64,000 bases of DNA. Source: Clostridia bacterium (GTDB lineage Bacteria; Bacillota; Clostridia; Christensenellales; Aristaeellaceae). The position numbers and the translations under genes are program-made. Within the stretch, counting starts at the first letter, position 1. Every line of letters starts with the position of its first letter. The stretch spans positions 20,335-84,334 of the forward strand of contig JAGBAV010000099.1 in the NCBI GenBank assembly GCA_017938795.1. The letters run 5' to 3'. Below are positions 1-64,000 of the stretch, piece after piece. The notes beneath the pieces are model-generated. The model was not told the origin of the DNA. It saw nothing but the letters and a program-made list of their open reading frames with translations, and ran no database searches.

Positions 1-1
1 A

Positions 2-220
2 ATGAGCTATAACAGGTTATGGAAACTCTTAATCGACAAGAATATGAAGAAGTCAGATCTTCGGAAAATCGCGGGTGTGAGTTCTTCCTCCCTTGCCAAA
101 CTGAGTAAGGGTGAAAATGTTACTACGGATGTCATTTTGAAAATATGTGATGTGCTGGACTGCAATGTGCAGGATATTATGGAGGCCGTCAAGTGCGAAC
201 CCTCCGAGAGCAATGAGTAA
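2..220 (+). CDS. Small Cro/C1-type HTH regulator
   Basis: A 72-residue protein made almost wholly of one helix-turn-helix domain of the Cro/C1 (XRE) type. Residues 15-60 hold the pattern KKSDLRKIAGVSSSSLAKLS followed by a third helix and ILKICDVLDC, as in YozG-like regulators. It would act as a homodimeric DNA-binding repressor. The ATG sits at the second base of the window, so its ribosome site and any upstream partner cannot be seen. It ends 35 bases before the ATPase gene and likely shares its transcript; such small HTH proteins often regulate neighbouring defence genes. The specific target is unknown. Confidence 0.75.
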   Translation: MSYNRLWKLLIDKNMKKSDLRKIAGVSSSSLAKLSKGENVTTDVILKICDVLDCNVQDIMEAVKCEPSESNE

Positions 221-255
221 ACTCAACACATCAATTTAGCAAGGAGTTGTATGAC

Positions 256-1356
256 ATGGCTTATAGAGAAGGACAATTGACCAAGATTCAGATAAATGGT
301 TTCAAATCCATTCGTGAATGCTCGATTGATCTGAAGCCAATTAATGTATTGATCGGTTCCAATGGCGCCGGTAAATCAAACTTCATTTCTGCTTTTACAC
401 TGCTGCAGAATATCCTGCACCAGAATCTCGCTGTATATGCGGCACAAAGCGGTATTTCTTCGATGTTCTACAATGGCAGAAAAGTGACCGAAGAGATTTC
501 TATGGAGTTCTTCTTCGGCAACAACTCATACGGATATGTTTTGATTCCCACTGATGACAATAGGATTATTTTTAGAAAAGAATACTTTTCTTATTATGGT
601 CCGTATGTAAATGAATCCAATGTTGCCAGAGGCCACAGCGAAGCTCAGTGGCGCCGCGGTGTTTCCAATCAGTTGGATGGTTATGTGCGTCCGATATTGG
701 AGAAAGAGAGCTGGCGCGTTTACCATTTCCACGATACCGGAAGATCAGCAAAACTTAAGCAGGAACATCCTCTTGCCAATAATCTCACACTGCAATGGGA
801 TGCCGGCAATCTTGCGGCCTTCCTTTATCGTCTGCGCGAGAACTATACTTCTCAGTACAACGATATTGTGCGAACTATTCAGAACATAGCTCCCTTCTTT
901 GACGATTTTGTTTTGCAGCCGAATGAATCAAATCGTGAACTGATCGTACTCAAGTGGCGCAAAAAAGGATGCGAGGACATTTTTACCGCTTCGCAGTTGT
1001 CAGATGGTACCATTCGCTTTATCTGTATGGCAACGCTGCTCCTCCAGCCGGAAGAGTTGCAGCCTGCAACCATCATCATCGATGAGCCTGAACTTGGCTT
1101 ACATCCGTACGCAATCACTATTTTTGCGGAGCTTGTAAAGGCCGTATCTCAGAAAAAGCAGCTGATTATGTCAACCCAGTCTGTCGAGTTGCTGAACCAG
1201 TTCGATGCTGAAGACGTAATCGTTGTTGACAGCGGCGAAAATGGAACTGAATTCCGACGCCTTGATATGGAAGCCCTCCAGATCTGGCTGGATGAGGACT
1301 ATTCCCTCGGTGAGCTTTGGAACAAGAATCTGCTCGGAGGGAGGGTGTCCCGATGA
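256..1356 (+). CDS. AAA family ATPase (AAA_21/ABC-like, defence-type)
   Basis: A 366-residue cytoplasmic ATPase of the SMC/ABC-like AAA_21 group. Walker A is GSNGAGKS at residues 34-41, and the Walker B/D-loop stretch is IIIDEPELGLHP with D276-E277, followed by STQS, where these proteins carry a switch residue. The N-terminal lead (KIQINGFKSI) is typical of the family. I chose ATG 256 over TTG 247 because AAGGAG at 241-246 is nine bases ahead of it, while the TTG directly abuts that site. Its stop overlaps the next start by four bases (ATGA), so the two proteins are probably made in fixed ratio. ATPases of this type paired with a TOPRIM-like partner occur in phage-defence modules; that role here is inference. 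Confidence 0.8.
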   Translation: MAYREGQLTKIQINGFKSIRECSIDLKPINVLIGSNGAGKSNFISAFTLLQNILHQNLAVYAAQSGISSMFYNGRKVTEEISMEFFFGNNSYGYVLIPTDDNRIIFRKEYFSYYGPYVNESNVARGHSEAQWRRGVSNQLDGYVRPILEKESWRVYHFHDTGRSAKLKQEHPLANNLTLQWDAGNLAAFLYRLRENYTSQYNDIVRTIQNIAPFFDDFVLQPNESNRELIVLKWRKKGCEDIFTASQLSDGTIRFICMATLLLQPEELQPATIIIDEPELGLHPYAITIFAELVKAVSQKKQLIMSTQSVELLNQFDAEDVIVVDSGENGTEFRRLDMEALQIWLDEDYSLGELWNKNLLGGRVSR

Positions 1357-1997
1357 AAAGAGTTTATATTCTGTGCGAAGGTCAGACTGAGGAAAAATTC
1401 GTCAACTCTGTTCTTGCTCCGTATTTTACGCCGCAAGACATTTATGTTATCCCGGTCATCTTGGCTACGAAGCGAATTGCCTCCGGTGGCAAACACAGAG
1501 GTGGCGTAAGTTCGTACGAGAAAATCTCCAAGGAACTTAAACTACTGTGTCACGATAGTAGCGCATATGTTACGAGTCTTCTTGACTTCTTTGCGTTGCC
1601 TGAAGATACGCCCGGGTTTTCTGCGACTGCTCCTAGTCTGTATGACCACATTGAGATGATCGAGCAAGCAATTAATCAAGATATTGGCAAGCCCAACTGC
1701 CACGCCAATCTTCTCGTTCATGAGTTTGAAGGCCTTCTGTTCTCCGCGCCAGAGGAGTTTGCCCTCATTGCAGATCAAGACGCGGTGGATACCCTTTGTG
1801 CTGTTCGTGAAGAATACCCTAATCCCGAGGAGATCAATTCGTCTTTTGATACAGCTCCGTCAAAGCGTATCCTTGCGGTAATTCCTGAGTATAAAAAGGT
1901 CGCCGACGGAAGTGATCTTTCTCAGGTAATCGGCATTGACCGAATGATGACATCTTGTCCGCACTTTGCGGCTTGGATTCAGAAGATTCGTGAATGA
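1353..1997 (+). CDS. DUF4276 family protein (TOPRIM-like partner of the ATPase)
   Basis: A 214-residue protein opening with MKRVYILCEGQTEEKF. The CEGxTEE motif with E9 is the hallmark of DUF4276, a family related to TOPRIM nuclease/primase folds that is usually encoded beside an AAA_21 ATPase. A conserved-looking HEFEGLLFS segment lies near residues 125-135. The start at 1353 follows a strong GGAGGGAGGG site and overlaps the ATPase stop by four bases. The likely model is an ATP-driven sensor (ATPase) with this protein as effector nuclease, as in other ATPase/TOPRIM defence pairs, but no activity can be proven from sequence. It may be an accessory defence module separate from the BREX-like operon downstream. 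Confidence 0.75.
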   Translation: MKRVYILCEGQTEEKFVNSVLAPYFTPQDIYVIPVILATKRIASGGKHRGGVSSYEKISKELKLLCHDSSAYVTSLLDFFALPEDTPGFSATAPSLYDHIEMIEQAINQDIGKPNCHANLLVHEFEGLLFSAPEEFALIADQDAVDTLCAVREEYPNPEEINSSFDTAPSKRILAVIPEYKKVADGSDLSQVIGIDRMMTSCPHFAAWIQKIRE

Positions 1998-2297
1998 ACC
2001 GGAACCGGATATGTTTTTAGGATGATTACCGTTTTTGCATTATCCGCTATAAATAAGCAGCATCGTACGAAGCACGGCGAAAAGACAGCACAACCTTTTC
2101 AATGTCAAAATAATAGGAACACGGATATAAGTAAATCCGCATGCAAACGGGCGGCATCTTCATACACTATCAACATTTTTATTATTGTCTTCTGAACGAG
2201 ATTGTGTTAAACTTTTATAAGATGTACTTCATAATAGGGGAATTATAACTATTGTGTGTTTGATGCTGTAACGGCTGACTTCTGAAAGAAAGGTGAC
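1998..2297 (+). promoter_or_regulatory. 300-base intergenic leader of the BREX-like operon
   Basis: This A/T-rich gap separates the ATPase/DUF4276 pair from the long defence operon. It holds several TATAAT-like stretches (around 2045, 2215 and 2232), so a promoter for the operon is probably here, but none has a convincing -35 at the right spacing. The end provides the ribosome site GAAAGAAAGGTG just ahead of the first gene. No open reading frame or terminator of good quality is visible. Confidence 0.4.
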
Positions 2298-2303
2298 GTG
2301 AAC

Positions 2304-5300
2304 ATGACGGTTCGAATTCCGTGGGATCGCTATGAAGTTGCCCTTCTCTTCAGCGCCTATGAACAGGTTGCCAACGGTGCTGATATTAGCGCAGAGGCAG
2401 CGAAGCTGTCCGAGACCTTACGGGTCCTTGCCATCCGGAGGGGCGTTTCTATTGATGACACTTATCGGAACGTCAATGGCATGAAAATGCAGCTTGCCAA
2501 TGTGCAATACTTGTTTACGGGCGGTCAGAAAGGTTTGTCCGGCGCATCTGCGATGATCCGCCAGATGTATGAATTGTACAAAGACACGCCTGCTGAGTAT
2601 CAAACTATTTTGAAGGAGGCGATTCGATTGACCGGTTCAAATGAATCTGTTGAAGATGCCTTCTTTACGTATGCCAAGGAACGTATAGGCCTCTCTCCCA
2701 GAATGCTTGCCGAGTATATGCAGAAGGCGGCTGACTATTGTCATCTGAAGCAGCCCCTTCTTGGTATGACGGAAGTCAAGGCTGTGCGGAATGTACAGCA
2801 GAAGATTGCAGAGGGTAAGCTGCTGCGTTTTCGGTATGGGAAAGATGCTCAGACGATCCGCAACGTGACTCGTCTTTATTATACCTTTATCAAAAGCTAT
2901 CGTGAGACCAAAGAGGAACCGCCGGTACCGGTAGTACCAGCGAAAGAAAAAATTGTAACGGCTCAGCCCACGCTTGTCGTGGATGCTACGGTCGTTGAAC
3001 CCACTTTCGATCCTCAGACTGTTGCTATCGTTGAAGTGTCCGATGCTGGCGCATCTGAACCAAGTGCTTCAGTTCTGCGTGAAGAAATAACTGTAGAAAC
3101 AATCGATGACCGACTCTGGGTGGATTTCAGTCAAGATAATTCTTACCTGTTCACAAAGCCAGTTTCTTATATATATAAGGGTGTGCTCCATGATGCTAAG
3201 TCCTGGAATAGGCTTTATGTGGAGGTGTGCGGCCTTCTATTCACAGATCACCGCGAGGCCTTCATGGGCATCATGAATGGCGATGTCCCTGGCTACAATG
3301 TGCTTGCATTCGCGGACGAACAGAACTATCGTCGGATGCGGGTACCAAAGAGCTTTGTTCCAGGGTATTATCTTGAATCAAATCTGGACGCCACCTCAAT
3401 TGTTCGCAGGATTCGAGGGCTTTATCAGCTGTTTAAGCTTGGCGACGGTTTTCGGATTTCGTACATCAAACTGGGTGATGCAAGGGGCATTGAAGTCCCC
3501 GTGGAATCAGCTGAAGAGTGGCTCATACATGAGCTTCGCACCAAGAAGATACCTTATGTAGATAATCGGCCGGCAGGCGGATGCCTTTGGATTGCGTCTG
3601 ATATGTCCATTCCGATTCCTCTGAATGAAGCGACAGAAAAAGGATATAGATTCCGACTTAAGCAGGATGGCTGCAGGGCCTTCCCGAATCGTCCTGTCAT
3701 ATGGACAAAGGATCAGCCGAAGCAGCCCGCCAAAGCAATACCTATCATTCTGACCAGCGACGGTCAAATCTCCCTGGACGCTTTCAAACGGTTCTTGATT
3801 CATGATAAGGGGTTTGCAGAACGTACAGCTGGTAATTACTGGACTTCCATTCGGATGATCGAAGCGTACATCCAGCGCAACAAACTGGATTTTTCGTTGC
3901 TCAATACAGATGCAGCCGGCGCACAGAGGATCTTTGATTTGCTTATGGCGCGGCCGGACTTTGAGCAGATTAACATTCAACGTCACCGCCAATTCAGTGC
4001 TGCTTTGGTGCAATACGTTATATACCTCCGCCAGGGCGGGAATATAGTGCCCGAAGGAAAGCGTAAGCTGCCAGGGCAAAAAACGATTATCGAAACTGTC
4101 TTTGATGTCCTTCGCCAGGCAGGAAAACCGATGACAGTTTCAGAAATATACCAGGCGATTAACCGGGGCGATCTCTACCCCTTTGGCGCACAGGATCCGC
4201 AGTCGGTTGTGTACAGCAAGGTTTCTCTTGCATGCAGGCAAACTGAAGACCGTATCAAAGAAGGAAGAGATGTGCTGATTCGTTCCGAGGTGGATGGCCG
4301 AAAGGTGTTTCAGGTCATGTCCGCCAAAGAAGGGGCTGCATATTTGCAGGCGCAGCAAAGGAAATCTGTGCAGGAAACCGCATCGCCATGGGCGGAATAC
4401 GAAGTCGTGCTCACACAGGCTTTCCCGAAGGGCTTTCAAAAAGAATCAGGCTTAGATATGAAGAAGCTGCGGAAACGCTGGGCGGAGATTTATGGAGATG
4501 AACTGAAGGACTCTGACGATACCGTTCGTATGCAACTGGCCGCGCACTGCGTAGATACCGGCAAGCGATGGTATCTTGCGGAACTTCTTCTGTCCGACGA
4601 TGACCGTCAGATGGTTCTGGGGTACATTGATCGTGTGCTCGACATGGGGAAATCGGTGCTCTACTATTCTTCCCTCTATGCTGCGTTGGAGCATCAGCTG
4701 GAGAGTACGGTGTTGACGGAAGCTTTGTTGATCAGTTATCTTCTGGCCACTTGCCAAGACCGGTATATCCTGCGGGAATATTACTTGACCAACGACTGCC
4801 ACGCTCAGGTGGATCTGTCGGAAGAAATCAAAGACGTGATGTTGGCTCACGGCCGTCCCATTCACACGGACGAGCTGAAACAAGCGCTGCATCATCTCCC
4901 TCCGGATCAGGTGGAGCGCGAGCTTCACATCCGTTCAGAGTTCATCTTGGATGCTTTCCATATGTACTTCCATGAATCCATGGCAGACCTGACGGACCAG
5001 GAGCTTGATCAGATTGCTGCATTTATTCAGGAAGAGCTGGATGATCAGGGATACATGATCGGGGATTGGATTCAGCGAAAACTGGCTCGATTGTATCCGG
5101 AGACTGCCGAGCGCCTCAGCTTCCTGACGCTACTGGGTGTGCGTGGCGCTGTGGCTTATAAGCTGCGGGATCGCTTCACGTTCTCCGGCCCAGTGATCAC
5201 GCCTAAGGGTAAGGCTATGAATATGATCGACATCTTTGCCGGGTTCTGCCAGCGCCATACGCCGTTTACGCTGGATGAGTTGGCAGCCTTTGCCAAGGAA

Positions 5301-5786
5301 TGCGATTCAGCCATCTATCTAGACACGGTTCACAAGAACTGCGCTCGCGTCAGCGAAAAGGAATTCGTTGCCACAGGGGCTGTGTGCTGGAACATTTCAC
5401 ATATTGACGCCGCCATTGCACTGCACTGCCCAGGAAAGTACGTGTCACTGAAGAGCATCCAATATTTCGACGCTTTTCCCTATGTGGGGTATTCTTGGAA
5501 CAGCTACCTGCTGGAGCAGTACGTAGCTACCGTCAGCCATGATTTCACACTGATGCACTCCAGCTACGCCAAGAACAACACGTCCGGCGCTATTGTACGT
5601 CGGGATGCAGGGTTTGAATCCTTCGACGATGTTCTGGCGGATATCCTGGCCAATGCCCCGGTGAATTTGGAGAAAGATACATGTCTGGAGTATCTGGCCG
5701 ATGTGGGTTATATCACCAGGAGGAAACTTTCCAGTATTAACGAGACTATTTCGAGAGCCAAGATGCTGCGCTCTCAGAAGGGATGA
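2304..5786 (+). CDS. Large multidomain protein of unknown function, first gene of the BREX type 4-like operon
   Basis: A 1160-residue protein I do not recognise as a whole. Residues 1-215 form a helical N-terminal domain (WDRYEVALLF...GLSGAS) that I recall on other Clostridia restriction-type proteins. After a Pro/Val-rich linker, residues 268-395 hold a second conserved block starting VDFSQDNSYLFTKP. Residues 487-590 resemble the SAM-like core-binding domain of tyrosine recombinases (FKRFLIHDKGFAERTAGNY), without a catalytic domain. Residues 592-685 look like a HARE-HTH/winged-helix domain (GKPMTVSEIYQAINRGDLYP). The remaining 470 residues appear helical, perhaps more winged helices. No nuclease, helicase or methylase motif is evident. 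Several DNA-binding-like modules suggest target recognition or an effector scaffold. ATG 2304 lies eight bases after AGGTG; GTG 2298 is too close. The next gene starts six bases after its stop. Confidence 0.7.
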   Translation: MTVRIPWDRYEVALLFSAYEQVANGADISAEAAKLSETLRVLAIRRGVSIDDTYRNVNGMKMQLANVQYLFTGGQKGLSGASAMIRQMYELYKDTPAEYQTILKEAIRLTGSNESVEDAFFTYAKERIGLSPRMLAEYMQKAADYCHLKQPLLGMTEVKAVRNVQQKIAEGKLLRFRYGKDAQTIRNVTRLYYTFIKSYRETKEEPPVPVVPAKEKIVTAQPTLVVDATVVEPTFDPQTVAIVEVSDAGASEPSASVLREEITVETIDDRLWVDFSQDNSYLFTKPVSYIYKGVLHDAKSWNRLYVEVCGLLFTDHREAFMGIMNGDVPGYNVLAFADEQNYRRMRVPKSFVPGYYLESNLDATSIVRRIRGLYQLFKLGDGFRISYIKLGDARGIEVPVESAEEWLIHELRTKKIPYVDNRPAGGCLWIASDMSIPIPLNEATEKGYRFRLKQDGCRAFPNRPVIWTKDQPKQPAKAIPIILTSDGQISLDAFKRFLIHDKGFAERTAGNYWTSIRMIEAYIQRNKLDFSLLNTDAAGAQRIFDLLMARPDFEQINIQRHRQFSAALVQYVIYLRQGGNIVPEGKRKLPGQKTIIETVFDVLRQAGKPMTVSEIYQAINRGDLYPFGAQDPQSVVYSKVSLACRQTEDRIKEGRDVLIRSEVDGRKVFQVMSAKEGAAYLQAQQRKSVQETASPWAEYEVVLTQAFPKGFQKESGLDMKKLRKRWAEIYGDELKDSDDTVRMQLAAHCVDTGKRWYLAELLLSDDDRQMVLGYIDRVLDMGKSVLYYSSLYAALEHQLESTVLTEALLISYLLATCQDRYILREYYLTNDCHAQVDLSEEIKDVMLAHGRPIHTDELKQALHHLPPDQVERELHIRSEFILDAFHMYFHESMADLTDQELDQIAAFIQEELDDQGYMIGDWIQRKLARLYPETAERLSFLTLLGVRGAVAYKLRDRFTFSGPVITPKGKAMNMIDIFAGFCQRHTPFTLDELAAFAKECDSAIYLDTVHKNCARVSEKEFVATGAVCWNISHIDAAIALHCPGKYVSLKSIQYFDAFPYVGYSWNSYLLEQYVATVSHDFTLMHSSYAKNNTSGAIVRRDAGFESFDDVLADILANAPVNLEKDTCLEYLADVGYITRRKLSSINETISRAKMLRSQKG

Positions 5787-5792
5787 GGGCAC

Positions 5793-8159
5793 ATGTATTC
5801 CTACGAATGGGATGCTGAGACTGGCGGATATGTGCTAAACAGTACGCCCCTGCCGTTCAGCAAAGAACCGCGCCCGGTATATTATCGGGAGATGGATTTG
5901 CTTGGCTTTGATAAATATTGGGATTACGAAAAAAATGAAACTTATCCATATATGTGGGCGGAGGCAAATAAATACTGGTATCGCGGACAATTAGTAGCGC
6001 AGCTAAAAGGAGGTACCATTTTTCAGGCTCCTGAATTGGTACCAGATGAAAATGCAAGAAGTATTGAACGCTTTATTCCTGTAGACATTGCGGAAATGGT
6101 ATCGCGCAATAGCAGTATTCTTGATAGCCTTGTGGCTGAGACAATTAAGAATACATACAATACATACATTGATTACAGAAATAAAGTTGATCTGTTCTAT
6201 GTGGCCTTTAGCGGAGGTAAGGATAGTGTTGTAGCCCTTGACATCGTTCAAAGAGCTATCCCTCATGAAGATTTCTTGGTGCTATTTGGAGATACACAAA
6301 TGGAGTTCTCTGATACTTACGATGTAATGGAGCAAACAAGAAAACAGTGCGAAGAGAAAGGCATCCGGTTCTTAGTAGCCAGTTCAAAACTTGAGCCTGG
6401 ATACACATGGGATAAAATAGGCCCTCCTGCGCAGAAAATGAGATGGTGCTGCAGCGTTCATAAAACCGCGCCGCAGATTATCCTGCTACGAGATTATATG
6501 AGAAATCCTCATTTCCGTGGTATGGCAATGATGGGTGTCAGAGGCGATGAAAGCATAGCGCGAAGTAAATACGATGACGTAAACCTCGGAACAAAGCATA
6601 AAGGCCAATATGATTATTATCCGATTCTGCGATGGAATTCGGCAGAACTGTTTCTCTATATTTATCAACAAGGATTGATTATTAATAGGACTTACCGTCT
6701 GGGGAATAACAGAGCAGGTTGCCTTGTTTGCCCGATGGCATCAAAAAAAGGTTCTTGGGTCAGAGAACAGCTTTATGGCGATAGTCCGGATGAAAAACAT
6801 TCAACGCGATTCTTCAATGATTTGATCATTAAAAAAACAGTTGCCAGCTCTATGCCGCCAGCCGCGCAACGTGAATTTATGGAGTTCGAAGGTTGGAAGT
6901 CCAGGCATGATGCGCGAAAACTGAGTGCTCCGGATTTGGTGTATGATGATGAGATGATACCTGGGATACAGATTATTAGAATCAAGCGTATAGCAACGAA
7001 CTGGAGAGAATGGATTAAGACCCTTGGAGAAATAACTTATCAAGAATCAGGAACGGTGCGTATCCACTTCGGAACTGAATGGTTTACAACCAGCTATGAA
7101 GAAAAAGATGGAGGGTTGGAATTCCACATTAAAACCAGCAATACAAAAGACGAGATTCTATTCATAGCGGCATTAAAGAATATCCTGCGAAAATCAGCTT
7201 ACTGTATTGGTTGCCAAGTATGTGAAGCGAATTGTCCAAACGGATTTATTAGTTTCGAAAATGGTGATGTGCATATTGATGACCGATGTGTACACTGCCT
7301 AATGTGTCACAAGGTTTCATCTTCAAGTTGCTGGGTAGCTGAATCACACAAAATGCCAAAGGAGAAAAGCATGATGACTACAAGTATTGATCGCTACAAG
7401 ACGCTTGGTGTTCAGTTTTCTTGGGTGAAGGATTACTTTGAGAAAAAGAACGAATTCTGGGATAATAACAGTTTGGGAACAATGATGCTAAGCCCTCTCA
7501 AAGCGTTTTTGGCCGATACTGGAGTTAGTCGGAAGGGAAAAATAACTGCCTTTGGCGAACTTATATGCAAAATTGGTATTGATAGTGAAACGGCTTGGGC
7601 TCTGATGCTTTGCAATGCGGCATATACTTCTGAAATAAACTGGTGGGTTAAGAATATCTCTTTTAAGCGCTCTTATACTCCTGCCGAGATAGTGGCGCTT
7701 TTGATGGATGATGTGCCATCGGAAAAATCTCGGAAAAACGTTGTTTCTGCATTCAAAAACTTGTGCAGCAGTAATCCGATATTGGGAGACCGGATAGGGC
7801 TTGGTCATTGTAATAGCGAACAGAAAGGCCGAGTGACGCATCTATTGGATATCACCAGAACCACATGGTCAGATCCGGATCCCCTCGTCATCCTTTACGC
7901 TCTCTACAAATTCGCTGAGGCCTGCGAAGGATACTATCAGTTCACCCTCACCACGCTGATGGACGACACCATCGAGCGCGGCGGTATCAGCCCCACAGAG
8001 ATTTTCGGCTTGAGCGCCGAAACCATGGAAAGGCTGATCAATGGTCTTTCCATCAACCACTCGGAATTCATTACCTGCTCATTCAAGATGGACCTGGACA
8101 GCATCACACTGCGGCCTGACAAGACCTCGGATGACGTGCTGGCACTGTTCGAAGCATAA
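5793..8159 (+). CDS. brxP: BrxP-like PAPS reductase/DndC-family protein with ferredoxin-like module
   Basis: A 788-residue protein. Residues about 130-340 are a PAPS-reductase/DndC-type ATP-pyrophosphatase domain: the PP-loop is FSGGKDS at 139-145, followed by RWCCSV (C219, C220) and GCLVCP (C310, C313), likely ligands of an iron-sulfur cluster as in DndC/SspD. Residues 470-513 form a ferredoxin-like insert (C471, C474, C477, C481, then C499, C502, C505, C513). The tail, about 520-788, resembles DUF4007, which elsewhere is a separate protein beside such reductases. In Dnd and Ssp systems this enzyme activates DNA for sulfur insertion. BREX type 4 is defined by a gene of this kind. The partner cysteine desulfurase is the last gene of the same operon. 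The family assignment is firm; DNA phosphorothioation is inferred. Confidence 0.85.
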   Translation: MYSYEWDAETGGYVLNSTPLPFSKEPRPVYYREMDLLGFDKYWDYEKNETYPYMWAEANKYWYRGQLVAQLKGGTIFQAPELVPDENARSIERFIPVDIAEMVSRNSSILDSLVAETIKNTYNTYIDYRNKVDLFYVAFSGGKDSVVALDIVQRAIPHEDFLVLFGDTQMEFSDTYDVMEQTRKQCEEKGIRFLVASSKLEPGYTWDKIGPPAQKMRWCCSVHKTAPQIILLRDYMRNPHFRGMAMMGVRGDESIARSKYDDVNLGTKHKGQYDYYPILRWNSAELFLYIYQQGLIINRTYRLGNNRAGCLVCPMASKKGSWVREQLYGDSPDEKHSTRFFNDLIIKKTVASSMPPAAQREFMEFEGWKSRHDARKLSAPDLVYDDEMIPGIQIIRIKRIATNWREWIKTLGEITYQESGTVRIHFGTEWFTTSYEEKDGGLEFHIKTSNTKDEILFIAALKNILRKSAYCIGCQVCEANCPNGFISFENGDVHIDDRCVHCLMCHKVSSSSCWVAESHKMPKEKSMMTTSIDRYKTLGVQFSWVKDYFEKKNEFWDNNSLGTMMLSPLKAFLADTGVSRKGKITAFGELICKIGIDSETAWALMLCNAAYTSEINWWVKNISFKRSYTPAEIVALLMDDVPSEKSRKNVVSAFKNLCSSNPILGDRIGLGHCNSEQKGRVTHLLDITRTTWSDPDPLVILYALYKFAEACEGYYQFTLTTLMDDTIERGGISPTEIFGLSAETMERLINGLSINHSEFITCSFKMDLDSITLRPDKTSDDVLALFEA

Positions 8160-8176
8160 CATAGGAGGAAACGGTC

Positions 8177-11100
8177 ATGGCCGAGCTGTACAGAGACTAC
8201 TTTGACATAGACCCGGAGTTTTTCCCCGCCGTCAACGCTAGCGTCATTGAACAGCATCCCAACCTCTGGGAGAAGTTCTATCCTCACGAGACATTTGTCA
8301 AGCTCATGCGGGATCTGATCAGCTGCGTCAGCCGCCTGCAGAAGCTGTCTGTCTGGGTGGAGGGCGAATACGGCACCGGTAAATCCCATGCCGTACTGAC
8401 TCTCAAAAAACTGCTAGAGGCGGATGATACCACCACGAAAGCCTACTTTGACCGGTTCCCGGAGCAGCTGGGCAACGACCTGTATAATAAGCTCTACTCC
8501 CTGAAACACGCCGGGAGCATACTTGTGGTGCATCGTTACGCTTCTTCCGATATTACCAGTGAAACGGATCTGCTCTTTGACGTACAGGACAGCATTGTTG
8601 CCGCACTGCGCGAGAAGGGATACAAGGAAGGCGACGGCGCATTGCGTTCGGCGGCCATTCAGTGGTTGAGCGATCCTGACAACAAAGCCTATTTCAACGG
8701 CCTGATGAAGGGTGCCTATGCGACGACCTTCGGCGGAGATGACGTGGACGCCCTGATCAAAAAGCTGCAGACATTCGAAGGCCTGCCGCTTTCCGAAATC
8801 ATGACGAAGGTCATGAAAGTGGCCAATGAGCGCGGTATCCGCGTACTGACCCTGACCAAAGAAGTGCTGCAGGATTGGATCCGCGCAGTCATCAAGGATA
8901 ATAACCTGTACGGTCTCATATTCATCTGGGATGAATTTACAGATTTCTTCAAAAACAACCGTACCCGTCTGTCCGGCCTGCAGGCGCTGGTGGAAATGTC
9001 CGAGGGGGACTTCTTCTATCTGATCCCCGTCACCCACAATGTAGCCAACCTGTTCCCGGCTAAAGACAAGGACTGGAACGTCATCAGCCATCGCTTTGTG
9101 CAGCCCTTCTGCAATATCGAGCTGCCGGACAATATGGCTTTCCGCCTGATGGGCAAAGCCTTGGAAAAGCGCCAAGATACCCACCTGATGGATGAATGGT
9201 CGGAAACCTCCGAAGAACTCTATGAGCGCACCAGGGACGCCCGCGTCCTGGTGAAGAAGCAGGCCAAGATTCAGGATACAGAGCTGCGCGATGTGCTGCC
9301 GCTGCATCCGTATGCCGCGCTTCTACTCAAAAACATGGCCAGTTATTACGCCGGCGATGTGCGGAGCATGTTCGACTTCCTAAAAAACGACACCGGCGAC
9401 GAAATCCGCGGCTTTAAGTGGTTTATCGATACATTTGGCCCCGCAGATGACAATCCCCTACTGACAGTGGACTTGTTGTGGGACTTCTTCTATGAAAAGG
9501 GTAAGGAGATGCTGGACAGGGATGTACGCAAGGTACTGGACAGCTTTGGCCGCGCCCGCAATCTGATCGGCGATGAGCCGCGCATCTTGAAAGCGATTCT
9601 GCTGATGCAGGCCATTTATGAGAAAACCGGCTCTCAAGTGGAAGTGCTCGCTCCTAGTTCAAAGAACATCGAATACGCATTCATGGGTTCTGATCTGGAC
9701 GATGGGCAGCCCACAAAGATCGCGGACAGTCTTGTCAGGAAGAAGATTCTCTACAAGACGCCGGGCTCTAACCTTTATAGTGCACTCCTCAGCGCGGATG
9801 ACGACATTCCTCCGGTGGATGTGAAATTTTCGAATCTTCTGACTGAAGGCGAGATGCAGACGGTCATTGCCCCCAAAGGAGCGCTGAAGCTGCGCTACGA
9901 CTTTACCTTGGTGGCTGACGCAAGCCGTCTGGAACAGCAGCTCAAAGGCATCGTGAACCAGGGCAAAGACAATCGGATACACTCCGTGATTGCATTTGCC
10001 AAGAGTGGCATAGATGCCTATGAGCTTTCTAAGGCGTTTAGTACTTTCGCGCGTGACGAGCGCTTCCATTCCATCGTATTCATCGATGTCACTCTTACGC
10101 CACTGGGTGACGACCGCTTTGAGCAGATCTCTGATTCCAAAGCCAAGTATGAATACTGGCTGAAGAAACAGGGCGACATGGCGGGTCAGTACAGCAAGAA
10201 TGTGAGCGAAGTACTGAAAGACTGGCGCAAGAGTGTCGAGAAGGGCGAGTTCATCATCTATTGGGAGAACGCGCCGACCGGCAAACGCGTTCCGACATTG
10301 GATGCGCTTTACACCGAACTGGGCGCCGTCAATCGTAAACGCTATTCTGATGGCTTGGAGACTTTTGCCGCCAATGCCACCGATACCATGTGGCAGGCGA
10401 ATCAGCTGAAAAATGGCGTGGGCCTTGGCGCAGGTTCTGGTGGGACGTTGGGGCAGTTTAGCTGCGTTCCCAAGGATCTGGGCGAAGCCTGGACCACGGA
10501 GCGCTATTGGGAAGCTCTGCCTATGCTGACAATCTCCAAAATCAAACGCACAGTGGATACCATGATTACCAAGGCATTCAGAACGGGCGACCGAATCTCC
10601 ATCCGGGACATCTATGAGAAATTGTATGAAGCGCCATATGGCTTCATGCCCTGTAATCAGACGGCATTCATCCTTGGTTTCCTTTTGCGGGAATATGCCG
10701 ATGGTTCTTTCTCCTCGAGCGACGGAATCAAATCGGACAAATTGGATAATGACAAGCTGAAGAACATTGTCTCCGAGTACATTTCCGAGCGCATGACACC
10801 GACCCTACGCTATAAGGATAAGTATATCGTGAAGATGACGGAGGAAATCAAGGCCTTTGTGGCGGCCTCCGCCACGATCTTCGGCCGCTCTGTCAACGTT
10901 TCACTGATGGAGGATATCCGGGATACTGTGGTACGGCCCGCTATGCATGCACTGCCCTTCCCGATGTGGTGTCTGAAGTACTTGGGAGATGGGCCTTCCT
11001 TCAAGAACAGCACCGAAAACGTGCATCGGCTGATCGACCTCTATACTGCTTTCGCCAACAGTGGCAGCACCGATGGGCGCTCTGATAATGATATAGCCAC

Positions 11101-12337
11101 CGACATAGGCAGACTTGTGATTCGTCATCCCGGGCTGGCAGAGGACCTGCACAGCATCGTGTCCGAACAGAAAGTACGGGAGGGCATGAAGAACTATTTG
11201 GATGGCTTTGAGGATGGTATCCTGCCCAAACTCGGCGAACAGATTAGTGATGGCGGACAGTATATTACTCGCCTGCAACAGAGGTTCAGCGCCGATGCGG
11301 CAAACTGGGTCTGGTTCAAGGAGACAGCCGATCAGCAGATTCGTATGCTGATTCTAGAATACAGAATCGTTGTCGCAAGCAACACGGTGATTCTGCACAG
11401 CAATTCTTTCGGAGGTTGCATCGAAGAGTGGTGCAATGTCTGCAAAAACATCAAAATCTCCTATCTGTACGCCAAGAGCTACTGGGATGATCTTGGACCG
11501 TTTATGGAGATTCTGTATGGAATTAAAAAATCTGGTGAGCTTCAGGAAAACCGTCGTGAGCAGTTCCTGCAGCTGATCACAGATAAAGGCGCGGCTTTCA
11601 AAACCTTCTATAACCATCAGGAAGGCGTGTTTGCCAACGCCTGCAGTTATATTCTCCAGGGTCTTGACACGGATTCTGTCAGCGAAATCTATAAACAGCT
11701 GCTGGGCAGCGAACTCTTCACATCCGAAAAGAGCTATTATCAGCAGCGCGTCCAGGAAACGGTGAAAACCTGGAGCGAGAGCCAGGAAGGCGCTAAACTG
11801 ATTAAAGTCTGGAAGGATACGACAAAGACGGAGTCACCGCGTGCTTGGTCGCAGGCTTATCTGATGCCTGTTCTCTGCATGGTGGATGACCCCGGCGAAG
11901 AGATCATAGCAAAAGAGGCCTTTGATGCCATCAATGCTGTTGCGAAGAAAAAGAAAGTCGACGGACGGAGTATTGAGGATGCGATGAAATTCCTGCAGTC
12001 CCATGCTGTTCTGCTTCAGAAGCTGGATGACTCTGCTGCGAGGGATGATACTTTCCGCAAGCGCATCCTGGGTCGCTACGATGTGCTACTCCAGAATATT
12101 GAAGAGGTCAAGCATGAGCTGGAGCAGCATTTGTTAGAACATCCGTATGACTGGTATCATCTAACCAGTCTGGAAAACGCCCTCCGCAAAAAGGCCGAAT
12201 TCGTGTATAACGGATCAGGCTACGAGCTTGCAGTTCAAAAGATTGATGAGATGGATATCGCTGATGTGAAGCGTTATCTAAAGGATCTTATTGAGAAGAA
12301 CATGACCGTGGGCATCGAGATCATCCGCGAAAACTGA
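8177..12337 (+). CDS. brxC: BrxC-like giant P-loop ATPase
   Basis: A 1386-residue cytoplasmic ATPase. Walker A is GEYGTGKS at 63-70, and a Walker B-like FIWDEF lies near 249-254. It begins with a short acidic segment naming no known enzyme domain, and the rest is long helical regions, as in BrxC/PglY proteins (usually about 1200 residues). BrxC is an essential ATPase of BREX complexes and interacts with PglZ; here it sits directly before pglZ, with ATG following an AGGAGGAAA site. The stop overlaps the region used as the ribosome site of pglZ. No nuclease motif was seen. Identification rests on P-loop type, size and gene order, since sequence conservation in this family is weak; a DndH/SspC-like ATPase is the alternative. 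Confidence 0.8.
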   Translation: MAELYRDYFDIDPEFFPAVNASVIEQHPNLWEKFYPHETFVKLMRDLISCVSRLQKLSVWVEGEYGTGKSHAVLTLKKLLEADDTTTKAYFDRFPEQLGNDLYNKLYSLKHAGSILVVHRYASSDITSETDLLFDVQDSIVAALREKGYKEGDGALRSAAIQWLSDPDNKAYFNGLMKGAYATTFGGDDVDALIKKLQTFEGLPLSEIMTKVMKVANERGIRVLTLTKEVLQDWIRAVIKDNNLYGLIFIWDEFTDFFKNNRTRLSGLQALVEMSEGDFFYLIPVTHNVANLFPAKDKDWNVISHRFVQPFCNIELPDNMAFRLMGKALEKRQDTHLMDEWSETSEELYERTRDARVLVKKQAKIQDTELRDVLPLHPYAALLLKNMASYYAGDVRSMFDFLKNDTGDEIRGFKWFIDTFGPADDNPLLTVDLLWDFFYEKGKEMLDRDVRKVLDSFGRARNLIGDEPRILKAILLMQAIYEKTGSQVEVLAPSSKNIEYAFMGSDLDDGQPTKIADSLVRKKILYKTPGSNLYSALLSADDDIPPVDVKFSNLLTEGEMQTVIAPKGALKLRYDFTLVADASRLEQQLKGIVNQGKDNRIHSVIAFAKSGIDAYELSKAFSTFARDERFHSIVFIDVTLTPLGDDRFEQISDSKAKYEYWLKKQGDMAGQYSKNVSEVLKDWRKSVEKGEFIIYWENAPTGKRVPTLDALYTELGAVNRKRYSDGLETFAANATDTMWQANQLKNGVGLGAGSGGTLGQFSCVPKDLGEAWTTERYWEALPMLTISKIKRTVDTMITKAFRTGDRISIRDIYEKLYEAPYGFMPCNQTAFILGFLLREYADGSFSSSDGIKSDKLDNDKLKNIVSEYISERMTPTLRYKDKYIVKMTEEIKAFVAASATIFGRSVNVSLMEDIRDTVVRPAMHALPFPMWCLKYLGDGPSFKNSTENVHRLIDLYTAFANSGSTDGRSDNDIATDIGRLVIRHPGLAEDLHSIVSEQKVREGMKNYLDGFEDGILPKLGEQISDGGQYITRLQQRFSADAANWVWFKETADQQIRMLILEYRIVVASNTVILHSNSFGGCIEEWCNVCKNIKISYLYAKSYWDDLGPFMEILYGIKKSGELQENRREQFLQLITDKGAAFKTFYNHQEGVFANACSYILQGLDTDSVSEIYKQLLGSELFTSEKSYYQQRVQETVKTWSESQEGAKLIKVWKDTTKTESPRAWSQAYLMPVLCMVDDPGEEIIAKEAFDAINAVAKKKKVDGRSIEDAMKFLQSHAVLLQKLDDSAARDDTFRKRILGRYDVLLQNIEEVKHELEQHLLEHPYDWYHLTSLENALRKKAEFVYNGSGYELAVQKIDEMDIADVKRYLKDLIEKNMTVGIEIIREN

Positions 12338-12347
12338 GGTGTCTTAC

Positions 12348-14633
12348 ATGAAGATCAGTGATATTTACGGACGGATAGAAAGATACTTGCGCAGTGATGA
12401 TACACGACCAAGGATTGTCAACTTCCAAGACCGCGCATCCCTCATTGCGTTCCGAGATCATTTTAACGTTGGGACTGCTGCGTTCAAAATGCCATCTGAT
12501 TACAGCAAGGTCGATGAAGACATCCTGACGGAGAATCTGTATGCTGAGATTCAATCGTTCCAAGGGAATCTCTTCCTGATTGGCTTCACATCGCAACTGA
12601 AGCTGAAAGGCCGTGACACGCTGCATCAGTTCATTGCTCAGATTGCGCATATGACACGAAACTCTGGAAAGCTGATTCTCGTATGCTTCTGCTGCGCGGA
12701 AATGCTTCACTTTGATGATACCCGTATCCAGGGGTTGGTGTATCCTGCAGATGACGCGACCAGCAATCTTCCCCAATTACGCTTTGTCGGTGACGACATC
12801 TCAATCTCCAAGGACCAAAAGGTAACGAAGGGCATTGACAAGGTCGGGCTGCTGGTTGAAACCGTTTATGCAGATACCCTCTTGATACGCACAAAAAAGC
12901 TTGCGCAAGATTATCCGAATTCCATGCTTCATATAGAGGAACTCGTAGACGCCTATGCTGCATTATGCAGCTTTGATCCAGCCACCGCCGGATTAGATAA
13001 AGCATTGGGTAAAGCAGATCAGTGGGCCTTTGCGTTGAAATATATTTCATCCGATGGCAGTTGGAATAACCTGGTGACACACCTCTTTGGCAGTCCCTAT
13101 ACACTTGATCTTGCTGTAGGGCAATGGGATCGCTTTACCGATGATATGCAGTGGCTGTATTTCATTGCGCTGAAGCTCTTTGGCGCGCAGAAAAACTGGT
13201 GCCTGAATCAAGCAGCAAACGCGGCATCATCACCCAAAGATATGGTACGGAAGATCTATCGCTCTATTCTGGGAGAGGACTGCAATTCAACAGCCTTCAT
13301 CAACCGGTATCGAGAAAGAAAGCAGTTGTTACAGCAGATGTTTGATGTAGAAGATGATGCGGAAGTCATCGACTATATAAAAATGACGAAGCAGCACAAG
13401 AAAGATGCAATACGATATCTGACGAATAATACAAAGCTTGAAAAAGAAGCCATCATCGACCTGATCAGCGTTTATGCTCAAGAGTATACTTTGCAAGAAC
13501 TCAGGAGCATTCTGGAAGAAGTATATCCCGACCTGGCTGCTTACCTGGATGAATATTCCTTCCCCGGGAATAACTGGCTGGATGCATATTTTACGGAGTA
13601 TCGTTATTCTAAAGTCATAAACCGGGTTTCCCCTGAACTGAGAGAAACGGCTCAGCAGCAGGCTGTTGATCATGACTTTTTGAAGCTCTTGCCCAGAATT
13701 GCTGTAGTGGACAGCATACCGAAGGACGGGACCTTCCTTTTCTTCGTCGATGCTATGGGCGTAGAGTTTATTCCGTATATCGTGCAAAAATGCCGGGAGT
13801 ACGATTTAAAGATTACCATAACGGTATCGCACTGCGAGCTTCCTTCGCTGACGCGGTGCAACAAGGATTTCTTTGAATCCTATCCACCCGAGCAGAGAAC
13901 GAAAGTATCTGAGCTCGATGATATCATTCATCACGGCAAAGAAAACTACGATTACCAGGTAACCAAAACGCCTCTTCATTTGATCCGGGAACTGGAAATC
14001 ATTGATGAAGTGCTCAGAAACGCGAGGACAAGACTTTTATTCGGCAACTCAACCACCAGGGTTCTTCTGGTCGCTGACCATGGCGCGACCCGCATGGCAG
14101 TGATCAACGAGCACATCATTGATATCGATGTCAATTCCAAGGGGACAAACGGTGGACGTGTATGTGAATACACCGAAGCTGTGAAAACAGTCCCTTGTGC
14201 CATCCGTGAGGGCGATTATTACGTACTCGCAAGCTACGACCGCTTTAAAGGCGGACAACCCGCCAACGTAGAAGCACACGGTGGCGGGACGCTGGAAGAA
14301 GTGCTTGTTCCCGTAATAACACTGTCAATGCCGACCGAGGAGGTCGAGGTTCAGGTAGAAACAAAGATCGTTGAGTACAGTTTCAAACAGCAGCCTGTAT
14401 TGAAACTGTTCTCGAAAACGATTCTTACAAATGCCAGCGTGCTGATTAACGGGAAATGGTACGAAGCAGATGCCTCGATAGATGGCCAGAACTTCTCGTT
14501 TATGTTGGCGGGACTTAAGAAAGGTCAGTATACTGCCGCTTTGTATGCCAACAGAAGTGAAGTTGCCACCGGACTGACGTTTGAATTGAGAAGCAAAGCC
14601 GGTAGCTCAACGGGCAAGGCCGGTATACTGTAA
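12348..14633 (+). CDS. pglZ: PglZ-domain protein (alkaline-phosphatase superfamily)
   Basis: A 761-residue protein. The C-terminal half carries the PglZ domain: LFFVDAMG with D468, VADHG with D577-H578, and AHGGG with H644 followed by LEEVLVPV. These are the metal-ligand positions expected of the alkaline-phosphatase fold. PglZ is the signature protein of all BREX systems and binds zinc; PglZ domains also serve as nuclease-like effectors elsewhere. The N-terminal 400 residues are unassigned. I chose ATG 12348 because GAGGTG at 12336-12341 lies six bases ahead, whereas the GTG at 12339 falls within that site. It lies between brxC and brxL, the order expected of type 4. Confidence 0.88.
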   Translation: MKISDIYGRIERYLRSDDTRPRIVNFQDRASLIAFRDHFNVGTAAFKMPSDYSKVDEDILTENLYAEIQSFQGNLFLIGFTSQLKLKGRDTLHQFIAQIAHMTRNSGKLILVCFCCAEMLHFDDTRIQGLVYPADDATSNLPQLRFVGDDISISKDQKVTKGIDKVGLLVETVYADTLLIRTKKLAQDYPNSMLHIEELVDAYAALCSFDPATAGLDKALGKADQWAFALKYISSDGSWNNLVTHLFGSPYTLDLAVGQWDRFTDDMQWLYFIALKLFGAQKNWCLNQAANAASSPKDMVRKIYRSILGEDCNSTAFINRYRERKQLLQQMFDVEDDAEVIDYIKMTKQHKKDAIRYLTNNTKLEKEAIIDLISVYAQEYTLQELRSILEEVYPDLAAYLDEYSFPGNNWLDAYFTEYRYSKVINRVSPELRETAQQQAVDHDFLKLLPRIAVVDSIPKDGTFLFFVDAMGVEFIPYIVQKCREYDLKITITVSHCELPSLTRCNKDFFESYPPEQRTKVSELDDIIHHGKENYDYQVTKTPLHLIRELEIIDEVLRNARTRLLFGNSTTRVLLVADHGATRMAVINEHIIDIDVNSKGTNGGRVCEYTEAVKTVPCAIREGDYYVLASYDRFKGGQPANVEAHGGGTLEEVLVPVITLSMPTEEVEVQVETKIVEYSFKQQPVLKLFSKTILTNASVLINGKWYEADASIDGQNFSFMLAGLKKGQYTAALYANRSEVATGLTFELRSKAGSSTGKAGIL

Positions 14634-14644
14634 GGAGCGATCAC

Positions 14645-16087
14645 ATGGAAGAGAAACTGCGTGAAGTATTTGAGGAAATGGCGGTCTACAAAGACTTGAA
14701 GACGAGCAATTTCCTGAAAACACTGGGGTTGCCTTCTTTCCTTCGCGATTGGCTGCTGAGGAAATTTGAAGATGATGAGGGGCAATTCGATATTGCAGAG
14801 CTGCAAGAATTTGTCCGAACTTATCTTCCGCGCCAGGATGAATGGACAAAAATAAAAGATATGATCATGTTCGAAAACGAACGTGTGAGTATTCTGACTA
14901 AGATCATTGTCAGCATTGACATTAAAACGCAGGCGGTTACTTTTGAACTGCCTATGTTTGGGCTTACCCCAAAGGAAACGATCATCGAGCCTGATGTTTG
15001 GAATGATGTCAAGGACGAACTAGTCAACAGCAAGGAAACCTGGGGCGTTGTGGAACTTGGATACCGGATACCAATGCCCGAAATGCATCAGCCAGGGAAA
15101 ATCAAGCTGACCAATTTTACAAGCTTTTGTCCGTACACGGTTGATCTTGATTTTTACAAAGAGGCCCGTGCAGAGTTCTCCACAGAAGAGTGGATTCGCC
15201 TGCTCCTTGGCGCTATCGATTACAATGCTGACGGTTATAAATGCGAGACGGAAAAAATGGCCACCTTGACACGGCTTTTGCCCTTTGTTGAAAAACGGCT
15301 TAATTTGATTGAACTTGCGCCAAAGGGGACGGGAAAATCCTATTTGTTCGGACAGATCAGCCGCTATGGCTGGCTTTCGAATGGCGGTACGATGTCCAGA
15401 GCTAAGATGTTCTATGATATGAGCAAAAGAGCGCCTGGTCTCGTAAGCTGCAACGATTATGTCGCAATTGATGAGATCCAGGCTACCGAGTTCCCGAATC
15501 CGCTCGAAATGCGCTCTTCATTGCAGGGATATCTTGAAAACAATGGTACCTTTACTGTTGGTACATACAGCGGAACTGGTGAGGCTGGACTTATTCTACT
15601 TGGCAACATCGATCAGGAGATCATGGACGAATACCAGTTTATGTTCGGAGACCTTCCTGGCATTTTCAGGATTGATGGCGCTTTGCTTGATAGATTCCAT
15701 GGATTCATCAAGGGCTGGGATATACCACAGGTGAACGATGGAATGAAAATCTGTGGATGGGCATTGAATTCAGAGTATTTCTGTACGATCATGCATCTTC
15801 TCCGCGAAGACATCAGCTATAGGGCTATCGTTGATCAGTTGCTGGACGTGCCGGATGACGCTTATACAAGAGATACAGAGGCGGTTAAACGTATTGCGAC
15901 TGCCTATCTGAAGCTCCTATTTCCGCACGTCAGAACCGCTGCGGATGTAAATCCAAAGGAGTTTAAACGCTATTGTCTGACTCCTGCCTGCAAGATGAGA
16001 AGAATCATCCGCATGCAGATCAGCATGTTCGACAGTTCGTACAACAGCGAGCTGCCGCAGTTCAAAATAAGGGAAGTTGTCGAATGA
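14645..16087 (+). CDS. brxL: BrxL-like AAA+ protein (short form, no Lon protease domain seen)
   Basis: A 480-residue AAA+ protein with Walker A PKGTGKS at 226-232 and Walker B YVAIDE at 272-277, then a sensor-like LLGNID. BrxL of type 1 systems is about 680 residues and ends in a Lon-like fold. This form ends soon after the ATPase core (about 150 residues) and shows no Ser-Lys protease dyad, matching the shorter TIGR02688-type proteins also labelled Lon-like. BrxL forms a DNA-translocating barrel required for phage exclusion. The start follows AAGGAG by seven bases. The stop overlaps the next ATG by four bases, so the small protein that follows is translationally coupled. Confidence 0.85.
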   Translation: MEEKLREVFEEMAVYKDLKTSNFLKTLGLPSFLRDWLLRKFEDDEGQFDIAELQEFVRTYLPRQDEWTKIKDMIMFENERVSILTKIIVSIDIKTQAVTFELPMFGLTPKETIIEPDVWNDVKDELVNSKETWGVVELGYRIPMPEMHQPGKIKLTNFTSFCPYTVDLDFYKEARAEFSTEEWIRLLLGAIDYNADGYKCETEKMATLTRLLPFVEKRLNLIELAPKGTGKSYLFGQISRYGWLSNGGTMSRAKMFYDMSKRAPGLVSCNDYVAIDEIQATEFPNPLEMRSSLQGYLENNGTFTVGTYSGTGEAGLILLGNIDQEIMDEYQFMFGDLPGIFRIDGALLDRFHGFIKGWDIPQVNDGMKICGWALNSEYFCTIMHLLREDISYRAIVDQLLDVPDDAYTRDTEAVKRIATAYLKLLFPHVRTAADVNPKEFKRYCLTPACKMRRIIRMQISMFDSSYNSELPQFKIREVVE

Positions 16088-16281
16088 AATATATCTGTAT
16101 TGCATGTGGCAAAGAAATAACTGAGAAAGATACGATAGGTATTAACAAAAAACTTCTTGGACAAAAGGTAAAAAGCCTTTATTGCATGCCATGTCTCGCA
16201 GACTACCTCAGAACCACTGTGGAAGATCTGAATGAAAAAATCGAAGAATTCAAGGAGGAAGGTTGTAAACTGTTTTCATGA
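16084..16281 (+). CDS. 65-residue double-CxxC protein in the BREX operon
   Basis: A short protein with two CxxC pairs, C5/C8 and C34/C37, spaced like a zinc ribbon or rubredoxin-like knuckle, followed by a Lys/Glu-rich helix. It overlaps brxL by four bases at its start and the cysteine desulfurase by four bases at its end, so it is almost certainly expressed with both. An upstream ATG at 15973 in the same frame lies inside brxL and is rejected. Possible roles are a zinc-binding adaptor or a sulfur/iron carrier between desulfurase and BrxP. Neither is proven and I do not recognise the family. Confidence 0.75.
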   Translation: MKYICIACGKEITEKDTIGINKKLLGQKVKSLYCMPCLADYLRTTVEDLNEKIEEFKEEGCKLFS

Positions 16282-17405
16282 ACAAAACAATGATTTACGC
16301 AGATCATGCGGCAACTACGGCATTAAGCCCAACTGCTTATGAAGCTATGCTGCCGTGGCTCCAGGACAAGTATGGCAACCCTTCCACCCTCTACAGCCTT
16401 GCCCGGGATCCGCGCAAGGCTCTTGCGCATTCAAGGGAAATGATAGCAGCTGCTATCAATGCCGACGCCAGTGAAATTTTCTTTACTTCGGGCGGCACAG
16501 AGGCAGACAACTGGGCGCTGAAGGGAACGGCATTTCAGTATGAGCGCGGGAAAGGCATTATCACCAGTGCTATCGAACACCACGCTATCCTGAATAGTTG
16601 CGCCGCACTGGAACGGATGGGGTATCCTATTGCTACTCTTCCGGTAGATTCGGAGGGTGTAGTTGATTCAGATGCATTGAAATCCTCGCCAATGTCCGAT
16701 GCTGTATTAGTTTCAGTAATGCTTGCTAACAATGAGATTGGCACCATCGAACCCGTCGCAGAGTTAGCGCAAATCGCGCATCAAGCGGGCGTTCTGTTTC
16801 ACACAGATGCCGTACAGGCAATTGGGCATATCCCCGTGGATGTTAAGACGCTGCATGTTGATATGCTGTCCGCATCAGCACATAAGTTCAATGGCCCGAA
16901 GGGAGCTGGCTTCCTTTATGTCCGCAATGGTGTTAACCTCATTCCTTTGTTGGATGGCGGTGGCCAGGAGCGTGGCATGCGCGCCGGTACCGAGAACGTT
17001 GCACACATCGTCGGCATGGCTGCCGCGTTGCAGGAGCATATGGAACACTTGGCCCAGGAAATCAAGTATCTAAATAAACTTTCCGGTAGACTGATCGATC
17101 AATTGAAGCAATATGGACTTGAATTTCGAATTAACGGAAGCCACGACAGGACCCCTGGTAGCTTAAGTCTATCCTTCAAAGCCGTTGATGGTGAAATGCT
17201 GCTGCATCGTCTTGACTTGATGGGTACGGCAGTAGCTACAGGGTCTGCCTGCAATTCCAAAGATGCCGTGCTGTCTCATGTGATTCGGGCAATTTCTGTA
17301 CCGAAAGAGTACGCTCACGGGACGATTCGGGTCACTTTGGGAATGGATAATACGTCAGAACATGTTGACAGGATTGCGCAGCAAATCACATCGATTCTAC
17401 ATTGA
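16278..17405 (+). CDS. Cysteine desulfurase (DndA/IscS/NifS type)
   Basis: A 375-residue PLP enzyme of fold type I that removes sulfur from cysteine as an enzyme-bound persulfide. Visible are AADHAATT near the start, SGGTEADN, HTDAVQA, the PLP-binding SAHKF with K203, and the catalytic loop GSACN with C325. The length fits IscS/DndA (about 380-400). It overlaps the small CxxC protein by four bases and closes the operon, so its sulfur most likely goes to the BrxP-like protein, as DndA supplies DndC and SspA supplies SspD. No IscU, iscR or thiI lies nearby, which argues against a housekeeping iron-sulfur or tRNA-thiolation role. Type 4 BREX operons with a built-in desulfurase are worth noting. 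Confidence 0.9.
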   Translation: MNKTMIYADHAATTALSPTAYEAMLPWLQDKYGNPSTLYSLARDPRKALAHSREMIAAAINADASEIFFTSGGTEADNWALKGTAFQYERGKGIITSAIEHHAILNSCAALERMGYPIATLPVDSEGVVDSDALKSSPMSDAVLVSVMLANNEIGTIEPVAELAQIAHQAGVLFHTDAVQAIGHIPVDVKTLHVDMLSASAHKFNGPKGAGFLYVRNGVNLIPLLDGGGQERGMRAGTENVAHIVGMAAALQEHMEHLAQEIKYLNKLSGRLIDQLKQYGLEFRINGSHDRTPGSLSLSFKAVDGEMLLHRLDLMGTAVATGSACNSKDAVLSHVIRAISVPKEYAHGTIRVTLGMDNTSEHVDRIAQQITSILH

Positions 17406-17589
17406 CGGATTCCGTTATCTGTCGTTCGCGTAAATGTTATGACAATACCCGTTATGAAAGTTATTTATATTGATCTCGGCTTGAAGACATGAATTCACAA
17501 CATTACGCGATACCCTACAAAGTTACACGTTAGCATCACAACATTAGGCTTTCCCGTTTGGTAATATGTCGCACCGATGATCATTATCA

Positions 17590-17771
17590 CCTCTTTGGAG
17601 TGCCGTGATCTCAATGGAAACTATTGTGCCTTTTTTACGTCCGGTGGTAGCGGGGGGAAGACCAACGATGCCCTTCTCCCGAGCTGCAGAGATGCAAAAC
17701 TCGTTGAAAAAAAGGTCTTCAAAGCCACAGCCACAAAAGATGAACTGGCAGCTTGGATGGATAAGTTCTAA
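17590..17771 (+). pseudogene. Frameshifted remnant of a flavodoxin gene (C-terminal part)
   Basis: One plus frame gives METIVPF and the next gives FFTSGGSGGK...LLPSC...LVEKKVF...KDELAAWMDKF, which together follow the C-terminal quarter of short-chain flavodoxins (TVxPFxTSGxSG...AWxxxL). The switch between frames near 17630 and the lack of any N-terminal FMN loop mark it as decayed. It is followed at once by a good terminator. It says nothing about the defence operon beyond gene turnover at the island edge. Confidence 0.5.
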
Positions 17772-17773
17772 AC

Positions 17774-17818
17774 AAAAAGGCGGATACAGAACAATCAAAT
17801 CGTTCTGCACCCGCCTTT
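17774..17818 (+). terminator. Rho-independent terminator after the flavodoxin remnant
   Basis: A stem of AAAAGGCGG with CCGCCTTTT, with a further inner pairing ACAGAAC/GTTCTG, ends in a T run. It is the first strong stop downstream of the BREX-like operon and may end that transcript. Confidence 0.7.
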
Positions 17819-17914
17819 TTATGTAATTTGAAACTGCCTACATAAAAAAATGAACCCGGGTGCTGAAAAATGAAACCACACGGGAGTATCGTTAAATTAC
17901 AGTCCCGCAAACAG

Positions 17915-17956
17915 AAAACGCCACGTTTGGACCAGAAAGGCCGCACGTGGCGTTTT
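17915..17956. terminator. Bidirectional hairpin terminator
   Basis: The perfect 12-base arms AAAACGCCACGT and ACGTGGCGTTTT flank an 18-base loop, giving a stem with A and T runs on its two sides, so it can act on either strand. Confidence 0.7.
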
Positions 17957-18039
17957 GTAATAGCGGGTGGGATTCACTCCCAAACTGCAAGAACAAGGGC
18001 TTACAGGGCGTTTTAGGGGCTGAATTTGCAAGAATAAAT

Positions 18040-18080
18040 AAAAAACTGGACTCTAACTTCGTATCAAAGTTAGAGTCCAG
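18040..18080 (-). terminator. Terminator next to the tRNA-end copy
   Basis: A perfect 14 bp stem (CTGGACTCTAACTT and its complement, loop of seven) is followed on the minus strand by a T run. It sits just beyond the CCA end of the partial tRNA copy, exactly where a tRNA terminator would be, which suggests it came with an att-site end. Confidence 0.7.
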
Positions 18081-18082
18081 AG

Positions 18083-18128
18083 GTGGTGGCTCAAGACGGA
18101 TTCGAACCATCGACCTGCCGGGTATGAA
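18083..18128 (-). repeat. Direct repeat of the tRNA-Met 3' half (att-like copy)
   Basis: These 46 bases are identical to 20098-20143, running from just past the CCA end of tRNA-Met through the T-arm to the anticodon loop. The 5' half of the tRNA is absent and the next bases differ, so this is not a gene. It is best read as an attachment-site copy left by integration, dividing the island proper from a 2 kb element at its right edge. Confidence 0.85.
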
Positions 18129-18504
18129 ATGTCGAAAATTCAGCCCGAGAGACAAGTAAACAGTTATATTTCATCACGAAACACTTAGATATTTCAAGGC
18201 ATGTCTGGGCTTTTCTATGAGTAATCCTCATTTCGTTTTCAACATTTAGTCTTTTAATCTACATCAACCCGCCGGAAATGAAATATCGATTCTTGATTTT
18301 CACCGCATTCGAATTAGTTGCATCATCCTTTAAAAGGCATTAATGCGTCCGAGTCGTCTCCGAAACATGCTTTACTCAAAAGCCGGGCATACAACGTCAG
18401 TGAGTTCGCAAGAGTGTACGATCTAAGTAGGCCGACAGTGTATAAGTATTTGAAGTTGATAGCATAAGAAATGCCCTTGCGATGTTTAGTCGCAAGAGCT
18501 TCGC
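18129..18504. other. Decayed intergenic stretch inside the small att-flanked element
   Basis: Apart from the serine-recombinase remnant at 18333-18467 and a weak minus-strand hairpin near 18481-18500 (CTTGCGA/TCGCAAG) that may terminate the membrane-protein genes, I see no gene or RNA here. Confidence 0.5.
18333..18467 (+). pseudogene. Remnant of a serine recombinase (C-terminal HTH)
   Basis: The open frame ending at TAA 18467 reads YNVSEFARVYDLSRPTVYKYLK, which has the Hin/resolvase-type HTH pattern that closes many serine recombinases. Nothing of the catalytic domain is present upstream, so it is a fragment. It lies between the two copies of the tRNA end and supports mobile-element history there. 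Confidence 0.5.
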
Positions 18505-18792
18505 TTATTCACGATTTCTTTTCTCCATTCGCAGCAGCAATTCAGTCTGGATACATGAATTTTCAATCAATTCGCCAAACCCGTAAAGAGTAAGAGAACT
18601 AAGCCAACATGCCACAGCACATCCAAGACCAATTAGCAGCCCACTCCAAACAAGGCTTCCTTCCCCAATGACTAATCCTGAGATAATGCATAGAACTCCA
18701 CCCACAATCGACAATCCCATGCCAATCAAACAGAAGCTCTTTGTTATACTCTTTATCTTCGTTCCAATGTTGCTAAACATATTATCAAACAT
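18505..18792 (-). CDS. Small membrane protein of unknown function
   Basis: A 95-residue protein with two predicted membrane helices, about 22-43 (LIGMGLSIVGGVLCIISGLVIG) and 48-71, followed by YGFGELIEN and a charged tail. YGFGELIE is a motif I have seen in small Clostridia membrane proteins of unknown role. The start follows a clear AGGAGG. It lies 12 bases downstream of the next gene's stop, so both probably form one transcript. No function can be assigned. Confidence 0.65.
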   Translation of the reverse strand: MFDNMFSNIGTKIKSITKSFCLIGMGLSIVGGVLCIISGLVIGEGSLVWSGLLIGLGCAVACWLSSLTLYGFGELIENSCIQTELLLRMEKRNRE

Positions 18793-18804
18793 CTTTATGC
18801 CTCC

Positions 18805-19671
18805 TTACATTCCATGTTCCCGTTTGTATTGTTCCAGAAGTGGATACTCGCAACTGTAATACGTCCTGTTCCGTTTCTTCTTTGGCACATTTGACATACC
18901 AAAGAAGAATACAAGCCCATACAACAAATCAATTACATGTATTAAACCCCATCTAGAAGGAAGTGGGCCTTCGAATCGACCTATTGAATTATACCCAAAC
19001 GATGTACCCATCCAATCTATCGGTGCATCAGCCAGCAATACAGGAGCTATTTGCAGAAGCAGAATGACTGCACCAACGAGTATCCATATATTACTACATT
19101 TTTTCTTTGGAATTGTATAAACTATCAGTAGAGCATACGGAAGAAGCAAATGCAGAATATCGATAAAATCAAAGTACTCTAAACTGAAACTAAACATTGG
19201 TACCGAAAGTATAAATTGATAGACACTCAACAAACCCGCAACAACACCAATGATAAGTGCGTGAGTTTGTTTTCCCTTAGCTTCAAATAAAAATGCGGCT
19301 ACAATAAATAGCACAAGACCGATTGGCACAACTAAACAATCCAACCAGTGATACATGATCAGTGCCAAACGAATTTTCCTTTGCATTTTATCAAAAACAA
19401 CCATTGCTGCAAAAGAACTCATCATCACAACACATGCAGCAGATGAAATGAGACAAAGTATACTCGGCCTCCTTTTGTTCGTTTCCGTTTGAAATACTCT
19501 ACTTTGTTGTTCTGTTGAGCTAATCTCTTGGTTCTTATCCGTTATAATATCAGCATTGGCAAGAGGGATTGCCGTTAAAGAACCTGCGTTAGATTGAATC
19601 CCTTCACACATAGTTTTAACATCTACTTCAGTCTGTCGCCGCCGCCTTCTTGGTTGTTCACTTATATTCAT
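18805..19671 (-). CDS. Multi-pass membrane protein of unknown function
   Basis: A 288-residue protein with a charged, Arg-rich cytoplasmic N-terminus (PRRRRRQTEVD) and about six hydrophobic segments from residue 70 on (for example LIMYHWLDCLVVPIGLVLFI and LLLPYALLIVYTIP). It ends in a soluble tail. The start has only a weak AAGAGGA site. It is paired with the 95-residue membrane protein and lies in the small element at the tRNA end. It could be cargo of that element; no family is recognised. Confidence 0.6.
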   Translation of the reverse strand: MNISEQPRRRRRQTEVDVKTMCEGIQSNAGSLTAIPLANADIITDKNQEISSTEQQSRVFQTETNKRRPSILCLISSAACVVMMSSFAAMVVFDKMQRKIRLALIMYHWLDCLVVPIGLVLFIVAAFLFEAKGKQTHALIIGVVAGLLSVYQFILSVPMFSFSLEYFDFIDILHLLLPYALLIVYTIPKKKCSNIWILVGAVILLLQIAPVLLADAPIDWMGTSFGYNSIGRFEGPLPSRWGLIHVIDLLYGLVFFFGMSNVPKKKRNRTYYSCEYPLLEQYKREHGM

Positions 19672-19900
19672 TCCTCTTTTCCTTCCTTAATATAAATTAC
19701 ATAGACATAAATCAGCCTTTATAGTTTATATAATTTTACTCCAATGGCCTATACAATTCAAGTATGCTTTCTATATATAGGCGGTGAAGAACGTAGATTA
19801 CTATGAGACCGGTCAGCGTATCCTCAGAATTCGTATAGCACATACTCAAGACGAAGACCTTGAAATCGCCCGCAAGATTCTCACCTCCAGCGGGTCATGA

Positions 19901-19999
19901 TGTGACACGGAATGTGACACGCCAAGAGGTCAAAAAAGTGAGGCGGCACAAGGGCTAAACGCACGTTATTTTATCGTTCATGTGACATGATATGTGACA
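19901..19999 (+). repeat. Four TGTGACA heptamers in two pairs
   Basis: Copies start at 19901, 19913, 19981 and 19993. Within each pair the spacing is exactly 12 bases, and the pairs are 80 bases apart. They lie about 100-200 bases from the tRNA att core, the distance expected for arm-type binding sites of a tyrosine recombinase. The role is inferred. Confidence 0.55.
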
Positions 20000-20059
20000 A
20001 AAACAAGAAAAGCCTCCTCAAGCAAGGCGGCAAAAACACGTTTCTATTAAAACTGAACA

Positions 20060-20096
20060 AAAAAAGAACTCACCAAGCATTTCTACTTGGTGAGTT
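20060..20096 (-). terminator. Terminator of the tRNA-fMet/tRNA-Met operon
   Basis: An 11 bp perfect stem (AACTCACCAAG and complement, loop of eight) is followed on the minus strand by a run of seven T residues, immediately past the CCA end of tRNA-Met. Confidence 0.8.
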
Positions 20097-20097
20097 T

Positions 20098-20143
20098 GTG
20101 GTGGCTCAAGACGGATTCGAACCATCGACCTGCCGGGTATGAA
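20098..20143 (-). repeat. Right att-like repeat within tRNA-Met
   Basis: The chromosomal partner of the 46 bp repeat at 18083-18128. It covers the tRNA from anticodon loop to CCA. Integration here leaves the tRNA intact because the element brings the same 3' half. Confidence 0.8.
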
Positions 20144-20175
20144 CCGGACGCTCTAGCCAGCTGAGCTATTGAGCC
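20099..20175 (-). tRNA. tRNA-Met (CAT), elongator type
   Basis: 77 bases including encoded CCA. The acceptor stem GGCTCAA/TTGAGCC is perfect, the T-arm is GATGG/CCGTC with TTCGAAT loop, and the anticodon loop is TTCATAC. The outermost anticodon-stem pair is a T-C mismatch. CAT with this body fits elongator Met; a lysidine-modified Ile2 tRNA cannot be fully excluded. It is the integration target of the island. Confidence 0.9.
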
Positions 20176-20180
20176 AAATG

Positions 20181-20257
20181 TGGTTGCGGGAGAAGGATTT
20201 GAACCTTCGACCTTCGGGTTATGAGCCCGACGAGCTGCCAGACTGCTCCATCCCGCG
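20181..20257 (-). tRNA. Initiator tRNA-fMet (CAT)
   Basis: 77 bases including CCA. It shows the initiator marks: a C1-A72 mismatch at the top of the acceptor stem and three G-C pairs in the anticodon stem around CTCATAA. It lies five bases ahead of tRNA-Met and is transcribed with it. Confidence 0.93.
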
Positions 20258-20286
20258 ATGTAGGAGTCGTTCTGACGACGTTGTTT

Positions 20287-20315
20287 ATTATATCGCAGCG
20301 CCCGTCTTTTGTCAA
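20287..20315 (-). promoter_or_regulatory. Sigma-A promoter of the tRNA pair
   Basis: On the minus strand a perfect TTGACA is followed after 17 bases by a perfect TATAAT, 30 bases ahead of tRNA-fMet. The -35 overlaps the stop end of the ppx gene. Confidence 0.85.
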
Positions 20316-21211
20316 TAGGTTTCTTCAAATTTTTTCTTCAGATAGCCGTCCATGTTCCCATGGGCAGAGAGCCGCAGCGCCGGCATGGCGAAGCAGCGCA
20401 TCGCGGCCTCCAGAATTGCGACGCCGCTGGGGATGATATCCGCCCTCTGGGGCATGAGGCCGGTGATGCTCCTGCGCTCGGCGATCGTCATACGCGCAAG
20501 GCGCGCGCCCCACGCAGCGACCTCCTCCATGCTCATGCTCATCCCCTCGCAGGTATCGGGGTCAAACAGCGGCACGCGCCGCTGCATCGCGCCCAGGGTG
20601 GTCATCGTCCCGCCCACGCCGAACCACGCCTCCCGCGCGGGGCAGGCAAGCAGGCTGCGCGCATCCCTGCGGATCAGGCGCATGCATCGCTCCACCGTCG
20701 CCTCGTAGTCCTCCGGGGAGAGGATCGGGGTCTGCGCATTCATGCGCACCGCGCCCATCTGCAGGCTGACCGCGCCGAGGATGCGCCCACCGTCGCCCAG
20801 CGTGAATTCCGTGGAGCCGCCGCCGATATCGATGACGCCGCATGCACCGCCCTCGCTCGCGCCGAGGTAGGAGAGCACAGCCTCCTCCTCACCCGTGATG
20901 ATCTCGACCTTTGCGCCGCTGGCCTCCTCCGCCATCGCGGTGAAGACATGCCCGTTGGACGCGTCGCGCACCGCGCTCGTCGCAAAAATAAAGATCTTCT
21001 GCACGCCGTCCGCGCGCGCAAGCATAGCCAGCTCGCCCACGGCGTCCACAGAAGACCGTATGCTCTTTTCCGTCAGTGCGCCGTCCACCAGCCCGGCGAA
21101 CAGACGCGTCCCCCTGCGCTCGCGGCGGATGACGCAGAGCCTCCCGCCCTCCCACGTCGCCGTGAGCAGACGAATGGCGTTGGATCCGATCCCGATGCAG
21201 GCAAGGCGCAT
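20312..21211 (-). CDS. ppx: Ppx/GppA phosphatase family protein
   Basis: A 299-residue protein of the actin-like ASKHA fold that hydrolyses inorganic polyphosphate or pppGpp. Visible are the phosphate-1 loop IGIGSNAIRLL at the start, FATSAVRDASN near residue 80, GEEEA near 110, and phosphate-2 GVIDIGGGSTEF near 127. It lacks the C-terminal HD-like domain of E. coli Ppx, as the short Firmicutes/Actinobacteria forms do. I chose ATG 21211, eight bases after GGAGGG; the ATG at 21217 abuts the site. It follows divIC and yabQ in the same direction. Polyphosphate against pppGpp preference cannot be read from sequence. Confidence 0.88.
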   Translation of the reverse strand: MRLACIGIGSNAIRLLTATWEGGRLCVIRRERRGTRLFAGLVDGALTEKSIRSSVDAVGELAMLARADGVQKIFIFATSAVRDASNGHVFTAMAEEASGAKVEIITGEEEAVLSYLGASEGGACGVIDIGGGSTEFTLGDGGRILGAVSLQMGAVRMNAQTPILSPEDYEATVERCMRLIRRDARSLLACPAREAWFGVGGTMTTLGAMQRRVPLFDPDTCEGMSMSMEEVAAWGARLARMTIAERRSITGLMPQRADIIPSGVAILEAAMRCFAMPALRLSAHGNMDGYLKKKFEETY

Positions 21212-21242
21212 ATTCATCCCTCCGCTATGCTTGTGCTGTGGT

Positions 21243-21581
21243 TTACTCCTGTCCGTAGACGGCGAATTCCTCAGGCGTCATCAGCTCGCTCAGGTTGCTC
21301 ACCTTGTAGACCACCTCGCCGTACCAGCAGTAGTTCTGATCCCGGCGGGCGGTGCGCTCGATAAAGTCGGGGGTGGAGATTGTCTCCAGCTCGTCATTGA
21401 GCTGGTTGTGTCTGGATTGCTCGGCGAAGTACTTCTCCGAAGCGAGGCTCAGCTGCTTTTGTTGGTTCTCAATGCTCACCATTTTCTGCGGGAACTGTGC
21501 CAGCAGGAAGAGCGTCAGCATCCCCAGACCGATTGCCGCAATCCGGAACGGCCTGATGCGAAGCACCTTTCTTTTGTTCAC
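21243..21581 (-). CDS. divIC: FtsB/DivIC-family septum formation initiator
   Basis: A 112-residue bitopic membrane protein: a short basic N-terminus (VNKRKVLRIRPF), one membrane helix at about 12-30 (AAIGLGMLTLFLLAQF), then a coiled coil (IENQQKQLSLASEKY...LNDELETI) and the DFIERTAR motif typical of DivIC/FtsB. It would link the FtsL/FtsQ subcomplex at the division septum. GTG at 21581 is taken as the start, seven bases after GGAGGG; longer in-frame versions add unrelated residues. It lies directly downstream of yabP-yabQ, the same order as in Bacillus subtilis. Confidence 0.88.
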   Translation of the reverse strand: MNKRKVLRIRPFRIAAIGLGMLTLFLLAQFPQKMVSIENQQKQLSLASEKYFAEQSRHNQLNDELETISTPDFIERTARRDQNYCWYGEVVYKVSNLSELMTPEEFAVYGQE

Positions 21582-21664
21582 GAACATTCCCTCCAAAAAC
21601 GCTGATTTCTTTAAACAATTCTGTATCAATGTGATGTTTTCCTGCCGGATTTTACACTTTTCCT

Positions 21665-22006
21665 TCATTTTGGGGCATCTTTTTTACGATTTCCCGACCT
21701 TTCCGCGCGGATCAGCAGGCGTCCCGCCCATCTGACCGCCGCGCCCGCCGTCCCCGCGTACAGCGCCGCCCCGCACAGCGTCCCCGCATGCAGGTATCCC
21801 CTTGTGATCTGCTCCTGCAGCATCAGCCCCGCCGCGATGATCCCCGCCGCGCAGAGCGCGCCGAACGCGAGATCCAGCGCCGCCGTCATCACCCGCCCCG
21901 CCCGCAGCATACGCCGCAGACCGCACAGCAGGTCATACACAGCCGCCAGCCCCGCGCCCAGCAGCGCCATCGTCAGGAACGCGCGCCCCTGCTCCCCCGG
22001 CGTCAT
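21665..22006 (-). CDS. yabQ: Spore cortex protein YabQ
   Basis: A 113-residue membrane protein with three or four hydrophobic segments and the early motif AAVYDLLCGLRRML, characteristic of YabQ. In Bacillus YabQ sits in the outer forespore membrane and is needed for cortex synthesis. The ATG overlaps the yabP stop by four bases. Its presence implies that the organism, or its lineage, makes endospores. Confidence 0.85.
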   Translation of the reverse strand: MTPGEQGRAFLTMALLGAGLAAVYDLLCGLRRMLRAGRVMTAALDLAFGALCAAGIIAAGLMLQEQITRGYLHAGTLCGAALYAGTAGAAVRWAGRLLIRAERSGNRKKDAPK

Positions 22007-22287
22007 TTCCCCTTGCGGGCAAAGAGCCGCCGCCGCTCCTTCCGCGTGCGCGGTGCGCTGTATTCCACGCCGGCAATCTCGCCCGTCACGTCAAGCCGCC
22101 CATCCTCCAGGTTCAGCTGGTCGATATGCAGCCCGCTGCCAAAGATTGCGACCTCCCCCTCCGCCGTCTGCAGGATGACCTCCTGCTCGTTGAAGCAGCT
22201 CACCGCCGCCACGCCCTCCAGCCGCGCGCGCTCCCGCCCCTCCATCGTCAGGGTGTGCCGCGCCGCTGCCCGCATGCCCGTCTCCAT
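22003..22287 (-). CDS. yabP: Sporulation protein YabP
   Basis: A 94-residue soluble protein with HTLTMEGRERARLEGVAAVSCFNEQEVIL, the YabP/YqfC fold consensus. It is made in the mother cell during sporulation. ATG 22287 is eight bases from GGAGG; the alternative at 22293 has only two. It is coupled to yabQ. A terminator separates it from the upstream solute-binding protein, so its own promoter must lie in the short gap or just beyond. Confidence 0.88.
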   Translation of the reverse strand: METGMRAAARHTLTMEGRERARLEGVAAVSCFNEQEVILQTAEGEVAIFGSGLHIDQLNLEDGRLDVTGEIAGVEYSAPRTRKERRRLFARKGK

Positions 22288-22326
22288 CTGCATCGCCTCC
22301 TGCCTTGAGCATATGCGCCCGGGCAC

Positions 22327-22361
22327 AAAAATAGAGCCGGGAGATGATGCCTCCCGGCTCT
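22327..22361 (-). terminator. Terminator after the solute-binding protein gene
   Basis: A ten-base stem GAGCCGGGAG/CTCCCGGCTC with a seven-base loop and a minus-strand T-rich tail (TATTTTTG). Confidence 0.85.
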
Positions 22362-22373
22362 GTCATATCGTTG

Positions 22374-23873
22374 TTACTTTCCCTCGAACAGGGCGGCCAG
22401 CTCGCCGCTTCCTGCCTCGCGCATGGACGCCAGCCATGCCTCGTAGTTCTCGTCGGTCATCTCCGTCTCGCCCGTGGCGAATCGGCCGATGCCCTCTTCG
22501 ACCATCCGGCCCACGGTGATCGCCAGCTCGTCCGCCCTCGCCTGCGCCTTCGCGCTGAGGCAGAGCGGCTGCGTCACGCGCCCGGCGACGGCGCGCACCT
22601 TCGCCGCCGCGTCCATCACGTACACATCCACCGCGCTGTTCACCTTATAGAGGAAGTCAGCCGGGGTCAGGCCGGGCATCGTGCCGCCGGTGTACATCAG
22701 CACATCCTCGCGGATACTGTCAATCGTGCGCAGGTCATCCACGATGAAGGTCCACTTGCCCTCGTCGTTGAATGCGTAGTCCTCGCCCTCCACGCCGGCA
22801 TGGCCGAGGATCGCGCCGGCCTCGGTGTAGAGCGCATCCGCCCAGCGCAGCGCCGCCGCGGGATCCTTGCACGCGCTGGTCACGGCATAGCAGCCCGGCC
22901 AGACCTCGCCAAGGAAGTCGCGCCAGCGGATCTCACCATCCGGGCCGGCCATCAGCAGCGGCTCATAGTCCATCGCGGCGTTGATGTTCTCCAGCGTGTA
23001 CGGCGCGACGCTCACCAGCAGGCCGCTGACGACCGGCTTCTCGCTCTTGGAGGAGTTGGTCTGCGCGCTCAGGTTCTTGGAGGCATGGGACGAGGTGAAG
23101 GCGTCCTCCGGCAGCACGCCAAGGCGCACCCACTCCGCCAGCTGCGCGATGAACTCGCGGTACGCCGGCAGCTCCGGCGCGAAGACGACGCTGCCGTCCT
23201 CCCCGCGTGTGAGGTGATAATCGTCCGCCACGATGCCGAAATACGGCAGCAGCCAGCGCATCTCATAGGTGCCCAGCAGGTTCGCGCCGATCTCGTCGTC
23301 GTCCAGATTGTCGTTCGGGTCACCGGCCTTGATGGCGAGCAGCGCCTGCGTCAGCTCCTCCATCGTCGTGGGCATGGCGACGCCCAGCTTGTCAAGCCAC
23401 GCCGCGTTGATCCATACCATCACCTGGCGCTCTGCCGTGTTGATCAGCGGCAGGGAGACGATCCTCCCGTCCTCCAGCGTGATGATCTCCCTCCACTCCG
23501 GGTGCTCGTCCAGCAGCGCGGTCAGGTTGGGCATATTCTCCGCCATCAGGGGCGCAAGGTCGATCAGCGCGCCGCTGTCGGCGAGCGCCTGCTCCTGCTC
23601 GCGGGTCAGCCCCGCCTTAAAGAGCACGTCCACCTCGCCGCTGCCGCCCTCCAGACGGCCCAGCAGCTTCTGGTATTCCTCCTCGTCCTCGGCCTCGTAG
23701 GCGCTGACCTCAACGCCCGTCAGCTCCTGCATGCGCGTGAAGAAGAGGCTCGTCTCCCACTGGCGGTCGACCGTCTCCGTATCGGGACCCGTCATCGTGA
23801 TCGCGTCTGCATACGCCTGCACAGCGGTCAGGCACAGCAGCAGCGCGCACAGCACGGCAGTCATCTTTCTCAT
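22374..23873 (-). CDS. ABC-transporter-type extracellular solute-binding protein
   Basis: A 499-residue secreted protein. The N-terminus MRKMTAVLCALLLCLTAVQAYA-DA is a signal peptide with a type I site; there is no clear lipobox. The body resembles family 1 sugar-binding proteins: DVLFKAGLTREQEQALADSGALIDLAPLM, then RIVSLPLI and VMVWINAAWLDKLGV, and GCYAVTSACKDPAAALRWAD in the second lobe. It would capture an oligosaccharide or similar ligand at the cell surface. No permease or ATPase gene lies beside it, so it is an orphan component or works with a distant transporter. ATG 23873 is eight bases after GGAGG. Confidence 0.82.
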   Translation of the reverse strand: MRKMTAVLCALLLCLTAVQAYADAITMTGPDTETVDRQWETSLFFTRMQELTGVEVSAYEAEDEEEYQKLLGRLEGGSGEVDVLFKAGLTREQEQALADSGALIDLAPLMAENMPNLTALLDEHPEWREIITLEDGRIVSLPLINTAERQVMVWINAAWLDKLGVAMPTTMEELTQALLAIKAGDPNDNLDDDEIGANLLGTYEMRWLLPYFGIVADDYHLTRGEDGSVVFAPELPAYREFIAQLAEWVRLGVLPEDAFTSSHASKNLSAQTNSSKSEKPVVSGLLVSVAPYTLENINAAMDYEPLLMAGPDGEIRWRDFLGEVWPGCYAVTSACKDPAAALRWADALYTEAGAILGHAGVEGEDYAFNDEGKWTFIVDDLRTIDSIREDVLMYTGGTMPGLTPADFLYKVNSAVDVYVMDAAAKVRAVAGRVTQPLCLSAKAQARADELAITVGRMVEEGIGRFATGETEMTDENYEAWLASMREAGSGELAALFEGK

Positions 23874-23979
23874 GGTCATGTCCTCCATCCGGTTCGTCGT
23901 CGCGGATCGCTCCGCATATCTTACAGCATTATAGCATATCCGCACGGGAATAAAAAGGGTGTTTCTCCGTCAGTCAGCC

Positions 23980-25491
23980 TCACGCCCTGCGCAGCACTTT
24001 CCGGAATACCGCGCGCACCAGATTCCGCTCGGATTCGTCCATGCCCAGCGCATACAGGCACAGGCAGAACAGCGCTGCATACGGCACGGCAAAGAGCAGC
24101 ACGCCGCCATAGCCGGTGAACGCATGCAGCCGCACAGCAGCGCAGCCCGCCAGCAGCGCAGGGAGGAAGGACGGCACAATCCGCAGGATGCTCGCCCAGA
24201 AGTAGCGCATGTCAAGCCCGATGTGCCTGTGGTAGTACCAGTTCATCACGAAGCCGTTGCAGACGATCATCGAGATGCCCGTGCCCAGCGCGCAGCCAAG
24301 GCCGCCCCAGCGCATGCACAGCGGGATGGAGATGGCGACATTGCACAGCGCCATCACAAAATAGATCTTCGAGCGGAACTGATGCTTGTTCTTCGCCCGC
24401 TGGATCTCGATGCCGATGTTCTGGATCAGCGGGATGGACACCGGGCCCATCAGCAGCAGCGCGATGGCATAGGCGCCCTCGTATTCGCCGCCGCCCCATG
24501 CCTCCACAAAGGGCTCGCCCACAAAGACAAAGCCCGTGAAAACCAGCATCAGCAGCATGAACTGAATCCGCCCGACGCGGGTGAAGAGCTTCGTGAGCGC
24601 CTCGTCCCCGTCGCCCCGCGCGACGATGCGGTTGATCTGCGGCACAAACACGCCGGAGATCGAGGTGGAGAGCGTCATGTAATAGCGGTGGATCTGCGAG
24701 CCGACGCCGTAGACCGCCGTCGCCGCCGTGCCGCTGAGGATGCCCAGCAGCGTGGTATCGACCGTCCAGTTGATCTGGTCGATGATCATATTGAGGAAGA
24801 TGAAGAACGAGAAGCCGAACATCTCCCGCAGCAGCCCGAAATCAAAGCGCGCGAAGGAGATGCGCATGCCCAGCTTTTTGAAGCAGTAGCGGATGGAGAG
24901 GATGTCCGTCACCGCGCTGAGCACCAGCGTCACCAGCACCAGCGACACAGAGCCAAGCCCCGCCAGCAGCAGCGGCAGCATGACGATCGGGTTGAGCACC
25001 GTGCGGATCATGCTCACCACGCGCTGGAAGAAGAACCGCTCCCTCGCCGTGATGTAGGAGGTGAATACGCTGCAGGGGAAGGACACGGCGATGTTCACCA
25101 CCAGCAGCGCCATCAGGATGCGCGCCGTGCCGATCTCCCCGGGCGTGAGCTTGGCGGCGAAGATGTTGTGGACGTTCGCCACCAGCACGCCGCCGACAGC
25201 AAGGCTCAGCAGCGCGATCACGCCGAAGATCGTCAGGAACATGCCGTTGATCTGCGCGACGCCGTCCTCGCCGTCGCGTACCTCCGCTCGGGCGTAGTAG
25301 CGCACATAGGCGCTGCCAAGGCCGAAGGACATCAGCGCGAGGTTGGAGATAAAGCCGTTGACCAGCGTGTACAGGCCGTACTCGCTCTGCCCGAGCAGGC
25401 GCAGCATGACCGGCGTGTAGATGAGGGATATCACAGTGGAAAGGACAGTCTGCCCGTAGGAAAGCAGCACGCCCGCCTTTTTCTGATCCAT
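23980..25491 (-). CDS. Oligosaccharide flippase (Wzx/RfbX-like, MOP superfamily)
   Basis: A 503-residue polytopic membrane protein with about 12-14 helices. The N-terminal LLSYGQTVLSTVISLIYTPVMLRLLGQSEYGLYTLV is the classic start of polysaccharide-biosynthesis flippases. It would move lipid-linked sugar units across the membrane for capsule or teichoic-acid-like polymers. The start follows AAGGAG by six bases. It stands alone, with no glycosyltransferase cluster nearby, so its substrate cannot be stated. Confidence 0.88.
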   Translation of the reverse strand: MDQKKAGVLLSYGQTVLSTVISLIYTPVMLRLLGQSEYGLYTLVNGFISNLALMSFGLGSAYVRYYARAEVRDGEDGVAQINGMFLTIFGVIALLSLAVGGVLVANVHNIFAAKLTPGEIGTARILMALLVVNIAVSFPCSVFTSYITARERFFFQRVVSMIRTVLNPIVMLPLLLAGLGSVSLVLVTLVLSAVTDILSIRYCFKKLGMRISFARFDFGLLREMFGFSFFIFLNMIIDQINWTVDTTLLGILSGTAATAVYGVGSQIHRYYMTLSTSISGVFVPQINRIVARGDGDEALTKLFTRVGRIQFMLLMLVFTGFVFVGEPFVEAWGGGEYEGAYAIALLLMGPVSIPLIQNIGIEIQRAKNKHQFRSKIYFVMALCNVAISIPLCMRWGGLGCALGTGISMIVCNGFVMNWYYHRHIGLDMRYFWASILRIVPSFLPALLAGCAAVRLHAFTGYGGVLLFAVPYAALFCLCLYALGMDESERNLVRAVFRKVLRRA

Positions 25492-25665
25492 AGTAGCTCC
25501 TTAAAGCGCATATTCATTCAATGATAGTGTACGCCCTCCCCGCGCTTTTTTCAAGATGCTTTTGCCCGGGGACAGCCGCCGCCCCTTCCCTCCGCGCGGG
25601 CGGCGTGCTATAATCAGGGCATATCAAGGGGCGGCCTGCCGCAGCCCCATCACGGAGGAAGAGCC

Positions 25666-27075
25666 ATGTTTGACAAGACCATGCTGGACGCCTGTCTCCA
25701 TCGCTGGGCAGAAATAAAGAATCTCGCGGGCGTGAGCGCCTGCATCATGGGCCCGGACGGCCCCGTATATACGTGGAATTACGGCCATCGCGACGCGGCG
25801 TATACCCTCCCGACGGACAGCGACACCATGTACGGCATCGCCTCGATGTCCAAGTCCATGACCGCACTGTGCCTGTGCATCCTCGACGCGGAGGGCGTCA
25901 TCTCCATCGACGACCCCGTCTCCCGGTACGTCCCGGGCTTTTCCGTCCCCGGTCAGCCGCAGGAGGCCGTCACCCTGCGCCATCTGATGATGCATACCGC
26001 CGGCCTCCCGCCGATGGAGCCGCTGGAGTGGTCCATCGTCATGAATACCCCCGGCAGGGATGACAGCGACTGGGCGGCGAAGCTGCGCGCCTCCGCGCCC
26101 AACAAGATGGAGACGATTGAGGAGATCATCGCCTATATCGCCGCCTGCCCGCACAGGATGCTCGCCGCTCCAGGCGAGGTCATGAGCTATTCCAACGAGG
26201 GCTACGCCGTATTGTCCTATGCGGTGGACGCCGCCGCCGGTATGCCGCTGGAGCAGATGCTTGCCGAGCGCGTCTTCGCACCGCTGGGCATGACCCGCTC
26301 CATCCTGGATAACGGGATCGAGGCGGCGCGCGCCCTCTCCGGCGGGAATATCACGTCCCTGTTTGAGATCAGCGACGGCAAGCGCACCTGCGACGACGCA
26401 TGGAGCATCCTGCCGCCGTTCCGCGGCTGCGCGATGGTCAAGTCCACCGCGCGCGATATGGCGGTGTATTACAGGATGATCGCGTCCTACGGCATGCACG
26501 AGGGGCGGCAGGTCATCCCCCGCCGCGCGATTGAGCTGCTCTGCGGCAGCGCGCATCCCGTCTCCGCGATCAACGTCATGTGCTGCGGCCTCAATAAGCG
26601 CGAGAAGGCCGGCCATGTGTTCTGCGAGCATTCCGGCGGTCTGCACGGCGTCTCGACCAAGGGCGGCCTGCTGCTGGGCGAGGGCTACGGCTTCTCCGTC
26701 CTGTGCAATCAGGGCGACGAGGACATGGATGAGCTGATGTGGGTCATGTATAATGCGGTCTGCGGCCTGCCGCTTGAGGAGAGCCACATGTGGTTCCTCC
26801 CGGCGGATGCGCCGTTCTCCGCGCCGGGGATGATCACCGGCAGCTATACCTCGCACGAGGGCGTGCCCAGCGTCTTCACCCTGCGTGAGGAGGGCGGGCA
26901 GCTGCTCGGCGAGCGCGACGGCAACGCCTTCACGCTGACCTACTGCGGCGGCCTGCGCTTCATGGCGATGAACCCGGAGACCGGGAATATGCGCTACCGC
27001 GTGGAGTTCTTCATCCGCGACGGGCAGGCGTGGGGCGTGCGCTGCGGCACGCGCATCTTCGAGCGGATCTCCTGA
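25666..27075 (+). CDS. Serine hydrolase of the beta-lactamase (class C/AmpC-like) family
   Basis: A 469-residue protein without signal peptide. The catalytic SxxK is S60-M-S-K63 in IASMSKSMTAL, the YxN-type motif is SYSNEGYA near residue 173, and a C-terminal HSGG (about 324) stands where KTG/HxG lies. A further C-terminal lipocalin-like domain starts near 385. Such proteins are usually peptidases or esterases acting on D-amino-acid peptides; antibiotic resistance is not implied. The ATG follows GGAGGAAGAG, and an extended -10 (TGCTATAAT) lies about 50 bases upstream. Confidence 0.85.
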   Translation: MFDKTMLDACLHRWAEIKNLAGVSACIMGPDGPVYTWNYGHRDAAYTLPTDSDTMYGIASMSKSMTALCLCILDAEGVISIDDPVSRYVPGFSVPGQPQEAVTLRHLMMHTAGLPPMEPLEWSIVMNTPGRDDSDWAAKLRASAPNKMETIEEIIAYIAACPHRMLAAPGEVMSYSNEGYAVLSYAVDAAAGMPLEQMLAERVFAPLGMTRSILDNGIEAARALSGGNITSLFEISDGKRTCDDAWSILPPFRGCAMVKSTARDMAVYYRMIASYGMHEGRQVIPRRAIELLCGSAHPVSAINVMCCGLNKREKAGHVFCEHSGGLHGVSTKGGLLLGEGYGFSVLCNQGDEDMDELMWVMYNAVCGLPLEESHMWFLPADAPFSAPGMITGSYTSHEGVPSVFTLREEGGQLLGERDGNAFTLTYCGGLRFMAMNPETGNMRYRVEFFIRDGQAWGVRCGTRIFERIS

Positions 27076-27120
27076 CCTCTTTGCCCCCACTCCCCTATCC
27101 CTCACACAGGAGGTATCCCC

Positions 27121-27390
27121 ATGAGCAGATTCACTGACCCCTCCCTGTATACGGAGGAACGCCGCGAGGAGCGCATGCGCCTCGCCAGAAAGCGCGCGGA
27201 AGGCATCGCCCTGCATACCCTCGGGAGGGACAGCATGGACAGCCTCACCCCCGAGGAGCGGGATCTCGCCGGGCTGATCACGGCCGACGTGATCAGCGGC
27301 ATGAACTTCTGCCGCACCGCCGACGGCGGGCTGATCGACTTTGAGCAGATGGATCTTGAGCAGGGTATCGTCATCCGCTATGATGAATGA
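27121..27390 (+). CDS. Small conserved-looking hypothetical protein
   Basis: An 89-residue soluble protein rich in Arg/Glu near the start (ERREERMRLARKRAEGI) with a helical middle and the tail FEQMDLEQGIVIRYDE. It has an excellent ribosome site, AGGAGG seven bases before ATG, and lies 45 bases behind the serine hydrolase, with which it is probably co-transcribed. I do not recognise the family. Confidence 0.65.
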   Translation: MSRFTDPSLYTEERREERMRLARKRAEGIALHTLGRDSMDSLTPEERDLAGLITADVISGMNFCRTADGGLIDFEQMDLEQGIVIRYDE

Positions 27391-27508
27391 CGGCATGCCG
27401 CCCCCTGCACAGGCATATCCGGGCCTGCCCAGCTCCTGAATCCCCATCGTCCGCCGGAACACCGCGCCCGCATCAGGTGTTCCCGCCCCCCTGTATTGCA
27501 TCAATATA

Positions 27509-27541
27509 ACAGCCGGGCAGCTTCATTGCTGCCCGGCTGTT
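27509..27541. terminator. Bidirectional terminator between convergent genes
   Basis: The 12-base arms CAGCCGGGCAGC and GCTGCCCGGCTG with a six-base loop lie between the plus-strand hydrolase operon and the minus-strand oxidoreductase gene. Confidence 0.85.
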
Positions 27542-27558
27542 TATGTCTGCTTCGTTTG

Positions 27559-28716
27559 TCAGAAAGACGCCGACGGATCTATCCGGATCCCCGCCGTCTG
27601 CCTCTCCCGGCTCAGGGCGGCGCGCTCCTCAAGCATGCGCGCATAGAGCGCCTCGTCCTCATCGCCCATCGGCAGCTCAATCGTGCGCCCCGTCCATGCG
27701 GAGAGCACCATCGCGTTGGCGAGCATCAGGCTCTGCAGGCCCTCGCGCCCGTCGGCGACCATCGGCTCGCCATAGAGCAGATGGCGCGCAAAGGCGCGGG
27801 TCACGCCGGCATGCTTGGGGTAGTCCTCCTGCGGGGTGATGTCCGTCACGGTGACCTCCGGCTTGCCGTAGCCGCCGCTGTATTCGCAGATGAACTGGCT
27901 CGCCGTCGTTTGCGGCACGCGAAGCAGGAGCCTGTTGTGCTCCCAGACCAGCTGCCCGCCGTCCATGGAGATCTCGAACCGGTTCGTGCCCGGCGTCTCG
28001 CCCGTGCAGGTGATGAACGTACCCGCCGCGCCGTTCGCGTATTCGGCGTAGGCGGTCACATCGTCCTCAATCTCCACATCGTGCCAGCGCCCGAAGCCGC
28101 AGAACGCATGCACCCGCGCCGGCATCCCGCAGATCCACTGCCAGAGGTCAAGGTTGTGCGGAGCCTGATTGAGCAGCACGCCGCCGCCGTCCTGCTTCCA
28201 TGTCGCGCGCCACGGGCTGGATTCGTAGTAGCTCTGCGCCCGCAGCCAGTCGGTGATGATCACGTTCGTGCGGCGGATCGCGCCGTATTCCCCGGAGGCG
28301 ACGATCTCGCGCATCTTCCGGCAGACGGGATTCGTTCTCTGATTGAACATCGCGCCGAATACAAGGCCGCTCCTGTCCGCCACCTCGTTCAGGCGGCGCA
28401 CCTCGGCGGTGCATACGCCCGTCGGCTTCTCCAGCAGCACATGAAGCCCTGCGTCGAAGGCCTGCATCGTCTGCTCCACATGCTGCCTGTGCGGCGTGGC
28501 GATGAGCACGGCGTCGCATACGCCGGCAGCATAGAGCTCCTGCGCCGTGCGGAATACCTGCACGTCCTTCTTCATCTGCCGCAGCGGCTCCACATACGTC
28601 CCGCTGCGGGTGGATACCGCCGTCAGCTCCGCCTCCGGCACATCGCTGAGGATCGCTTTCGCGTGGTTCAGGCCCATCGAGCCAAAGCCGACAATGCCCA
28701 AGCGGATCTTTTCCAT
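27559..28716 (-). CDS. Gfo/Idh/MocA family oxidoreductase
   Basis: A 385-residue NAD(P)-dependent dehydrogenase. The Rossmann motif is GIVGFGSMGLNHAKAI at the start, the conserved EKPTG lies near 96-100, and the C-terminal half has the alpha/beta domain of the family (GLVFGAMFNQRTNP). These enzymes oxidise or reduce sugars, inositols or their derivatives; the substrate is not evident. ATG 28716 is favoured over 28728 by distance from AAAGGA. It appears monocistronic, between two terminators. Confidence 0.87.
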   Translation of the reverse strand: MEKIRLGIVGFGSMGLNHAKAILSDVPEAELTAVSTRSGTYVEPLRQMKKDVQVFRTAQELYAAGVCDAVLIATPHRQHVEQTMQAFDAGLHVLLEKPTGVCTAEVRRLNEVADRSGLVFGAMFNQRTNPVCRKMREIVASGEYGAIRRTNVIITDWLRAQSYYESSPWRATWKQDGGGVLLNQAPHNLDLWQWICGMPARVHAFCGFGRWHDVEIEDDVTAYAEYANGAAGTFITCTGETPGTNRFEISMDGGQLVWEHNRLLLRVPQTTASQFICEYSGGYGKPEVTVTDITPQEDYPKHAGVTRAFARHLLYGEPMVADGREGLQSLMLANAMVLSAWTGRTIELPMGDEDEALYARMLEERAALSRERQTAGIRIDPSASF

Positions 28717-28872
28717 ACCCGTATCCATCCTTTCATCCTGCCGCCCATGTCATCGGGGGGATCGGCCATATTGTCCTGTATGCTCCATTCGCGGCGGCAG
28801 GCCCGTTTTCCTGCGCCGTATCTCTGACTGAGGCGTATCTTTCCGCTCAGCCGCCTCGCCTCCCTGCGGCAG

Positions 28873-28903
28873 AAAAAAACCGGCGCACGCCCGTGCGCCG
28901 GCT
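28873..28903 (-). terminator. Terminator after the OadB/small-subunit operon
   Basis: A stem CCGGCGCACG/CGTGCGCCGG with a short loop and a minus-strand run of seven T residues, 19 bases after the small gene's stop. Confidence 0.9.
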
Positions 28904-28921
28904 GCTCAAAGCCAGAAAAGA

Positions 28922-29062
28922 TTACTTGTCCTTCTTCTCAGCGGTGAACTTGTTGAGAGCGTAGACCACAGCGATGATGACCGCCATGACGATGAAGATG
29001 CCCAGCCAGCCTTCGACCATAAAGACGAGGGACTCGAGGAACGCCTGCACATTGATGCTCAT
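28922..29062 (-). CDS. OadG-related small membrane subunit
   Basis: A 46-residue protein: MSINVQAFLESL, one membrane helix at about 14-37 (FMVEGWLGIFIVMAVIIAVVY), then ALNKFTAEKKDK. It matches the tiny OadG-like partners encoded with beta subunits of sodium-pumping decarboxylases. The start follows GGAGGTAG, and it lies 19 bases behind the beta-subunit gene. Confidence 0.75.
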   Translation of the reverse strand: MSINVQAFLESLVFMVEGWLGIFIVMAVIIAVVYALNKFTAEKKDK

Positions 29063-29081
29063 AGCACTACCTCCTTCGTGA

Positions 29082-30182
29082 TCAAACCAGCGGACCGATC
29101 ATCGCGAGGATCAGACCGCCCGCGATAACGGAAGCCACCTGGCCGGCGACGTTCGCGCCGGCCGCCTGCATGAGGATGAAGTTGTACGGGTCTTCGTCCC
29201 TGGCCATCTTCGCGATGACGCGGGAGGACATCGGGAAGGCGGAGATGCCGGCAGCGCCGACCATCGGGTTGACCTTCTTCTTGGAGAAGAGGTTGATGAA
29301 CTTGCCAAAGAACACGCCGCCGAAGGTGTCGAACATGAAGGCGACGAGGCCGAGGCCGAGGATCATCAGGGTCTCCGGCACGAGGAAGCTCTCCGCCTGC
29401 ATGCGCACGGCGACGGTCAGGCCCAGCAGCAGGCTGACGAGGTTGGCCAGCACGTTCTGCGCAGACTCGGACAGGGAGCGCAGCACGCCGCACTCACGCA
29501 GCAGGTTGCCGAACATCAGGAAGCCGACCAGCGCAGCGGAATCCGGCGCGACAAGGCTGGCAATGATGGAAACGACGATCGGGAAGAGGATGCGGGTGGT
29601 CTTGCTGATCGCGCCGGCGGTGTACTCCATGCGGATCATGCGCTCCTTCTTCGTGGTGACCAGCCTGATGCAGAAGGGCTGCACGATCGGCACCAGCGCC
29701 ATATAGGAATATGCCGCAACGATGATCGCCGCCGTGTAGTTGCTCTTGAGCTGCTGGGAGACGAAGATGGAGGTCGGGCCGTCCGCCGCGCCGATGATGG
29801 CGATAGAGGCGGCGTCGCGCAGCTCGAAGCCGAGCAGGCTGGCCATGGACAGGGTGAAGAAAATACCGAACTGCGCGGCTGCGCCGAAGAGCAGCAGCTT
29901 CGGGTCGGCCAGAACCGGGCCGAAGTCGATCATCGCGCCGATGCCGATGAACAGCAGCAGCGGGAAGAGCTCGTTGTCAACGCCGGCCTGGAACAGGATC
30001 TCCAGCGTATGGATCATACCGGAATTCGGCATGTTGCACAGAATGCAGCCAAAGCCCATCGGAAGCAGAAGGGTCGGCTCCATTTCCTTGACGATCGCCA
30101 GGTAGATCATGATACCGCCGATCGCCCACATCGCCATCATCTGCCACGTCAGATCGGCGAAGTTCCCAAAGATCTGGGTCAT
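29082..30182 (-). CDS. oadB: Sodium ion-translocating decarboxylase beta subunit (OadB-like)
   Basis: A 366-residue membrane protein with about ten helices. It shows the family motifs LLLPMGFGCILCNMP and the Asp-containing LLFIGIGAMIDFGPVLADP, plus AADGPTSIFVS, which include the Na+-binding segments. In complete pumps (oxaloacetate, methylmalonyl-CoA or glutaconyl-CoA decarboxylase) it couples decarboxylation of a biotin carrier to Na+ export. No carboxyltransferase or biotin carrier gene is adjacent, so the alpha subunit must be elsewhere. ATG 30182 follows GGAGG; an upstream extension is rejected. Confidence 0.9.
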   Translation of the reverse strand: MTQIFGNFADLTWQMMAMWAIGGIMIYLAIVKEMEPTLLLPMGFGCILCNMPNSGMIHTLEILFQAGVDNELFPLLLFIGIGAMIDFGPVLADPKLLLFGAAAQFGIFFTLSMASLLGFELRDAASIAIIGAADGPTSIFVSQQLKSNYTAAIIVAAYSYMALVPIVQPFCIRLVTTKKERMIRMEYTAGAISKTTRILFPIVVSIIASLVAPDSAALVGFLMFGNLLRECGVLRSLSESAQNVLANLVSLLLGLTVAVRMQAESFLVPETLMILGLGLVAFMFDTFGGVFFGKFINLFSKKKVNPMVGAAGISAFPMSSRVIAKMARDEDPYNFILMQAAGANVAGQVASVIAGGLILAMIGPLV

Positions 30183-30242
30183 TGTGTAGTCCTCCGTTCG
30201 TAAGATGTCCTTTTCTGGGAATACATGAACCTTCAACAATAC

Positions 30243-30271
30243 ATTATAGACAGAATTGTCCCTGCCCGCAA
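30243..30271 (-). promoter_or_regulatory. Sigma-A promoter of oadB
   Basis: On the minus strand TTGCGG, 17 bases, then a perfect TATAAT about 60 bases before the start codon. Confidence 0.75.
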
Positions 30272-30437
30272 GGAGAAAAATGTGTTTTGAACGTATAATT
30301 TATATTGTCTTTTTCTGACCTTCCCTGTCCTCTCCGGCTGCTTTTCTTTCCTTCTCTGCGCGCCATGCATACCCCGCGCCCCCGGCGGATATCCTTCCTC
30401 TATCAGGCGTCATGCCGGACAGCAAGGAGGGAACCCC

Positions 30438-31706
30438 ATGAATCCATTCACAGAGCGCGCCGTGCCGATCACCTCGACGTTCGAGTCCTTCGCCGCGCTG
30501 TATCCGCGCGCGTATGACCCCAAGGCCGTGGATCCGTATACAAAATGCCGCATCATTCTGATGAACGGCACGGAGTTTGAGTCGGTGAAGTTCTCGCATC
30601 AGATGGCGCGTCACTGCGGCAATCAGGCGCTGCGCCGGGAGCTGGCGATGACAAGGCGCACCGAGCAGCAGCAGCAAAAGAAGCTCTCTAACCTCAAGCC
30701 CATCGGCGAGAGCATCCTTGAGCATACGATCTCCTACGAGCAGCTCGCCGTCGACCTCACGGCGCATCTGGCGCAGCGCGTCGCCTGCCCGCAGGTGAAG
30801 GAGGCGCTGGACTTCGCGCTTCTGGAGGACTTTGACCATCTGTACCGCTATGCGGATCTGATGGAGACGGATACCGGCGAGCATGCCGAGCGGCTGGTCG
30901 GCCGGTATACGGAGATCATGCCCGGCCGCCCGACGATCAGCGAGCACAGATTCCCGAAGGACGGCCTCCCCGCCCCGCTTGGCAAGGATGCGCCGCTGTT
31001 TGACCTGCTGGCCGCGTCGATCATCACGGCGGCGGAGCAGCAGACGATGAACTACTATATGAATACCACGGGCTTCTACGGCAATGACATCGGCCGCCGG
31101 CTCTATCAGGAGATCGGGATGATCGAGGAGCAGCACGTCTCCCAATACGAGGCGCTGCAGAATCCCGACCTGTCGTGGCTGGAGTGCATGCTGATGCATG
31201 AGTACACGGAGTGCTACCTCTACTGGTCCTGCGAGCAGACGGAGACGGATCCGTATATCCGCCGGATCTGGGCGCAGCATCTGGAGCAGGAGGTTGCGCA
31301 TCTGCACAAGGCGGCGCAGCTGCTGGAGCAGTACGAGGGCAAGCACTGGCAGCAGGTGATCCCGGAGCCGGAGTTCCCCGCGCCGCTGCGGCTGGAGTCG
31401 AATATCCCCTATGTCCGCGCCATGCTGACGACGGCGCAGCGGACGTATAAGGACATGCGCACAACGCCCGTGCAGGGTCTCGAGGCAGCGGATCCGTTCT
31501 TCGCCTATCAGGCCATTGTGCACGGGGATCAGCTGTGCGCCGCCAGCCATGAGGTCATCATGCGCACGATTGCCGCCTCCGGCAAGGATTATCGCTACGA
31601 GACCGCGCCGCATCCCGTGCGCGAGCTGCAGTGCCGCACGCAGGACAACACGCAGATCGGCCGCGATCCTTCGATCCCCGGCTATACGCAGGCGCAGCAC
31701 CAGTAA
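30438..31706 (+). CDS. Ferritin-like (rubrerythrin-type fold) protein
   Basis: A 422-residue protein with helices carrying carboxylate/histidine pairs expected of a di-iron four-helix bundle: EHTISYEQLAVD, LLEDFDHLYRY, IEEQHVSQYEAL, HEYTECYLYW and EQEVAHLHKA. A long C-terminal extension ends in polar residues. It resembles large uncharacterised ferritin-like proteins of anaerobes and may act in oxygen or peroxide protection or iron storage. The start follows AAGGAGG. It is flanked by unrelated genes and seems monocistronic. Confidence 0.72.
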   Translation: MNPFTERAVPITSTFESFAALYPRAYDPKAVDPYTKCRIILMNGTEFESVKFSHQMARHCGNQALRRELAMTRRTEQQQQKKLSNLKPIGESILEHTISYEQLAVDLTAHLAQRVACPQVKEALDFALLEDFDHLYRYADLMETDTGEHAERLVGRYTEIMPGRPTISEHRFPKDGLPAPLGKDAPLFDLLAASIITAAEQQTMNYYMNTTGFYGNDIGRRLYQEIGMIEEQHVSQYEALQNPDLSWLECMLMHEYTECYLYWSCEQTETDPYIRRIWAQHLEQEVAHLHKAAQLLEQYEGKHWQQVIPEPEFPAPLRLESNIPYVRAMLTTAQRTYKDMRTTPVQGLEAADPFFAYQAIVHGDQLCAASHEVIMRTIAASGKDYRYETAPHPVRELQCRTQDNTQIGRDPSIPGYTQAQHQ

Positions 31707-32048
31707 GCCAGCTCTATCCGGAATATGCTCTGCAATGAGCCTGCTTGGCAGGGGCTTATGCGCCTTGCTTCCGCCTTCGGCGGACGGCGCGGCTTCGCCA
31801 TCTGCTCGCCCCACCGCCCCTTCTCTTCCCCGAAAAAAGAAAGGATAGCGATAACATGATTCTGCATGGTGGCTTGCGCATCCTAAGCCTCCCTCGTTGA
31901 AGACACCGGAGCCTGCCGCCTGTGGCGCGACGATGCAGGCTCCCCGGACAGCTGCACGGCGCAGCCGTGACGGAAGGAGTCCCCCGCCGGGGGCAGCGGC
32001 TCATACCGCGGAGCCTGCTATCATAACAGGGAGGAGCCGAGCCCATGC
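31707..32048. other. Structured non-coding stretch, about 340 bases
   Basis: No convincing open frame. It contains several hairpins: CCGCC-TTCG-GGCGG near 31770, and GGAGCCTGC paired with GCAGGCTCC (31910-31942), whose sequence recurs as GGAGCCTGC near 32010. This could be a structured RNA or a repeat, but I match it to no known riboswitch. Confidence 0.35.
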
Positions 32049-32050
32049 CA

Positions 32051-32085
32051 AAGCGTCCCCGCCGTTTCCGGCGGGGACGCTCTTT
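32051..32085. terminator. Strong hairpin terminator between convergent genes
   Basis: A 13-base perfect stem (AGCGTCCCCGCCG and complement, TTTC loop) ends in CTTTAT on the plus strand. It also lies 23 bases beyond the stop of the minus-strand AEC transporter. Confidence 0.8.
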
Positions 32086-32107
32086 ATCTGTATGCTTTTT
32101 TCTCCGC

Positions 32108-33016
32108 TCACAGCATGATCAGCAGCAGCGACACGATGACCGTGATGCTGATGACCATCGCAATGGAGTTGATGGCGGAGGAGAGGCCCGCGTCGCTCTT
32201 CATCTCGCGGGTGAAGGCCGGCACGGCAGAGCCGATGGGCGCGAAGGCAAGGATCACCAGCGCCTGACGGATCTCCAGCGCGAAAGGCGTGAGGAAATAG
32301 AAACAGAGAGCGAAGACCGTCGCCAGCGCATAGCGGATGCCGATGATGCGGGCGATATGCCCCAGCTGGGATCGGTTCGCCTCCAGCCGGAAGCCCACGC
32401 CGATCATCAGCATCGCGACGAAGGCGTTCGCCCCGCTGCCGACCTCCGCGACCGAGCGCACGAATGCCGGCACCGGCAGGCTCAGCAGATTCATGCTCAG
32501 CATCAGGATATAGGTGACGAACGGCACGGACGTGCCCAGCGCGCGGGCAAGCCTGCGCAGGGAGAAGCCGCTGCCGTCCTTGACCATGCTTGCGAGGCTG
32601 TACGCGCCGCCGAGGCAGATCACGGCGTTGCCCGTGTCAAAGATGCTCACCGCAACCACGCCCATCGCGCCGAGGAAGCTCTGCGCAAAGGGGATGACGA
32701 AGGTGCCGATGTTGTATCCGGCGAGATTGAGCATGTCAAAGGCGCGGATCTCGCGGTCATTTCCCCTGTTCATCATGAATCCGATGGCGATATAGACCGC
32801 GCCGCAGGCGAGCGCCATCAGCGGCAGGCTCAGCAGCGCCATGTCAATCTCCTTACCGGCGAAGCTGGTGATGATCGCGCAGGGGAGCGTAATGCGGATG
32901 CTGATCTTGGCGAGGGTGTCAAAGTCCTCCGCCTTGAAGAATCCGGCCTTCCTGAGCAGGTAGCCCAGCGCGATGATCGCGATGAAGCTGCCCGCCCGCA
33001 TCAGTATACTCAGCAT
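32108..33016 (-). CDS. AEC family transporter (auxin efflux carrier-like)
   Basis: A 302-residue membrane protein of about ten helices in two halves. Family features are GYLLRKAGFFKAEDF near the start, the LPCAIITSF of the first crossover helix, and SIFDTGNAVICLGGAYSL in the middle. AEC proteins in bacteria export small organic anions such as malonate or malate, but the substrate here is unknown. It ends a three-gene minus-strand group with DUF362 and a second AEC transporter. Confidence 0.88.
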   Translation of the reverse strand: MLSILMRAGSFIAIIALGYLLRKAGFFKAEDFDTLAKISIRITLPCAIITSFAGKEIDMALLSLPLMALACGAVYIAIGFMMNRGNDREIRAFDMLNLAGYNIGTFVIPFAQSFLGAMGVVAVSIFDTGNAVICLGGAYSLASMVKDGSGFSLRRLARALGTSVPFVTYILMLSMNLLSLPVPAFVRSVAEVGSGANAFVAMLMIGVGFRLEANRSQLGHIARIIGIRYALATVFALCFYFLTPFALEIRQALVILAFAPIGSAVPAFTREMKSDAGLSSAINSIAMVISITVIVSLLLIML

Positions 33017-33031
33017 GACCTGTCCCTCCGG

Positions 33032-34162
33032 TTACATGCGGATCAGCTCGTACTCGCGGCTGCCCAGACCGATCTTCTCCGCGTGGTCAAGGCACGCGCG
33101 CCACTCGGATTCAGGCGTGGAGTTCTTGAACGGGTCGCCCCAGTCCGCGAAGCCCGGCCTGCGCAGGTTGTCCCACAGCTGAGAATTGGGCATCGGGCTC
33201 GCCGCGAGGCACGCGTCCACGCAGGCCTGATCCAGCGCCAGCGGATCGAAGGATGCGAACATGCCGATGTTGGGCAGGATGGGCGCGTCGTTCTCGCTGT
33301 GGCAGTCGCAGTTGGGCGATACATCGACGATCAGGGAGATGTGGAACTGCGGGCGGCCGTCGACGACAGCCTTCGTGTATTCCGCCATGCGGCAGCAGAG
33401 CATCTCGTTCGCGTTGTCCTCGCCGAAGGAGATCGCGTCAAAATTGCACGCGCCCACGCAGCGGCCGCAGCCGACGCAGTGATCAAGATCCACGCGCATC
33501 TTGCGGCTCTCCTCATCAAAGACGAGGCCGTCGTTCGCGCATTCGCGCATGCAGCGCCTGCAGCCTCGGCAGGCTTCCTCGTCGATGCGCGCCTTGCCGT
33601 GGGAGTGCTGATCCTTCTTGCCGGCGCGGGAGCCGCAGCCCATGCCGATGTTCTTGATCGTGCCGCTGAAGCCCGTGGACTCGTGGCCCTTGAAGTGCGT
33701 CAGGCTGATGAACACGTCCGCATCCATCACCGCGCGGCCGATGCGCGCCTCCTTCACGAATTCGCCGCCCACGACCGGCACAGCCACATCGTCCGTGCCC
33801 TTGAGGCCGTCGCCGATGAGGATCGGGCAGCCGACGGTCAGCGGGGTAAAGCCGTTCTGCCAGGCGCACTCCAGGTGCTCCAGCGCGTTCTTGCGGCTGC
33901 CGGGGTAGAGCGTGTTGCAGTCGGTCAGGTAGGGCTTGCCGCCGAGCGCGCGCACCACGTCCACGACCGCGCGGGCGTAGTTCGGGCGCAGGTAGCTGAT
34001 GTTGCCCAACTCGCCGAAGTGCATCTTGATCGCGACAAACTTGCCCTCCATGTCAAGATCGGCAATGCCCGCCTTCTGAATCAGCTTCTTGAGCTTGGTG
34101 GGCAGCCCGTCGCCGCCGGCCGGGGTTCTGAAGTCTGTAAAGTACACCTTTGCCTTTTCCAT
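33032..34162 (-). CDS. DUF362 protein with two [4Fe-4S] clusters
   Basis: A 376-residue protein. The DUF362 domain fills most of it (KVYFTDFRTP, IKMHFGELGN, LTDCNTLYPGSRKNA, HFKGHESTGFSGTIKNIGMGC). Two ferredoxin motifs lie at about 190-235: CRGCRRCMREC and CVGCGRCVGAC. It is probably a cytoplasmic electron-transfer or metallocofactor protein, of undetermined role. ATG 34162 follows AGGAGGAAGG; longer in-frame starts fall in the neighbouring gene. It is coded between two AEC transporters, so it may act on the compound they carry. Confidence 0.87.
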   Translation of the reverse strand: MEKAKVYFTDFRTPAGGDGLPTKLKKLIQKAGIADLDMEGKFVAIKMHFGELGNISYLRPNYARAVVDVVRALGGKPYLTDCNTLYPGSRKNALEHLECAWQNGFTPLTVGCPILIGDGLKGTDDVAVPVVGGEFVKEARIGRAVMDADVFISLTHFKGHESTGFSGTIKNIGMGCGSRAGKKDQHSHGKARIDEEACRGCRRCMRECANDGLVFDEESRKMRVDLDHCVGCGRCVGACNFDAISFGEDNANEMLCCRMAEYTKAVVDGRPQFHISLIVDVSPNCDCHSENDAPILPNIGMFASFDPLALDQACVDACLAASPMPNSQLWDNLRRPGFADWGDPFKNSTPESEWRACLDHAEKIGLGSREYELIRM

Positions 34163-34206
34163 AATTACCTTCCTCCTCGGTTGATCATTGCATATCATGA
34201 GCCGCA

Positions 34207-35121
34207 TCACACGGCCAGCATCGTGGACAGCGTCAGCATCGCAGCGAGGCTGACGGCGATGGAGAGCGAATTGGTAAAGCCGGCAAGCGCGACGTCGCCG
34301 CCGCAGCGCTCCGTGTAGATCGGCGAGAGGCTGGAGAGCGGGGCGAAGCACACCACCGCCAGCACCGCGCGCACCGGCTGCGCAAAGGGCGCAAGGAACC
34401 AGATCCCCGCCGCGAACAGCGCCGCCAGCGCATAGCGCAGGCCCAGCAGCCGCGCCGCCTCGCCGAGCATCGCGCGCCCGCCGGACGGCTCGAAGGCAAG
34501 GCCGATGATCAGCATCGCGAGGAAGGCGTTCGCCTGCCCCGCCGGCTGCGTCATTGTGAAGACGGCCTTGGGCAGCGTGATCCCCAGCGCGCTGACCGCC
34601 AGCATCGCCATGTACACGTCAAACGGCACAGAGCGCAGGAACTTGAGCAGGATCTCCTTCGCGCTCTCGCGCCTGCCGCCCGTCCCCAGCAGCGTGCTGG
34701 TCATCGCATAGGCGCCGCCGGTCATGACCACCGCATTGCCGATGTCAAACAGGCACGCCGTCACCACGCCCGCGCTGCCGAAGAAGACCGAGATCAGCGG
34801 CACGGAGAAGCAGCCGATGTTGTACCCGCCGATGTTGAGCATCCGGTAGACGCGAAGGCGCGTCTCCTTCCCCCGCGTCATCGCGTACACCAGCAGGATC
34901 GGCAGCCCCGCGCACAGCAGGCCAAGACCCGCGATCAGAAAGAGACCCGCCCCTGCGTCAAGCCCGTCAAAGGCCTGCATGATCGCGCAGGGCAGCGTGA
35001 TATTGAGCATGATCCTCGAGAGCGTCTGCCTCTCCCGGTCGCGCAGGAATCCGATTCTCTTGAGCAGATAGCCCATCACGATCACCGCAACGTAGCTCAT
35101 CGGCTTCATCATATAGCTCAT
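34207..35121 (-). CDS. AEC family transporter (second copy)
   Basis: A 304-residue membrane protein with the same architecture as the gene at 32108: GYLLKRIGFLRDRERQTLSRI, ITLPCAIMQAF and CLFDIGNAVVMTGGAYAM. The two are clearly related, perhaps by an old duplication, but have diverged. It heads the AEC-DUF362-AEC group. Start at ATG 35121 with a weak GGGGAAG site. Confidence 0.87.
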   Translation of the reverse strand: MSYMMKPMSYVAVIVMGYLLKRIGFLRDRERQTLSRIMLNITLPCAIMQAFDGLDAGAGLFLIAGLGLLCAGLPILLVYAMTRGKETRLRVYRMLNIGGYNIGCFSVPLISVFFGSAGVVTACLFDIGNAVVMTGGAYAMTSTLLGTGGRRESAKEILLKFLRSVPFDVYMAMLAVSALGITLPKAVFTMTQPAGQANAFLAMLIIGLAFEPSGGRAMLGEAARLLGLRYALAALFAAGIWFLAPFAQPVRAVLAVVCFAPLSSLSPIYTERCGGDVALAGFTNSLSIAVSLAAMLTLSTMLAV

Positions 35122-35205
35122 CGTTCTTCCCCCTCAGGCGCGCGCGTTCTCCTGTCTTTCATTCCCTCCGGCGCACCGGTTTTCCTTCATCTTTTGCCAA
35201 ATCCG

Positions 35206-35232
35206 CAAAAAGAAAGAGCCGTCAGGCTCTGC
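35206..35232 (-). terminator. Terminator in the gap behind the HU gene
   Basis: Arms AGAGCC/GGCTCT with a four-base loop; on the minus strand a T-rich run (TTTCTTTTT) follows. It lies 105 bases past the HU stop. Confidence 0.65.
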
Positions 35233-35336
35233 CGGAAGCGCCAAGCGATCATGCATCAGCACCCGGAATCCCCTCCGGCGCAGCGCGTATGATCACGATG
35301 GTGTTCCCGGCCTCTCCTGACAGCTCCTCAATCAGC

Positions 35337-35612
35337 TCAGCCCTCGACGGCTTCCTTGAGCGCCTTGCCCGGCTTGAACATCGGGGAACGGCGCGCGCCG
35401 ATCTGGATCTCCTCGCCGGTCTTCGGGTTGCGGGCCTTGCGGGCCGGGCGCTCCTTGACCTCAAACGCGCCGAAGCCGACGATCTGAACCTTCTCGCCGT
35501 TCTTCAGGCTCTCAGCAATGATGTCGCTCATGGCGCACAGCGCAGCCTCCGCGTCCTTACGGGTGAGGCCGGCCTTCGCGGCGATCGCCGCGCTCAGTTC
35601 ATTCTTATTCAT
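35337..35612 (-). CDS. hup: HU family DNA-binding protein
   Basis: A 91-residue histone-like protein: MNKNELSAAIAAKAGLTRKD at the start, VQIVGFGAFEVKERPAR in the middle and the arm motif GARRSPMFKPGKALK at the end. It binds and bends DNA as a dimer. The start follows GGGAGG; a promoter lies upstream. It is a core nucleoid gene next to mazG, as often in Firmicutes. Confidence 0.95.
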   Translation of the reverse strand: MNKNELSAAIAAKAGLTRKDAEAALCAMSDIIAESLKNGEKVQIVGFGAFEVKERPARKARNPKTGEEIQIGARRSPMFKPGKALKEAVEG

Positions 35613-35699
35613 GGTGTATGATCCTCCCTTTATGAATGCCGCTCCAGAGGGCTCGGCTTTCCGTTCTTTGTGGTATGCCCCAAAAGGCAACTGGAACAT

Positions 35700-35728
35700 A
35701 TTCTACATGGATTCCCCCGTTCTGGCAA
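35700..35728 (-). promoter_or_regulatory. Sigma-A promoter of the HU gene
   Basis: On the minus strand TTGCCA, 17 bases, TAGAAT, 88 bases before the HU start. Confidence 0.65.
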
Positions 35729-35766
35729 GAGGGAATATGATTTTTTCAGAAAAAATCTTTGTGGAG

Positions 35767-37134
35767 TCAAGGATTTTTGTCGTATTCCTTCTGCAGCTGC
35801 GCGATCCTGCGCGCCGTCTTTGCGCGCAGGGCGGTCTCCGCATCCAGATCCATCGCGTGCGCCAGATACGCGCAGGCCTCCAGCAGCTCGCCCAGCTGCG
35901 CCTCGCCCGCGCCCGCGCCGGTCATCGCCTGCGCCGCGCGCTGCAGGCAGGCGAGCGCATCCTCCCGGCTGACGGGCGTGCCCTGCGCCTGCATCTGCCT
36001 GCGCACGACCTTCTGCGCGCGCATGAGCCCGGGCAGCGAGGGCGCGACGTCCATCACGCGCTCCAGCGCCGTCTGCTCGCCTCGCTCCTTCTTCTTCGCG
36101 TTCTCCCATACGGCGGTGACGGCCTGCGCGTCCTTTGCCTTCGCCCGGCCAAAGACGTGCTCGTGCCTTGTGATCATCTTGTGCGCCGCCATGCTGGTGA
36201 CGTCCCTGTCGGTAAAGTCCCTGTGCTCCGCGCCGATCGCCGCGTTCAGCACGACCTGCAGCAGCACGTCGCCCAGCTCATCCGCGATCTTCATCGGCTC
36301 GTCGCCGTCCATGACCTCCGCCGCCTCGCAGGCCTCCTCGATCATGTACTGGCGCAGGGTGTGGTGGGTCTGCGCCCTGTCCCACGGGCAGCCGCCCGGC
36401 CCGCGCAGCCTGCCGACCACCTGCACAAAATCCTCGTACGTCGCGCGGCTGCGCTCGTAGACGCTCACCGCCGGCACCAGTACAGCCGTCCTGTGGTCAT
36501 AGTGCGGCTGCCTGTCCAGCTCGCACAGCAGAATCGGGCGCGCCGCACAGCCATCCGAAACATTCTCCACGAAGTAGACCGTCATCTCGTCCTCAAACAG
36601 ATCCGACAGCCAGAGCTTGACGTCTGAGGCGATATATTTCGTGTCGATCTCCGTGATCACCTGCGGGCAGTCCGCCTGCACGCGGATCTCCTCCGTGGAC
36701 AGCGCGGTGATCGTGCGCAGGTTCTCCGTGTTCACGCCGTAGGGGATCGCCGCGCACGCCGCCGCCTGCGCAGCCGTCACGCCGCCGACCACGCGCAGGG
36801 CGATTTCCTCCCCCGCGCATGCCGCCAGCGCGCGCACCGTGGCGTCGCTGCCCGGGTCGCTGACGGCATAGCATACCTCGCCGCACGCCCTTGCCCGGGC
36901 GGTCAGCCTCCTGGCCGCCATGACGCACAATTCGTCAAAATCCTCGCACTCCTCGTAGAGCGCATCCAGCGTCTCGTAGGCAACGCCCTGCTCCTTAAGC
37001 AGCGCCGCCGCGCCGTGCCGCGCCGTGCGCAGGATCAGCGTCTTCGCCGCGCGCATCGCCTGCAGCGCACCCATGGTGAGCATATCGCCCGTATCCGGCC
37101 CCAGCGCCGCTATCGTTATGATGTGCTGGTTCAT
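35767..37134 (-). CDS. mazG: MazG/YabN nucleoside triphosphate pyrophosphohydrolase with methylase-like domain
   Basis: A 455-residue two-domain protein. Residues 1-215 form a tetrapyrrole-methylase-like domain (TIAALGPDTGDMLTMGALQA, YAVSDPGSDATV). Residues about 230-450 hold MazG, with LRGPGGCPWDRAQTHHTLRQYMIEEACE carrying the metal-binding EExxE start and DELGDVLLQVV. It hydrolyses (d)NTPs to monophosphates, limiting damaged nucleotides. This is the YabN arrangement of Bacillus. ATG 37134 is preceded by a weak AAGGACGGG site. The gene lies close behind a terminator. Confidence 0.93.
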   Translation of the reverse strand: MNQHIITIAALGPDTGDMLTMGALQAMRAAKTLILRTARHGAAALLKEQGVAYETLDALYEECEDFDELCVMAARRLTARARACGEVCYAVSDPGSDATVRALAACAGEEIALRVVGGVTAAQAAACAAIPYGVNTENLRTITALSTEEIRVQADCPQVITEIDTKYIASDVKLWLSDLFEDEMTVYFVENVSDGCAARPILLCELDRQPHYDHRTAVLVPAVSVYERSRATYEDFVQVVGRLRGPGGCPWDRAQTHHTLRQYMIEEACEAAEVMDGDEPMKIADELGDVLLQVVLNAAIGAEHRDFTDRDVTSMAAHKMITRHEHVFGRAKAKDAQAVTAVWENAKKKERGEQTALERVMDVAPSLPGLMRAQKVVRRQMQAQGTPVSREDALACLQRAAQAMTGAGAGEAQLGELLEACAYLAHAMDLDAETALRAKTARRIAQLQKEYDKNP

Positions 37135-37155
37135 GCGTTTTATCCCGTCCTTTGC

Positions 37156-37188
37156 AAAAGCCCTCCCGTTACAGGAGGGCTTGATCAT
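37156..37188 (-). terminator. Terminator between the glycosyltransferase and mazG
   Basis: Stem AAGCCCTCC/GGGAGGGCTT on the minus strand with trailing TTTTG. Confidence 0.75.
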
Positions 37189-37209
37189 ATATAGCGCTGT
37201 ATTCGCCGC

Positions 37210-38169
37210 TTATTCCTTATTGAGCACGCTCTCGATGATGAAGCGCGGGCGGCGCTTGGTCTCGTTGTAGATCTTGCCGATATACTCGCCGACCACGCCG
37301 AGGCTCAGCAGCTGGATGCCGCCGATCAGCCAGATGGAGCCCATCAGGCTCGTCCAGCCAGCGGAGGTGTTGCCCGTCAGCTTGGCGATGAGCGCATAGA
37401 GCAGCATCAGGATGCTCACAAGGAAGACGACCACGCCCGCCGTCAGCACGAGGCGGATCGGCTTGACGGAGAAGGAGGTGATGCCGTCCGCCGCAAAGGC
37501 GAGCATCTTCTTGAGCGGATACTTGCTCTCGCCGGCGAAGCGCTCGGCGCGCTCATAGGTCACCGTCGTCCACTTGTAGCCGATCTGCGGGACGATGCCG
37601 CGCAGGAAGAGATTAACCTCGGTGAAGGAGGCGAGGCCCTCCACAGCGCGGCGGCTCATCAGGCGGTAGTCCGCATGGTTGAACACGATGTCCACGCCCA
37701 GCGCCTTCATCACCTTGTAGAAGCCCTCGGCGGTAAAACGCTTGAAGAAGGTATCGGTATCGCGCTTGGAGCGCACGCCGTACACCACCTCATAGCCCTC
37801 GTGGTAGGCGTCCACCATCGCGTCCACGGCGTTGATGTCGTCCTGCAGGTCCGCGTCCATGGAGACGATCATGTCGGCATGGTTCACCGCCGTAAGAAGG
37901 CCCGCCAGCAGCGCGTTCTGATGGCCGCGGTTGCGCGAGAGGTTCACACCGGAGAACATCTCCGGCCGCTCCTCATGGAGCTTCGCGATGATCGGCCACG
38001 TCTGGTCGCTGGAGCCGTCGTTGACGAACATCACGCGGCTCTTGGTGCTGATCTTGCCCGCGTCCATCAGGGCCTTCATCTTCTCGCCGAGGCGCTTGCT
38101 CGTCTCCGGCAGGACCTCCTGCTCCTTGTAGCAGGGAACGACAATATACAGGATGTTGTTTTCTTTCAT
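37210..38169 (-). CDS. Family 2 glycosyltransferase (DPM1/GtrB type)
   Basis: A 319-residue membrane-anchored enzyme. GT2 motifs are VVPCYKEQEVLPET at the start, MFVNDGSSDQTW near 50 and SMDADLQDD (DxD) near 100. Two membrane helices near the end (about 233-253 and 270-290) match GtrB-type polyprenyl-phosphate glucosyl/mannosyltransferases. It would load a sugar from a nucleotide donor on a lipid carrier at the inner membrane face. The start follows GGGAGAG. Confidence 0.9.
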   Translation of the reverse strand: MKENNILYIVVPCYKEQEVLPETSKRLGEKMKALMDAGKISTKSRVMFVNDGSSDQTWPIIAKLHEERPEMFSGVNLSRNRGHQNALLAGLLTAVNHADMIVSMDADLQDDINAVDAMVDAYHEGYEVVYGVRSKRDTDTFFKRFTAEGFYKVMKALGVDIVFNHADYRLMSRRAVEGLASFTEVNLFLRGIVPQIGYKWTTVTYERAERFAGESKYPLKKMLAFAADGITSFSVKPIRLVLTAGVVVFLVSILMLLYALIAKLTGNTSAGWTSLMGSIWLIGGIQLLSLGVVGEYIGKIYNETKRRPRFIIESVLNKE

Positions 38170-38213
38170 CGGTAGCTCTCCCTTCCTTGCCGCGCACGGC
38201 GGTCGGTCAAAGG

Positions 38214-38918
38214 TCAATACATCGTGTCGTCCGGGTTGGACGCGCCGCCCAGCAGGCTGTCGCGCAGCGCTGCCAGCTCGCTGGCGCTGCGGGAGAATGC
38301 CGCCGCCGCGCCGGAGAGCAGCTTATCCGCATGCACGCACGCCTGATTGTAGATGCTCGCCGCGTCCTTCTGCGCGCGGTCGCGCAGCTCCAGCGCCTCG
38401 GCCTGCGCGCGGCGGGTGATCTCGCTCTCGTCCACCAGCTGCTGGGCCTGCATCTGCGCGGCGTAGATGATCTGCTCCGCGCGGCTCTGCGCGTCGGCGA
38501 CGGCGGCGTTGGCCGCATCCGCTGCCTGCTGGCTCACGTTCTGGCAGTAGGCATCCGCATCCGCGCGGATCTCGTCGCTGGTCTTCTTCGCGGTCTCGAT
38601 CGTTTCGCGGTGGTACTTATCCGCCTCGTCGGCGATCCTGTCCGCCTCGGTCTTTGCGGTGGTGATGATCTCCTCGCTGCGCTGCATGATCTCATGCGCC
38701 TGCTGCACGGTCTTGGGCAGCACAATATGCAGCTGACCGATCAGATCAATCAGCCTCGCCTGCTCCACAATGCACCGGTCCTTCCACAGCGGCACGCGGG
38801 AGCCCTCGTTGATCATCTGCTCAATCGTGTCGATCACGCGCATGGCCTGGCTGATGCTGTCCGCATTGGCGGCATGCTCGCGGCGCGTCGGGCGCTCCAT
38901 CTGCTCGTTCTGCTCCAT
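38214..38918 (-). CDS. Long coiled-coil protein of unknown role
   Basis: A 234-residue soluble protein dominated by Ala/Glu/Lys/Arg-rich heptads from about 65 to 225 (EADRIADEADKYHRETIETAKK and following). It looks like a DivIVA-tail or ATP-synthase-b-like coiled coil but lacks the DivIVA N-terminal signature. It lies 12 bases behind coaD and 45 bases ahead of the GT2 gene, so it is co-transcribed with the rsmD-coaD operon. Confidence 0.75.
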   Translation of the reverse strand: MEQNEQMERPTRREHAANADSISQAMRVIDTIEQMINEGSRVPLWKDRCIVEQARLIDLIGQLHIVLPKTVQQAHEIMQRSEEIITTAKTEADRIADEADKYHRETIETAKKTSDEIRADADAYCQNVSQQAADAANAAVADAQSRAEQIIYAAQMQAQQLVDESEITRRAQAEALELRDRAQKDAASIYNQACVHADKLLSGAAAAFSRSASELAALRDSLLGGASNPDDTMY

Positions 38919-38930
38919 GGTGTCCTCCTC

Positions 38931-39416
38931 TTATCTCTGACCGCCGCATAGCGCCAGCCTGATGTCCTCTGCCAGCCCAGCCGGCACCATCGGTGTAATG
39001 TCCCCTCCGAATGCGGCGACCTGCCGCACGACGCTTGAGGAGATGCATGAGCACCCCTCGGACGTCGTCATCATCAGCGTCTCAATCCCGCTGAGCGCAT
39101 GGTTGATCTGCGCCAGCTGGTATTCCGAATCAAAATCCCCGATCGGGCGCACGCCGCGCACAATCGCCTGCGCGCCGACCTCCGCGGCGCACTCGATCGT
39201 CAGCCCGCCGCGCGCGATCACCTCGACATTGCCAAGCCCCGCGCACGCCGCCTTCAGCAGGCGCACACGCTCGGGCACGGGCAGCGCGCCGCGCTTATCC
39301 GGGTTATGCAGCACGGCGACAACCAGCCTGCCGCACAGACGGCTGGCCCGCGTGATGATATCCATATGCCCGATCGTCACCGGGTCAAAGCTGCCCGGGT
39401 ACAGCCATGTGCTCAT
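38931..39416 (-). CDS. coaD: Phosphopantetheine adenylyltransferase
   Basis: A 161-residue nucleotidyltransferase for the fourth step of coenzyme A synthesis (4'-phosphopantetheine + ATP to dephospho-CoA). Motifs: GSFDPVTIGHMDII with TxGH, RGVRPIGDFDSEYQLA, and CISSSVVRQVAAFGGD (ISSSxVR). The length matches the family. The ATG overlaps the rsmD stop by four bases, the rsmD-coaD pairing common in bacteria. Confidence 0.97.
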   Translation of the reverse strand: MSTWLYPGSFDPVTIGHMDIITRASRLCGRLVVAVLHNPDKRGALPVPERVRLLKAACAGLGNVEVIARGGLTIECAAEVGAQAIVRGVRPIGDFDSEYQLAQINHALSGIETLMMTTSEGCSCISSSVVRQVAAFGGDITPMVPAGLAEDIRLALCGGQR

Positions 39417-39985
39417 AGGCCCTCCTCCGGCATGACGCCCGCCCGGCGGATCAGCGTGATCTGCGTGTCGCGGTAGCTGCGCTGGTCGAACGCATCAAAC
39501 CGCTCATCCACCAGCGGCGCAAGCCCGCGCCTGTGCTCCACGACAATCAGGAACGCCTCCGAAAGCAGGCCCCTGTCGTAGAGTTCCGCGCACATTTCGC
39601 CGGTATTCTCCATCTTGTACGGCGGATCGATAAATACAATGTCAAACGCCGCGCCCTCGCGCTCCAGCTGCGTGAGCGCCTGACGATAGTCCCGCGCAAT
39701 CAGCCGGCACCTGTCCCCCAGCTTCGTGGAGGCCATATTCTTCGTGATCGCGGCGCAGGCGTCCCTGTCCATGTCGATGAGGACGGCCTCCTTTGCCCCG
39801 CGGCTGACGGCCTCCAGCGACAGCGCGCCCGTCCCTGCGAAGAGATCGAGCACGCGCGCGTCCATCACATCCCAGCGGATGATGTTGAACAGCGACTCGC
39901 GCACATAGTCAAGCGTAGGCCGGGTCTTCTCCCCCGGCGGGGCGACGAGCGCACGCCCGCGCGCCTGACCGCTGATGATTCTCAT
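39413..39985 (-). CDS. rsmD: 16S rRNA (guanine966-N2)-methyltransferase
   Basis: A 190-residue SAM-dependent methylase. It has MRIISGQARGRAL at the start, the SAM motif LDLFAGTGALSLEAVSRGA near 45 and the catalytic VFIDPPY (DPPY) near 116. It modifies 16S rRNA during 30S assembly. It heads the coaD operon behind a clear promoter. Confidence 0.96.
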   Translation of the reverse strand: MRIISGQARGRALVAPPGEKTRPTLDYVRESLFNIIRWDVMDARVLDLFAGTGALSLEAVSRGAKEAVLIDMDRDACAAITKNMASTKLGDRCRLIARDYRQALTQLEREGAAFDIVFIDPPYKMENTGEMCAELYDRGLLSEAFLIVVEHRRGLAPLVDERFDAFDQRSYRDTQITLIRRAGVMPEEGL

Positions 39986-40039
39986 ATCCGCACTCCGTTC
40001 CCGTATACCGGCCAGAATCGGCTGCCGGTCAGTCCGTTT

Positions 40040-40068
40040 ATTATATCAGACGCGTGCCGCCATTTCAA
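40040..40068 (-). promoter_or_regulatory. Sigma-A promoter of rsmD-coaD
   Basis: On the minus strand TTGAAA, 17 bases and a perfect TATAAT, 55 bases before the rsmD start. Confidence 0.8.
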
Positions 40069-40080
40069 CCGGCAGCGGCG

Positions 40081-40947
40081 TCACAGGAGCTCCTTCTTGA
40101 CCTTCTTGGCGCTCTTCTCCTGCTGGCCGTAGTGCACCTCGCCGCCGGAGCCGACCAGCTCCGCAGCCAGATTGCTCTTCTGCGCCTTGCGCACGGCGAT
40201 CTTCTTCGCGCGGCGCTCCTGCTTGCGGTTCTTCTCGTTGGTCATCGGGCCGCAGAGGTAGCCGATCACATAGGCGATCGGATAGGTCAGCATGAACAGC
40301 GGGGACAGGCGGTCAATCTGCGCGGTCATCTTCAGCGGATCGCTGAACAGATTGATGTACGGCATAATCAGCAGACGCACGATCATGCGGATATAGCTGT
40401 CCGCGCCCATGCTGTCGGTCTGCATATATGCGCTCAGCGGGCCCATGATGTCCGATCGGGAGCCGTAGGAGTTGGTCACCCAGTCCGGCAGGTCCTGCAT
40501 CACATAGGTGTAGTCCTTCGCCAGCAGCGCGTTGATGACAGCCAGCACGAGCGGGATGCCGAACATGATCGCGCCCACGCAGACAGCCTTGAGCGGCTGG
40601 TAGCAGGCGGCGTCCTCCTCGCGGGTGAGCGCCTTGCCGCCGGCCTCGACCTTGCCATAGAACCGGCTCCACGATGCATCGCCCGCGCCCTCGCGCAGAC
40701 CTTCCGCATAGTACATCGCCAGCATCGCGCCGATCACGACGAACGTGATCACGCTGCGCAGCGTCATATTGCCGATCGCCTGCAGCGCGCTGAGCAGCAC
40801 GCCCAGCACCGTCATGGCGATCAGCACGATCACCAGCCTGCCCACCAGCGAGCCCACGCGGGAGCCCCAGTTCTTTGCCCTGCGAAGGGGCTTCCTGACC
40901 TTCTTTTTATTCTTCTTCGCCGCGCCGGTTTCCGCCGTCTTGTTCAT
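40081..40947 (-). CDS. Multi-pass membrane protein of unknown function
   Basis: A 288-residue protein with a Lys-rich N-terminus, about five membrane helices (around 30-55, 62-82, 120-140, 185-200, 215-235) and a basic C-terminal tail. A cytoplasmic loop carries WSRFYGKVEAGGKALTREED. No family is recognised. It lies between the folate cyclo-ligase and rsmD genes; a long gap to neither side suggests it may be the end of the alr operon. Confidence 0.7.
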   Translation of the reverse strand: MNKTAETGAAKKNKKKVRKPLRRAKNWGSRVGSLVGRLVIVLIAMTVLGVLLSALQAIGNMTLRSVITFVVIGAMLAMYYAEGLREGAGDASWSRFYGKVEAGGKALTREEDAACYQPLKAVCVGAIMFGIPLVLAVINALLAKDYTYVMQDLPDWVTNSYGSRSDIMGPLSAYMQTDSMGADSYIRMIVRLLIMPYINLFSDPLKMTAQIDRLSPLFMLTYPIAYVIGYLCGPMTNEKNRKQERRAKKIAVRKAQKSNLAAELVGSGGEVHYGQQEKSAKKVKKELL

Positions 40948-41014
40948 GATCTCGTCCTCCTGATTGTGTTGCTCTGTCTGTGTATGGGTTGTCCGCGCGC
41001 TGTGCGCGTCATCA

Positions 41015-41602
41015 TCATTCCTGTATTGCGGGCCGGATCCCCTCGTCCGTCGCCAGCAGGTGCATGCGTGCGTCGTGCGCCTCCTGCGGCAGCGGATCGT
41101 CCATCAGCGCAAAGCTGTGGCATACGCCTATCCGGCAGGCCCCTGTCAGCGGCAGGAATCGGTCGTAGTAGCCGCCCGCCTGCCCGATGCGCCCGCCGCG
41201 CCTGTCAAACGCAGCGCCCGGGACGAGAATCAGATCGATCTCCTCCGGCGGGACGACCGGGCAATCGCCCCTTGGCTCCATCAGCCCGTACATCCCCGCC
41301 TGAAGCTCCCGCATGCCGCGCACGGCCCTTGCCGTCATCACGCCGCGCCCCGCGCACAGCGGCAGCGCAAGCCGCTTTCCGCAGTCAAGCGCATCCGCTA
41401 TCACGGCGTCAAGGCTGATCTCACCCCGCGCCGCCATGTAGAGCATCACCGTCTTCGCCTGCCGGTACGCCGGCGAGGCCAGCACATGCCCCGCAAGCTG
41501 CGCCGCCATGCGCGCCTGTTCGCTTCCGCTCAGGGTGCGCCTTTGTTCCTTCATCTGCCTGCGCAGCGCGTCCTTGCGCGCCGCGCTCTGCGCGTCCGTC
41601 AT
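41015..41602 (-). CDS. 5-formyltetrahydrofolate cyclo-ligase
   Basis: A 195-residue enzyme that turns 5-formyl-THF into 5,10-methenyl-THF with ATP. Motifs: RKDALRRQMKEQRR at the start, EIDLILVPGAAFDRRGGRIGQAGGYYDRFLP (the phosphate-binding GxGxGYYDR region) near 125-155. The ATG overlaps the alr stop by four bases. Confidence 0.93.
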   Translation of the reverse strand: MTDAQSAARKDALRRQMKEQRRTLSGSEQARMAAQLAGHVLASPAYRQAKTVMLYMAARGEISLDAVIADALDCGKRLALPLCAGRGVMTARAVRGMRELQAGMYGLMEPRGDCPVVPPEEIDLILVPGAAFDRRGGRIGQAGGYYDRFLPLTGACRIGVCHSFALMDDPLPQEAHDARMHLLATDEGIRPAIQE

Positions 41603-42711
41603 GCGTTCACATACACGCGCGGCACGCGCGGCGACGGTGAGCAGATCACCTCATAGCTGATCGTCCCGATCCATGCCGCCATCTCATCCGCGTCGATGCT
41701 CTCCGCCCCCTGCACGCCCAGCAGCACGACCTCGTCGCCCGCCTGCGCGCCCGGGATATCGGTGACGTCCACCATGATCTGGTCCATGCATACGCGCCCG
41801 AGGATCGGCGCCCTGCGCCCGCGCACGAGCACGCAGCCCTTCCCCGTGATCGCACGGCGGTATCCGTCGGCATACCCGACCGGCACGGTCATCACCCTTG
41901 TCGGGCGATGCGCCTCAAACAGGCCGCCGTAGCTGACCCGCTCGCCCGGCTCAATCGTCTTGACATAGACGCCGCGCGTCACCCAGCGCATCGCGGGGCG
42001 CAGCCCCTTCGCCTGCGGCACGGGCGGATATCCGTAGAGCGCGATGCCCCCGCGCACCATATCCGCATGCGCCTGCGGATAGCAGAAGATCGATGCAGTG
42101 TTCGCCGCATGGCGCAGGATCGGCTGCGGATGCACAGCGGCGATCGCCGCGCACATCGACTCAAACCGCGCGATCTGCGCGAGCGTGCCCGCGCTGTCCT
42201 CCTCGTCCGCCGTTGCCATGTGGGTGAAGCAGCCGGTCAGCTCGATCCCCTCAAGGCTGTCGATCAGCTGCACCAGCGCCTGCGCCTCCTCCGGCGTGCG
42301 CACGCCGATGCGGCTCATGCCGGTGTCCAGCTTCAGATGCACCTTCGCCGCGCTGCCGCAGGCCCTGCCCGCGGCGGCCAGCGCCCGCACGCGCGCCTCG
42401 TCAAAGACCGCCTGCGTCAGCCCGGCCTGCGCCACGGCGTACGCCGCCGCCTCGTCGATGCCGCCCAGCACGAGGATCGGCGCGTCGATCCCTGCGCCGC
42501 GCAGCTCGATGCCCTCCTCCGGGATGGCGACAGCCAGCATATCCGCCCCGGCCTCCAGCGCAGCCCGCGCCACAGGCACAGCGCCGTGACCATACGCATC
42601 CGCCTTAACCACTGCGAGGAATTTCACCCCCGCGGCAAGCTGCCCGCGCATCACGCCGACATTGTGGCGGATCGCGGACAGATCAATCTCACAGTAATTG
42701 ATCCTCTGCAT
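41599..42711 (-). CDS. alr: Alanine racemase
   Basis: A 370-residue PLP enzyme making D-alanine for peptidoglycan. The PLP lysine lies in FLAVVKADAYGHGAV (about residues 33-47), the conserved VHLKLDTGMSRIGVR is near 125, and the C-terminal catalytic Tyr region is PGERVSYGGLFEA. ATG 42711 (MQRINYCEIDLSAIRHN) fits family starts; longer in-frame starts add no homologous sequence. It is coupled to the cyclo-ligase. Confidence 0.96.
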   Translation of the reverse strand: MQRINYCEIDLSAIRHNVGVMRGQLAAGVKFLAVVKADAYGHGAVPVARAALEAGADMLAVAIPEEGIELRGAGIDAPILVLGGIDEAAAYAVAQAGLTQAVFDEARVRALAAAGRACGSAAKVHLKLDTGMSRIGVRTPEEAQALVQLIDSLEGIELTGCFTHMATADEEDSAGTLAQIARFESMCAAIAAVHPQPILRHAANTASIFCYPQAHADMVRGGIALYGYPPVPQAKGLRPAMRWVTRGVYVKTIEPGERVSYGGLFEAHRPTRVMTVPVGYADGYRRAITGKGCVLVRGRRAPILGRVCMDQIMVDVTDIPGAQAGDEVVLLGVQGAESIDADEMAAWIGTISYEVICSPSPRVPRVYVNA

Positions 42712-42874
42712 ATCGAACAATCGCTTCCTTCTGCACGAAGCATCCGCGTATACCGCGACATGCTCTGATATCATTTTATTATACAGCGAAACGCGCCAAA
42801 AGAAAAGGAAAAGCGCGCATTCGTCTGCATTTTGACTGCGCGGCATACGCTATGCAGCACAAGGGGGAATGCCG

Positions 42875-43885
42875 ATGGACGTCCTCGTCTGCTCGCTCGC
42901 TCTGCTGAGCGGGGTCATCGGCGCGGGCTTCGCCTCCGGGCGGGAGATCCTGCGCTTCTTCGCCGGGCACGGGCCCGCGTCTCTCGCCGCCGCGCTCTGC
43001 GCCTGTGCGGCGCTCTGCTGGCTTTGCCTGCGCCTGTGCAGCCGGATGGAGCGCTGCGGCGTCTCCTCGCTCGGCGCGCTGTGTATGCGCTGCTTCGGCG
43101 GCGGGCCCGGGCGCATGGCGCAGGGGCTTTTCTTCCTGCTCTCGGCGGTCACGGGCGGTGCAATGCTCGCCGCCTGCGCGGAGCTTGCGGCCCTCGTGCT
43201 GCCCGTGCGCCATGCCTATGCGCTGGGCATGGCGGCGACGCTCCTTGTCAGCGTCCCGCTGGCGTCGCGCGGGCTCGCCGGCCTCGCTGCGCCGGGGGCT
43301 GCGCTGTGCGCGCTGCTGCCCGCGATGCTCCTTCGCCTGTATGCTCTGCCGCCGGGGGAGGCGTGCTTCCTCCCCACGATGACGCCGGACGTCCCCGTCC
43401 GCGCCGCTGTCGATGGCTTTGCCTATGCGGCGCTGAATGCCGCGATGATCTCCGGCGCGCTGCCTGCTCTCCTTCGCCTGCCGCCAAGGCGGAGGCTGCG
43501 CGCGGCGCTTCTCTTCGCCGCCGTCTTCTGCGGGCTGCTTCTTGGCGGGGTCGCCGTGTGCCGGCGGCATCTGCCCGCGCTGCTGCACAGGCCGCTGCCC
43601 TTCGTCCATCTCAGCCGCAGGCTCGGCCCCGGCGGCTACCTGCTGCTGGCCGCCTGCATGTACGCCGCCGCGCAGTCCACGCTCTGCGCGATGCTGCTCT
43701 CCCTCGCCCGCCTCGCGCCGCGCTGCCGCCTGTCATGGGCGATCCCCGGCGCGTGCTGCCTGCTCTTTGCCCTGATTGGCTTCGGGCCGATTGTGGAGAG
43801 CGGCTATCCCGTGCTGGGCATGCTCTGCGCGGGGCTGCTGCTCCTGCTCTGCTTCGCTCACTGCGACAGCCCGTCCGCCAGATAG
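42875..43885 (+). CDS. YkvI family membrane protein
   Basis: A 336-residue protein with about ten helices, related to the APC-fold YkvI group. The signature SGVIGAGFASGREILRFFAGHG opens it. Function in the family is unestablished; transport of an amino acid or osmolyte is likely by fold. ATG 42875 lies seven bases after AGGGGG. Its last 28 bases overlap, tail to tail, with the peptidase-like gene on the other strand. Confidence 0.8.
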   Translation: MDVLVCSLALLSGVIGAGFASGREILRFFAGHGPASLAAALCACAALCWLCLRLCSRMERCGVSSLGALCMRCFGGGPGRMAQGLFFLLSAVTGGAMLAACAELAALVLPVRHAYALGMAATLLVSVPLASRGLAGLAAPGAALCALLPAMLLRLYALPPGEACFLPTMTPDVPVRAAVDGFAYAALNAAMISGALPALLRLPPRRRLRAALLFAAVFCGLLLGGVAVCRRHLPALLHRPLPFVHLSRRLGPGGYLLLAACMYAAAQSTLCAMLLSLARLAPRCRLSWAIPGACCLLFALIGFGPIVESGYPVLGMLCAGLLLLLCFAHCDSPSAR

Positions 43886-45150
43886 CCCGACCAGTCCGCC
43901 CCGCTTGCCGCCTGCAGCGCGTCCTCCAGATCCGCCTGCGCGGCAATCCCGCCGGCATTCGCATGGATATACTGCGTCAGCGCATCGGTGAACGCCTCCG
44001 TCCCCATCGCCGCCTCAAGGCCGAGGAGCATCGCCCCGCCCTGATCGCCGAGCACCTGCGTCATCTCGCCGTCGCCGCCGAAATGCGCCGTCCCCGCGCC
44101 GACGGTCACGCCGTATGGGCGCGTCACGCGGAAGGCCGGCTCCATCTCCTCATACAGCCGCGTCTCATACGCCGCCGTGCCCCTGCGGGCGCGGCAGGCC
44201 AGCATCTCCGCCGCGGCGGCGAGCGACTCGCTCAGCCACGGCGCATTCCACGGGTCGCTCTCCACATAAATGCCGAAGATCTGCCGCGCGGCGAGCCGGG
44301 TCACGCGCCGGATCAGCGTCTCCCGATCCGCCTGCGCGTCCAGCACAATGAGTCCGGAGAGCGGCAGTCCCTCCCGCCGCGCCGTCTGCGCATCCGCCAG
44401 CGTCAGCGCCGGGAAGGGATAAGGCAGGCCCGCCTTCGCAAGGGAGGCGATCGCCGTCTCCCCTGCGTCAAGCAGCGAGCGAGCCCTCCCGGCCGTCCGC
44501 GCATATGCCGTCAGCGTCACGCCGCCGGTCTGCCTGCTGCGCACGGCGCAGCCCTGCGCGAGCGCAAAGCTCATATCCCGCGCCCCGCGCATCGACGCCG
44601 CGCACACGCCGTCCACCGTCACGCTGAAATCAAACGCGCGGGCATAGCCCCTGTCCGCGAGGCCGTCATAGGCGTCCGTGCGCCATGCGCCGCCCTCCGC
44701 CATCGCAAGGTACGGCAGCGTGATCGCCGCCGCGCCCTCCGCCTGCGGGTGCTTCACCATCAGCGTAAACCCGATGGTCACCCGCTCTTCCTTCGGCCAT
44801 GCGCGCGCGATGCGCAGCACGGTCGGGTCGTCCGCGTCCTGCGCGCTCCCTGCCGCCTCGCCGTTGACGGTCACGCCGGTCACGTCCATGCCCGCGCCGT
44901 CCAGCGCATTCATCGGCAGGCGCAGGACGATCTCCTCCAGATCGGCGCCGCTGCGGTTGTCCGCGATGATCGTCTCCCTGCCGCGCAGGGTGCGCAGCCC
45001 CTCGTCATAGGCCAAATCGGCGCGGGCATAGTCCCGCCCCGCCTCCGGCTGCAGGTCCTGCGGCGCAGCGCTGCCGGGCAGCAGCAGCCACAGCGCCGCC
45101 CCCGCCGCGCACAGCAGCGCAAGGACGGCCGCCAGCCATATTCTCTTCAT
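43858..45150 (-). CDS. M1 aminopeptidase-like protein, zinc site lost
   Basis: A 430-residue protein with an N-terminal signal anchor (LAAVLALLCAAGAALWLLL) and an M1-like layout: immunoglobulin-like N domain, then GLIVLD, and the aligned helix RLAARQIFGIYVESDPWNAPWLSESLA. In active enzymes this region reads HExxHxW...WLxEGxA; here both His are Arg and the catalytic Glu is Leu, while the third-ligand Glu (SES) remains. It is therefore predicted inactive as a metallopeptidase and may bind peptides or regulate. It lies on the outer side of the membrane. Confidence 0.75.
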   Translation of the reverse strand: MKRIWLAAVLALLCAAGAALWLLLPGSAAPQDLQPEAGRDYARADLAYDEGLRTLRGRETIIADNRSGADLEEIVLRLPMNALDGAGMDVTGVTVNGEAAGSAQDADDPTVLRIARAWPKEERVTIGFTLMVKHPQAEGAAAITLPYLAMAEGGAWRTDAYDGLADRGYARAFDFSVTVDGVCAASMRGARDMSFALAQGCAVRSRQTGGVTLTAYARTAGRARSLLDAGETAIASLAKAGLPYPFPALTLADAQTARREGLPLSGLIVLDAQADRETLIRRVTRLAARQIFGIYVESDPWNAPWLSESLAAAAEMLACRARRGTAAYETRLYEEMEPAFRVTRPYGVTVGAGTAHFGGDGEMTQVLGDQGGAMLLGLEAAMGTEAFTDALTQYIHANAGGIAAQADLEDALQAASGADWSGYLADGLSQ

Positions 45151-45172
45151 CCCGGTGAACCCCCTGTCCGCA

Positions 45173-45213
45173 AAAAGCTGCCCTGCGCCAGATCCCCGGC
45201 CGGGCAGCTCTTG
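45173..45213 (-). terminator. Terminator after the zinc-ribbon gene
   Basis: AAGAGCTGCCC pairs with GGGCAGCTTTTT on the minus strand across an 18-base loop, and the T run directly ends the stem. Confidence 0.75.
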
Positions 45214-45216
45214 TGC

Positions 45217-45630
45217 TTATGCCTTCTTGTCGAACTTATTCCCGCAGCTCTTGCAGGTGATCGTCACATTGCCCACGCCGCGCGGCACGCGCAGCTTCGT
45301 TCTGCACTTCGGGCAGGAGAAGTAGCAGAACTTCTTGCGGTTCTTGAAGCGGTTCATGCGCTCGGTCATGTCTTTGCGCAGGCCGAACGTCTTCTCCAGA
45401 TAGACCTGATTCTCGTGCGCTCGGCGGTAGCGGTCCTTGCTGAGCATGCGGAAGACCGCCAGCAGCAGCAGCACATTGCTCACAAGGCCAAGCAGCCCGA
45501 TCCCCGTCAGTATGCCAAGCACCGTCAGCACGATCGCTGCGATGACCATCGCCTGTGAGAGCTGGTCCGCGCCGTAGCGGCCGGACATAAAGCGCGCCAG
45601 CGACGCGCGCATCCTGTCAAAAAATCCCAT
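45217..45630 (-). CDS. Membrane protein with C-terminal zinc ribbon
   Basis: A 137-residue protein. One or two membrane helices at about 28-62 (VIAAIVLTVLGILTGIGLLG...) are followed by a basic segment and a ribbon FSCPKCRTKLRVP...ITCKSCGNKFDKK with two CxxC pairs. Zinc-ribbon tails like this occur in small Clostridia membrane proteins of unknown role. ATG 45630 follows GGGAGGAACAG. Confidence 0.78.
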   Translation of the reverse strand: MGFFDRMRASLARFMSGRYGADQLSQAMVIAAIVLTVLGILTGIGLLGLVSNVLLLLAVFRMLSKDRYRRAHENQVYLEKTFGLRKDMTERMNRFKNRKKFCYFSCPKCRTKLRVPRGVGNVTITCKSCGNKFDKKA

Positions 45631-45710
45631 GTCTGTTCCTCCCGGAATCTTGATCCTGTATTCAGCATAAAGCCCTGCGGGCCGCATGTCAATCCCGATT
45701 CTGCCGCGGG

Positions 45711-46496
45711 TCACTTGCCCGCCTCGATGTGATCGATGCGCAGTGCGCCGCCTGCCTCAAGCTCCCGCTCCGCGCGGGCCCACTGCGTCCCGTCGGAAAG
45801 CTCCATCGGGTCATGCGCGTCCACGCCGATGAGCACGCGCACGCCCTCCTCCCGCGCGATCTCGAAGAACGTCGGGTTCGGGTAGCTCACACGCTTCGTC
45901 GCGAACTCAATGTACCGGTCGTGGATGTTGTACTCCATCGGGATGTCCATCGCTCGGCAGGCCTGCGCCAGATCCCGCGCGGCGGCGCGGCAGTCCGCGT
46001 CAAACGCGGGATAGCTGCGCATGAACAGATCCGGGTGCGCCAGATACATGAACAGCCCCGTCTCCAGCCCCTTGACCGTCAGATCCACATACCGCCGCAG
46101 CTGGGCCGCCGTGCGGCAGCTGCCAAAGTACATGCCCGTCTCGTCGGTCTCGTCAAAATGATTGCCGAGGATCAGGTAATCGATCGGCTTCTCCTGCAGC
46201 ATGTCGCGCAGCCACGGCATATATGCCGGGAAGTACTCCGCCTCAAAGCCCGCATACACGCGGATGCTGCCGGCGTACTTCTCCCTCAGCCCCGCGACGG
46301 AGGCGAGGTAGCCGTCCATCAGCGCCGCGTCCATGCGCACGCGGGGATTGCGAAAGCCCGATGCATACGGCCACGGGATGTGATCCGCGAAGCCCAGCAC
46401 ATCATAGCCCTGCTTCAGCGCCGCGCGCACATAGTCCTCGTCCGTGCCGCAGGCATGCCCGCAGCGGGCGGTATGCGTATGATAATTCGCCTTCAT
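45711..46496 (-). CDS. hisK: Histidinol-phosphatase (PHP family, HisK type)
   Basis: A 261-residue PHP-domain metal-dependent phosphatase: YHTHTARCGHACGTDEDYVRAAL at the start gives HxH, LGFADHIPWP the next ligands, and VLIGVDAHDPMEL the last. It removes phosphate from histidinol phosphate in histidine synthesis. Other PHP phosphatases share these motifs, so substrate is probable rather than certain. No other his gene is nearby. Confidence 0.85.
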   Translation of the reverse strand: MKANYHTHTARCGHACGTDEDYVRAALKQGYDVLGFADHIPWPYASGFRNPRVRMDAALMDGYLASVAGLREKYAGSIRVYAGFEAEYFPAYMPWLRDMLQEKPIDYLILGNHFDETDETGMYFGSCRTAAQLRRYVDLTVKGLETGLFMYLAHPDLFMRSYPAFDADCRAAARDLAQACRAMDIPMEYNIHDRYIEFATKRVSYPNPTFFEIAREEGVRVLIGVDAHDPMELSDGTQWARAERELEAGGALRIDHIEAGK

Positions 46497-46507
46497 GCCC
46501 CGTCCTC

Positions 46508-47332
46508 TCAGTCGATGCCGATCCTCGTGCAGGGCACGCGGCCCTCGACGAGATCGCTGATCTTATGCCGCCCGTGGCCGATGATGACGGTCGTTCCGCG
46601 CAGCGCCGGGGCAAGCGCGAATTCGAGCTTCGCATGCGCGCCGTTCGCGCCCGCGCGGGATGCGCCGACGCAGTGCCCCTGCAGCTCGCGGACCTTCGCC
46701 TCCAGCCGCTCCGCATCCGGGGCGAGCACGTCGCGCACCAGCGTGGAGGGATCCTTCGGGTCGGCATAGATGCCCTCGGTGGAGGTCATGATCAGCAGCA
46801 CGCGCGTGGACACCAGCCCCGCGATGACCGCCGCCGTCTCGTCGTTGTCCACGCACTCATGCACCTCGCGATGCTCGCGGCGCAGGACGGACAGCTCCCA
46901 CTTGCGGTTCTCCTCGTCGGAGACGGGGTCGTTGTAGTTCACGATCGGGATCGCGCCCTGATCCTTCGCCCGCAGGAAGAGCCTGCGGATATGCTCGCGC
47001 TTGTATTCGTCGTTGAAGTGCTGATGCTCCACCAGCACCTGACGCACGGAGTAATCCTGATGGATGAACCGGCGGTACTGCTCCATGAGGATGGTCTGCC
47101 CCTGCGCGGCGTAGTCGGTCTTCGCGTCCACGCTGTCGCAGGCCAGCTCGTGGCCGGTGCGCTTGATGTAGTCAAGCCGCCCGATCTCCGCCGCGCCGGA
47201 GGTCACCCAGATCATGCCCGGGCGCAGCTCCCTGCCAAGGCGGGAGAAGATGTTGTAGTCGATGTCGGCCTCCTCGCGGCGGATGAGCGCCATGGAGCCA
47301 ATCTTGCCCACAAGGTCAAAGTCATAATGCAT
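46508..47332 (-). CDS. Amino-acid-kinase family protein (glutamate 5-kinase-like)
   Basis: A 274-residue protein of the amino-acid kinase fold. VVGKIGSMAL-like LVGKIGSMALIRR near the start, IWVTSGAAEIGR near 42-53, VNYNDPVSDEE near 132 and MTSTEGIYADPKDP near 185 follow the glutamate 5-kinase pattern. The C-terminal PUA domain of many ProB enzymes is absent, and no proA lies beside it, so it may instead be another kinase of the family. The start is 12 bases after the next upstream region's weak site. Confidence 0.78.
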   Translation of the reverse strand: MHYDFDLVGKIGSMALIRREEADIDYNIFSRLGRELRPGMIWVTSGAAEIGRLDYIKRTGHELACDSVDAKTDYAAQGQTILMEQYRRFIHQDYSVRQVLVEHQHFNDEYKREHIRRLFLRAKDQGAIPIVNYNDPVSDEENRKWELSVLRREHREVHECVDNDETAAVIAGLVSTRVLLIMTSTEGIYADPKDPSTLVRDVLAPDAERLEAKVRELQGHCVGASRAGANGAHAKLEFALAPALRGTTVIIGHGRHKISDLVEGRVPCTRIGID

Positions 47333-47371
47333 CAGATTCAGCCTTCTTTCCGCATGCCGTCATGCGTTGTG

Positions 47372-47848
47372 TCATTTATGATACCGCTCGCCGGCGGCGA
47401 TCTTCATCGCGCGGTAGGTCTGCTCCAGCAGCATGATCCGCGCCAGCTGATGCGGGAAGGTCATCGGCGAGAAGGACAGGCGCAGCTGCGCGCGGGCGAC
47501 AACTTCCGGCGAGAGGCCGAGGCTCCCGCCGATGACAAACACCACACGCCGTCCGGTGTCGCCGTATTCCGTCAGTTTCCGCGAGAGCTGCACGGAGTCA
47601 AGCTGCTTCCCCTCGATGCACAGGGCGATCACGATATCGTCCTGCCGGATCTTGGCGAGGATCGCCTCGCCCTCCTTTTTGCAGATCTGCGCCTCGATGG
47701 CGGGCGAGGAATTGGCCGGCTCCGGCAGATCCGGCAGCTCAATGGTCTCATACCGGCCAAAGCGGGAGAGCCGCTTCTCATACTCCGCTGCGGCATCGCG
47801 CCAGTAGCGCTCTTTCAGCCGCCCCATACAGATCAGCGCAGTATTCAT
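47372..47848 (-). CDS. rlmH: 23S rRNA (pseudouridine1915-N3)-methyltransferase RlmH
   Basis: A 158-residue SPOUT methylase with IVIALCIEGKQLDS, VFVIGGSLGLSPEVV (SAM-binding knot) and a C-terminal HQLARIMLLEQTYRA, all family hallmarks. It modifies helix 69 of 23S rRNA. The start codon overlaps the stop of the CPBP protease gene by four bases. Confidence 0.96.
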   Translation of the reverse strand: MNTALICMGRLKERYWRDAAAEYEKRLSRFGRYETIELPDLPEPANSSPAIEAQICKKEGEAILAKIRQDDIVIALCIEGKQLDSVQLSRKLTEYGDTGRRVVFVIGGSLGLSPEVVARAQLRLSFSPMTFPHQLARIMLLEQTYRAMKIAAGERYHK

Positions 47849-48915
47849 ACGCCCGTCACCCCCGCTATGATCTGCGACGCGATCAGCGCGGCCATCGCCG
47901 CAGCCGCCAGCAGCAGCTCCCTCCGCGTGAAGCTCAGGCGGAGCGGCTTGGCATCCTTGGCCGGGCGGCGCGCGCGCCAGAAGCGCAGGATCGCGCCGAA
48001 GCAGACCGCCGTGCCCGCGATGCGCACCGCGCAGGAAAGCAGCGACAGCCCGGAAAAGAGCCAGCCCAGCCCCGTAAAGGAGATGAGCAGTATGCTCAGG
48101 TTATACATCGCATGGACGATCAGCCCCGCCGCCAGCGAATCTGCATGCAGCACGACCGCCGCAAGCAGCAGCCCCAGCAGCGCGCGCGCGGCAAACTGAT
48201 CCGCCCCATGCGCGGCGGCGAAGACCAGCGCGCTCACCGCAGCAGCAGCGCGGGGCCCTCTGCCCTTCAGCGCGGAGAGCAGATACCCGCGGAAGAACAT
48301 CTCCTCGCAGGCGGGCGCGATCAGCGCGCTGACCAGCAGCATCGGCAGGAAGAGCGACGCCGGCGGGACAGCGGCGGCCTGCGCCGGGATCGCCGCGCCA
48401 AAGCGCAGCAGCACCGCCTGCGGGATATCCGCCATCAGCGTCATCGGGCAGAGCGCCGATGCGCCCGCGATGATCAGCGCAATGCGCTGCTCCGCCGTCA
48501 TCAGCCTGCGGCGGACGCAGGGCTCAGGCGATACGGACGCGCCCAGCAGCGCCGGAAGCAGGACGCACAGCAGCGACCCCGCCAGCGAGAGCAGCACGCC
48601 CCAGACCCCCGACGGACGCAGGATACCCGAAAGCTGACGCCAGAGCGCCAGCAGCAGCAGCACCGCCGCGCAGAGGATCGCCGCCCACGCCGACGGGCCG
48701 ATGGGCAGGGTGCCATCCTCGCGGTAGATCAGCCGGCCAAGGTGCTTGTAGGAGAAAAAGTCCTCGTCAAGCGTGATCTCCGGCAGGCGCACGGACGCCC
48801 ATTCCCTCAGGGAAGCAAAAAGCGGGGTGCGCGTCTGCACACGCCCCCGCGCCTCCTGCTGCCCGCCATCCGGCGCATCGGCCGGACGATTGTCAACATT
48901 CTGATTCTCTTTCAT
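47845..48915 (-). CDS. CPBP family intramembrane glutamic protease
   Basis: A 356-residue membrane protein with about eight helices. The CPBP (Abi/CAAX-type) motifs are EEMFFRGYLL (EExxxR) near residue 210 and FAAAHGADQF (first His motif) near 238, with a later LIVHAMYNLS. These proteases cut within membranes and serve in many processes, including peptide processing and immunity. ATG 48915 lies three bases after GAGG, with TTG 48924 the alternative. It overlaps rlmH. Confidence 0.88.
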   Translation of the reverse strand: MKENQNVDNRPADAPDGGQQEARGRVQTRTPLFASLREWASVRLPEITLDEDFFSYKHLGRLIYREDGTLPIGPSAWAAILCAAVLLLLALWRQLSGILRPSGVWGVLLSLAGSLLCVLLPALLGASVSPEPCVRRRLMTAEQRIALIIAGASALCPMTLMADIPQAVLLRFGAAIPAQAAAVPPASLFLPMLLVSALIAPACEEMFFRGYLLSALKGRGPRAAAAVSALVFAAAHGADQFAARALLGLLLAAVVLHADSLAAGLIVHAMYNLSILLISFTGLGWLFSGLSLLSCAVRIAGTAVCFGAILRFWRARRPAKDAKPLRLSFTRRELLLAAAAMAALIASQIIAGVTGV

Positions 48916-48920
48916 TTGCC

Positions 48921-49967
48921 TCAATCATTGGCGAACACATAGTCGCGCTGAATGGTGTAGCTGATGGCGAAGAGCACGATATCCACCGGGATCTTGATGA
49001 AGCCCGCAGACACCGGCAGCACCGTCGGCAGGAACCAGACCAGCCCCGCGCCGATGGCGCCCTGCGCGATGCACAGCGCATAGTACTTGACCATCGAATA
49101 CTTGCCGCCGCGGCCGCCGAAGACCGCATGCTTGTTCATATGGTAATTCACCTGAGAGGAGACCACGCGCGCCGCGGCATAGCTCACGGCCCTGTGCAGC
49201 CCGAGGCCAAGGCACAGCCAGTAGAGCGCATAGTCCACCACAAAGGACAGGCCGGAGGAGAAGATATAGCTGAACAGGTGCTTGAAGATGACCATGTAGA
49301 TCTTGATCGCGTCGCGGACGGGATTGAAGTGGCTGCCCGCGTTGTCGTTGATGTAGATGGTCTCAATCGGCACCTCGTGCACGCCGATCTTCATATCCCT
49401 GAGCTTGAGGAGCACGTTCATCTCGTACTCGTAGCGCTCGCCGTCGATGCGGATCATGTCCTCCAGCGCGCAGCGCGGCAGGGCGCGCAGGCCCGTCTGC
49501 GTGTCGCCGACCTTCACGCCGCTGACGAAGCGGTAGACGGTGCGGGTGATCATGTTGCCCCAGAGGCTCTTCTTGGGCACGTTGCCCGTGAACGCGCGGG
49601 AGCCGAGCACCAGCTTATCCGGATGCTCCAGCAGCGCGTCGATCAGGCGCAGGATATCCTTGGGGGTATGCTGGCCGTCCGCGTCCGCGGTGACGACGCC
49701 GCACAGATCCGGCCAGACATTGAGGCAGGCGTTGATGCCCGTCTTCAGCGCGCGGCCCTTGCCCTGGTTGACCGCGTGCACGGCGACCTTCGCGCCAAGC
49801 GCCTCGCAGGCCTCAAAGATGGGGCGGAAGGTCTCCTTGCCGCCGTCGTCCACCAGCATCACGCGCAGATCATTCTCAATCAGCTCGCGCGTCAGGTCGA
49901 TCAGCCTCTCGTCCGGCTTGTACGCCGGGATGAGCACGACCGCCTTGCTTCTCTCGTTGCTGTTCAT
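48921..49967 (-). CDS. GT2 glycosyltransferase fused to GtrA-like membrane domain
   Basis: A 348-residue fusion. Residues 1-215 are a family 2 glycosyltransferase (VVLIPAYKPDERL, MLVDDGGKE, VVTADADGQHTP with DxD). Residues about 225-345 form a four-helix GtrA domain (FSYIFSSGLSFVVDYALYWL, VSSQVNYHMNKHAVF). GtrA helps flip polyprenyl-linked sugars, so the fusion would both make and translocate the lipid-linked sugar. The start follows AGGAGAT by eight bases. Confidence 0.9.
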   Translation of the reverse strand: MNSNERSKAVVLIPAYKPDERLIDLTRELIENDLRVMLVDDGGKETFRPIFEACEALGAKVAVHAVNQGKGRALKTGINACLNVWPDLCGVVTADADGQHTPKDILRLIDALLEHPDKLVLGSRAFTGNVPKKSLWGNMITRTVYRFVSGVKVGDTQTGLRALPRCALEDMIRIDGERYEYEMNVLLKLRDMKIGVHEVPIETIYINDNAGSHFNPVRDAIKIYMVIFKHLFSYIFSSGLSFVVDYALYWLCLGLGLHRAVSYAAARVVSSQVNYHMNKHAVFGGRGGKYSMVKYYALCIAQGAIGAGLVWFLPTVLPVSAGFIKIPVDIVLFAISYTIQRDYVFAND

Positions 49968-50110
49968 GTATATATCTCCTGAGATTGTTGTCATGATTGT
50001 GCTCTGCCGCCGTATGCAGACAGATAGAGACAGTATACGCCCGTCATGCCAAAAAGTCAATTCTATCCTGCGTTTTTTGCATTGACCGCTTCCTTGCTCC
50101 GCATTGCGCC

Positions 50111-50139
50111 TTGCTTAACCCACCGGATTGTGATACAAT
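50111..50139 (+). promoter_or_regulatory. Sigma-A promoter of trpS
   Basis: TTGCTT, 17 bases, TACAAT, about 90 bases before the trpS start. The leader is too short for a T-box riboswitch and I see no T-box sequence. Confidence 0.65.
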
Positions 50140-50227
50140 GAAGCATCACCCGCCGCAGCGCGCATGCGGCCAGAATATACCATTTTCCGGGCGCACAACC
50201 GCCCGTCAGCAAAGGAGGACACCCCTC

Positions 50228-51244
50228 ATGGAACAGACCCCGCAGACCCCTGTCAGAAAGCAGCGCATCCTCTCGGGCATCCAGCCCACCGGCACGCCCA
50301 CGCTGGGCAACTACATCGGCGCGATGCGCAACTGGAAGCTGCTTGAGGACGAGTACGACTGCCTGTATATGGTCGCCGACCTGCACACCATCACCGTGCG
50401 CCAGGAGCCGGCGAAGTTCCGCCAGAACGCCATGCAGATGCTCGGCCTGCTGCTGGCCTCCGGCCTTGACCCGGAGAAGAGCGTCCTCTTCTTCCAGAGC
50501 CATGTGCGCCAGCATGCGGAGCTGGCGTGGCTGCTCAACTGCTACACCTACATGGGCGAGATGAACCGCATGACCCAGTTCAAGGACAAGAGCGCCAAGC
50601 ACGCGGACAACATCAACTGCGGCCTGTTCACCTATCCCGTGCTGATGGCCGGCGATATCCTGCTCTATCAGGCGAATCTCGTCCCCGTCGGCAAGGATCA
50701 GATGCAGCACCTTGAGATCTGCCGCGACATCGCCCAGCGCGTCAACGGCATCTACGGCAACGTCTTCACCGTGCCGGAGGGATATTATTCCAAGGTCGGC
50801 GCGCGCGTGATGAGCCTGCAGGAGCCGACCCGCAAGATGAGCAAATCCGAGGCGGAGGACAGCTTCATCTCCGTGCTCGATACGCCGGACGTCATCCGCC
50901 GCAAGTACCGCCGCGCCGTCACCGACTCCGACGCCTGCATCCGCTTTGACCCGGAGAACAAGCCCGGCGTCTCCAACCTGCTGTCCATCATCAGCGCGCT
51001 GACCGGCGAGCCCATCGAGCAGCTGGTCGCCGAGATGGAGGGCAAGGGCTACGGCGAGCTCAAGGCCCGCGTCACCGATGTGACCATCGAGACCCTCGCC
51101 CCGATTCAGGATCGCTTTGCCCAGATCATGAAGGACAAAAAGTACATGGAGACCGTGTACCGCTCCGGTGCGGAGCGCGCCAGCGCGCTGGCCGAGCGCA
51201 CACTGCAGAAGTTCATGAAGAAGATCGGCTACGTCGCCAGATAA
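50228..51244 (+). CDS. trpS: Tryptophan--tRNA ligase
   Basis: A 338-residue class I aminoacyl-tRNA synthetase. The HIGH-like motif is PTGTPTLGNYIG near 20-31, and KMSKS is present in TRKMSKSEAEDS near 205. The length fits bacterial TrpRS. ATG 50228 follows AAAGGAGGACA; a longer in-frame start at 49997 runs through the promoter and is rejected. Confidence 0.96.
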   Translation: MEQTPQTPVRKQRILSGIQPTGTPTLGNYIGAMRNWKLLEDEYDCLYMVADLHTITVRQEPAKFRQNAMQMLGLLLASGLDPEKSVLFFQSHVRQHAELAWLLNCYTYMGEMNRMTQFKDKSAKHADNINCGLFTYPVLMAGDILLYQANLVPVGKDQMQHLEICRDIAQRVNGIYGNVFTVPEGYYSKVGARVMSLQEPTRKMSKSEAEDSFISVLDTPDVIRRKYRRAVTDSDACIRFDPENKPGVSNLLSIISALTGEPIEQLVAEMEGKGYGELKARVTDVTIETLAPIQDRFAQIMKDKKYMETVYRSGAERASALAERTLQKFMKKIGYVAR

Positions 51245-51253
51245 ACCCCTTTG

Positions 51254-51286
51254 ACCGGGCGCAGATATGCGCCCGGTTATTTATCC
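51254..51286 (+). terminator. Terminator of trpS
   Basis: ACCGGGCGCA and TGCGCCCGGT form a ten-base stem with a four-base loop, followed by TATTTATCCTTTT. Confidence 0.85.
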
Positions 51287-51304
51287 TTTTCGGTCTTTCT
51301 GCTC

Positions 51305-51332
51305 TTTACATCTCTACATTTTGTGTTATAAT
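51305..51332 (+). promoter_or_regulatory. Sigma-A promoter of the NrdD-like small gene
   Basis: TTTACA, 16 bases, perfect TATAAT, 35 bases before the start codon at 51367. Confidence 0.8.
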
Positions 51333-51366
51333 GTTTGAAGCGATACAAGATATGGAGGTCATGCCC

Positions 51367-51636
51367 ATGTGTGAAATCAATATTACGGGCGGCACCTGCC
51401 CGCAGGAGGAGATCAGCGCCTACGTCGCGCGCGGCAGGGAGCTCTATGGCCGCGAGCCTGACGCCATCGATATCCGGGTGGACGGCGATTACGTCGAACT
51501 GGCCTATCGTTTCCGCAATCAGCCTTTCCACCGCATCCGCCGCATCACCGGCTATCTGGTCGGCACACTCGACCGCTTCAATAACGCGAAGCGCTCCGAG
51601 GAGCGCGACCGCCTCAAGCACAGCATCACCATGTAA
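51367..51636 (+). CDS. NrdD-like small protein (anaerobic reductase-associated)
   Basis: An 89-residue protein whose tail RITGYLVGTLDRFNNAKRSE matches small proteins annotated as anaerobic ribonucleoside-triphosphate reductase, related to the C-terminal region of NrdD. It is far too short for the full enzyme (about 700 residues) and has no glycyl-radical motif. It may fold as the zinc-free half of that region; the role is unknown. ATG 51367 lies eight bases after GGAGG. It is flanked by its own promoter and terminator. Confidence 0.7.
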   Translation: MCEINITGGTCPQEEISAYVARGRELYGREPDAIDIRVDGDYVELAYRFRNQPFHRIRRITGYLVGTLDRFNNAKRSEERDRLKHSITM

Positions 51637-51649
51637 TCATACGATCACG

Positions 51650-51686
51650 GGGCCGGCAGGAATCACCTGCCGGCCCCGTTTTTCCT
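51650..51686. terminator. Bidirectional terminator
   Basis: Arms GGGGCCGGCAGG and CCTGCCGGCCCC with a six-base loop, then a T run. It separates the plus-strand NrdD-like gene from the minus-strand radical-SAM cluster. Confidence 0.88.
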
Positions 51687-51720
51687 TTTTTTGGCTGCAC
51701 ATCGCCCGCGCCGTTCCGGC

Positions 51721-52089
51721 TCAGGCGTTGTTGTTGTTGTTATTGTTGTTATGATTGTTCTTGTTGTTGCCGCTGATTCCATCGGATCCGCCGTAGCTGC
51801 CCCCTGAAGACGAGCGGACGATCCTGTCCACAGCCGTGGTCACCAGCAGCTGATCAAACGGCGCCGCGCCGAGGCTGCTGATGCCGAAGGAATCCGCCGC
51901 CTTGTCGTTCTCTGCGAAGAGCGTCGCCTCCGTCTGCGTGATGCGCACCTGGTTCCTCTTGTCGCTGCACAGGTGCTCATAGATCCGCATCGCCTGCTCG
52001 TCCGTCACCTCAGGCAGCATCTTCTGCACCTCTCTCGCCTTGAGGTAGCAGATCATCTGGTTATATGTCTTCGGCTTCAGCTCGATCAT
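51721..52089 (-). CDS. Small Gly/Ser/Asn-tailed protein, candidate RiPP precursor
   Basis: A 122-residue protein. Residues 1-80 look like a folded leader/recognition domain (KPKTYNQMICYLKAREVQKMLPEVTDEQAMRIYEHLC). After TTAVDRIVRS come SSGGSYGGSDGISG and an Asn-rich tail with runs of N broken by K and H. It overlaps the radical-SAM gene by four bases, as precursors and maturases often do. No Cys lies in the tail, so a thioether product is unlikely; C-C, C-O or epimer-type modification could be imagined. The Asn codons form a triplet microsatellite (see separate entry). The role is inferred. Confidence 0.6.
   Translation of the reverse strand: MIELKPKTYNQMICYLKAREVQKMLPEVTDEQAMRIYEHLCSDKRNQVRITQTEATLFAENDKAADSFGISSLGAAPFDQLLVTTAVDRIVRSSSGGSYGGSDGISGNNKNNHNNNNNNNNA
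51725..51772. repeat. Triplet (GTT)n microsatellite
   Basis: A run of GTT with single ATT/ATG interruptions, read as Asn codons on the minus strand at the end of the small protein gene. Such runs may change length by slippage. Confidence 0.75.
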
Positions 52090-53834
52090 AGCGCGGCCTC
52101 CTCCGTTCCTGTCCAGTCGATGTAATACAGCTCCATATTGGCAAAGGGCAGATTCATCGCCTGATAGTGATAGAATGCATTTTCTTTCTGCTTGGCGTAG
52201 TGGTAATCGCGCAGCGCAGCGGTGGTGAAGAACAGATTGTTCGCGTGTTCTTTAGACAGCCCGCCGCCGTAGAGCGCGAGCAGCGGCCCGAGCTCCGCGC
52301 AGTAATACCCCGGCTTATCCGACGGCTGCGCCGCCAGCGTGTCGCGGTAAATCATGTGCGTCATCACATGCGCCTGCTTTTCTCGCTGCTCATCCCCGTA
52401 GACCACCATGTCCCCGCTGAGCAGCATGATGTACAGCGCGTTGTTGACCGGGTAATCGCTCAGCGCCTCCATGACGTCCCGGCGCACATAGATCCTCACG
52501 CGCATCTCCGGCGTCAGGTAGACGACCTCCCGCGCGCGCTTGGTCAGCTGGGACTGCAGGGGATACTCCTCATCATCCACCCGAAGGATGAAGGCCTCCG
52601 GGTCATAGACTTTCTGGAGCTTTGTGTCCCGCGCGATCAGGTCCGGCAGGCTGTTGGGCTCCACGGTCTCCTGCCGGTATGCCTCCGCCAGCTCCGGGTG
52701 CGTCCCCAGCAGGTAATGGTAGACGAAGCCGGTCTGGGGCATGGATTCATAATCCCCGTCTGCATAAATGCGCTTCTGCAGGCGGCAGGTGTAGGACTTG
52801 CCGCTGCCGTAGATTTCCTTGACGTACGGGCAGCCCGTCCTGCACAGGTGCAGGTGCTCGCATGCGCCGCATTCCTGCGGGAAGCCGTTTCTGTGGTGCG
52901 CCATGAAGATCTTCCCGCGCGCCCGGCTGAGGATCTCCTCCGCGCTGTCCGAATAGATGTTGCCGTAATAGAAATCCGGATTTCCCTGCCCGCGCACGCA
53001 GGAATAGACGTCGCCGTTCTTCTCCAGCAGGAAGAACTTATCGCCGCAGTTGTCGCTGGCGCTGCAGTAGGCCGGCGTGAACTCCGCAAACCACGCATGG
53101 CGCAGGCCCTCTTCAAGGTCCGTGCCGGCGAACTCCGCCTGCATCCTGTCGTAGAGCTGCTCCTGCTCCTCCTCCGGGAGGGCGGTCAGCTGCACGTCGC
53201 CCCCGCCCTGCGGGGTGAAGCCGATCATGAAGTTGAAGTCGTTCATGTCAAGGCAGGTGCTGTCCGCCAGATACCGGATGTCCGACACGATCTCGTCAAG
53301 GCGCTCAAAGTGCTCGTGGAACACCGTCGCGGAGACCTTCTTGTGATTGGGCAGGTCCGCGAGCAGCGCGATATTCTCCATGATCCGGCCGAGCGTCCCC
53401 CGCCCGTCACGCGTCACGCGGTAGCGGTCGTGCATCGACAGCGGCAGATCAAGGCTGCCGCTGATGCTGACGCCATAGTCGCGGATGGCGTCCAGATGCT
53501 TATCGATCTGGTAGAGGTTGGTCTTGATGTGCGGCCTGCCGACTTTGAATCCGTTCTCCCGCAGCAGGTCGCCGTTCTCCTCATAATACGCGCTGATGTA
53601 GGCAACCAGATCGCGGAAGTCCTCCCGCGCGAGGGTCGTCACCTCGCCCCCGTGCAGCGAGATGCAGAAGGGGACGACGTCCGCCGCGCGCAGCTTCTCC
53701 ACCGCATAGCGCAGCGTCTCCAGATACCCCTTGTCCGACGGCAGATCCTTCGTGTTCTCCCCCAGATAGCAGTAACGGCAGGCCATGCTGCAGTTCATGG
53801 TCGGCACATACAGCAGGTGAATGAATTTTGACAT
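52086..53834 (-). CDS. Radical SAM/SPASM domain protein (peptide-maturase-like)
   Basis: A 582-residue enzyme. The radical SAM cluster motif CxxxCxxC is C15, C19, C22 in MNCSMACRYCYLGEN. SPASM-type Cys cluster near 315-335 (CGACEHLHLCRTGCPY) and a further YTCRLQK suggest auxiliary iron-sulfur clusters. The last 200 residues form an extension not seen in anaerobic sulfatase maturases and may bind the substrate peptide. The start at ATG 53834 follows GGAGG by five bases. It lies between an LRR membrane protein (stop 14 bases upstream) and the small Asn-tailed protein. A RiPP maturase is the best reading; a specific known class could not be assigned. Confidence 0.82.
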   Translation of the reverse strand: MSKFIHLLYVPTMNCSMACRYCYLGENTKDLPSDKGYLETLRYAVEKLRAADVVPFCISLHGGEVTTLAREDFRDLVAYISAYYEENGDLLRENGFKVGRPHIKTNLYQIDKHLDAIRDYGVSISGSLDLPLSMHDRYRVTRDGRGTLGRIMENIALLADLPNHKKVSATVFHEHFERLDEIVSDIRYLADSTCLDMNDFNFMIGFTPQGGGDVQLTALPEEEQEQLYDRMQAEFAGTDLEEGLRHAWFAEFTPAYCSASDNCGDKFFLLEKNGDVYSCVRGQGNPDFYYGNIYSDSAEEILSRARGKIFMAHHRNGFPQECGACEHLHLCRTGCPYVKEIYGSGKSYTCRLQKRIYADGDYESMPQTGFVYHYLLGTHPELAEAYRQETVEPNSLPDLIARDTKLQKVYDPEAFILRVDDEEYPLQSQLTKRAREVVYLTPEMRVRIYVRRDVMEALSDYPVNNALYIMLLSGDMVVYGDEQREKQAHVMTHMIYRDTLAAQPSDKPGYYCAELGPLLALYGGGLSKEHANNLFFTTAALRDYHYAKQKENAFYHYQAMNLPFANMELYYIDWTGTEEAAL

Positions 53835-53847
53835 GCCATCCTCCATG

Positions 53848-55143
53848 TTATCTGAATGTGATGCGGTTAACCCGGGTCGGGCTCTCCTTGAAGGCTTTCT
53901 CGTCCACGGAGCATTTGCTCGGAATGAGGACGCTCTTGAGCTTCTCGCAGCTGCGGAAAGCGGAGCTGCCGATGGACATCACCGTCGACGGCATGTCGAC
54001 CGAGCTGAGCGACGTGCAGGAGCGGAAGGCATGCGCCGCAATCCGCGTCACGCCCTCGGGGATGACGATGCTCTGCAGGCTGGTGCAGTTCTCGAATGTA
54101 TTGCCGCGGATCTCCGTGATCTTCGGCGGCAGGTCGATGGATCGGAGCGAACTGCAGCTGCGGAAGGCGTAGCCATGGATGGACGTGATCCCGTCATGCA
54201 TCGTGACGGAGGTGAGCGCCTTGCAGTCCTCAAACGTGTTGCCGCGGATCTCCGTCACGCCCTCGGGAATGACGATCGACTGAAGGCGCTTGCAGTTCAT
54301 GAAGCTCTCCGCGCCGAGCTCCGTCAGCCCCGCGCCAAGCTCCGCCTGCTTCAGCCTGATGCAGTTCTTGAACACGCCGCTCCCCATTGTCGTCACGCTG
54401 TCCGGGACGACGACGCGCTCCATCGCAAAGCCGGAGAACGCCAGCTCCCCGATGGCAACGACGGGCTTCCCGTCCGCCTCATCGGGGATGATGAGCTCCT
54501 TCGCATTGGCATAGTCGCTGCCGCCCATGGCGAGCATCACGCCGTCCCCGTAGGGCACGAACGTATGCGCTGCCCGACGGTATCCGCTGCCGGCGGCGTC
54601 CGAAAGATAATGCTGCTGCAGCGCCCATTCCTGCACAGGCGATGCGGCCAGCGTGCAGACCGCCAGCAGCGCCGCACCCGCCCGGCGCAGCAGGGTCTCG
54701 CTGCGCAGGCGTTCGGGGCCATCGGGATCCTCCGTGAACCCCGGATCCGGAACCTTCTGCATCGTCTCCCCGATCAGCTCTGTGATCTCCTTATCCGGGT
54801 AACGCTGCGCGAGCTGCACGAGGTAATTCGCAGCAAGCCCCTTCTCATTCGCGCACAGCCTCATAACCGCCTTGAGCAGCTGCCACAGGCAATACATCCC
54901 GGCAACGAAGACGCACATTACGCACAGAGCCGCAAGGTCGGAGTTGACCGTACTTATGAACCCGAGCAGCTGATACCCGATCCAGCCGAAGGCGCAGATC
55001 AGCGCGATCTTCTGCTTACTGCTCCGCCTCTCCTGTACGAAATGGGGAAACTCCTTGCCCTCATCGCCGTACCCAACAGCGTCCAGCTCCTCCGTGATCA
55101 GCGCGCGCATCGCCTCGTCAACTTCCCTTTGCGTCACCGCCAT
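53848..55143 (-). CDS. Membrane-anchored BspA-type leucine-rich-repeat protein
   Basis: A 431-residue protein. Two membrane helices lie at about 44-62 and 70-92 (LAALCVMCVFVAGMYCLWQLL) and a third near 165-180. From about 215 to 425 run BspA-type LRR_5 repeats of about 23 residues (IPEGVTEIRGNTFEDCKAL and relatives), with several nearly alike. Such repeats occur in secreted or surface proteins of gut anaerobes and bind other proteins. It heads the three-gene cluster with the radical-SAM enzyme and the Asn-tailed protein. The start follows GGGAGG by nine bases. Confidence 0.82.
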   Translation of the reverse strand: MAVTQREVDEAMRALITEELDAVGYGDEGKEFPHFVQERRSSKQKIALICAFGWIGYQLLGFISTVNSDLAALCVMCVFVAGMYCLWQLLKAVMRLCANEKGLAANYLVQLAQRYPDKEITELIGETMQKVPDPGFTEDPDGPERLRSETLLRRAGAALLAVCTLAASPVQEWALQQHYLSDAAGSGYRRAAHTFVPYGDGVMLAMGGSDYANAKELIIPDEADGKPVVAIGELAFSGFAMERVVVPDSVTTMGSGVFKNCIRLKQAELGAGLTELGAESFMNCKRLQSIVIPEGVTEIRGNTFEDCKALTSVTMHDGITSIHGYAFRSCSSLRSIDLPPKITEIRGNTFENCTSLQSIVIPEGVTRIAAHAFRSCTSLSSVDMPSTVMSIGSSAFRSCEKLKSVLIPSKCSVDEKAFKESPTRVNRITFR

Positions 55144-55240
55144 CCGTCCATACCTCCCCGCGCATTATTCTAATAAATAACCCATTTCATTATATCACAT
55201 CATCATCCGGATGAACAGGGTCAAGTCGCCCGGCTTGCCC

Positions 55241-55269
55241 TTGACATGCGTTGCCGGGAAACGTACAAT
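55241..55269 (+). promoter_or_regulatory. Sigma-A promoter of the YfhO gene
   Basis: Perfect TTGACA at 55241, 17 bases, TACAAT at 55264, 30 bases before ATG 55300. Confidence 0.85.
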
Positions 55270-55299
55270 ATCCCTATATCCCATCATGCAAGGTGATTT

Positions 55300-57678
55300 A
55301 TGAATCATGATCTTACCATGCGCCGCCGCATCACCGCCGCGCATGCCTTCCTGCTGGGCGCGCTGCTTGCGCTGTTCGCCCTCGCCCCTGCGATCCTGCC
55401 CTACGGCGGGCAGTTCGTCACGCGAGGGGACTATATCGAGCAGCAGCTCCCCTTTATCCTTGAGGCCCGGCGCATCCTGCGCGGCGGGCTGAACAGCTAT
55501 TCCTTCAGCACCTTCCTCGGCGCGCCCGCCGTGGGCAGCTATGCGTTCTATACGCTGGGCAGCCCGTTCGTCTGGCCGCTTGCGCTGCTGCCGCAGGCCG
55601 CCATCCCCTACGGGATCAGCGTGATGGCGGTGCTCAAGCATGCGGTCTGCGCGCTGACGGCCTTCCTCTATCTGCGCCGGATGGTGAAGGATGCGCGCCT
55701 TGCGCTGCTTGGCAGCGTGCTGTATGCGTTCTCTTCCTTCACGGTGGTCAATACGCAGTTCTATCACTTCACGGAGGTCGTCGCCTTCTTCCCGCTGATC
55801 CTCCTCGGGCTGGAGATCGCCATGGGCGAGCATCCCCGCCCCGGGCTGCTCGCGCTCTTCTGCGGGCTCAATACGCTGGTCAATTACTACTTCATGCTCT
55901 CCAGCGCGCTGCTGGCGGCGATGTACTTCGCCTTCCGCTTCTTCTCGGCGGAATGGCGCGGCGCGCGCTCCCTGCGCCGGGTCGTGATCACGGTGTTTGA
56001 GTGCGGGGTCGGCTGCGCGCTGGCCGGCGTGATGCTCGTGCCGGCGATGTGGTTCATGCTCTCCATCACGCGCACCGGCGGCGGCGCATCGCTCACGCAG
56101 GCCTATCCCGCCGCCGTGCTGCTCGAGCGCCTGCGCGCCCTGCTCATGCCTATCGAGAGCAACGTCGTGCATGCCTTCTACGGCGACGCCTACAGCTGGA
56201 CGTCCACCGCCTGCCATCTGCCCGCGCTCGGTCTGACGGGCGCTGCGGTCTTCGCCTCCCGCAGGGGGCATCAGGGCTGGCTGCGCGCGCTGCTGATGGC
56301 GCTGCTCGTGTGCAGCGCCGTGCCTGCGCTGTGCGGCGCGTTCGCGCTGTTCACCAATCTCGCCTATACGCGCTGGTGGTATGGGCTCGCGCTGATGCTC
56401 GTGCTTGCCTCGCTCTATGCGCTCGCCTCCGCGCCCCTGCCCTTCCTTGGCGGGGATGCGCCGGGCGCGCGCCGCGCATGGCTTTGGGCGTTTGCCGCCT
56501 GCGCGCTTATGACCGCGCTGCTGACGCTGCCCTTCCTGCTGCCGCAGGGCGCGCTTGACGCGCTGTCCGGTCTGGGCGGCGTCCCCGCCCGCATCGCGCA
56601 GGTCATCGCCAACCGGCGCACCGGCGCCTATGCGGGCGATATCTTCCGCGTGCTTTCCCTCGCGCTCAGCGCGCTGGGCGCGGGCGCGATGCTCCTGCTG
56701 ATCCTCGGCCGTCTGCGCTATGCGCAGGCGCTGGCGCTCGTCTGCCTCTGCGCCTGCGTGCAGTATGGCGCGTACATCGCCGTCGGCGACAGGGAGATCC
56801 TCGCCGGGGGCACGGAGCCGGGGCAGGGCGTCTATCCCCTTGAGGAGATCGCCGCGCCCACGCTGGGCGCACTTGCCCTCCCCGAGCCGGCATCCTACAC
56901 GCGCATCGACTACGGCATGCGCCTGCGCAACTACGGCCTGCTGCGCGGCCAGTCCTCGCTGACCTGCTTCAATTCCCTGCGCGCGTCGGTCGTGGGTCGG
57001 TTCGTGTCGATGGCGGGCTTTGGCTACGACGAATCGACCACCGTCAGCCCGCCCGACGGCGGCGGCGCGATCCGCGCGCTGCTGAGCGTCACGCAGTACC
57101 ATCAGACCAACGGCGAGCCCGTACCCGAGGGCTTTGTCTACAGCCATGAGGAGAACGGCTTCCCCGTCTATACGAGCGACGCCGCCGTGCCCATGGGCTT
57201 CCTGCAGACCACAGTCACCGGCACGCACCATCAGCGTATGGACAGCGGGACCGTCGGCGAGGTCATGCTTGCCGCGGCGACACTCGAGGATGAATACCTC
57301 GAGCGCATCGACCTGCCCCGCCTTGACGTCTACGCCATCCCCGCGTGGGAGGAGAGCGCAGCCCGCCTGCGGGCAAATGCCTGCGACAGCTTCGCCACCC
57401 GCGCCGACGGCTTTGACGCGCATATCGACGCGAAAGAGGCCGGCCTGCTCGTCTTCACCATCCCCTATGACAAGGGCTTCACCGCTTATGTCGACGGGCA
57501 GCGCGCGGAGATCATCCCCTGCGACGCCGCGTTCATGAGCGTGTGGGTCGGGCCGGGCGGGCACGATATCTCCTTCACCTACCGCACGCGCGGGCTGACG
57601 CTGGGCATCGCGATGAGCGCGGCGGCGGCGATTGTGTTCGCGGCGTATGTGCTGCTGATGCGGCGGCGCAGGGCGTGA
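55300..57678 (+). CDS. YfhO family membrane protein
   Basis: A 792-residue protein with about 13 helices. The start AILPYGGQFVTRGDYIEQQLPFILEARRIL and the following GLNSYSFSTFLGAPAVG match YfhO. The C-terminal 260 residues are mostly extracytoplasmic, ending with a helix and a basic tail. YfhO of Bacillus is a GT-C-type enzyme adding glucose to lipoteichoic acid; other members are untested. It is preceded by a clear promoter and followed by a terminator. Confidence 0.88.
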   Translation: MNHDLTMRRRITAAHAFLLGALLALFALAPAILPYGGQFVTRGDYIEQQLPFILEARRILRGGLNSYSFSTFLGAPAVGSYAFYTLGSPFVWPLALLPQAAIPYGISVMAVLKHAVCALTAFLYLRRMVKDARLALLGSVLYAFSSFTVVNTQFYHFTEVVAFFPLILLGLEIAMGEHPRPGLLALFCGLNTLVNYYFMLSSALLAAMYFAFRFFSAEWRGARSLRRVVITVFECGVGCALAGVMLVPAMWFMLSITRTGGGASLTQAYPAAVLLERLRALLMPIESNVVHAFYGDAYSWTSTACHLPALGLTGAAVFASRRGHQGWLRALLMALLVCSAVPALCGAFALFTNLAYTRWWYGLALMLVLASLYALASAPLPFLGGDAPGARRAWLWAFAACALMTALLTLPFLLPQGALDALSGLGGVPARIAQVIANRRTGAYAGDIFRVLSLALSALGAGAMLLLILGRLRYAQALALVCLCACVQYGAYIAVGDREILAGGTEPGQGVYPLEEIAAPTLGALALPEPASYTRIDYGMRLRNYGLLRGQSSLTCFNSLRASVVGRFVSMAGFGYDESTTVSPPDGGGAIRALLSVTQYHQTNGEPVPEGFVYSHEENGFPVYTSDAAVPMGFLQTTVTGTHHQRMDSGTVGEVMLAAATLEDEYLERIDLPRLDVYAIPAWEESAARLRANACDSFATRADGFDAHIDAKEAGLLVFTIPYDKGFTAYVDGQRAEIIPCDAAFMSVWVGPGGHDISFTYRTRGLTLGIAMSAAAAIVFAAYVLLMRRRRA

Positions 57679-57711
57679 GGGGCTGCTCGCTTCCCATCTG
57701 AATAACGACAA

Positions 57712-57745
57712 ACAGGACGAAGCTCCCCGGCTCCGTCCTGTTTGT
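57712..57745. terminator. Terminator between YfhO and the secreted protein gene
   Basis: AACAGGACG pairs with CGTCCTGTT with a short internal loop, followed by TGTTATCT; it can serve both strands. Confidence 0.75.
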
Positions 57746-57756
57746 TATCTCTGTCA

Positions 57757-58584
57757 TTATCCGTTTCCGTACGACGCATCGGTGATCTCCCCGCCCTCCA
57801 CGCTCAGGGTCATGCCCGTGCAGAGATAGGGATAGCCCTCCATGCCCTGCGCGTACCAGAATTCCACGGCATACTCGCAGTGCCCGCCCTGATCAAAATA
57901 CCACAGCACGCGCACCACGGGCACAAGCTGATCGAGCATCTCCCGCGTGATCAATTCGCCCGTCTCGTCGCGGCGGATACCGTCGGCGAGGATGCGCTCC
58001 TTCGCGTAGGCAATCGCCTCGTCGGTCGTGATCTCCGTCTCCAGCGGCGCGCTGCGCACAAAGGGCGCGAAGTATTCAATCTCCTGATCGCCCGTCCAGT
58101 CCCCGATGGGCGCAAAGGCATAGAACACATCGGGGCCGTCCTCCATCAGGTGCAGCCAGCCGTCCGTCTCGCCGATGACGTTGAAATAGGTGTATTCCGG
58201 CGGGGCCACGGTCTGCGCCATCGCGTCGCAGTAGGTGTACATCCGCTCGCCCGGCGCGGGCTGATACCGCAGCTGATAGGGCTGGATCATCCGCACCCCG
58301 GCCTCGCCGTAGTACAGCGCGTCCGCGCGCATATAGCCCATCAGGCTGCCCGGCTGCGCCCCGACATTCACCTGCACATACTCCGGGCTGACCACGCGCG
58401 TCACCTGCACGCGCACCCCCGGCCAATAGTTCATCAGCGCCTGCGCGCCGCGCATGGGCGAGGCCAGCAGCTGCGCGCTCACAGCCGTCGCCGCCGGTCC
58501 CTCGGCGGGCGTCGTGTGCTGCGCCAGCGCGGGCGCGCAGAACATACACAGCAGCGCAAGCAGCGCGATCCATCGTCTGAGCAT
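57757..58584 (-). CDS. Secreted protein of unknown function
   Basis: A 275-residue protein with a signal peptide (RRWIALLALLCMFCAPALA-Q). The first half includes RVVSPEYVQVNVGAQPGSLMGYM, which resembles an SH3-like fold, and the second half has a YcdB/PepSY-like domain (TTDEAIAYAKERI...) and WYAQGMEGYPYL. Extracellular, of unknown task. It lies 14 bases behind the Sir2 gene and may share its transcript. Confidence 0.7.
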   Translation of the reverse strand: MLRRWIALLALLCMFCAPALAQHTTPAEGPAATAVSAQLLASPMRGAQALMNYWPGVRVQVTRVVSPEYVQVNVGAQPGSLMGYMRADALYYGEAGVRMIQPYQLRYQPAPGERMYTYCDAMAQTVAPPEYTYFNVIGETDGWLHLMEDGPDVFYAFAPIGDWTGDQEIEYFAPFVRSAPLETEITTDEAIAYAKERILADGIRRDETGELITREMLDQLVPVVRVLWYFDQGGHCEYAVEFWYAQGMEGYPYLCTGMTLSVEGGEITDASYGNG

Positions 58585-58598
58585 GATTCCACCCTCTC

Positions 58599-59324
58599 TT
58601 ACAGCTGCGCAAACACATCGCCCAGCCCCTCGTGGAAGACGAGGTCGGCGATGTCGTCGCGCTTGGTCGGGGTCTTGTTGATGAGCACCAGCCGGTTGCC
58701 CGGGTATTCGTCCAGAAACGCCGCGGCGGGATAGACCGTCAGCGACGTGCCGGCGACGATCAGCAGATCCGCGCGGCGGATGGCGTCCACGGCCCCCTGT
58801 ATCGTATGCATGTCAAGCGCCTCTTCGTACAGCACGACGTCCGGCTTCACCCGCCCGCCGCAGCTGCTGCATACGGGCACGTCGCCCTCAAGCGCCATGA
58901 ACTGCGCAAGGTCATACACCCGCCCGCAGCCAAGGCAGATATTGCGGTGGACGCTGCCGTGCAGCTCATAGACGCTCCGGCTGCCGGCCATCTGATGCAG
59001 GCCGTCGATGTTCTGCGTGACGACGGCGAGCAGCTTCCCCTCCTGCTCCCACTGCGCGAGCTTCCGGTGCGCGGTATTGGGCTGCGCATCCGGGTAGAGC
59101 ATGCGCGTGCGGTAGAACTCGAAGAAGACCTTCGGCTTCTTCAGGTAATAGGTATGGGAGATGATCGTCTCCGGCGGCTCGCGGAACTGCTGATGATACA
59201 GCCCGTCCACGCCCCGGAAATCCGGGATGCCCGACTCCGTGCTCACGCCCGCGCCGCCGAAGAAGACGATGCGCTGCGCCTCGCCGACCCATGCCCTGAG
59301 CTTCTCTGTTTTCTGCTGATCCAT
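58599..59324 (-). CDS. NAD-dependent protein deacylase (Sir2 family)
   Basis: A 241-residue sirtuin. GAGVSTESGIPDFRG near 24-38 is the NAD-binding start, QNIDGLH near 100 and the catalytic His in ELHGSVHRNICLGCGRVY, with zinc Cys pairs CLGC and CSSC. It removes acyl groups from lysine using NAD. ATG 59324 lies seven bases after GGGAG; longer in-frame versions overlap recO and are rejected. Confidence 0.94.
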   Translation of the reverse strand: MDQQKTEKLRAWVGEAQRIVFFGGAGVSTESGIPDFRGVDGLYHQQFREPPETIISHTYYLKKPKVFFEFYRTRMLYPDAQPNTAHRKLAQWEQEGKLLAVVTQNIDGLHQMAGSRSVYELHGSVHRNICLGCGRVYDLAQFMALEGDVPVCSSCGGRVKPDVVLYEEALDMHTIQGAVDAIRRADLLIVAGTSLTVYPAAAFLDEYPGNRLVLINKTPTKRDDIADLVFHEGLGDVFAQL

Positions 59325-59352
59325 GGCGATGCTCCCTTCCGTATTCTGTCGA

Positions 59353-60096
59353 TTATCCCAGCATCTTCCCCGAGCGGATCGGGACGTCCATCTTTTCCTC
59401 CGCCATCTGCCGCAGCGCGGCGAAGAGCGCGTCGCTGCACGCCGCCTCCGCGTCCAGCGACTCCAGCCCCCGGCGCATGATGTCCTGCAGATAGCGCGCC
59501 TCCCCTGCGGAGATATGGCATCGCTCCGCCGCGCCGCACGCCGGGCAGACCACGCCGCCCGCCTCCGGGCTGAAGGCCGCATAGAACGCCTCGTCCTCCC
59601 CCGCCTGCGGCACGAGCCGCACGCCGCAGCGCGCGCACCGGCCAACCTGCGGGCGGAAGCCCAGCAGCGACGTCAACCCCATGAGGAACACAGCCGTCAC
59701 CCTCCGCGGCTCGCTCACGCCGTAGCAAAGATGCGCGAGCGAGCGCAGCAGCAGCATGAACAGCCGCTCATTCTCCTGATCAGGCTGCACAGCCGCCGCG
59801 CACAGCTCCAGCGCATACATGCCATGGGACAGCCGGTCATAGTCCCCGCGCAGCGCATAGAAGGTATCCTGCACCGCGCAGGAGACGACCGTCGTATGCT
59901 CGCGCGACTGATAGAGCACATACTCGCCCGAGCAGAACACCTCGCTCGCCGCCATCAGCGGGCTCTTCTGCCGGCGGCAGCCGCGGCAGAGCGCGTCAAT
60001 CCGCCCCAGCGTCGGGGAGAAGAGCGTGATCATCCTGTCGTTCTCGCGGTAGTCTGCCCGACGAAGGACGATCGCATTGGTCGTGATCTGCGCCAT
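59353..60096 (-). CDS. recO: DNA repair protein RecO
   Basis: A 247-residue protein with the OB-fold N-terminus (TTNAIVLRRADYRENDRMITLFSPTLGRIDALCRGCRR) and a zinc-binding pair CARCG...CPACGAAERC in the C-terminal half. It loads RecA with RecFR and anneals single strands. ATG 60096 fits the family start; it lies just behind the upstream gene's stop at 60098. Confidence 0.92.
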   Translation of the reverse strand: MAQITTNAIVLRRADYRENDRMITLFSPTLGRIDALCRGCRRQKSPLMAASEVFCSGEYVLYQSREHTTVVSCAVQDTFYALRGDYDRLSHGMYALELCAAAVQPDQENERLFMLLLRSLAHLCYGVSEPRRVTAVFLMGLTSLLGFRPQVGRCARCGVRLVPQAGEDEAFYAAFSPEAGGVVCPACGAAERCHISAGEARYLQDIMRRGLESLDAEAACSDALFAALRQMAEEKMDVPIRSGKMLG

Positions 60097-60097
60097 G

Positions 60098-60919
60098 TTA
60101 CGCTCCGCCCTCCTTGTCTTCCTGCCGCAGCACGCGCGGGATAAACCGCGCCGCAAACCTGCCCCGCCCCTTCGCCTTCACATAGAAGAAGCCGATGACC
60201 GAAAAGACCACCGCGCCGATGAAGTTGACGAGCAGGTCCTTCATCGTGTCGTGCAGGCCGACATCCAGATAGCCGCCGAGGGCGAGCGCCTCCTGCGTGC
60301 CGTCGCTGTGGACGAGCATGACCTCCGCGATATCCCCGACGGCGACAACCTTATTGCTGCGCGTGGGGTCCAGCTCCACCGTACGGATCGCCTGCACGAC
60401 GGTATCCTTCTGCATGTCCAGTCCGAGGAAGACGTCGCCCGCATACTCAAAGAACTCCCACAGCACGCCGACCGTCATCGAGAAGCAGAACGCCACCAGC
60501 GCCAGATACACGGGCGAGAGGCGGAAGGAGAAGACCTCGCTCCTGTTGAGCATATCCACCAGCGCAAAGCCGATCGCCGCGCAGAGGAAGCCGTTGAGCG
60601 TATGGAGCATCGTATCCCAATTCGGCACGCGGATGTAGAAGCTGTTGATCTCGCCGAGGATCTCCGCCGCATAGATAAACAGCAGGATGATGATCTCCAG
60701 CGTGCCGGGCAGCTCCACCCGCAGACGGCGGGTGAAGACGCTGGGCAGGATCAGCAGCACGAGCGTCAGCCCGCAGAGGAAGACGCTCTCAAAGTCCCTG
60801 CGCAGCACATGGCGCACCAGCGCAAAGATCACCAGCCCGCGCAGCACAAGATACACCGCCAGTGTCGCCTTGTTCGTATAGAAGGGCGGCCTGACCGCCT
60901 TTTTCTTTTCCTGCTTCAT
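60098..60919 (-). CDS. Multi-pass membrane protein of unknown function
   Basis: A 273-residue protein with about seven helices. It includes GTLEIIILLFIYAAEILGE, NWDTMLHTLNGFLCAAIGF and WEFFEYAGDVFLGLD. The WDxxxHxxxGF/WEFFEY pattern is that of DUF2238/DUF2878-like proteins seen in Bacillota. A soluble loop inserts near 170-215. No function can be given. It is co-transcribed with recO; its stop overlaps that gene's leader. Confidence 0.7.
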   Translation of the reverse strand: MKQEKKKAVRPPFYTNKATLAVYLVLRGLVIFALVRHVLRRDFESVFLCGLTLVLLILPSVFTRRLRVELPGTLEIIILLFIYAAEILGEINSFYIRVPNWDTMLHTLNGFLCAAIGFALVDMLNRSEVFSFRLSPVYLALVAFCFSMTVGVLWEFFEYAGDVFLGLDMQKDTVVQAIRTVELDPTRSNKVVAVGDIAEVMLVHSDGTQEALALGGYLDVGLHDTMKDLLVNFIGAVVFSVIGFFYVKAKGRGRFAARFIPRVLRQEDKEGGA

Positions 60920-60968
60920 ATCCGTTCCCCGTTTCTTCGCCGCCTGCGCGGCATATCCCTTTGGTCTG

Positions 60969-60996
60969 ATTATAGCACATTCTGCCCGCTTGGCAA
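60969..60996 (-). promoter_or_regulatory. Sigma-A promoter of the membrane protein-recO operon
   Basis: On the minus strand TTGCCA, 16 bases, perfect TATAAT, 50 bases before the start. Confidence 0.75.
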
Positions 60997-61032
60997 CCAA
61001 CAACTCGCTGACCGGGAGGATCAGCCATCGGC

Positions 61033-61066
61033 CAAAAAGGGGCGGGCTGCGCAATCCCCGCCCCTT
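61033..61066 (-). terminator. Terminator of the ZIP transporter gene
   Basis: AAGGGGCGGGG/CCCGCCCCTT stem followed by TTTTTGG on the minus strand. Confidence 0.85.
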
Positions 61067-61069
61067 CGC

Positions 61070-61816
61070 TCACCCCAGCCCCAGATCCATCGCCGCCATC
61101 AGCGCATAGCCGACCATCAGCGCCGCCATGCCCGCTCTGTCCTGCGCGGCGTCGGGGATCATCTCCGCCGCGACGACGAACATCATCGCCCCTGCCGCAG
61201 CGGCCATCATGACCGGCACAGCCGGCGCAAACAGGGACGCCGCCAGCGCAGCTGCCATGCCCGCCGCAGGCTCCACCACGCCGGACAGCGCGCCAAGGAC
61301 AAAGCTGCGCCCCCGGCTCATCCCCGCGGCACGCAGCGGAAGGGCGATCGCCGCGCCCTCCGGGATATTCTGCAGCCCGACGCCCAGCGCGAGCGCCATC
61401 GCGCCCGCAGCGGCTCCGCGCCCGCGCGCCGCCATGGCCAGCGTCAGCCCGACGAGCATGCCCTCCGGGATGTTATGCAGCGTCACGGCGGAGAAGAGCA
61501 GCGCGCGCCGCCGAGCCTCCTCGCCGGCATCCGCCATCCGCCGCTCCAGCGCGGCGTCCAGCAGCAGCATCAGCGCCGCCCCGAAGGGAAAGCCGAGCAG
61601 CGCCGCTGCAAAGCCCGCCTCCCCCGCCATCTCCGCCGCCGGAGCGAGCAGGCTGAAGGCGCAGGCCGCCGCCATCACCCCCGCCGCAAAGCCAAAGCAT
61701 ATCCGCCGCGCACGGCTGCTTACATCACCGCGGAATACAAAAACGAGCGCTGCCCCCAGCGCCGTCAGCGCAAACGTCATCAAGGTACCGCCCGCGGCCC
61801 AAAGAAAAGACCTCAT
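61070..61816 (-). CDS. ZIP family metal transporter
   Basis: A 248-residue membrane protein with eight helices. The metal-binding helices are ALLFSAVTLHNIPEGM (HNxPEG) and LGVGLQNIPEGAAI (the second, Q in place of H), with GVVEPAAGM before them. ZIP proteins bring Zn2+, Fe2+ or Mn2+ into the cytoplasm. ATG 61816 follows GAGGTGG. It lies between the iron-associated genes and recO. Confidence 0.92.
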   Translation of the reverse strand: MRSFLWAAGGTLMTFALTALGAALVFVFRGDVSSRARRICFGFAAGVMAAACAFSLLAPAAEMAGEAGFAAALLGFPFGAALMLLLDAALERRMADAGEEARRRALLFSAVTLHNIPEGMLVGLTLAMAARGRGAAAGAMALALGVGLQNIPEGAAIALPLRAAGMSRGRSFVLGALSGVVEPAAGMAAALAASLFAPAVPVMMAAAAGAMMFVVAAEMIPDAAQDRAGMAALMVGYALMAAMDLGLG

Positions 61817-61881
61817 CGTACCACCTCGCTTACAAGCGTATGCGCGAGGGGACGATGAGGTTCTGTATGATCTATGCGGCG

Positions 61882-62052
61882 TCAGGCCTTCCCGCCGCCG
61901 CAGCCGCAGCCATCCGCCTTTTGGCTGTGCGGGCAATTGCCGCCGGCGGGGCAGCCGATGCACTTCGCGCCGTTCTTCTTGGCGCGGATGATGTAGGCGA
62001 CAGCGCCGCCCACAATCGCAAGCAGCAGAACGGTCGCAATGAGATTGGTCAT
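61882..62052 (-). CDS. FeoB-associated Cys-rich membrane protein
   Basis: A 56-residue protein: one membrane helix (LIATVLLLAIVGGAVAYII) and a tail with C31, C34, C40 and further Cys in CGCGGG, GAKCIGCPAGGNC. It fits FeoB-associated Cys-rich proteins. It lies 27 bases behind the feoB remnant and would join in ferrous iron uptake if that is functional. Confidence 0.8.
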   Translation of the reverse strand: MTNLIATVLLLAIVGGAVAYIIRAKKNGAKCIGCPAGGNCPHSQKADGCGCGGGKA

Positions 62053-62079
62053 AGAAATGCCTCCTTTGGACAGGTCAGG

Positions 62080-63912
62080 TTACTTCGCCTTCTTCGCGGC
62101 GTACTCGGCCTTGACCTTCGCGTCAGCGTCACGGATCAGCCTGACGATGAACGCCGCGATCGCGGCGACCACGACAAGCCCCGGGAGGAAGCCCGCGCCG
62201 AAGCTGCCGGTGGTAATCAGCGTGCCGATCTGGTAGACGAAGTAAGCGACGGTGAAGCCGGTGGCAAACTGCAGCGCAATGCCTCCCCAGAACCACTTGC
62301 GGTCCTTGATCTCGGAGTTCATCGCGCCCAGCGCAGCGAAGCACGGCGGGGTGAAGAGGTTGAACATCAGGTACGCCAGCGCGGCAACCTTGGTGATCGC
62401 AAAGACGGTGGCGACCTCGGTGCCGGCGCCCTCCATCAGGGCCAGCTCCTCGGTGTCAATCAGGTTCTCAAGGCCGACAAAGCAGACGGCCAGCGTACCG
62501 ACGACATTCTCCTTGGCGATGAAGCCGGTGACAGCGGCGGCAGCCATCTGCCAGGAGGCGACACCGATGATCGGGATCAGCAGGTAGGAGAACGGGCGGG
62601 CAATGGAGGCGAGAATGGAAGCATCCGCCGCCTCGGCGAGGGCGAAGCTCCACGTGAAGGTCTGCATGATCTGTACCGCGGTGTTGCACACGAGGATGAC
62701 CGTGCCGGCCTTGACGATGTACGCCCAGCCGCGGGAGCACATGGACAGGAACGCGCGCTTGACGGAGGGGATCTTGTACTCCGGCAGCTCGATGATGAAG
62801 AAGGACTTGCGGTTCTTGTGGCCGGCGATCTTATTGACCAGCAGCGCGCCGAAGAAGATGAGGGCAATGCCGACGAAGTACATCAGCGTGCCCACCCAGG
62901 AGGCGTCCGCAAAGAACGCGCCGGCGAACAGGGCGATGACCGGGAGCTTCGCGCCGCAGGGCATGAACGGGGTCAGCATGGCGGTGGCCCTGCGCTCGCG
63001 CTCGTTGCGGATGGTGCGGCAGGCCATGACGCCGGGGATGGCGCAGCCCGTGCCGATGACGAACGGGATGACGCTCTTGCCGGAGAGGCCGACCTTCTTG
63101 AAGATCGGGTCCAGCACGACGGAGACGCGGGCCATGTAGCCGCAGTCCTCCAGCAGCGCGATCAGGAAATACATGACCATGACCAGCGGCAGGAAGCCGA
63201 CAACCGCGCCGACGCCGCCGATGATACCGTCCACCAGCAGGGCCTGCAGCAGCGGATGCGCATTCTCCAGCATGCCGGCAGCCATCTCCTGGAAGCCCTC
63301 GATCCAGCCGACCAGCGTATCGGCGAGGAACGGGCCGAAGGAGGACTGGGAGATATCGAACACGAGGAACATCACCACGGCGAAGATCGGGATACCCAGC
63401 CACGGGTTGGTGAGCACGGCGTCGATCCTGTCCTGGCTGTTCCTGTCCCTGGTGAGGACCTTGCGGGTCTCGACCCTGGCGACGATCTCGTTGACGAAGG
63501 CAAAGCGCTTCCTGTCGGCGGCCTCGACGGCAGCCTTGCTGCCAAGGTCGATGTCGCCCTGCACATACGGCGCCTTCTGGCCCTTGCCCGCGAGGGAAGC
63601 GGCGGTCTTCACCAGCTGCTCAAGGCCGTTGTGGCCGGAGGCGGTGGAGATCGTCTCCACAACCGGGCAGCCCAGCTTCGCGGACAGCGCCGCGGCGTCG
63701 ATCTTCGTCTCCTTCTTCTGGTTGACGTCGCTCTTGTTGAGCGCGACGACGACCGGCACGCCCAGCTCCAGCAGCTGGGTGGTGAAGAAGAGGCTGCGGC
63801 TCAGGTTCGTCGCGTCGACGATGTTGATGATGACGTCCGGGTTCTCGTTGCGGACGTAGCTGCTGGTGATGCTCTCCTCGGACGTGAACGGGGATACAAA
63901 AGAAACTGACAC
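62080..63912 (-). CDS. feoB: Ferrous iron transporter FeoB, 5'-truncated
   Basis: A large part of FeoB (610 codons as read). The G-domain G4 (ALNKSD) and later regions and all membrane helices (Gate repeats, MARVSVVLDPIFKKVG, IGTGCAIPGVMACRTIRN) are present. The N-terminal P-loop GxxGxGKT and the DxPG region are absent: homology begins at VSPFTSEES, directly at the start of a foreign sequence near 63898. GTP hydrolysis is needed for transport, so the protein is probably inactive. The five residues MSVSF are supplied by the inserted DNA. Confidence 0.85.
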   Translation of the reverse strand: MSVSFVSPFTSEESITSSYVRNENPDVIINIVDATNLSRSLFFTTQLLELGVPVVVALNKSDVNQKKETKIDAAALSAKLGCPVVETISTASGHNGLEQLVKTAASLAGKGQKAPYVQGDIDLGSKAAVEAADRKRFAFVNEIVARVETRKVLTRDRNSQDRIDAVLTNPWLGIPIFAVVMFLVFDISQSSFGPFLADTLVGWIEGFQEMAAGMLENAHPLLQALLVDGIIGGVGAVVGFLPLVMVMYFLIALLEDCGYMARVSVVLDPIFKKVGLSGKSVIPFVIGTGCAIPGVMACRTIRNERERRATAMLTPFMPCGAKLPVIALFAGAFFADASWVGTLMYFVGIALIFFGALLVNKIAGHKNRKSFFIIELPEYKIPSVKRAFLSMCSRGWAYIVKAGTVILVCNTAVQIMQTFTWSFALAEAADASILASIARPFSYLLIPIIGVASWQMAAAAVTGFIAKENVVGTLAVCFVGLENLIDTEELALMEGAGTEVATVFAITKVAALAYLMFNLFTPPCFAALGAMNSEIKDRKWFWGGIALQFATGFTVAYFVYQIGTLITTGSFGAGFLPGLVVVAAIAAFIVRLIRDADAKVKAEYAAKKAK

Positions 63913-64000
63913 CTCGGCCTAAAAATCAGAACCTGAGGTGTCAGTATTTTTTTTACTTATCTTCAAAGCAGAGAGTTCATCCGGGCCAAGTACTTGCCTA
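63898..64000. mobile_element. Boundary of an inserted element in feoB
   Basis: Homology to feoB stops at about 63898. Beyond it lies an A/T-rich sequence with perfect arms CTGACACCTC (63906-63915) and GAGGTGTCAG (63935-63944), then a T run, which can be an insertion-sequence end or a terminator. On the minus strand a frame closes with KYLARMNSLL and a stop, like the end of a transposase; this is only suggestive. The element continues past the window. Confidence 0.5.

Follow-up and report, generated by a model that had tools for sequence, protein, structure and literature searches.

A clade-linked winged-helix protein in type 4 BREX operons as a proposed exchangeable DNA-recognition subunit

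Type 4 BREX and the Clostridia operon

Type 4 BREX is described as phosphorothioate (PT)-based in the available part of PMC12839542 (January 2026), which counts 255 of 457 taxa with a cysteine desulfurase, often with an adjacent small zinc-finger protein. The accessible text of PMC12707154 gives much the same account, and that of PMC11931770 lists brxPCZL as a PT-synthesis family, with reference to Yuan et al. 2024.

We analysed a 64,000-nt stretch (the window) from a Clostridia bacterium of the Aristaeellaceae (assembly GCA_017938795.1, contig JAGBAV010000099.1, positions 20,335–84,334, forward strand). Seven ORFs, none of them broken, occupy positions 2304–17405 of its plus strand with intergenic gaps of -4 to +17 nt. 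An earlier note on this DNA had described seven tightly packed plus-strand genes forming a type 4 BREX-like set, and both points were borne out. The count of seven also stood, but only six genes had been named there, and the large first gene (2304–5786), here called G1, had been given no role. It is followed on the same strand by brxP (5793–8159), the AAA ATPase gene brxC (8177–12337), a BREX-4-type pglZ (from 12339 with a GTG start, or 12348 with ATG, to 14633), brxL (14645–16087), a gene for a 65-aa mini-protein with five cysteines (16084–16281), and an IscS/NifS/DndA-type cysteine desulfurase gene (16278–17405). By gene content the operon is a complete type 4 BREX system, with a predicted anti-phage role. 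It resembles published type 4 systems in having all core genes, a BREX-4-type PglZ, no methyltransferase, and a terminal desulfurase with a mini-protein; it differs in having G1 as its first gene, which is not among the components named in the available text of PMC12839542.

Profile searches of each protein against BREX and Dnd/Ssp families placed the four core proteins in BREX families. BrxP matched PADLOC model PDLC02510 (783 bits, residues 1–786 of 788) and Pfam PF01507 (E = 1e-24), and contains a PAPS-reductase-like PP-loop (SGGKD from residue 140) and a ferredoxin-like cysteine region at about 465–510. In type 4 BREX a DUF4007/BrxA-like domain is frequently fused to BrxP; here residues 532–741 also matched a second BrxP model, PDLC02511 (PADLOC, E = 2.5e-6), and Pfam listed no DUF4007 domain in the protein at E ≤ 1. 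BrxC matched PDLC02485 (PADLOC, 782 bits) and has the Walker A motif GEYGTGKS, but reached only 28 bits with the NCBIfam BrxC model (cut-off 400). PglZ passed the BREX-4-specific NCBIfam model NF033445 (BREX_PglZ_4; 370 bits, cut-off 140) and matched PDLC02554 (PADLOC, 248 bits) and the Pfam families DUF7862, DUF7863 and DUF7864; the generic Pfam PglZ family, PF08665, had no match anywhere in the genome. BrxL matched PF13337 (Pfam, E = 5e-104), TIGR02688 (NCBIfam, 392 against a cut-off of 329) and PDLC02505 (PADLOC, 686 bits). The searched motifs were found in BrxP, BrxC, PglZ, the mini-protein and the desulfurase, and simple patterns matched nothing in BrxL. The absence of a PglX methylase, whose place BrxP takes in type 4 BREX, was upheld as the note had reported it: Pfam, PADLOC and NCBIfam scans of the seven proteins returned no methyltransferase above threshold, and the one sub-threshold exception was an O-methyltransferase dimerisation match in G1 (Pfam, E = 0.12).

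The operon is like SspABCD-SspE in combining a desulfurase with a PAPS-reductase-type enzyme, and BrxC and BrxP are distantly related to SspC (59 bits) and SspD (38 bits). Unlike that system, it encodes PglZ and BrxL, and the BREX models score about 13–20 times higher; neither SspE nor a separate SspB was matched at E ≤ 1 among the seven proteins. A DndA-like desulfurase is shared with DndABCDE and CxC-DndE (PbeABCD), but BrxP reaches no more than 24 bits with DndC, and DndB, DndD and DndE had no match among the operon proteins. An Ssp- or Dnd-type PT system was ruled out by the PADLOC scores of the seven proteins. The earlier note had instead proposed a new fusion of a BREX core with Dnd/Ssp chemistry. 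The desulfurase does score nearly equally as DndA (PDLC02657, 442 bits) and SspA (PDLC02759, 438 bits), as a chimaera might; however, the core matches established BREX models, the available text of PMC12839542 already has a desulfurase among type 4 components and the same gene order recurs in other genomes, and we regard a chimaeric origin as extremely improbable. Nor is BREX with a built-in sulfur pathway novel, type 4 BREX being in print as PT-based in that text, where the desulfurase and its small zinc-finger partner, which we had considered as candidate novelties, also appear. What appears to be new here is the unlabelled first gene, G1, which represents a clade-linked and shuffled family of predicted DNA-binding proteins.

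PT chemistry is the best reading for this operon. Judging from the known families, the desulfurase would take sulfur from cysteine, BrxP with BrxC would build it, as phosphorothioate, into the backbone of host DNA, and phage DNA lacking the mark would be stopped by PglZ, BrxL and BrxC. The desulfurase has a lysine loop (SAHK from residue 200) and a cysteine loop (GSAC from residue 322). The note had called this enzyme dedicated. It is encoded in the operon, but the host assembly holds four further NifS-model matches (568, 328, 166 and 148 bits), so the operon desulfurase is not the sole possible sulfur source. The mini-protein has two CxxC pairs and a lone cysteine in a C-terminal GCxLF. All 25 rows compared, 23 of them distinct, keep the five cysteines and also the G, L and F of that motif. 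As a second, weaker inference, the mini-protein may be a carrier whose lone cysteine takes up sulfur at the desulfurase and delivers it to BrxP, the CxxC pairs holding metal. Against this, 8 of the 23 distinct rows have no detected operon desulfurase within the DNA stretch covered (L015, L059, which stops at a contig end, L060, L063, L064, L065, L067 and L071, which is decayed), and the type 4 small partner protein is read as zinc-finger/HTH-like in the available published text. The invariant lone cysteine makes the putative relay step testable by one point mutation.

The first gene and its linkage to brxP

G1 encodes 1160 aa without a match in PADLOC, NCBIfam or PHROGs. We found it described or named in none of the papers and family libraries searched, although the supplements and figures of PMC12839542 may show it. 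The AlphaFold model of its last ~460 residues (the C-domain, residues 698–1160, DNA about 4392–5783) is a tandem winged-helix array with a pLDDT of 93.1, and we assign this predicted fold to the domain; in VIA-align comparisons of the C-domain, most rows spanned one winged helix. The front half appears to hold several HTH modules: SANT/Myb-like by eye, weakly integrase-SAM-like, and HARE-HTH (E = 4e-4, under the Pfam cut-off). Its model is poor (pLDDT 68.5), and at that quality a Foldseek search for an enzyme fold returned nothing from the PDB at E ≤ 0.001, so an enzyme may yet be present there. A viral structure library yielded two rows at E ≤ 0.001, with function known for neither. Front parts in the family range from 134 to 916 aa with modules that differ between members; two relatives (L060 and L078) have sigma-70 region 4. 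None of 20 host relatives carried the G1 front module at E ≤ 0.001. A promoter scan upstream of G1 returned one site, on the opposite strand, against 1.1 expected.

A single-sequence search with the window G1, blind to BrxP, gave a match in 7 of 398 genomes of the phylum, host included. One genome (G224) matched the front module only, and the five others matched the C-domain, each directly before brxP (cut by the contig end in G265). A 20-row C-domain profile run on the same 398 genomes returned eight strong matches (428–589 bits), all already rows of the profile, and seven weak ones (29–68 bits) in six genomes; it missed divergent G1 relatives in G279 and G050. No strong C-domain was found away from brxP in the 398 genomes, a statement that applies to strong matches only, at most four candidates per genome having been scored at first look.

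We then classified the gene preceding brxP at 37 census loci. A first set of 17 loci was picked by similarity to the window BrxP and is therefore biased towards its clade. Separately, a BrxP search at E ≤ 1e-20 matched 37 of the 398 genomes, of which 16 (17 further-listed loci) with full-length or broken BrxP-grade matches were taken. The remaining 21 genomes (77–336 bits) were read as having SspD-like or other PAPS reductases, and the four SspD-like contrast loci that were opened (L072–L075) lacked the G1 C-domain. To these were added G265, three genomes out of 247 from the phylum of G398 and two out of 148 from that of G402 (both at E ≤ 1e-110), a plasmid (L112) and one of two phage-labelled records with long matches (L113). 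A fragment (L017), two copies of L016 (L007 and L068) and a locus with 79 bases upstream (L013) were dropped, and L002, 99% identical to L001, was retained. A strong G1 C-domain preceded brxP at 23 loci, a divergent relative at four (L067, L070, L108, L109), a sigma-70-like gene at three (L063, L069, L071), and neither at seven (L056, L057, L058, L064, L066, L110, L112); the 398-genome sample alone contributed 7, 2, 3 and 5 of its 17 loci, respectively. Exceptions among the strong loci were one intervening ORF in L009 and L059, truncation in L010, and a cut or broken brxP in L078 and L111. The four divergent relatives are only weakly linked to G1, either directly (L067, E = 5e-7 with the window protein) or through L067 (L070, L108 and L109, E = 4e-86 to 5e-13). 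The intervening ORF in L059 (4798–5514, 238 aa) has a G1 front module and an HNH-like end by eye, with no Pfam match. The phage-labelled record (MT835511.1, unverified, 'Bacteriophage sp.', human stool) carries the full G1-brxP-brxC-pglZ-brxL-mini-desulfurase operon, and a pattern scan of viral_contigs found no BrxP relatives.

A BrxP tree of 33 loci and an outgroup, from which L002, L078 and the broken L069, L071 and L111 were further excluded, contained one 25-row clade (support 98/100) made up of 20 strong and four divergent G1 rows and L013. A G1-family gene precedes brxP in all 24 clade rows with upstream DNA (L013 has 79 bases) and in none of the eight rows outside, where seven have neither gene and one has the sigma-like gene. 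G1 is therefore not required for type 4 BREX generally, given those seven loci without a G1-type gene. Taken alone, the label 'strong G1' requires three changes on the tree, since L013 and the divergent rows fall within the clade. Distances between G1 C-domains correlated with those of BrxP, BrxC, PglZ and BrxL (Mantel r = 0.81, 0.92, 0.94 and 0.80; 18 loci, 17 for BrxL; 0 of 2000 permutations each), and 8 of 15 FastTree splits were common to the C-domain and BrxP. On this comparative evidence the C-domain is, by our reconstruction, co-inherited with the BREX core.

Between the window and its closest relative, L001, BrxP, BrxC, PglZ, BrxL and the mini-protein are 89–97% identical and the desulfurase 67.5%, and identity in G1 rises from 46% (residues 1–125) through 59% (126–480) and 80% (481–697) to 84% (698–1160). 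Synonymous difference steps up together with protein difference, at 0.82 for G1 codons 1–480 and 0.83 for the desulfurase against 0.54 for the core and 0.48 for the C-domain, and none of 5000 contiguous core blocks reached the value of either the G1 front or the desulfurase. This parallel, in one locus pair, suggests that the G1 front half and the desulfurase underwent recombination, not fast protein change alone. Across ten related pairs, G1 front halves ranged from fully alignable to unalignable (L004/L005, L008/L009), with poor or absent alignment in several.

Relatives in other systems and the role of G1

The weak C-domain relatives lie in six genomes (L094–L099). One, L094, stands alone, and in the other five a distant G1 relative of 958–1320 aa precedes two helicase/ATPase-sized genes, of 677–715 and 675–690 aa. 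The pair in L095 matched PbeA (807 bits) and PbeC (750 bits) by profile, which gives this operon a further likeness to PbeABCD; those of L096–L099 were likened to PbeA/PbeC by size and look-alike N-termini only. CxC-DndE/Pbe systems are described with a small PbeB in the available text of PMC10853773 and PMC6459918, and neither description, to that extent, includes a large winged-helix gene. DndC was found at E ≤ 1e-10 in none of seven genomes tested, host included (its assembly is about 79% complete). Three loci (L095, L098, L099) also have a gene whose product begins with an LLEPxYKxKYPPLGLMK-like sequence and by eye resembles a radical SAM/B12 protein.

Within type 4 BREX, the first gene of the L063 operon (12860–14341) is a full-length sigma-70-like gene (regions 1.1 to 4; PADLOC MzaA-like). 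Related copies stand beside decayed brxP genes in L069 and L071, and in L056 a relative lies after brxL, not in the first slot.

We propose that G1 is an exchangeable DNA-recognition or sensor subunit. Its C-terminal winged-helix array would dock on the BREX core, and its exchangeable front modules would read DNA for its sequence, its PT state or a phage trigger, aiming or licensing the complex. The main rival makes G1 a transcription regulator that controls brx expression from within the operon, with a sigma-70-like factor replacing it elsewhere. Its place as the first gene, its HTH modules and the sigma-70 region 4 of two relatives all fit such a regulator; so does the sigma-70-like occupant of the slot in L063, L069 and L071, which suits a transcription role equally well and counts against our proposal. 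However, the C-domain distances correlate with those of BrxP, BrxC, PglZ and BrxL, G1 at 1160 aa is a large protein for such a role, and the weak relative before PbeA/PbeC-like genes of another nuclease system suggests a machine part; we consider the regulator doubtful, if still of some weight. By analogy with HsdS in type I restriction-modification, G1 might instead set PT sequence specificity, as an exchangeable DNA-binding front on a conserved, core-linked end and the clade-wide linkage of the family to BrxP would allow. The target of Ssp systems is chosen by SspB. Since BrxP may carry an SspB-like end of its own, the PT site need not depend on G1; the match to PDLC02511 lies in the region to which the available text of PMC12839542 assigns an SspB-like DUF4007 domain. 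G1 is also missing from systems outside the clade, and a specificity role of this kind appears to us distinctly improbable.

As a whole, the reading of the locus as a type 4 BREX system with PT chemistry, G1 as a clade-specific subunit and the mini-protein as a sulfur carrier, all with predicted functions, is one that we hold with modest confidence. Its bolder form, in which G1 would found an undescribed family whose exchangeable members serve as recognition subunits, aiming PT-based defence in one type 4 BREX clade and, distantly, in CxC/Pbe-like systems, and in which the mini-protein would carry persulfide from desulfurase to BrxP, is speculative and in our view unlikely. A gene that persists across a whole clade and joins a core-linked C-terminus to an exchangeable front half would offer a direct genetic handle on DNA choice and phage sensing.

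Island setting

G+C content is 48.5% in the operon and 64.4% across window positions 20301–64000. An att-like, 46-bp copy of a tRNA-Met gene end (18083–18128, plus strand) is an exact direct repeat of 20098–20143, 2 kb away, where an intact tRNA-Met gene (20099–20175, minus strand; ARAGORN) marks the chromosome side of the island; no third copy was found on the contig, and the far end of the island was not located. The island was probably acquired horizontally, looks mobile and is perhaps phage-derived. Upstream on the host contig (C74; L076, 3048–15762) are phage-type genes for a D5-like primase/helicase, a family A polymerase and a DUF2800 exonuclease, and an ABC-3C protein gene (L076, 17296–18483) also lies upstream of the BREX operon. 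About 300 bp before the operon, and outside it, the window holds a HEC-01-like pair of overlapping plus-strand genes, encoding an OLD-type ATPase (256–1356; PDLC04175, 470 bits) and a DUF4276 protein (1353–1997; PDLC04188, 251 bits).
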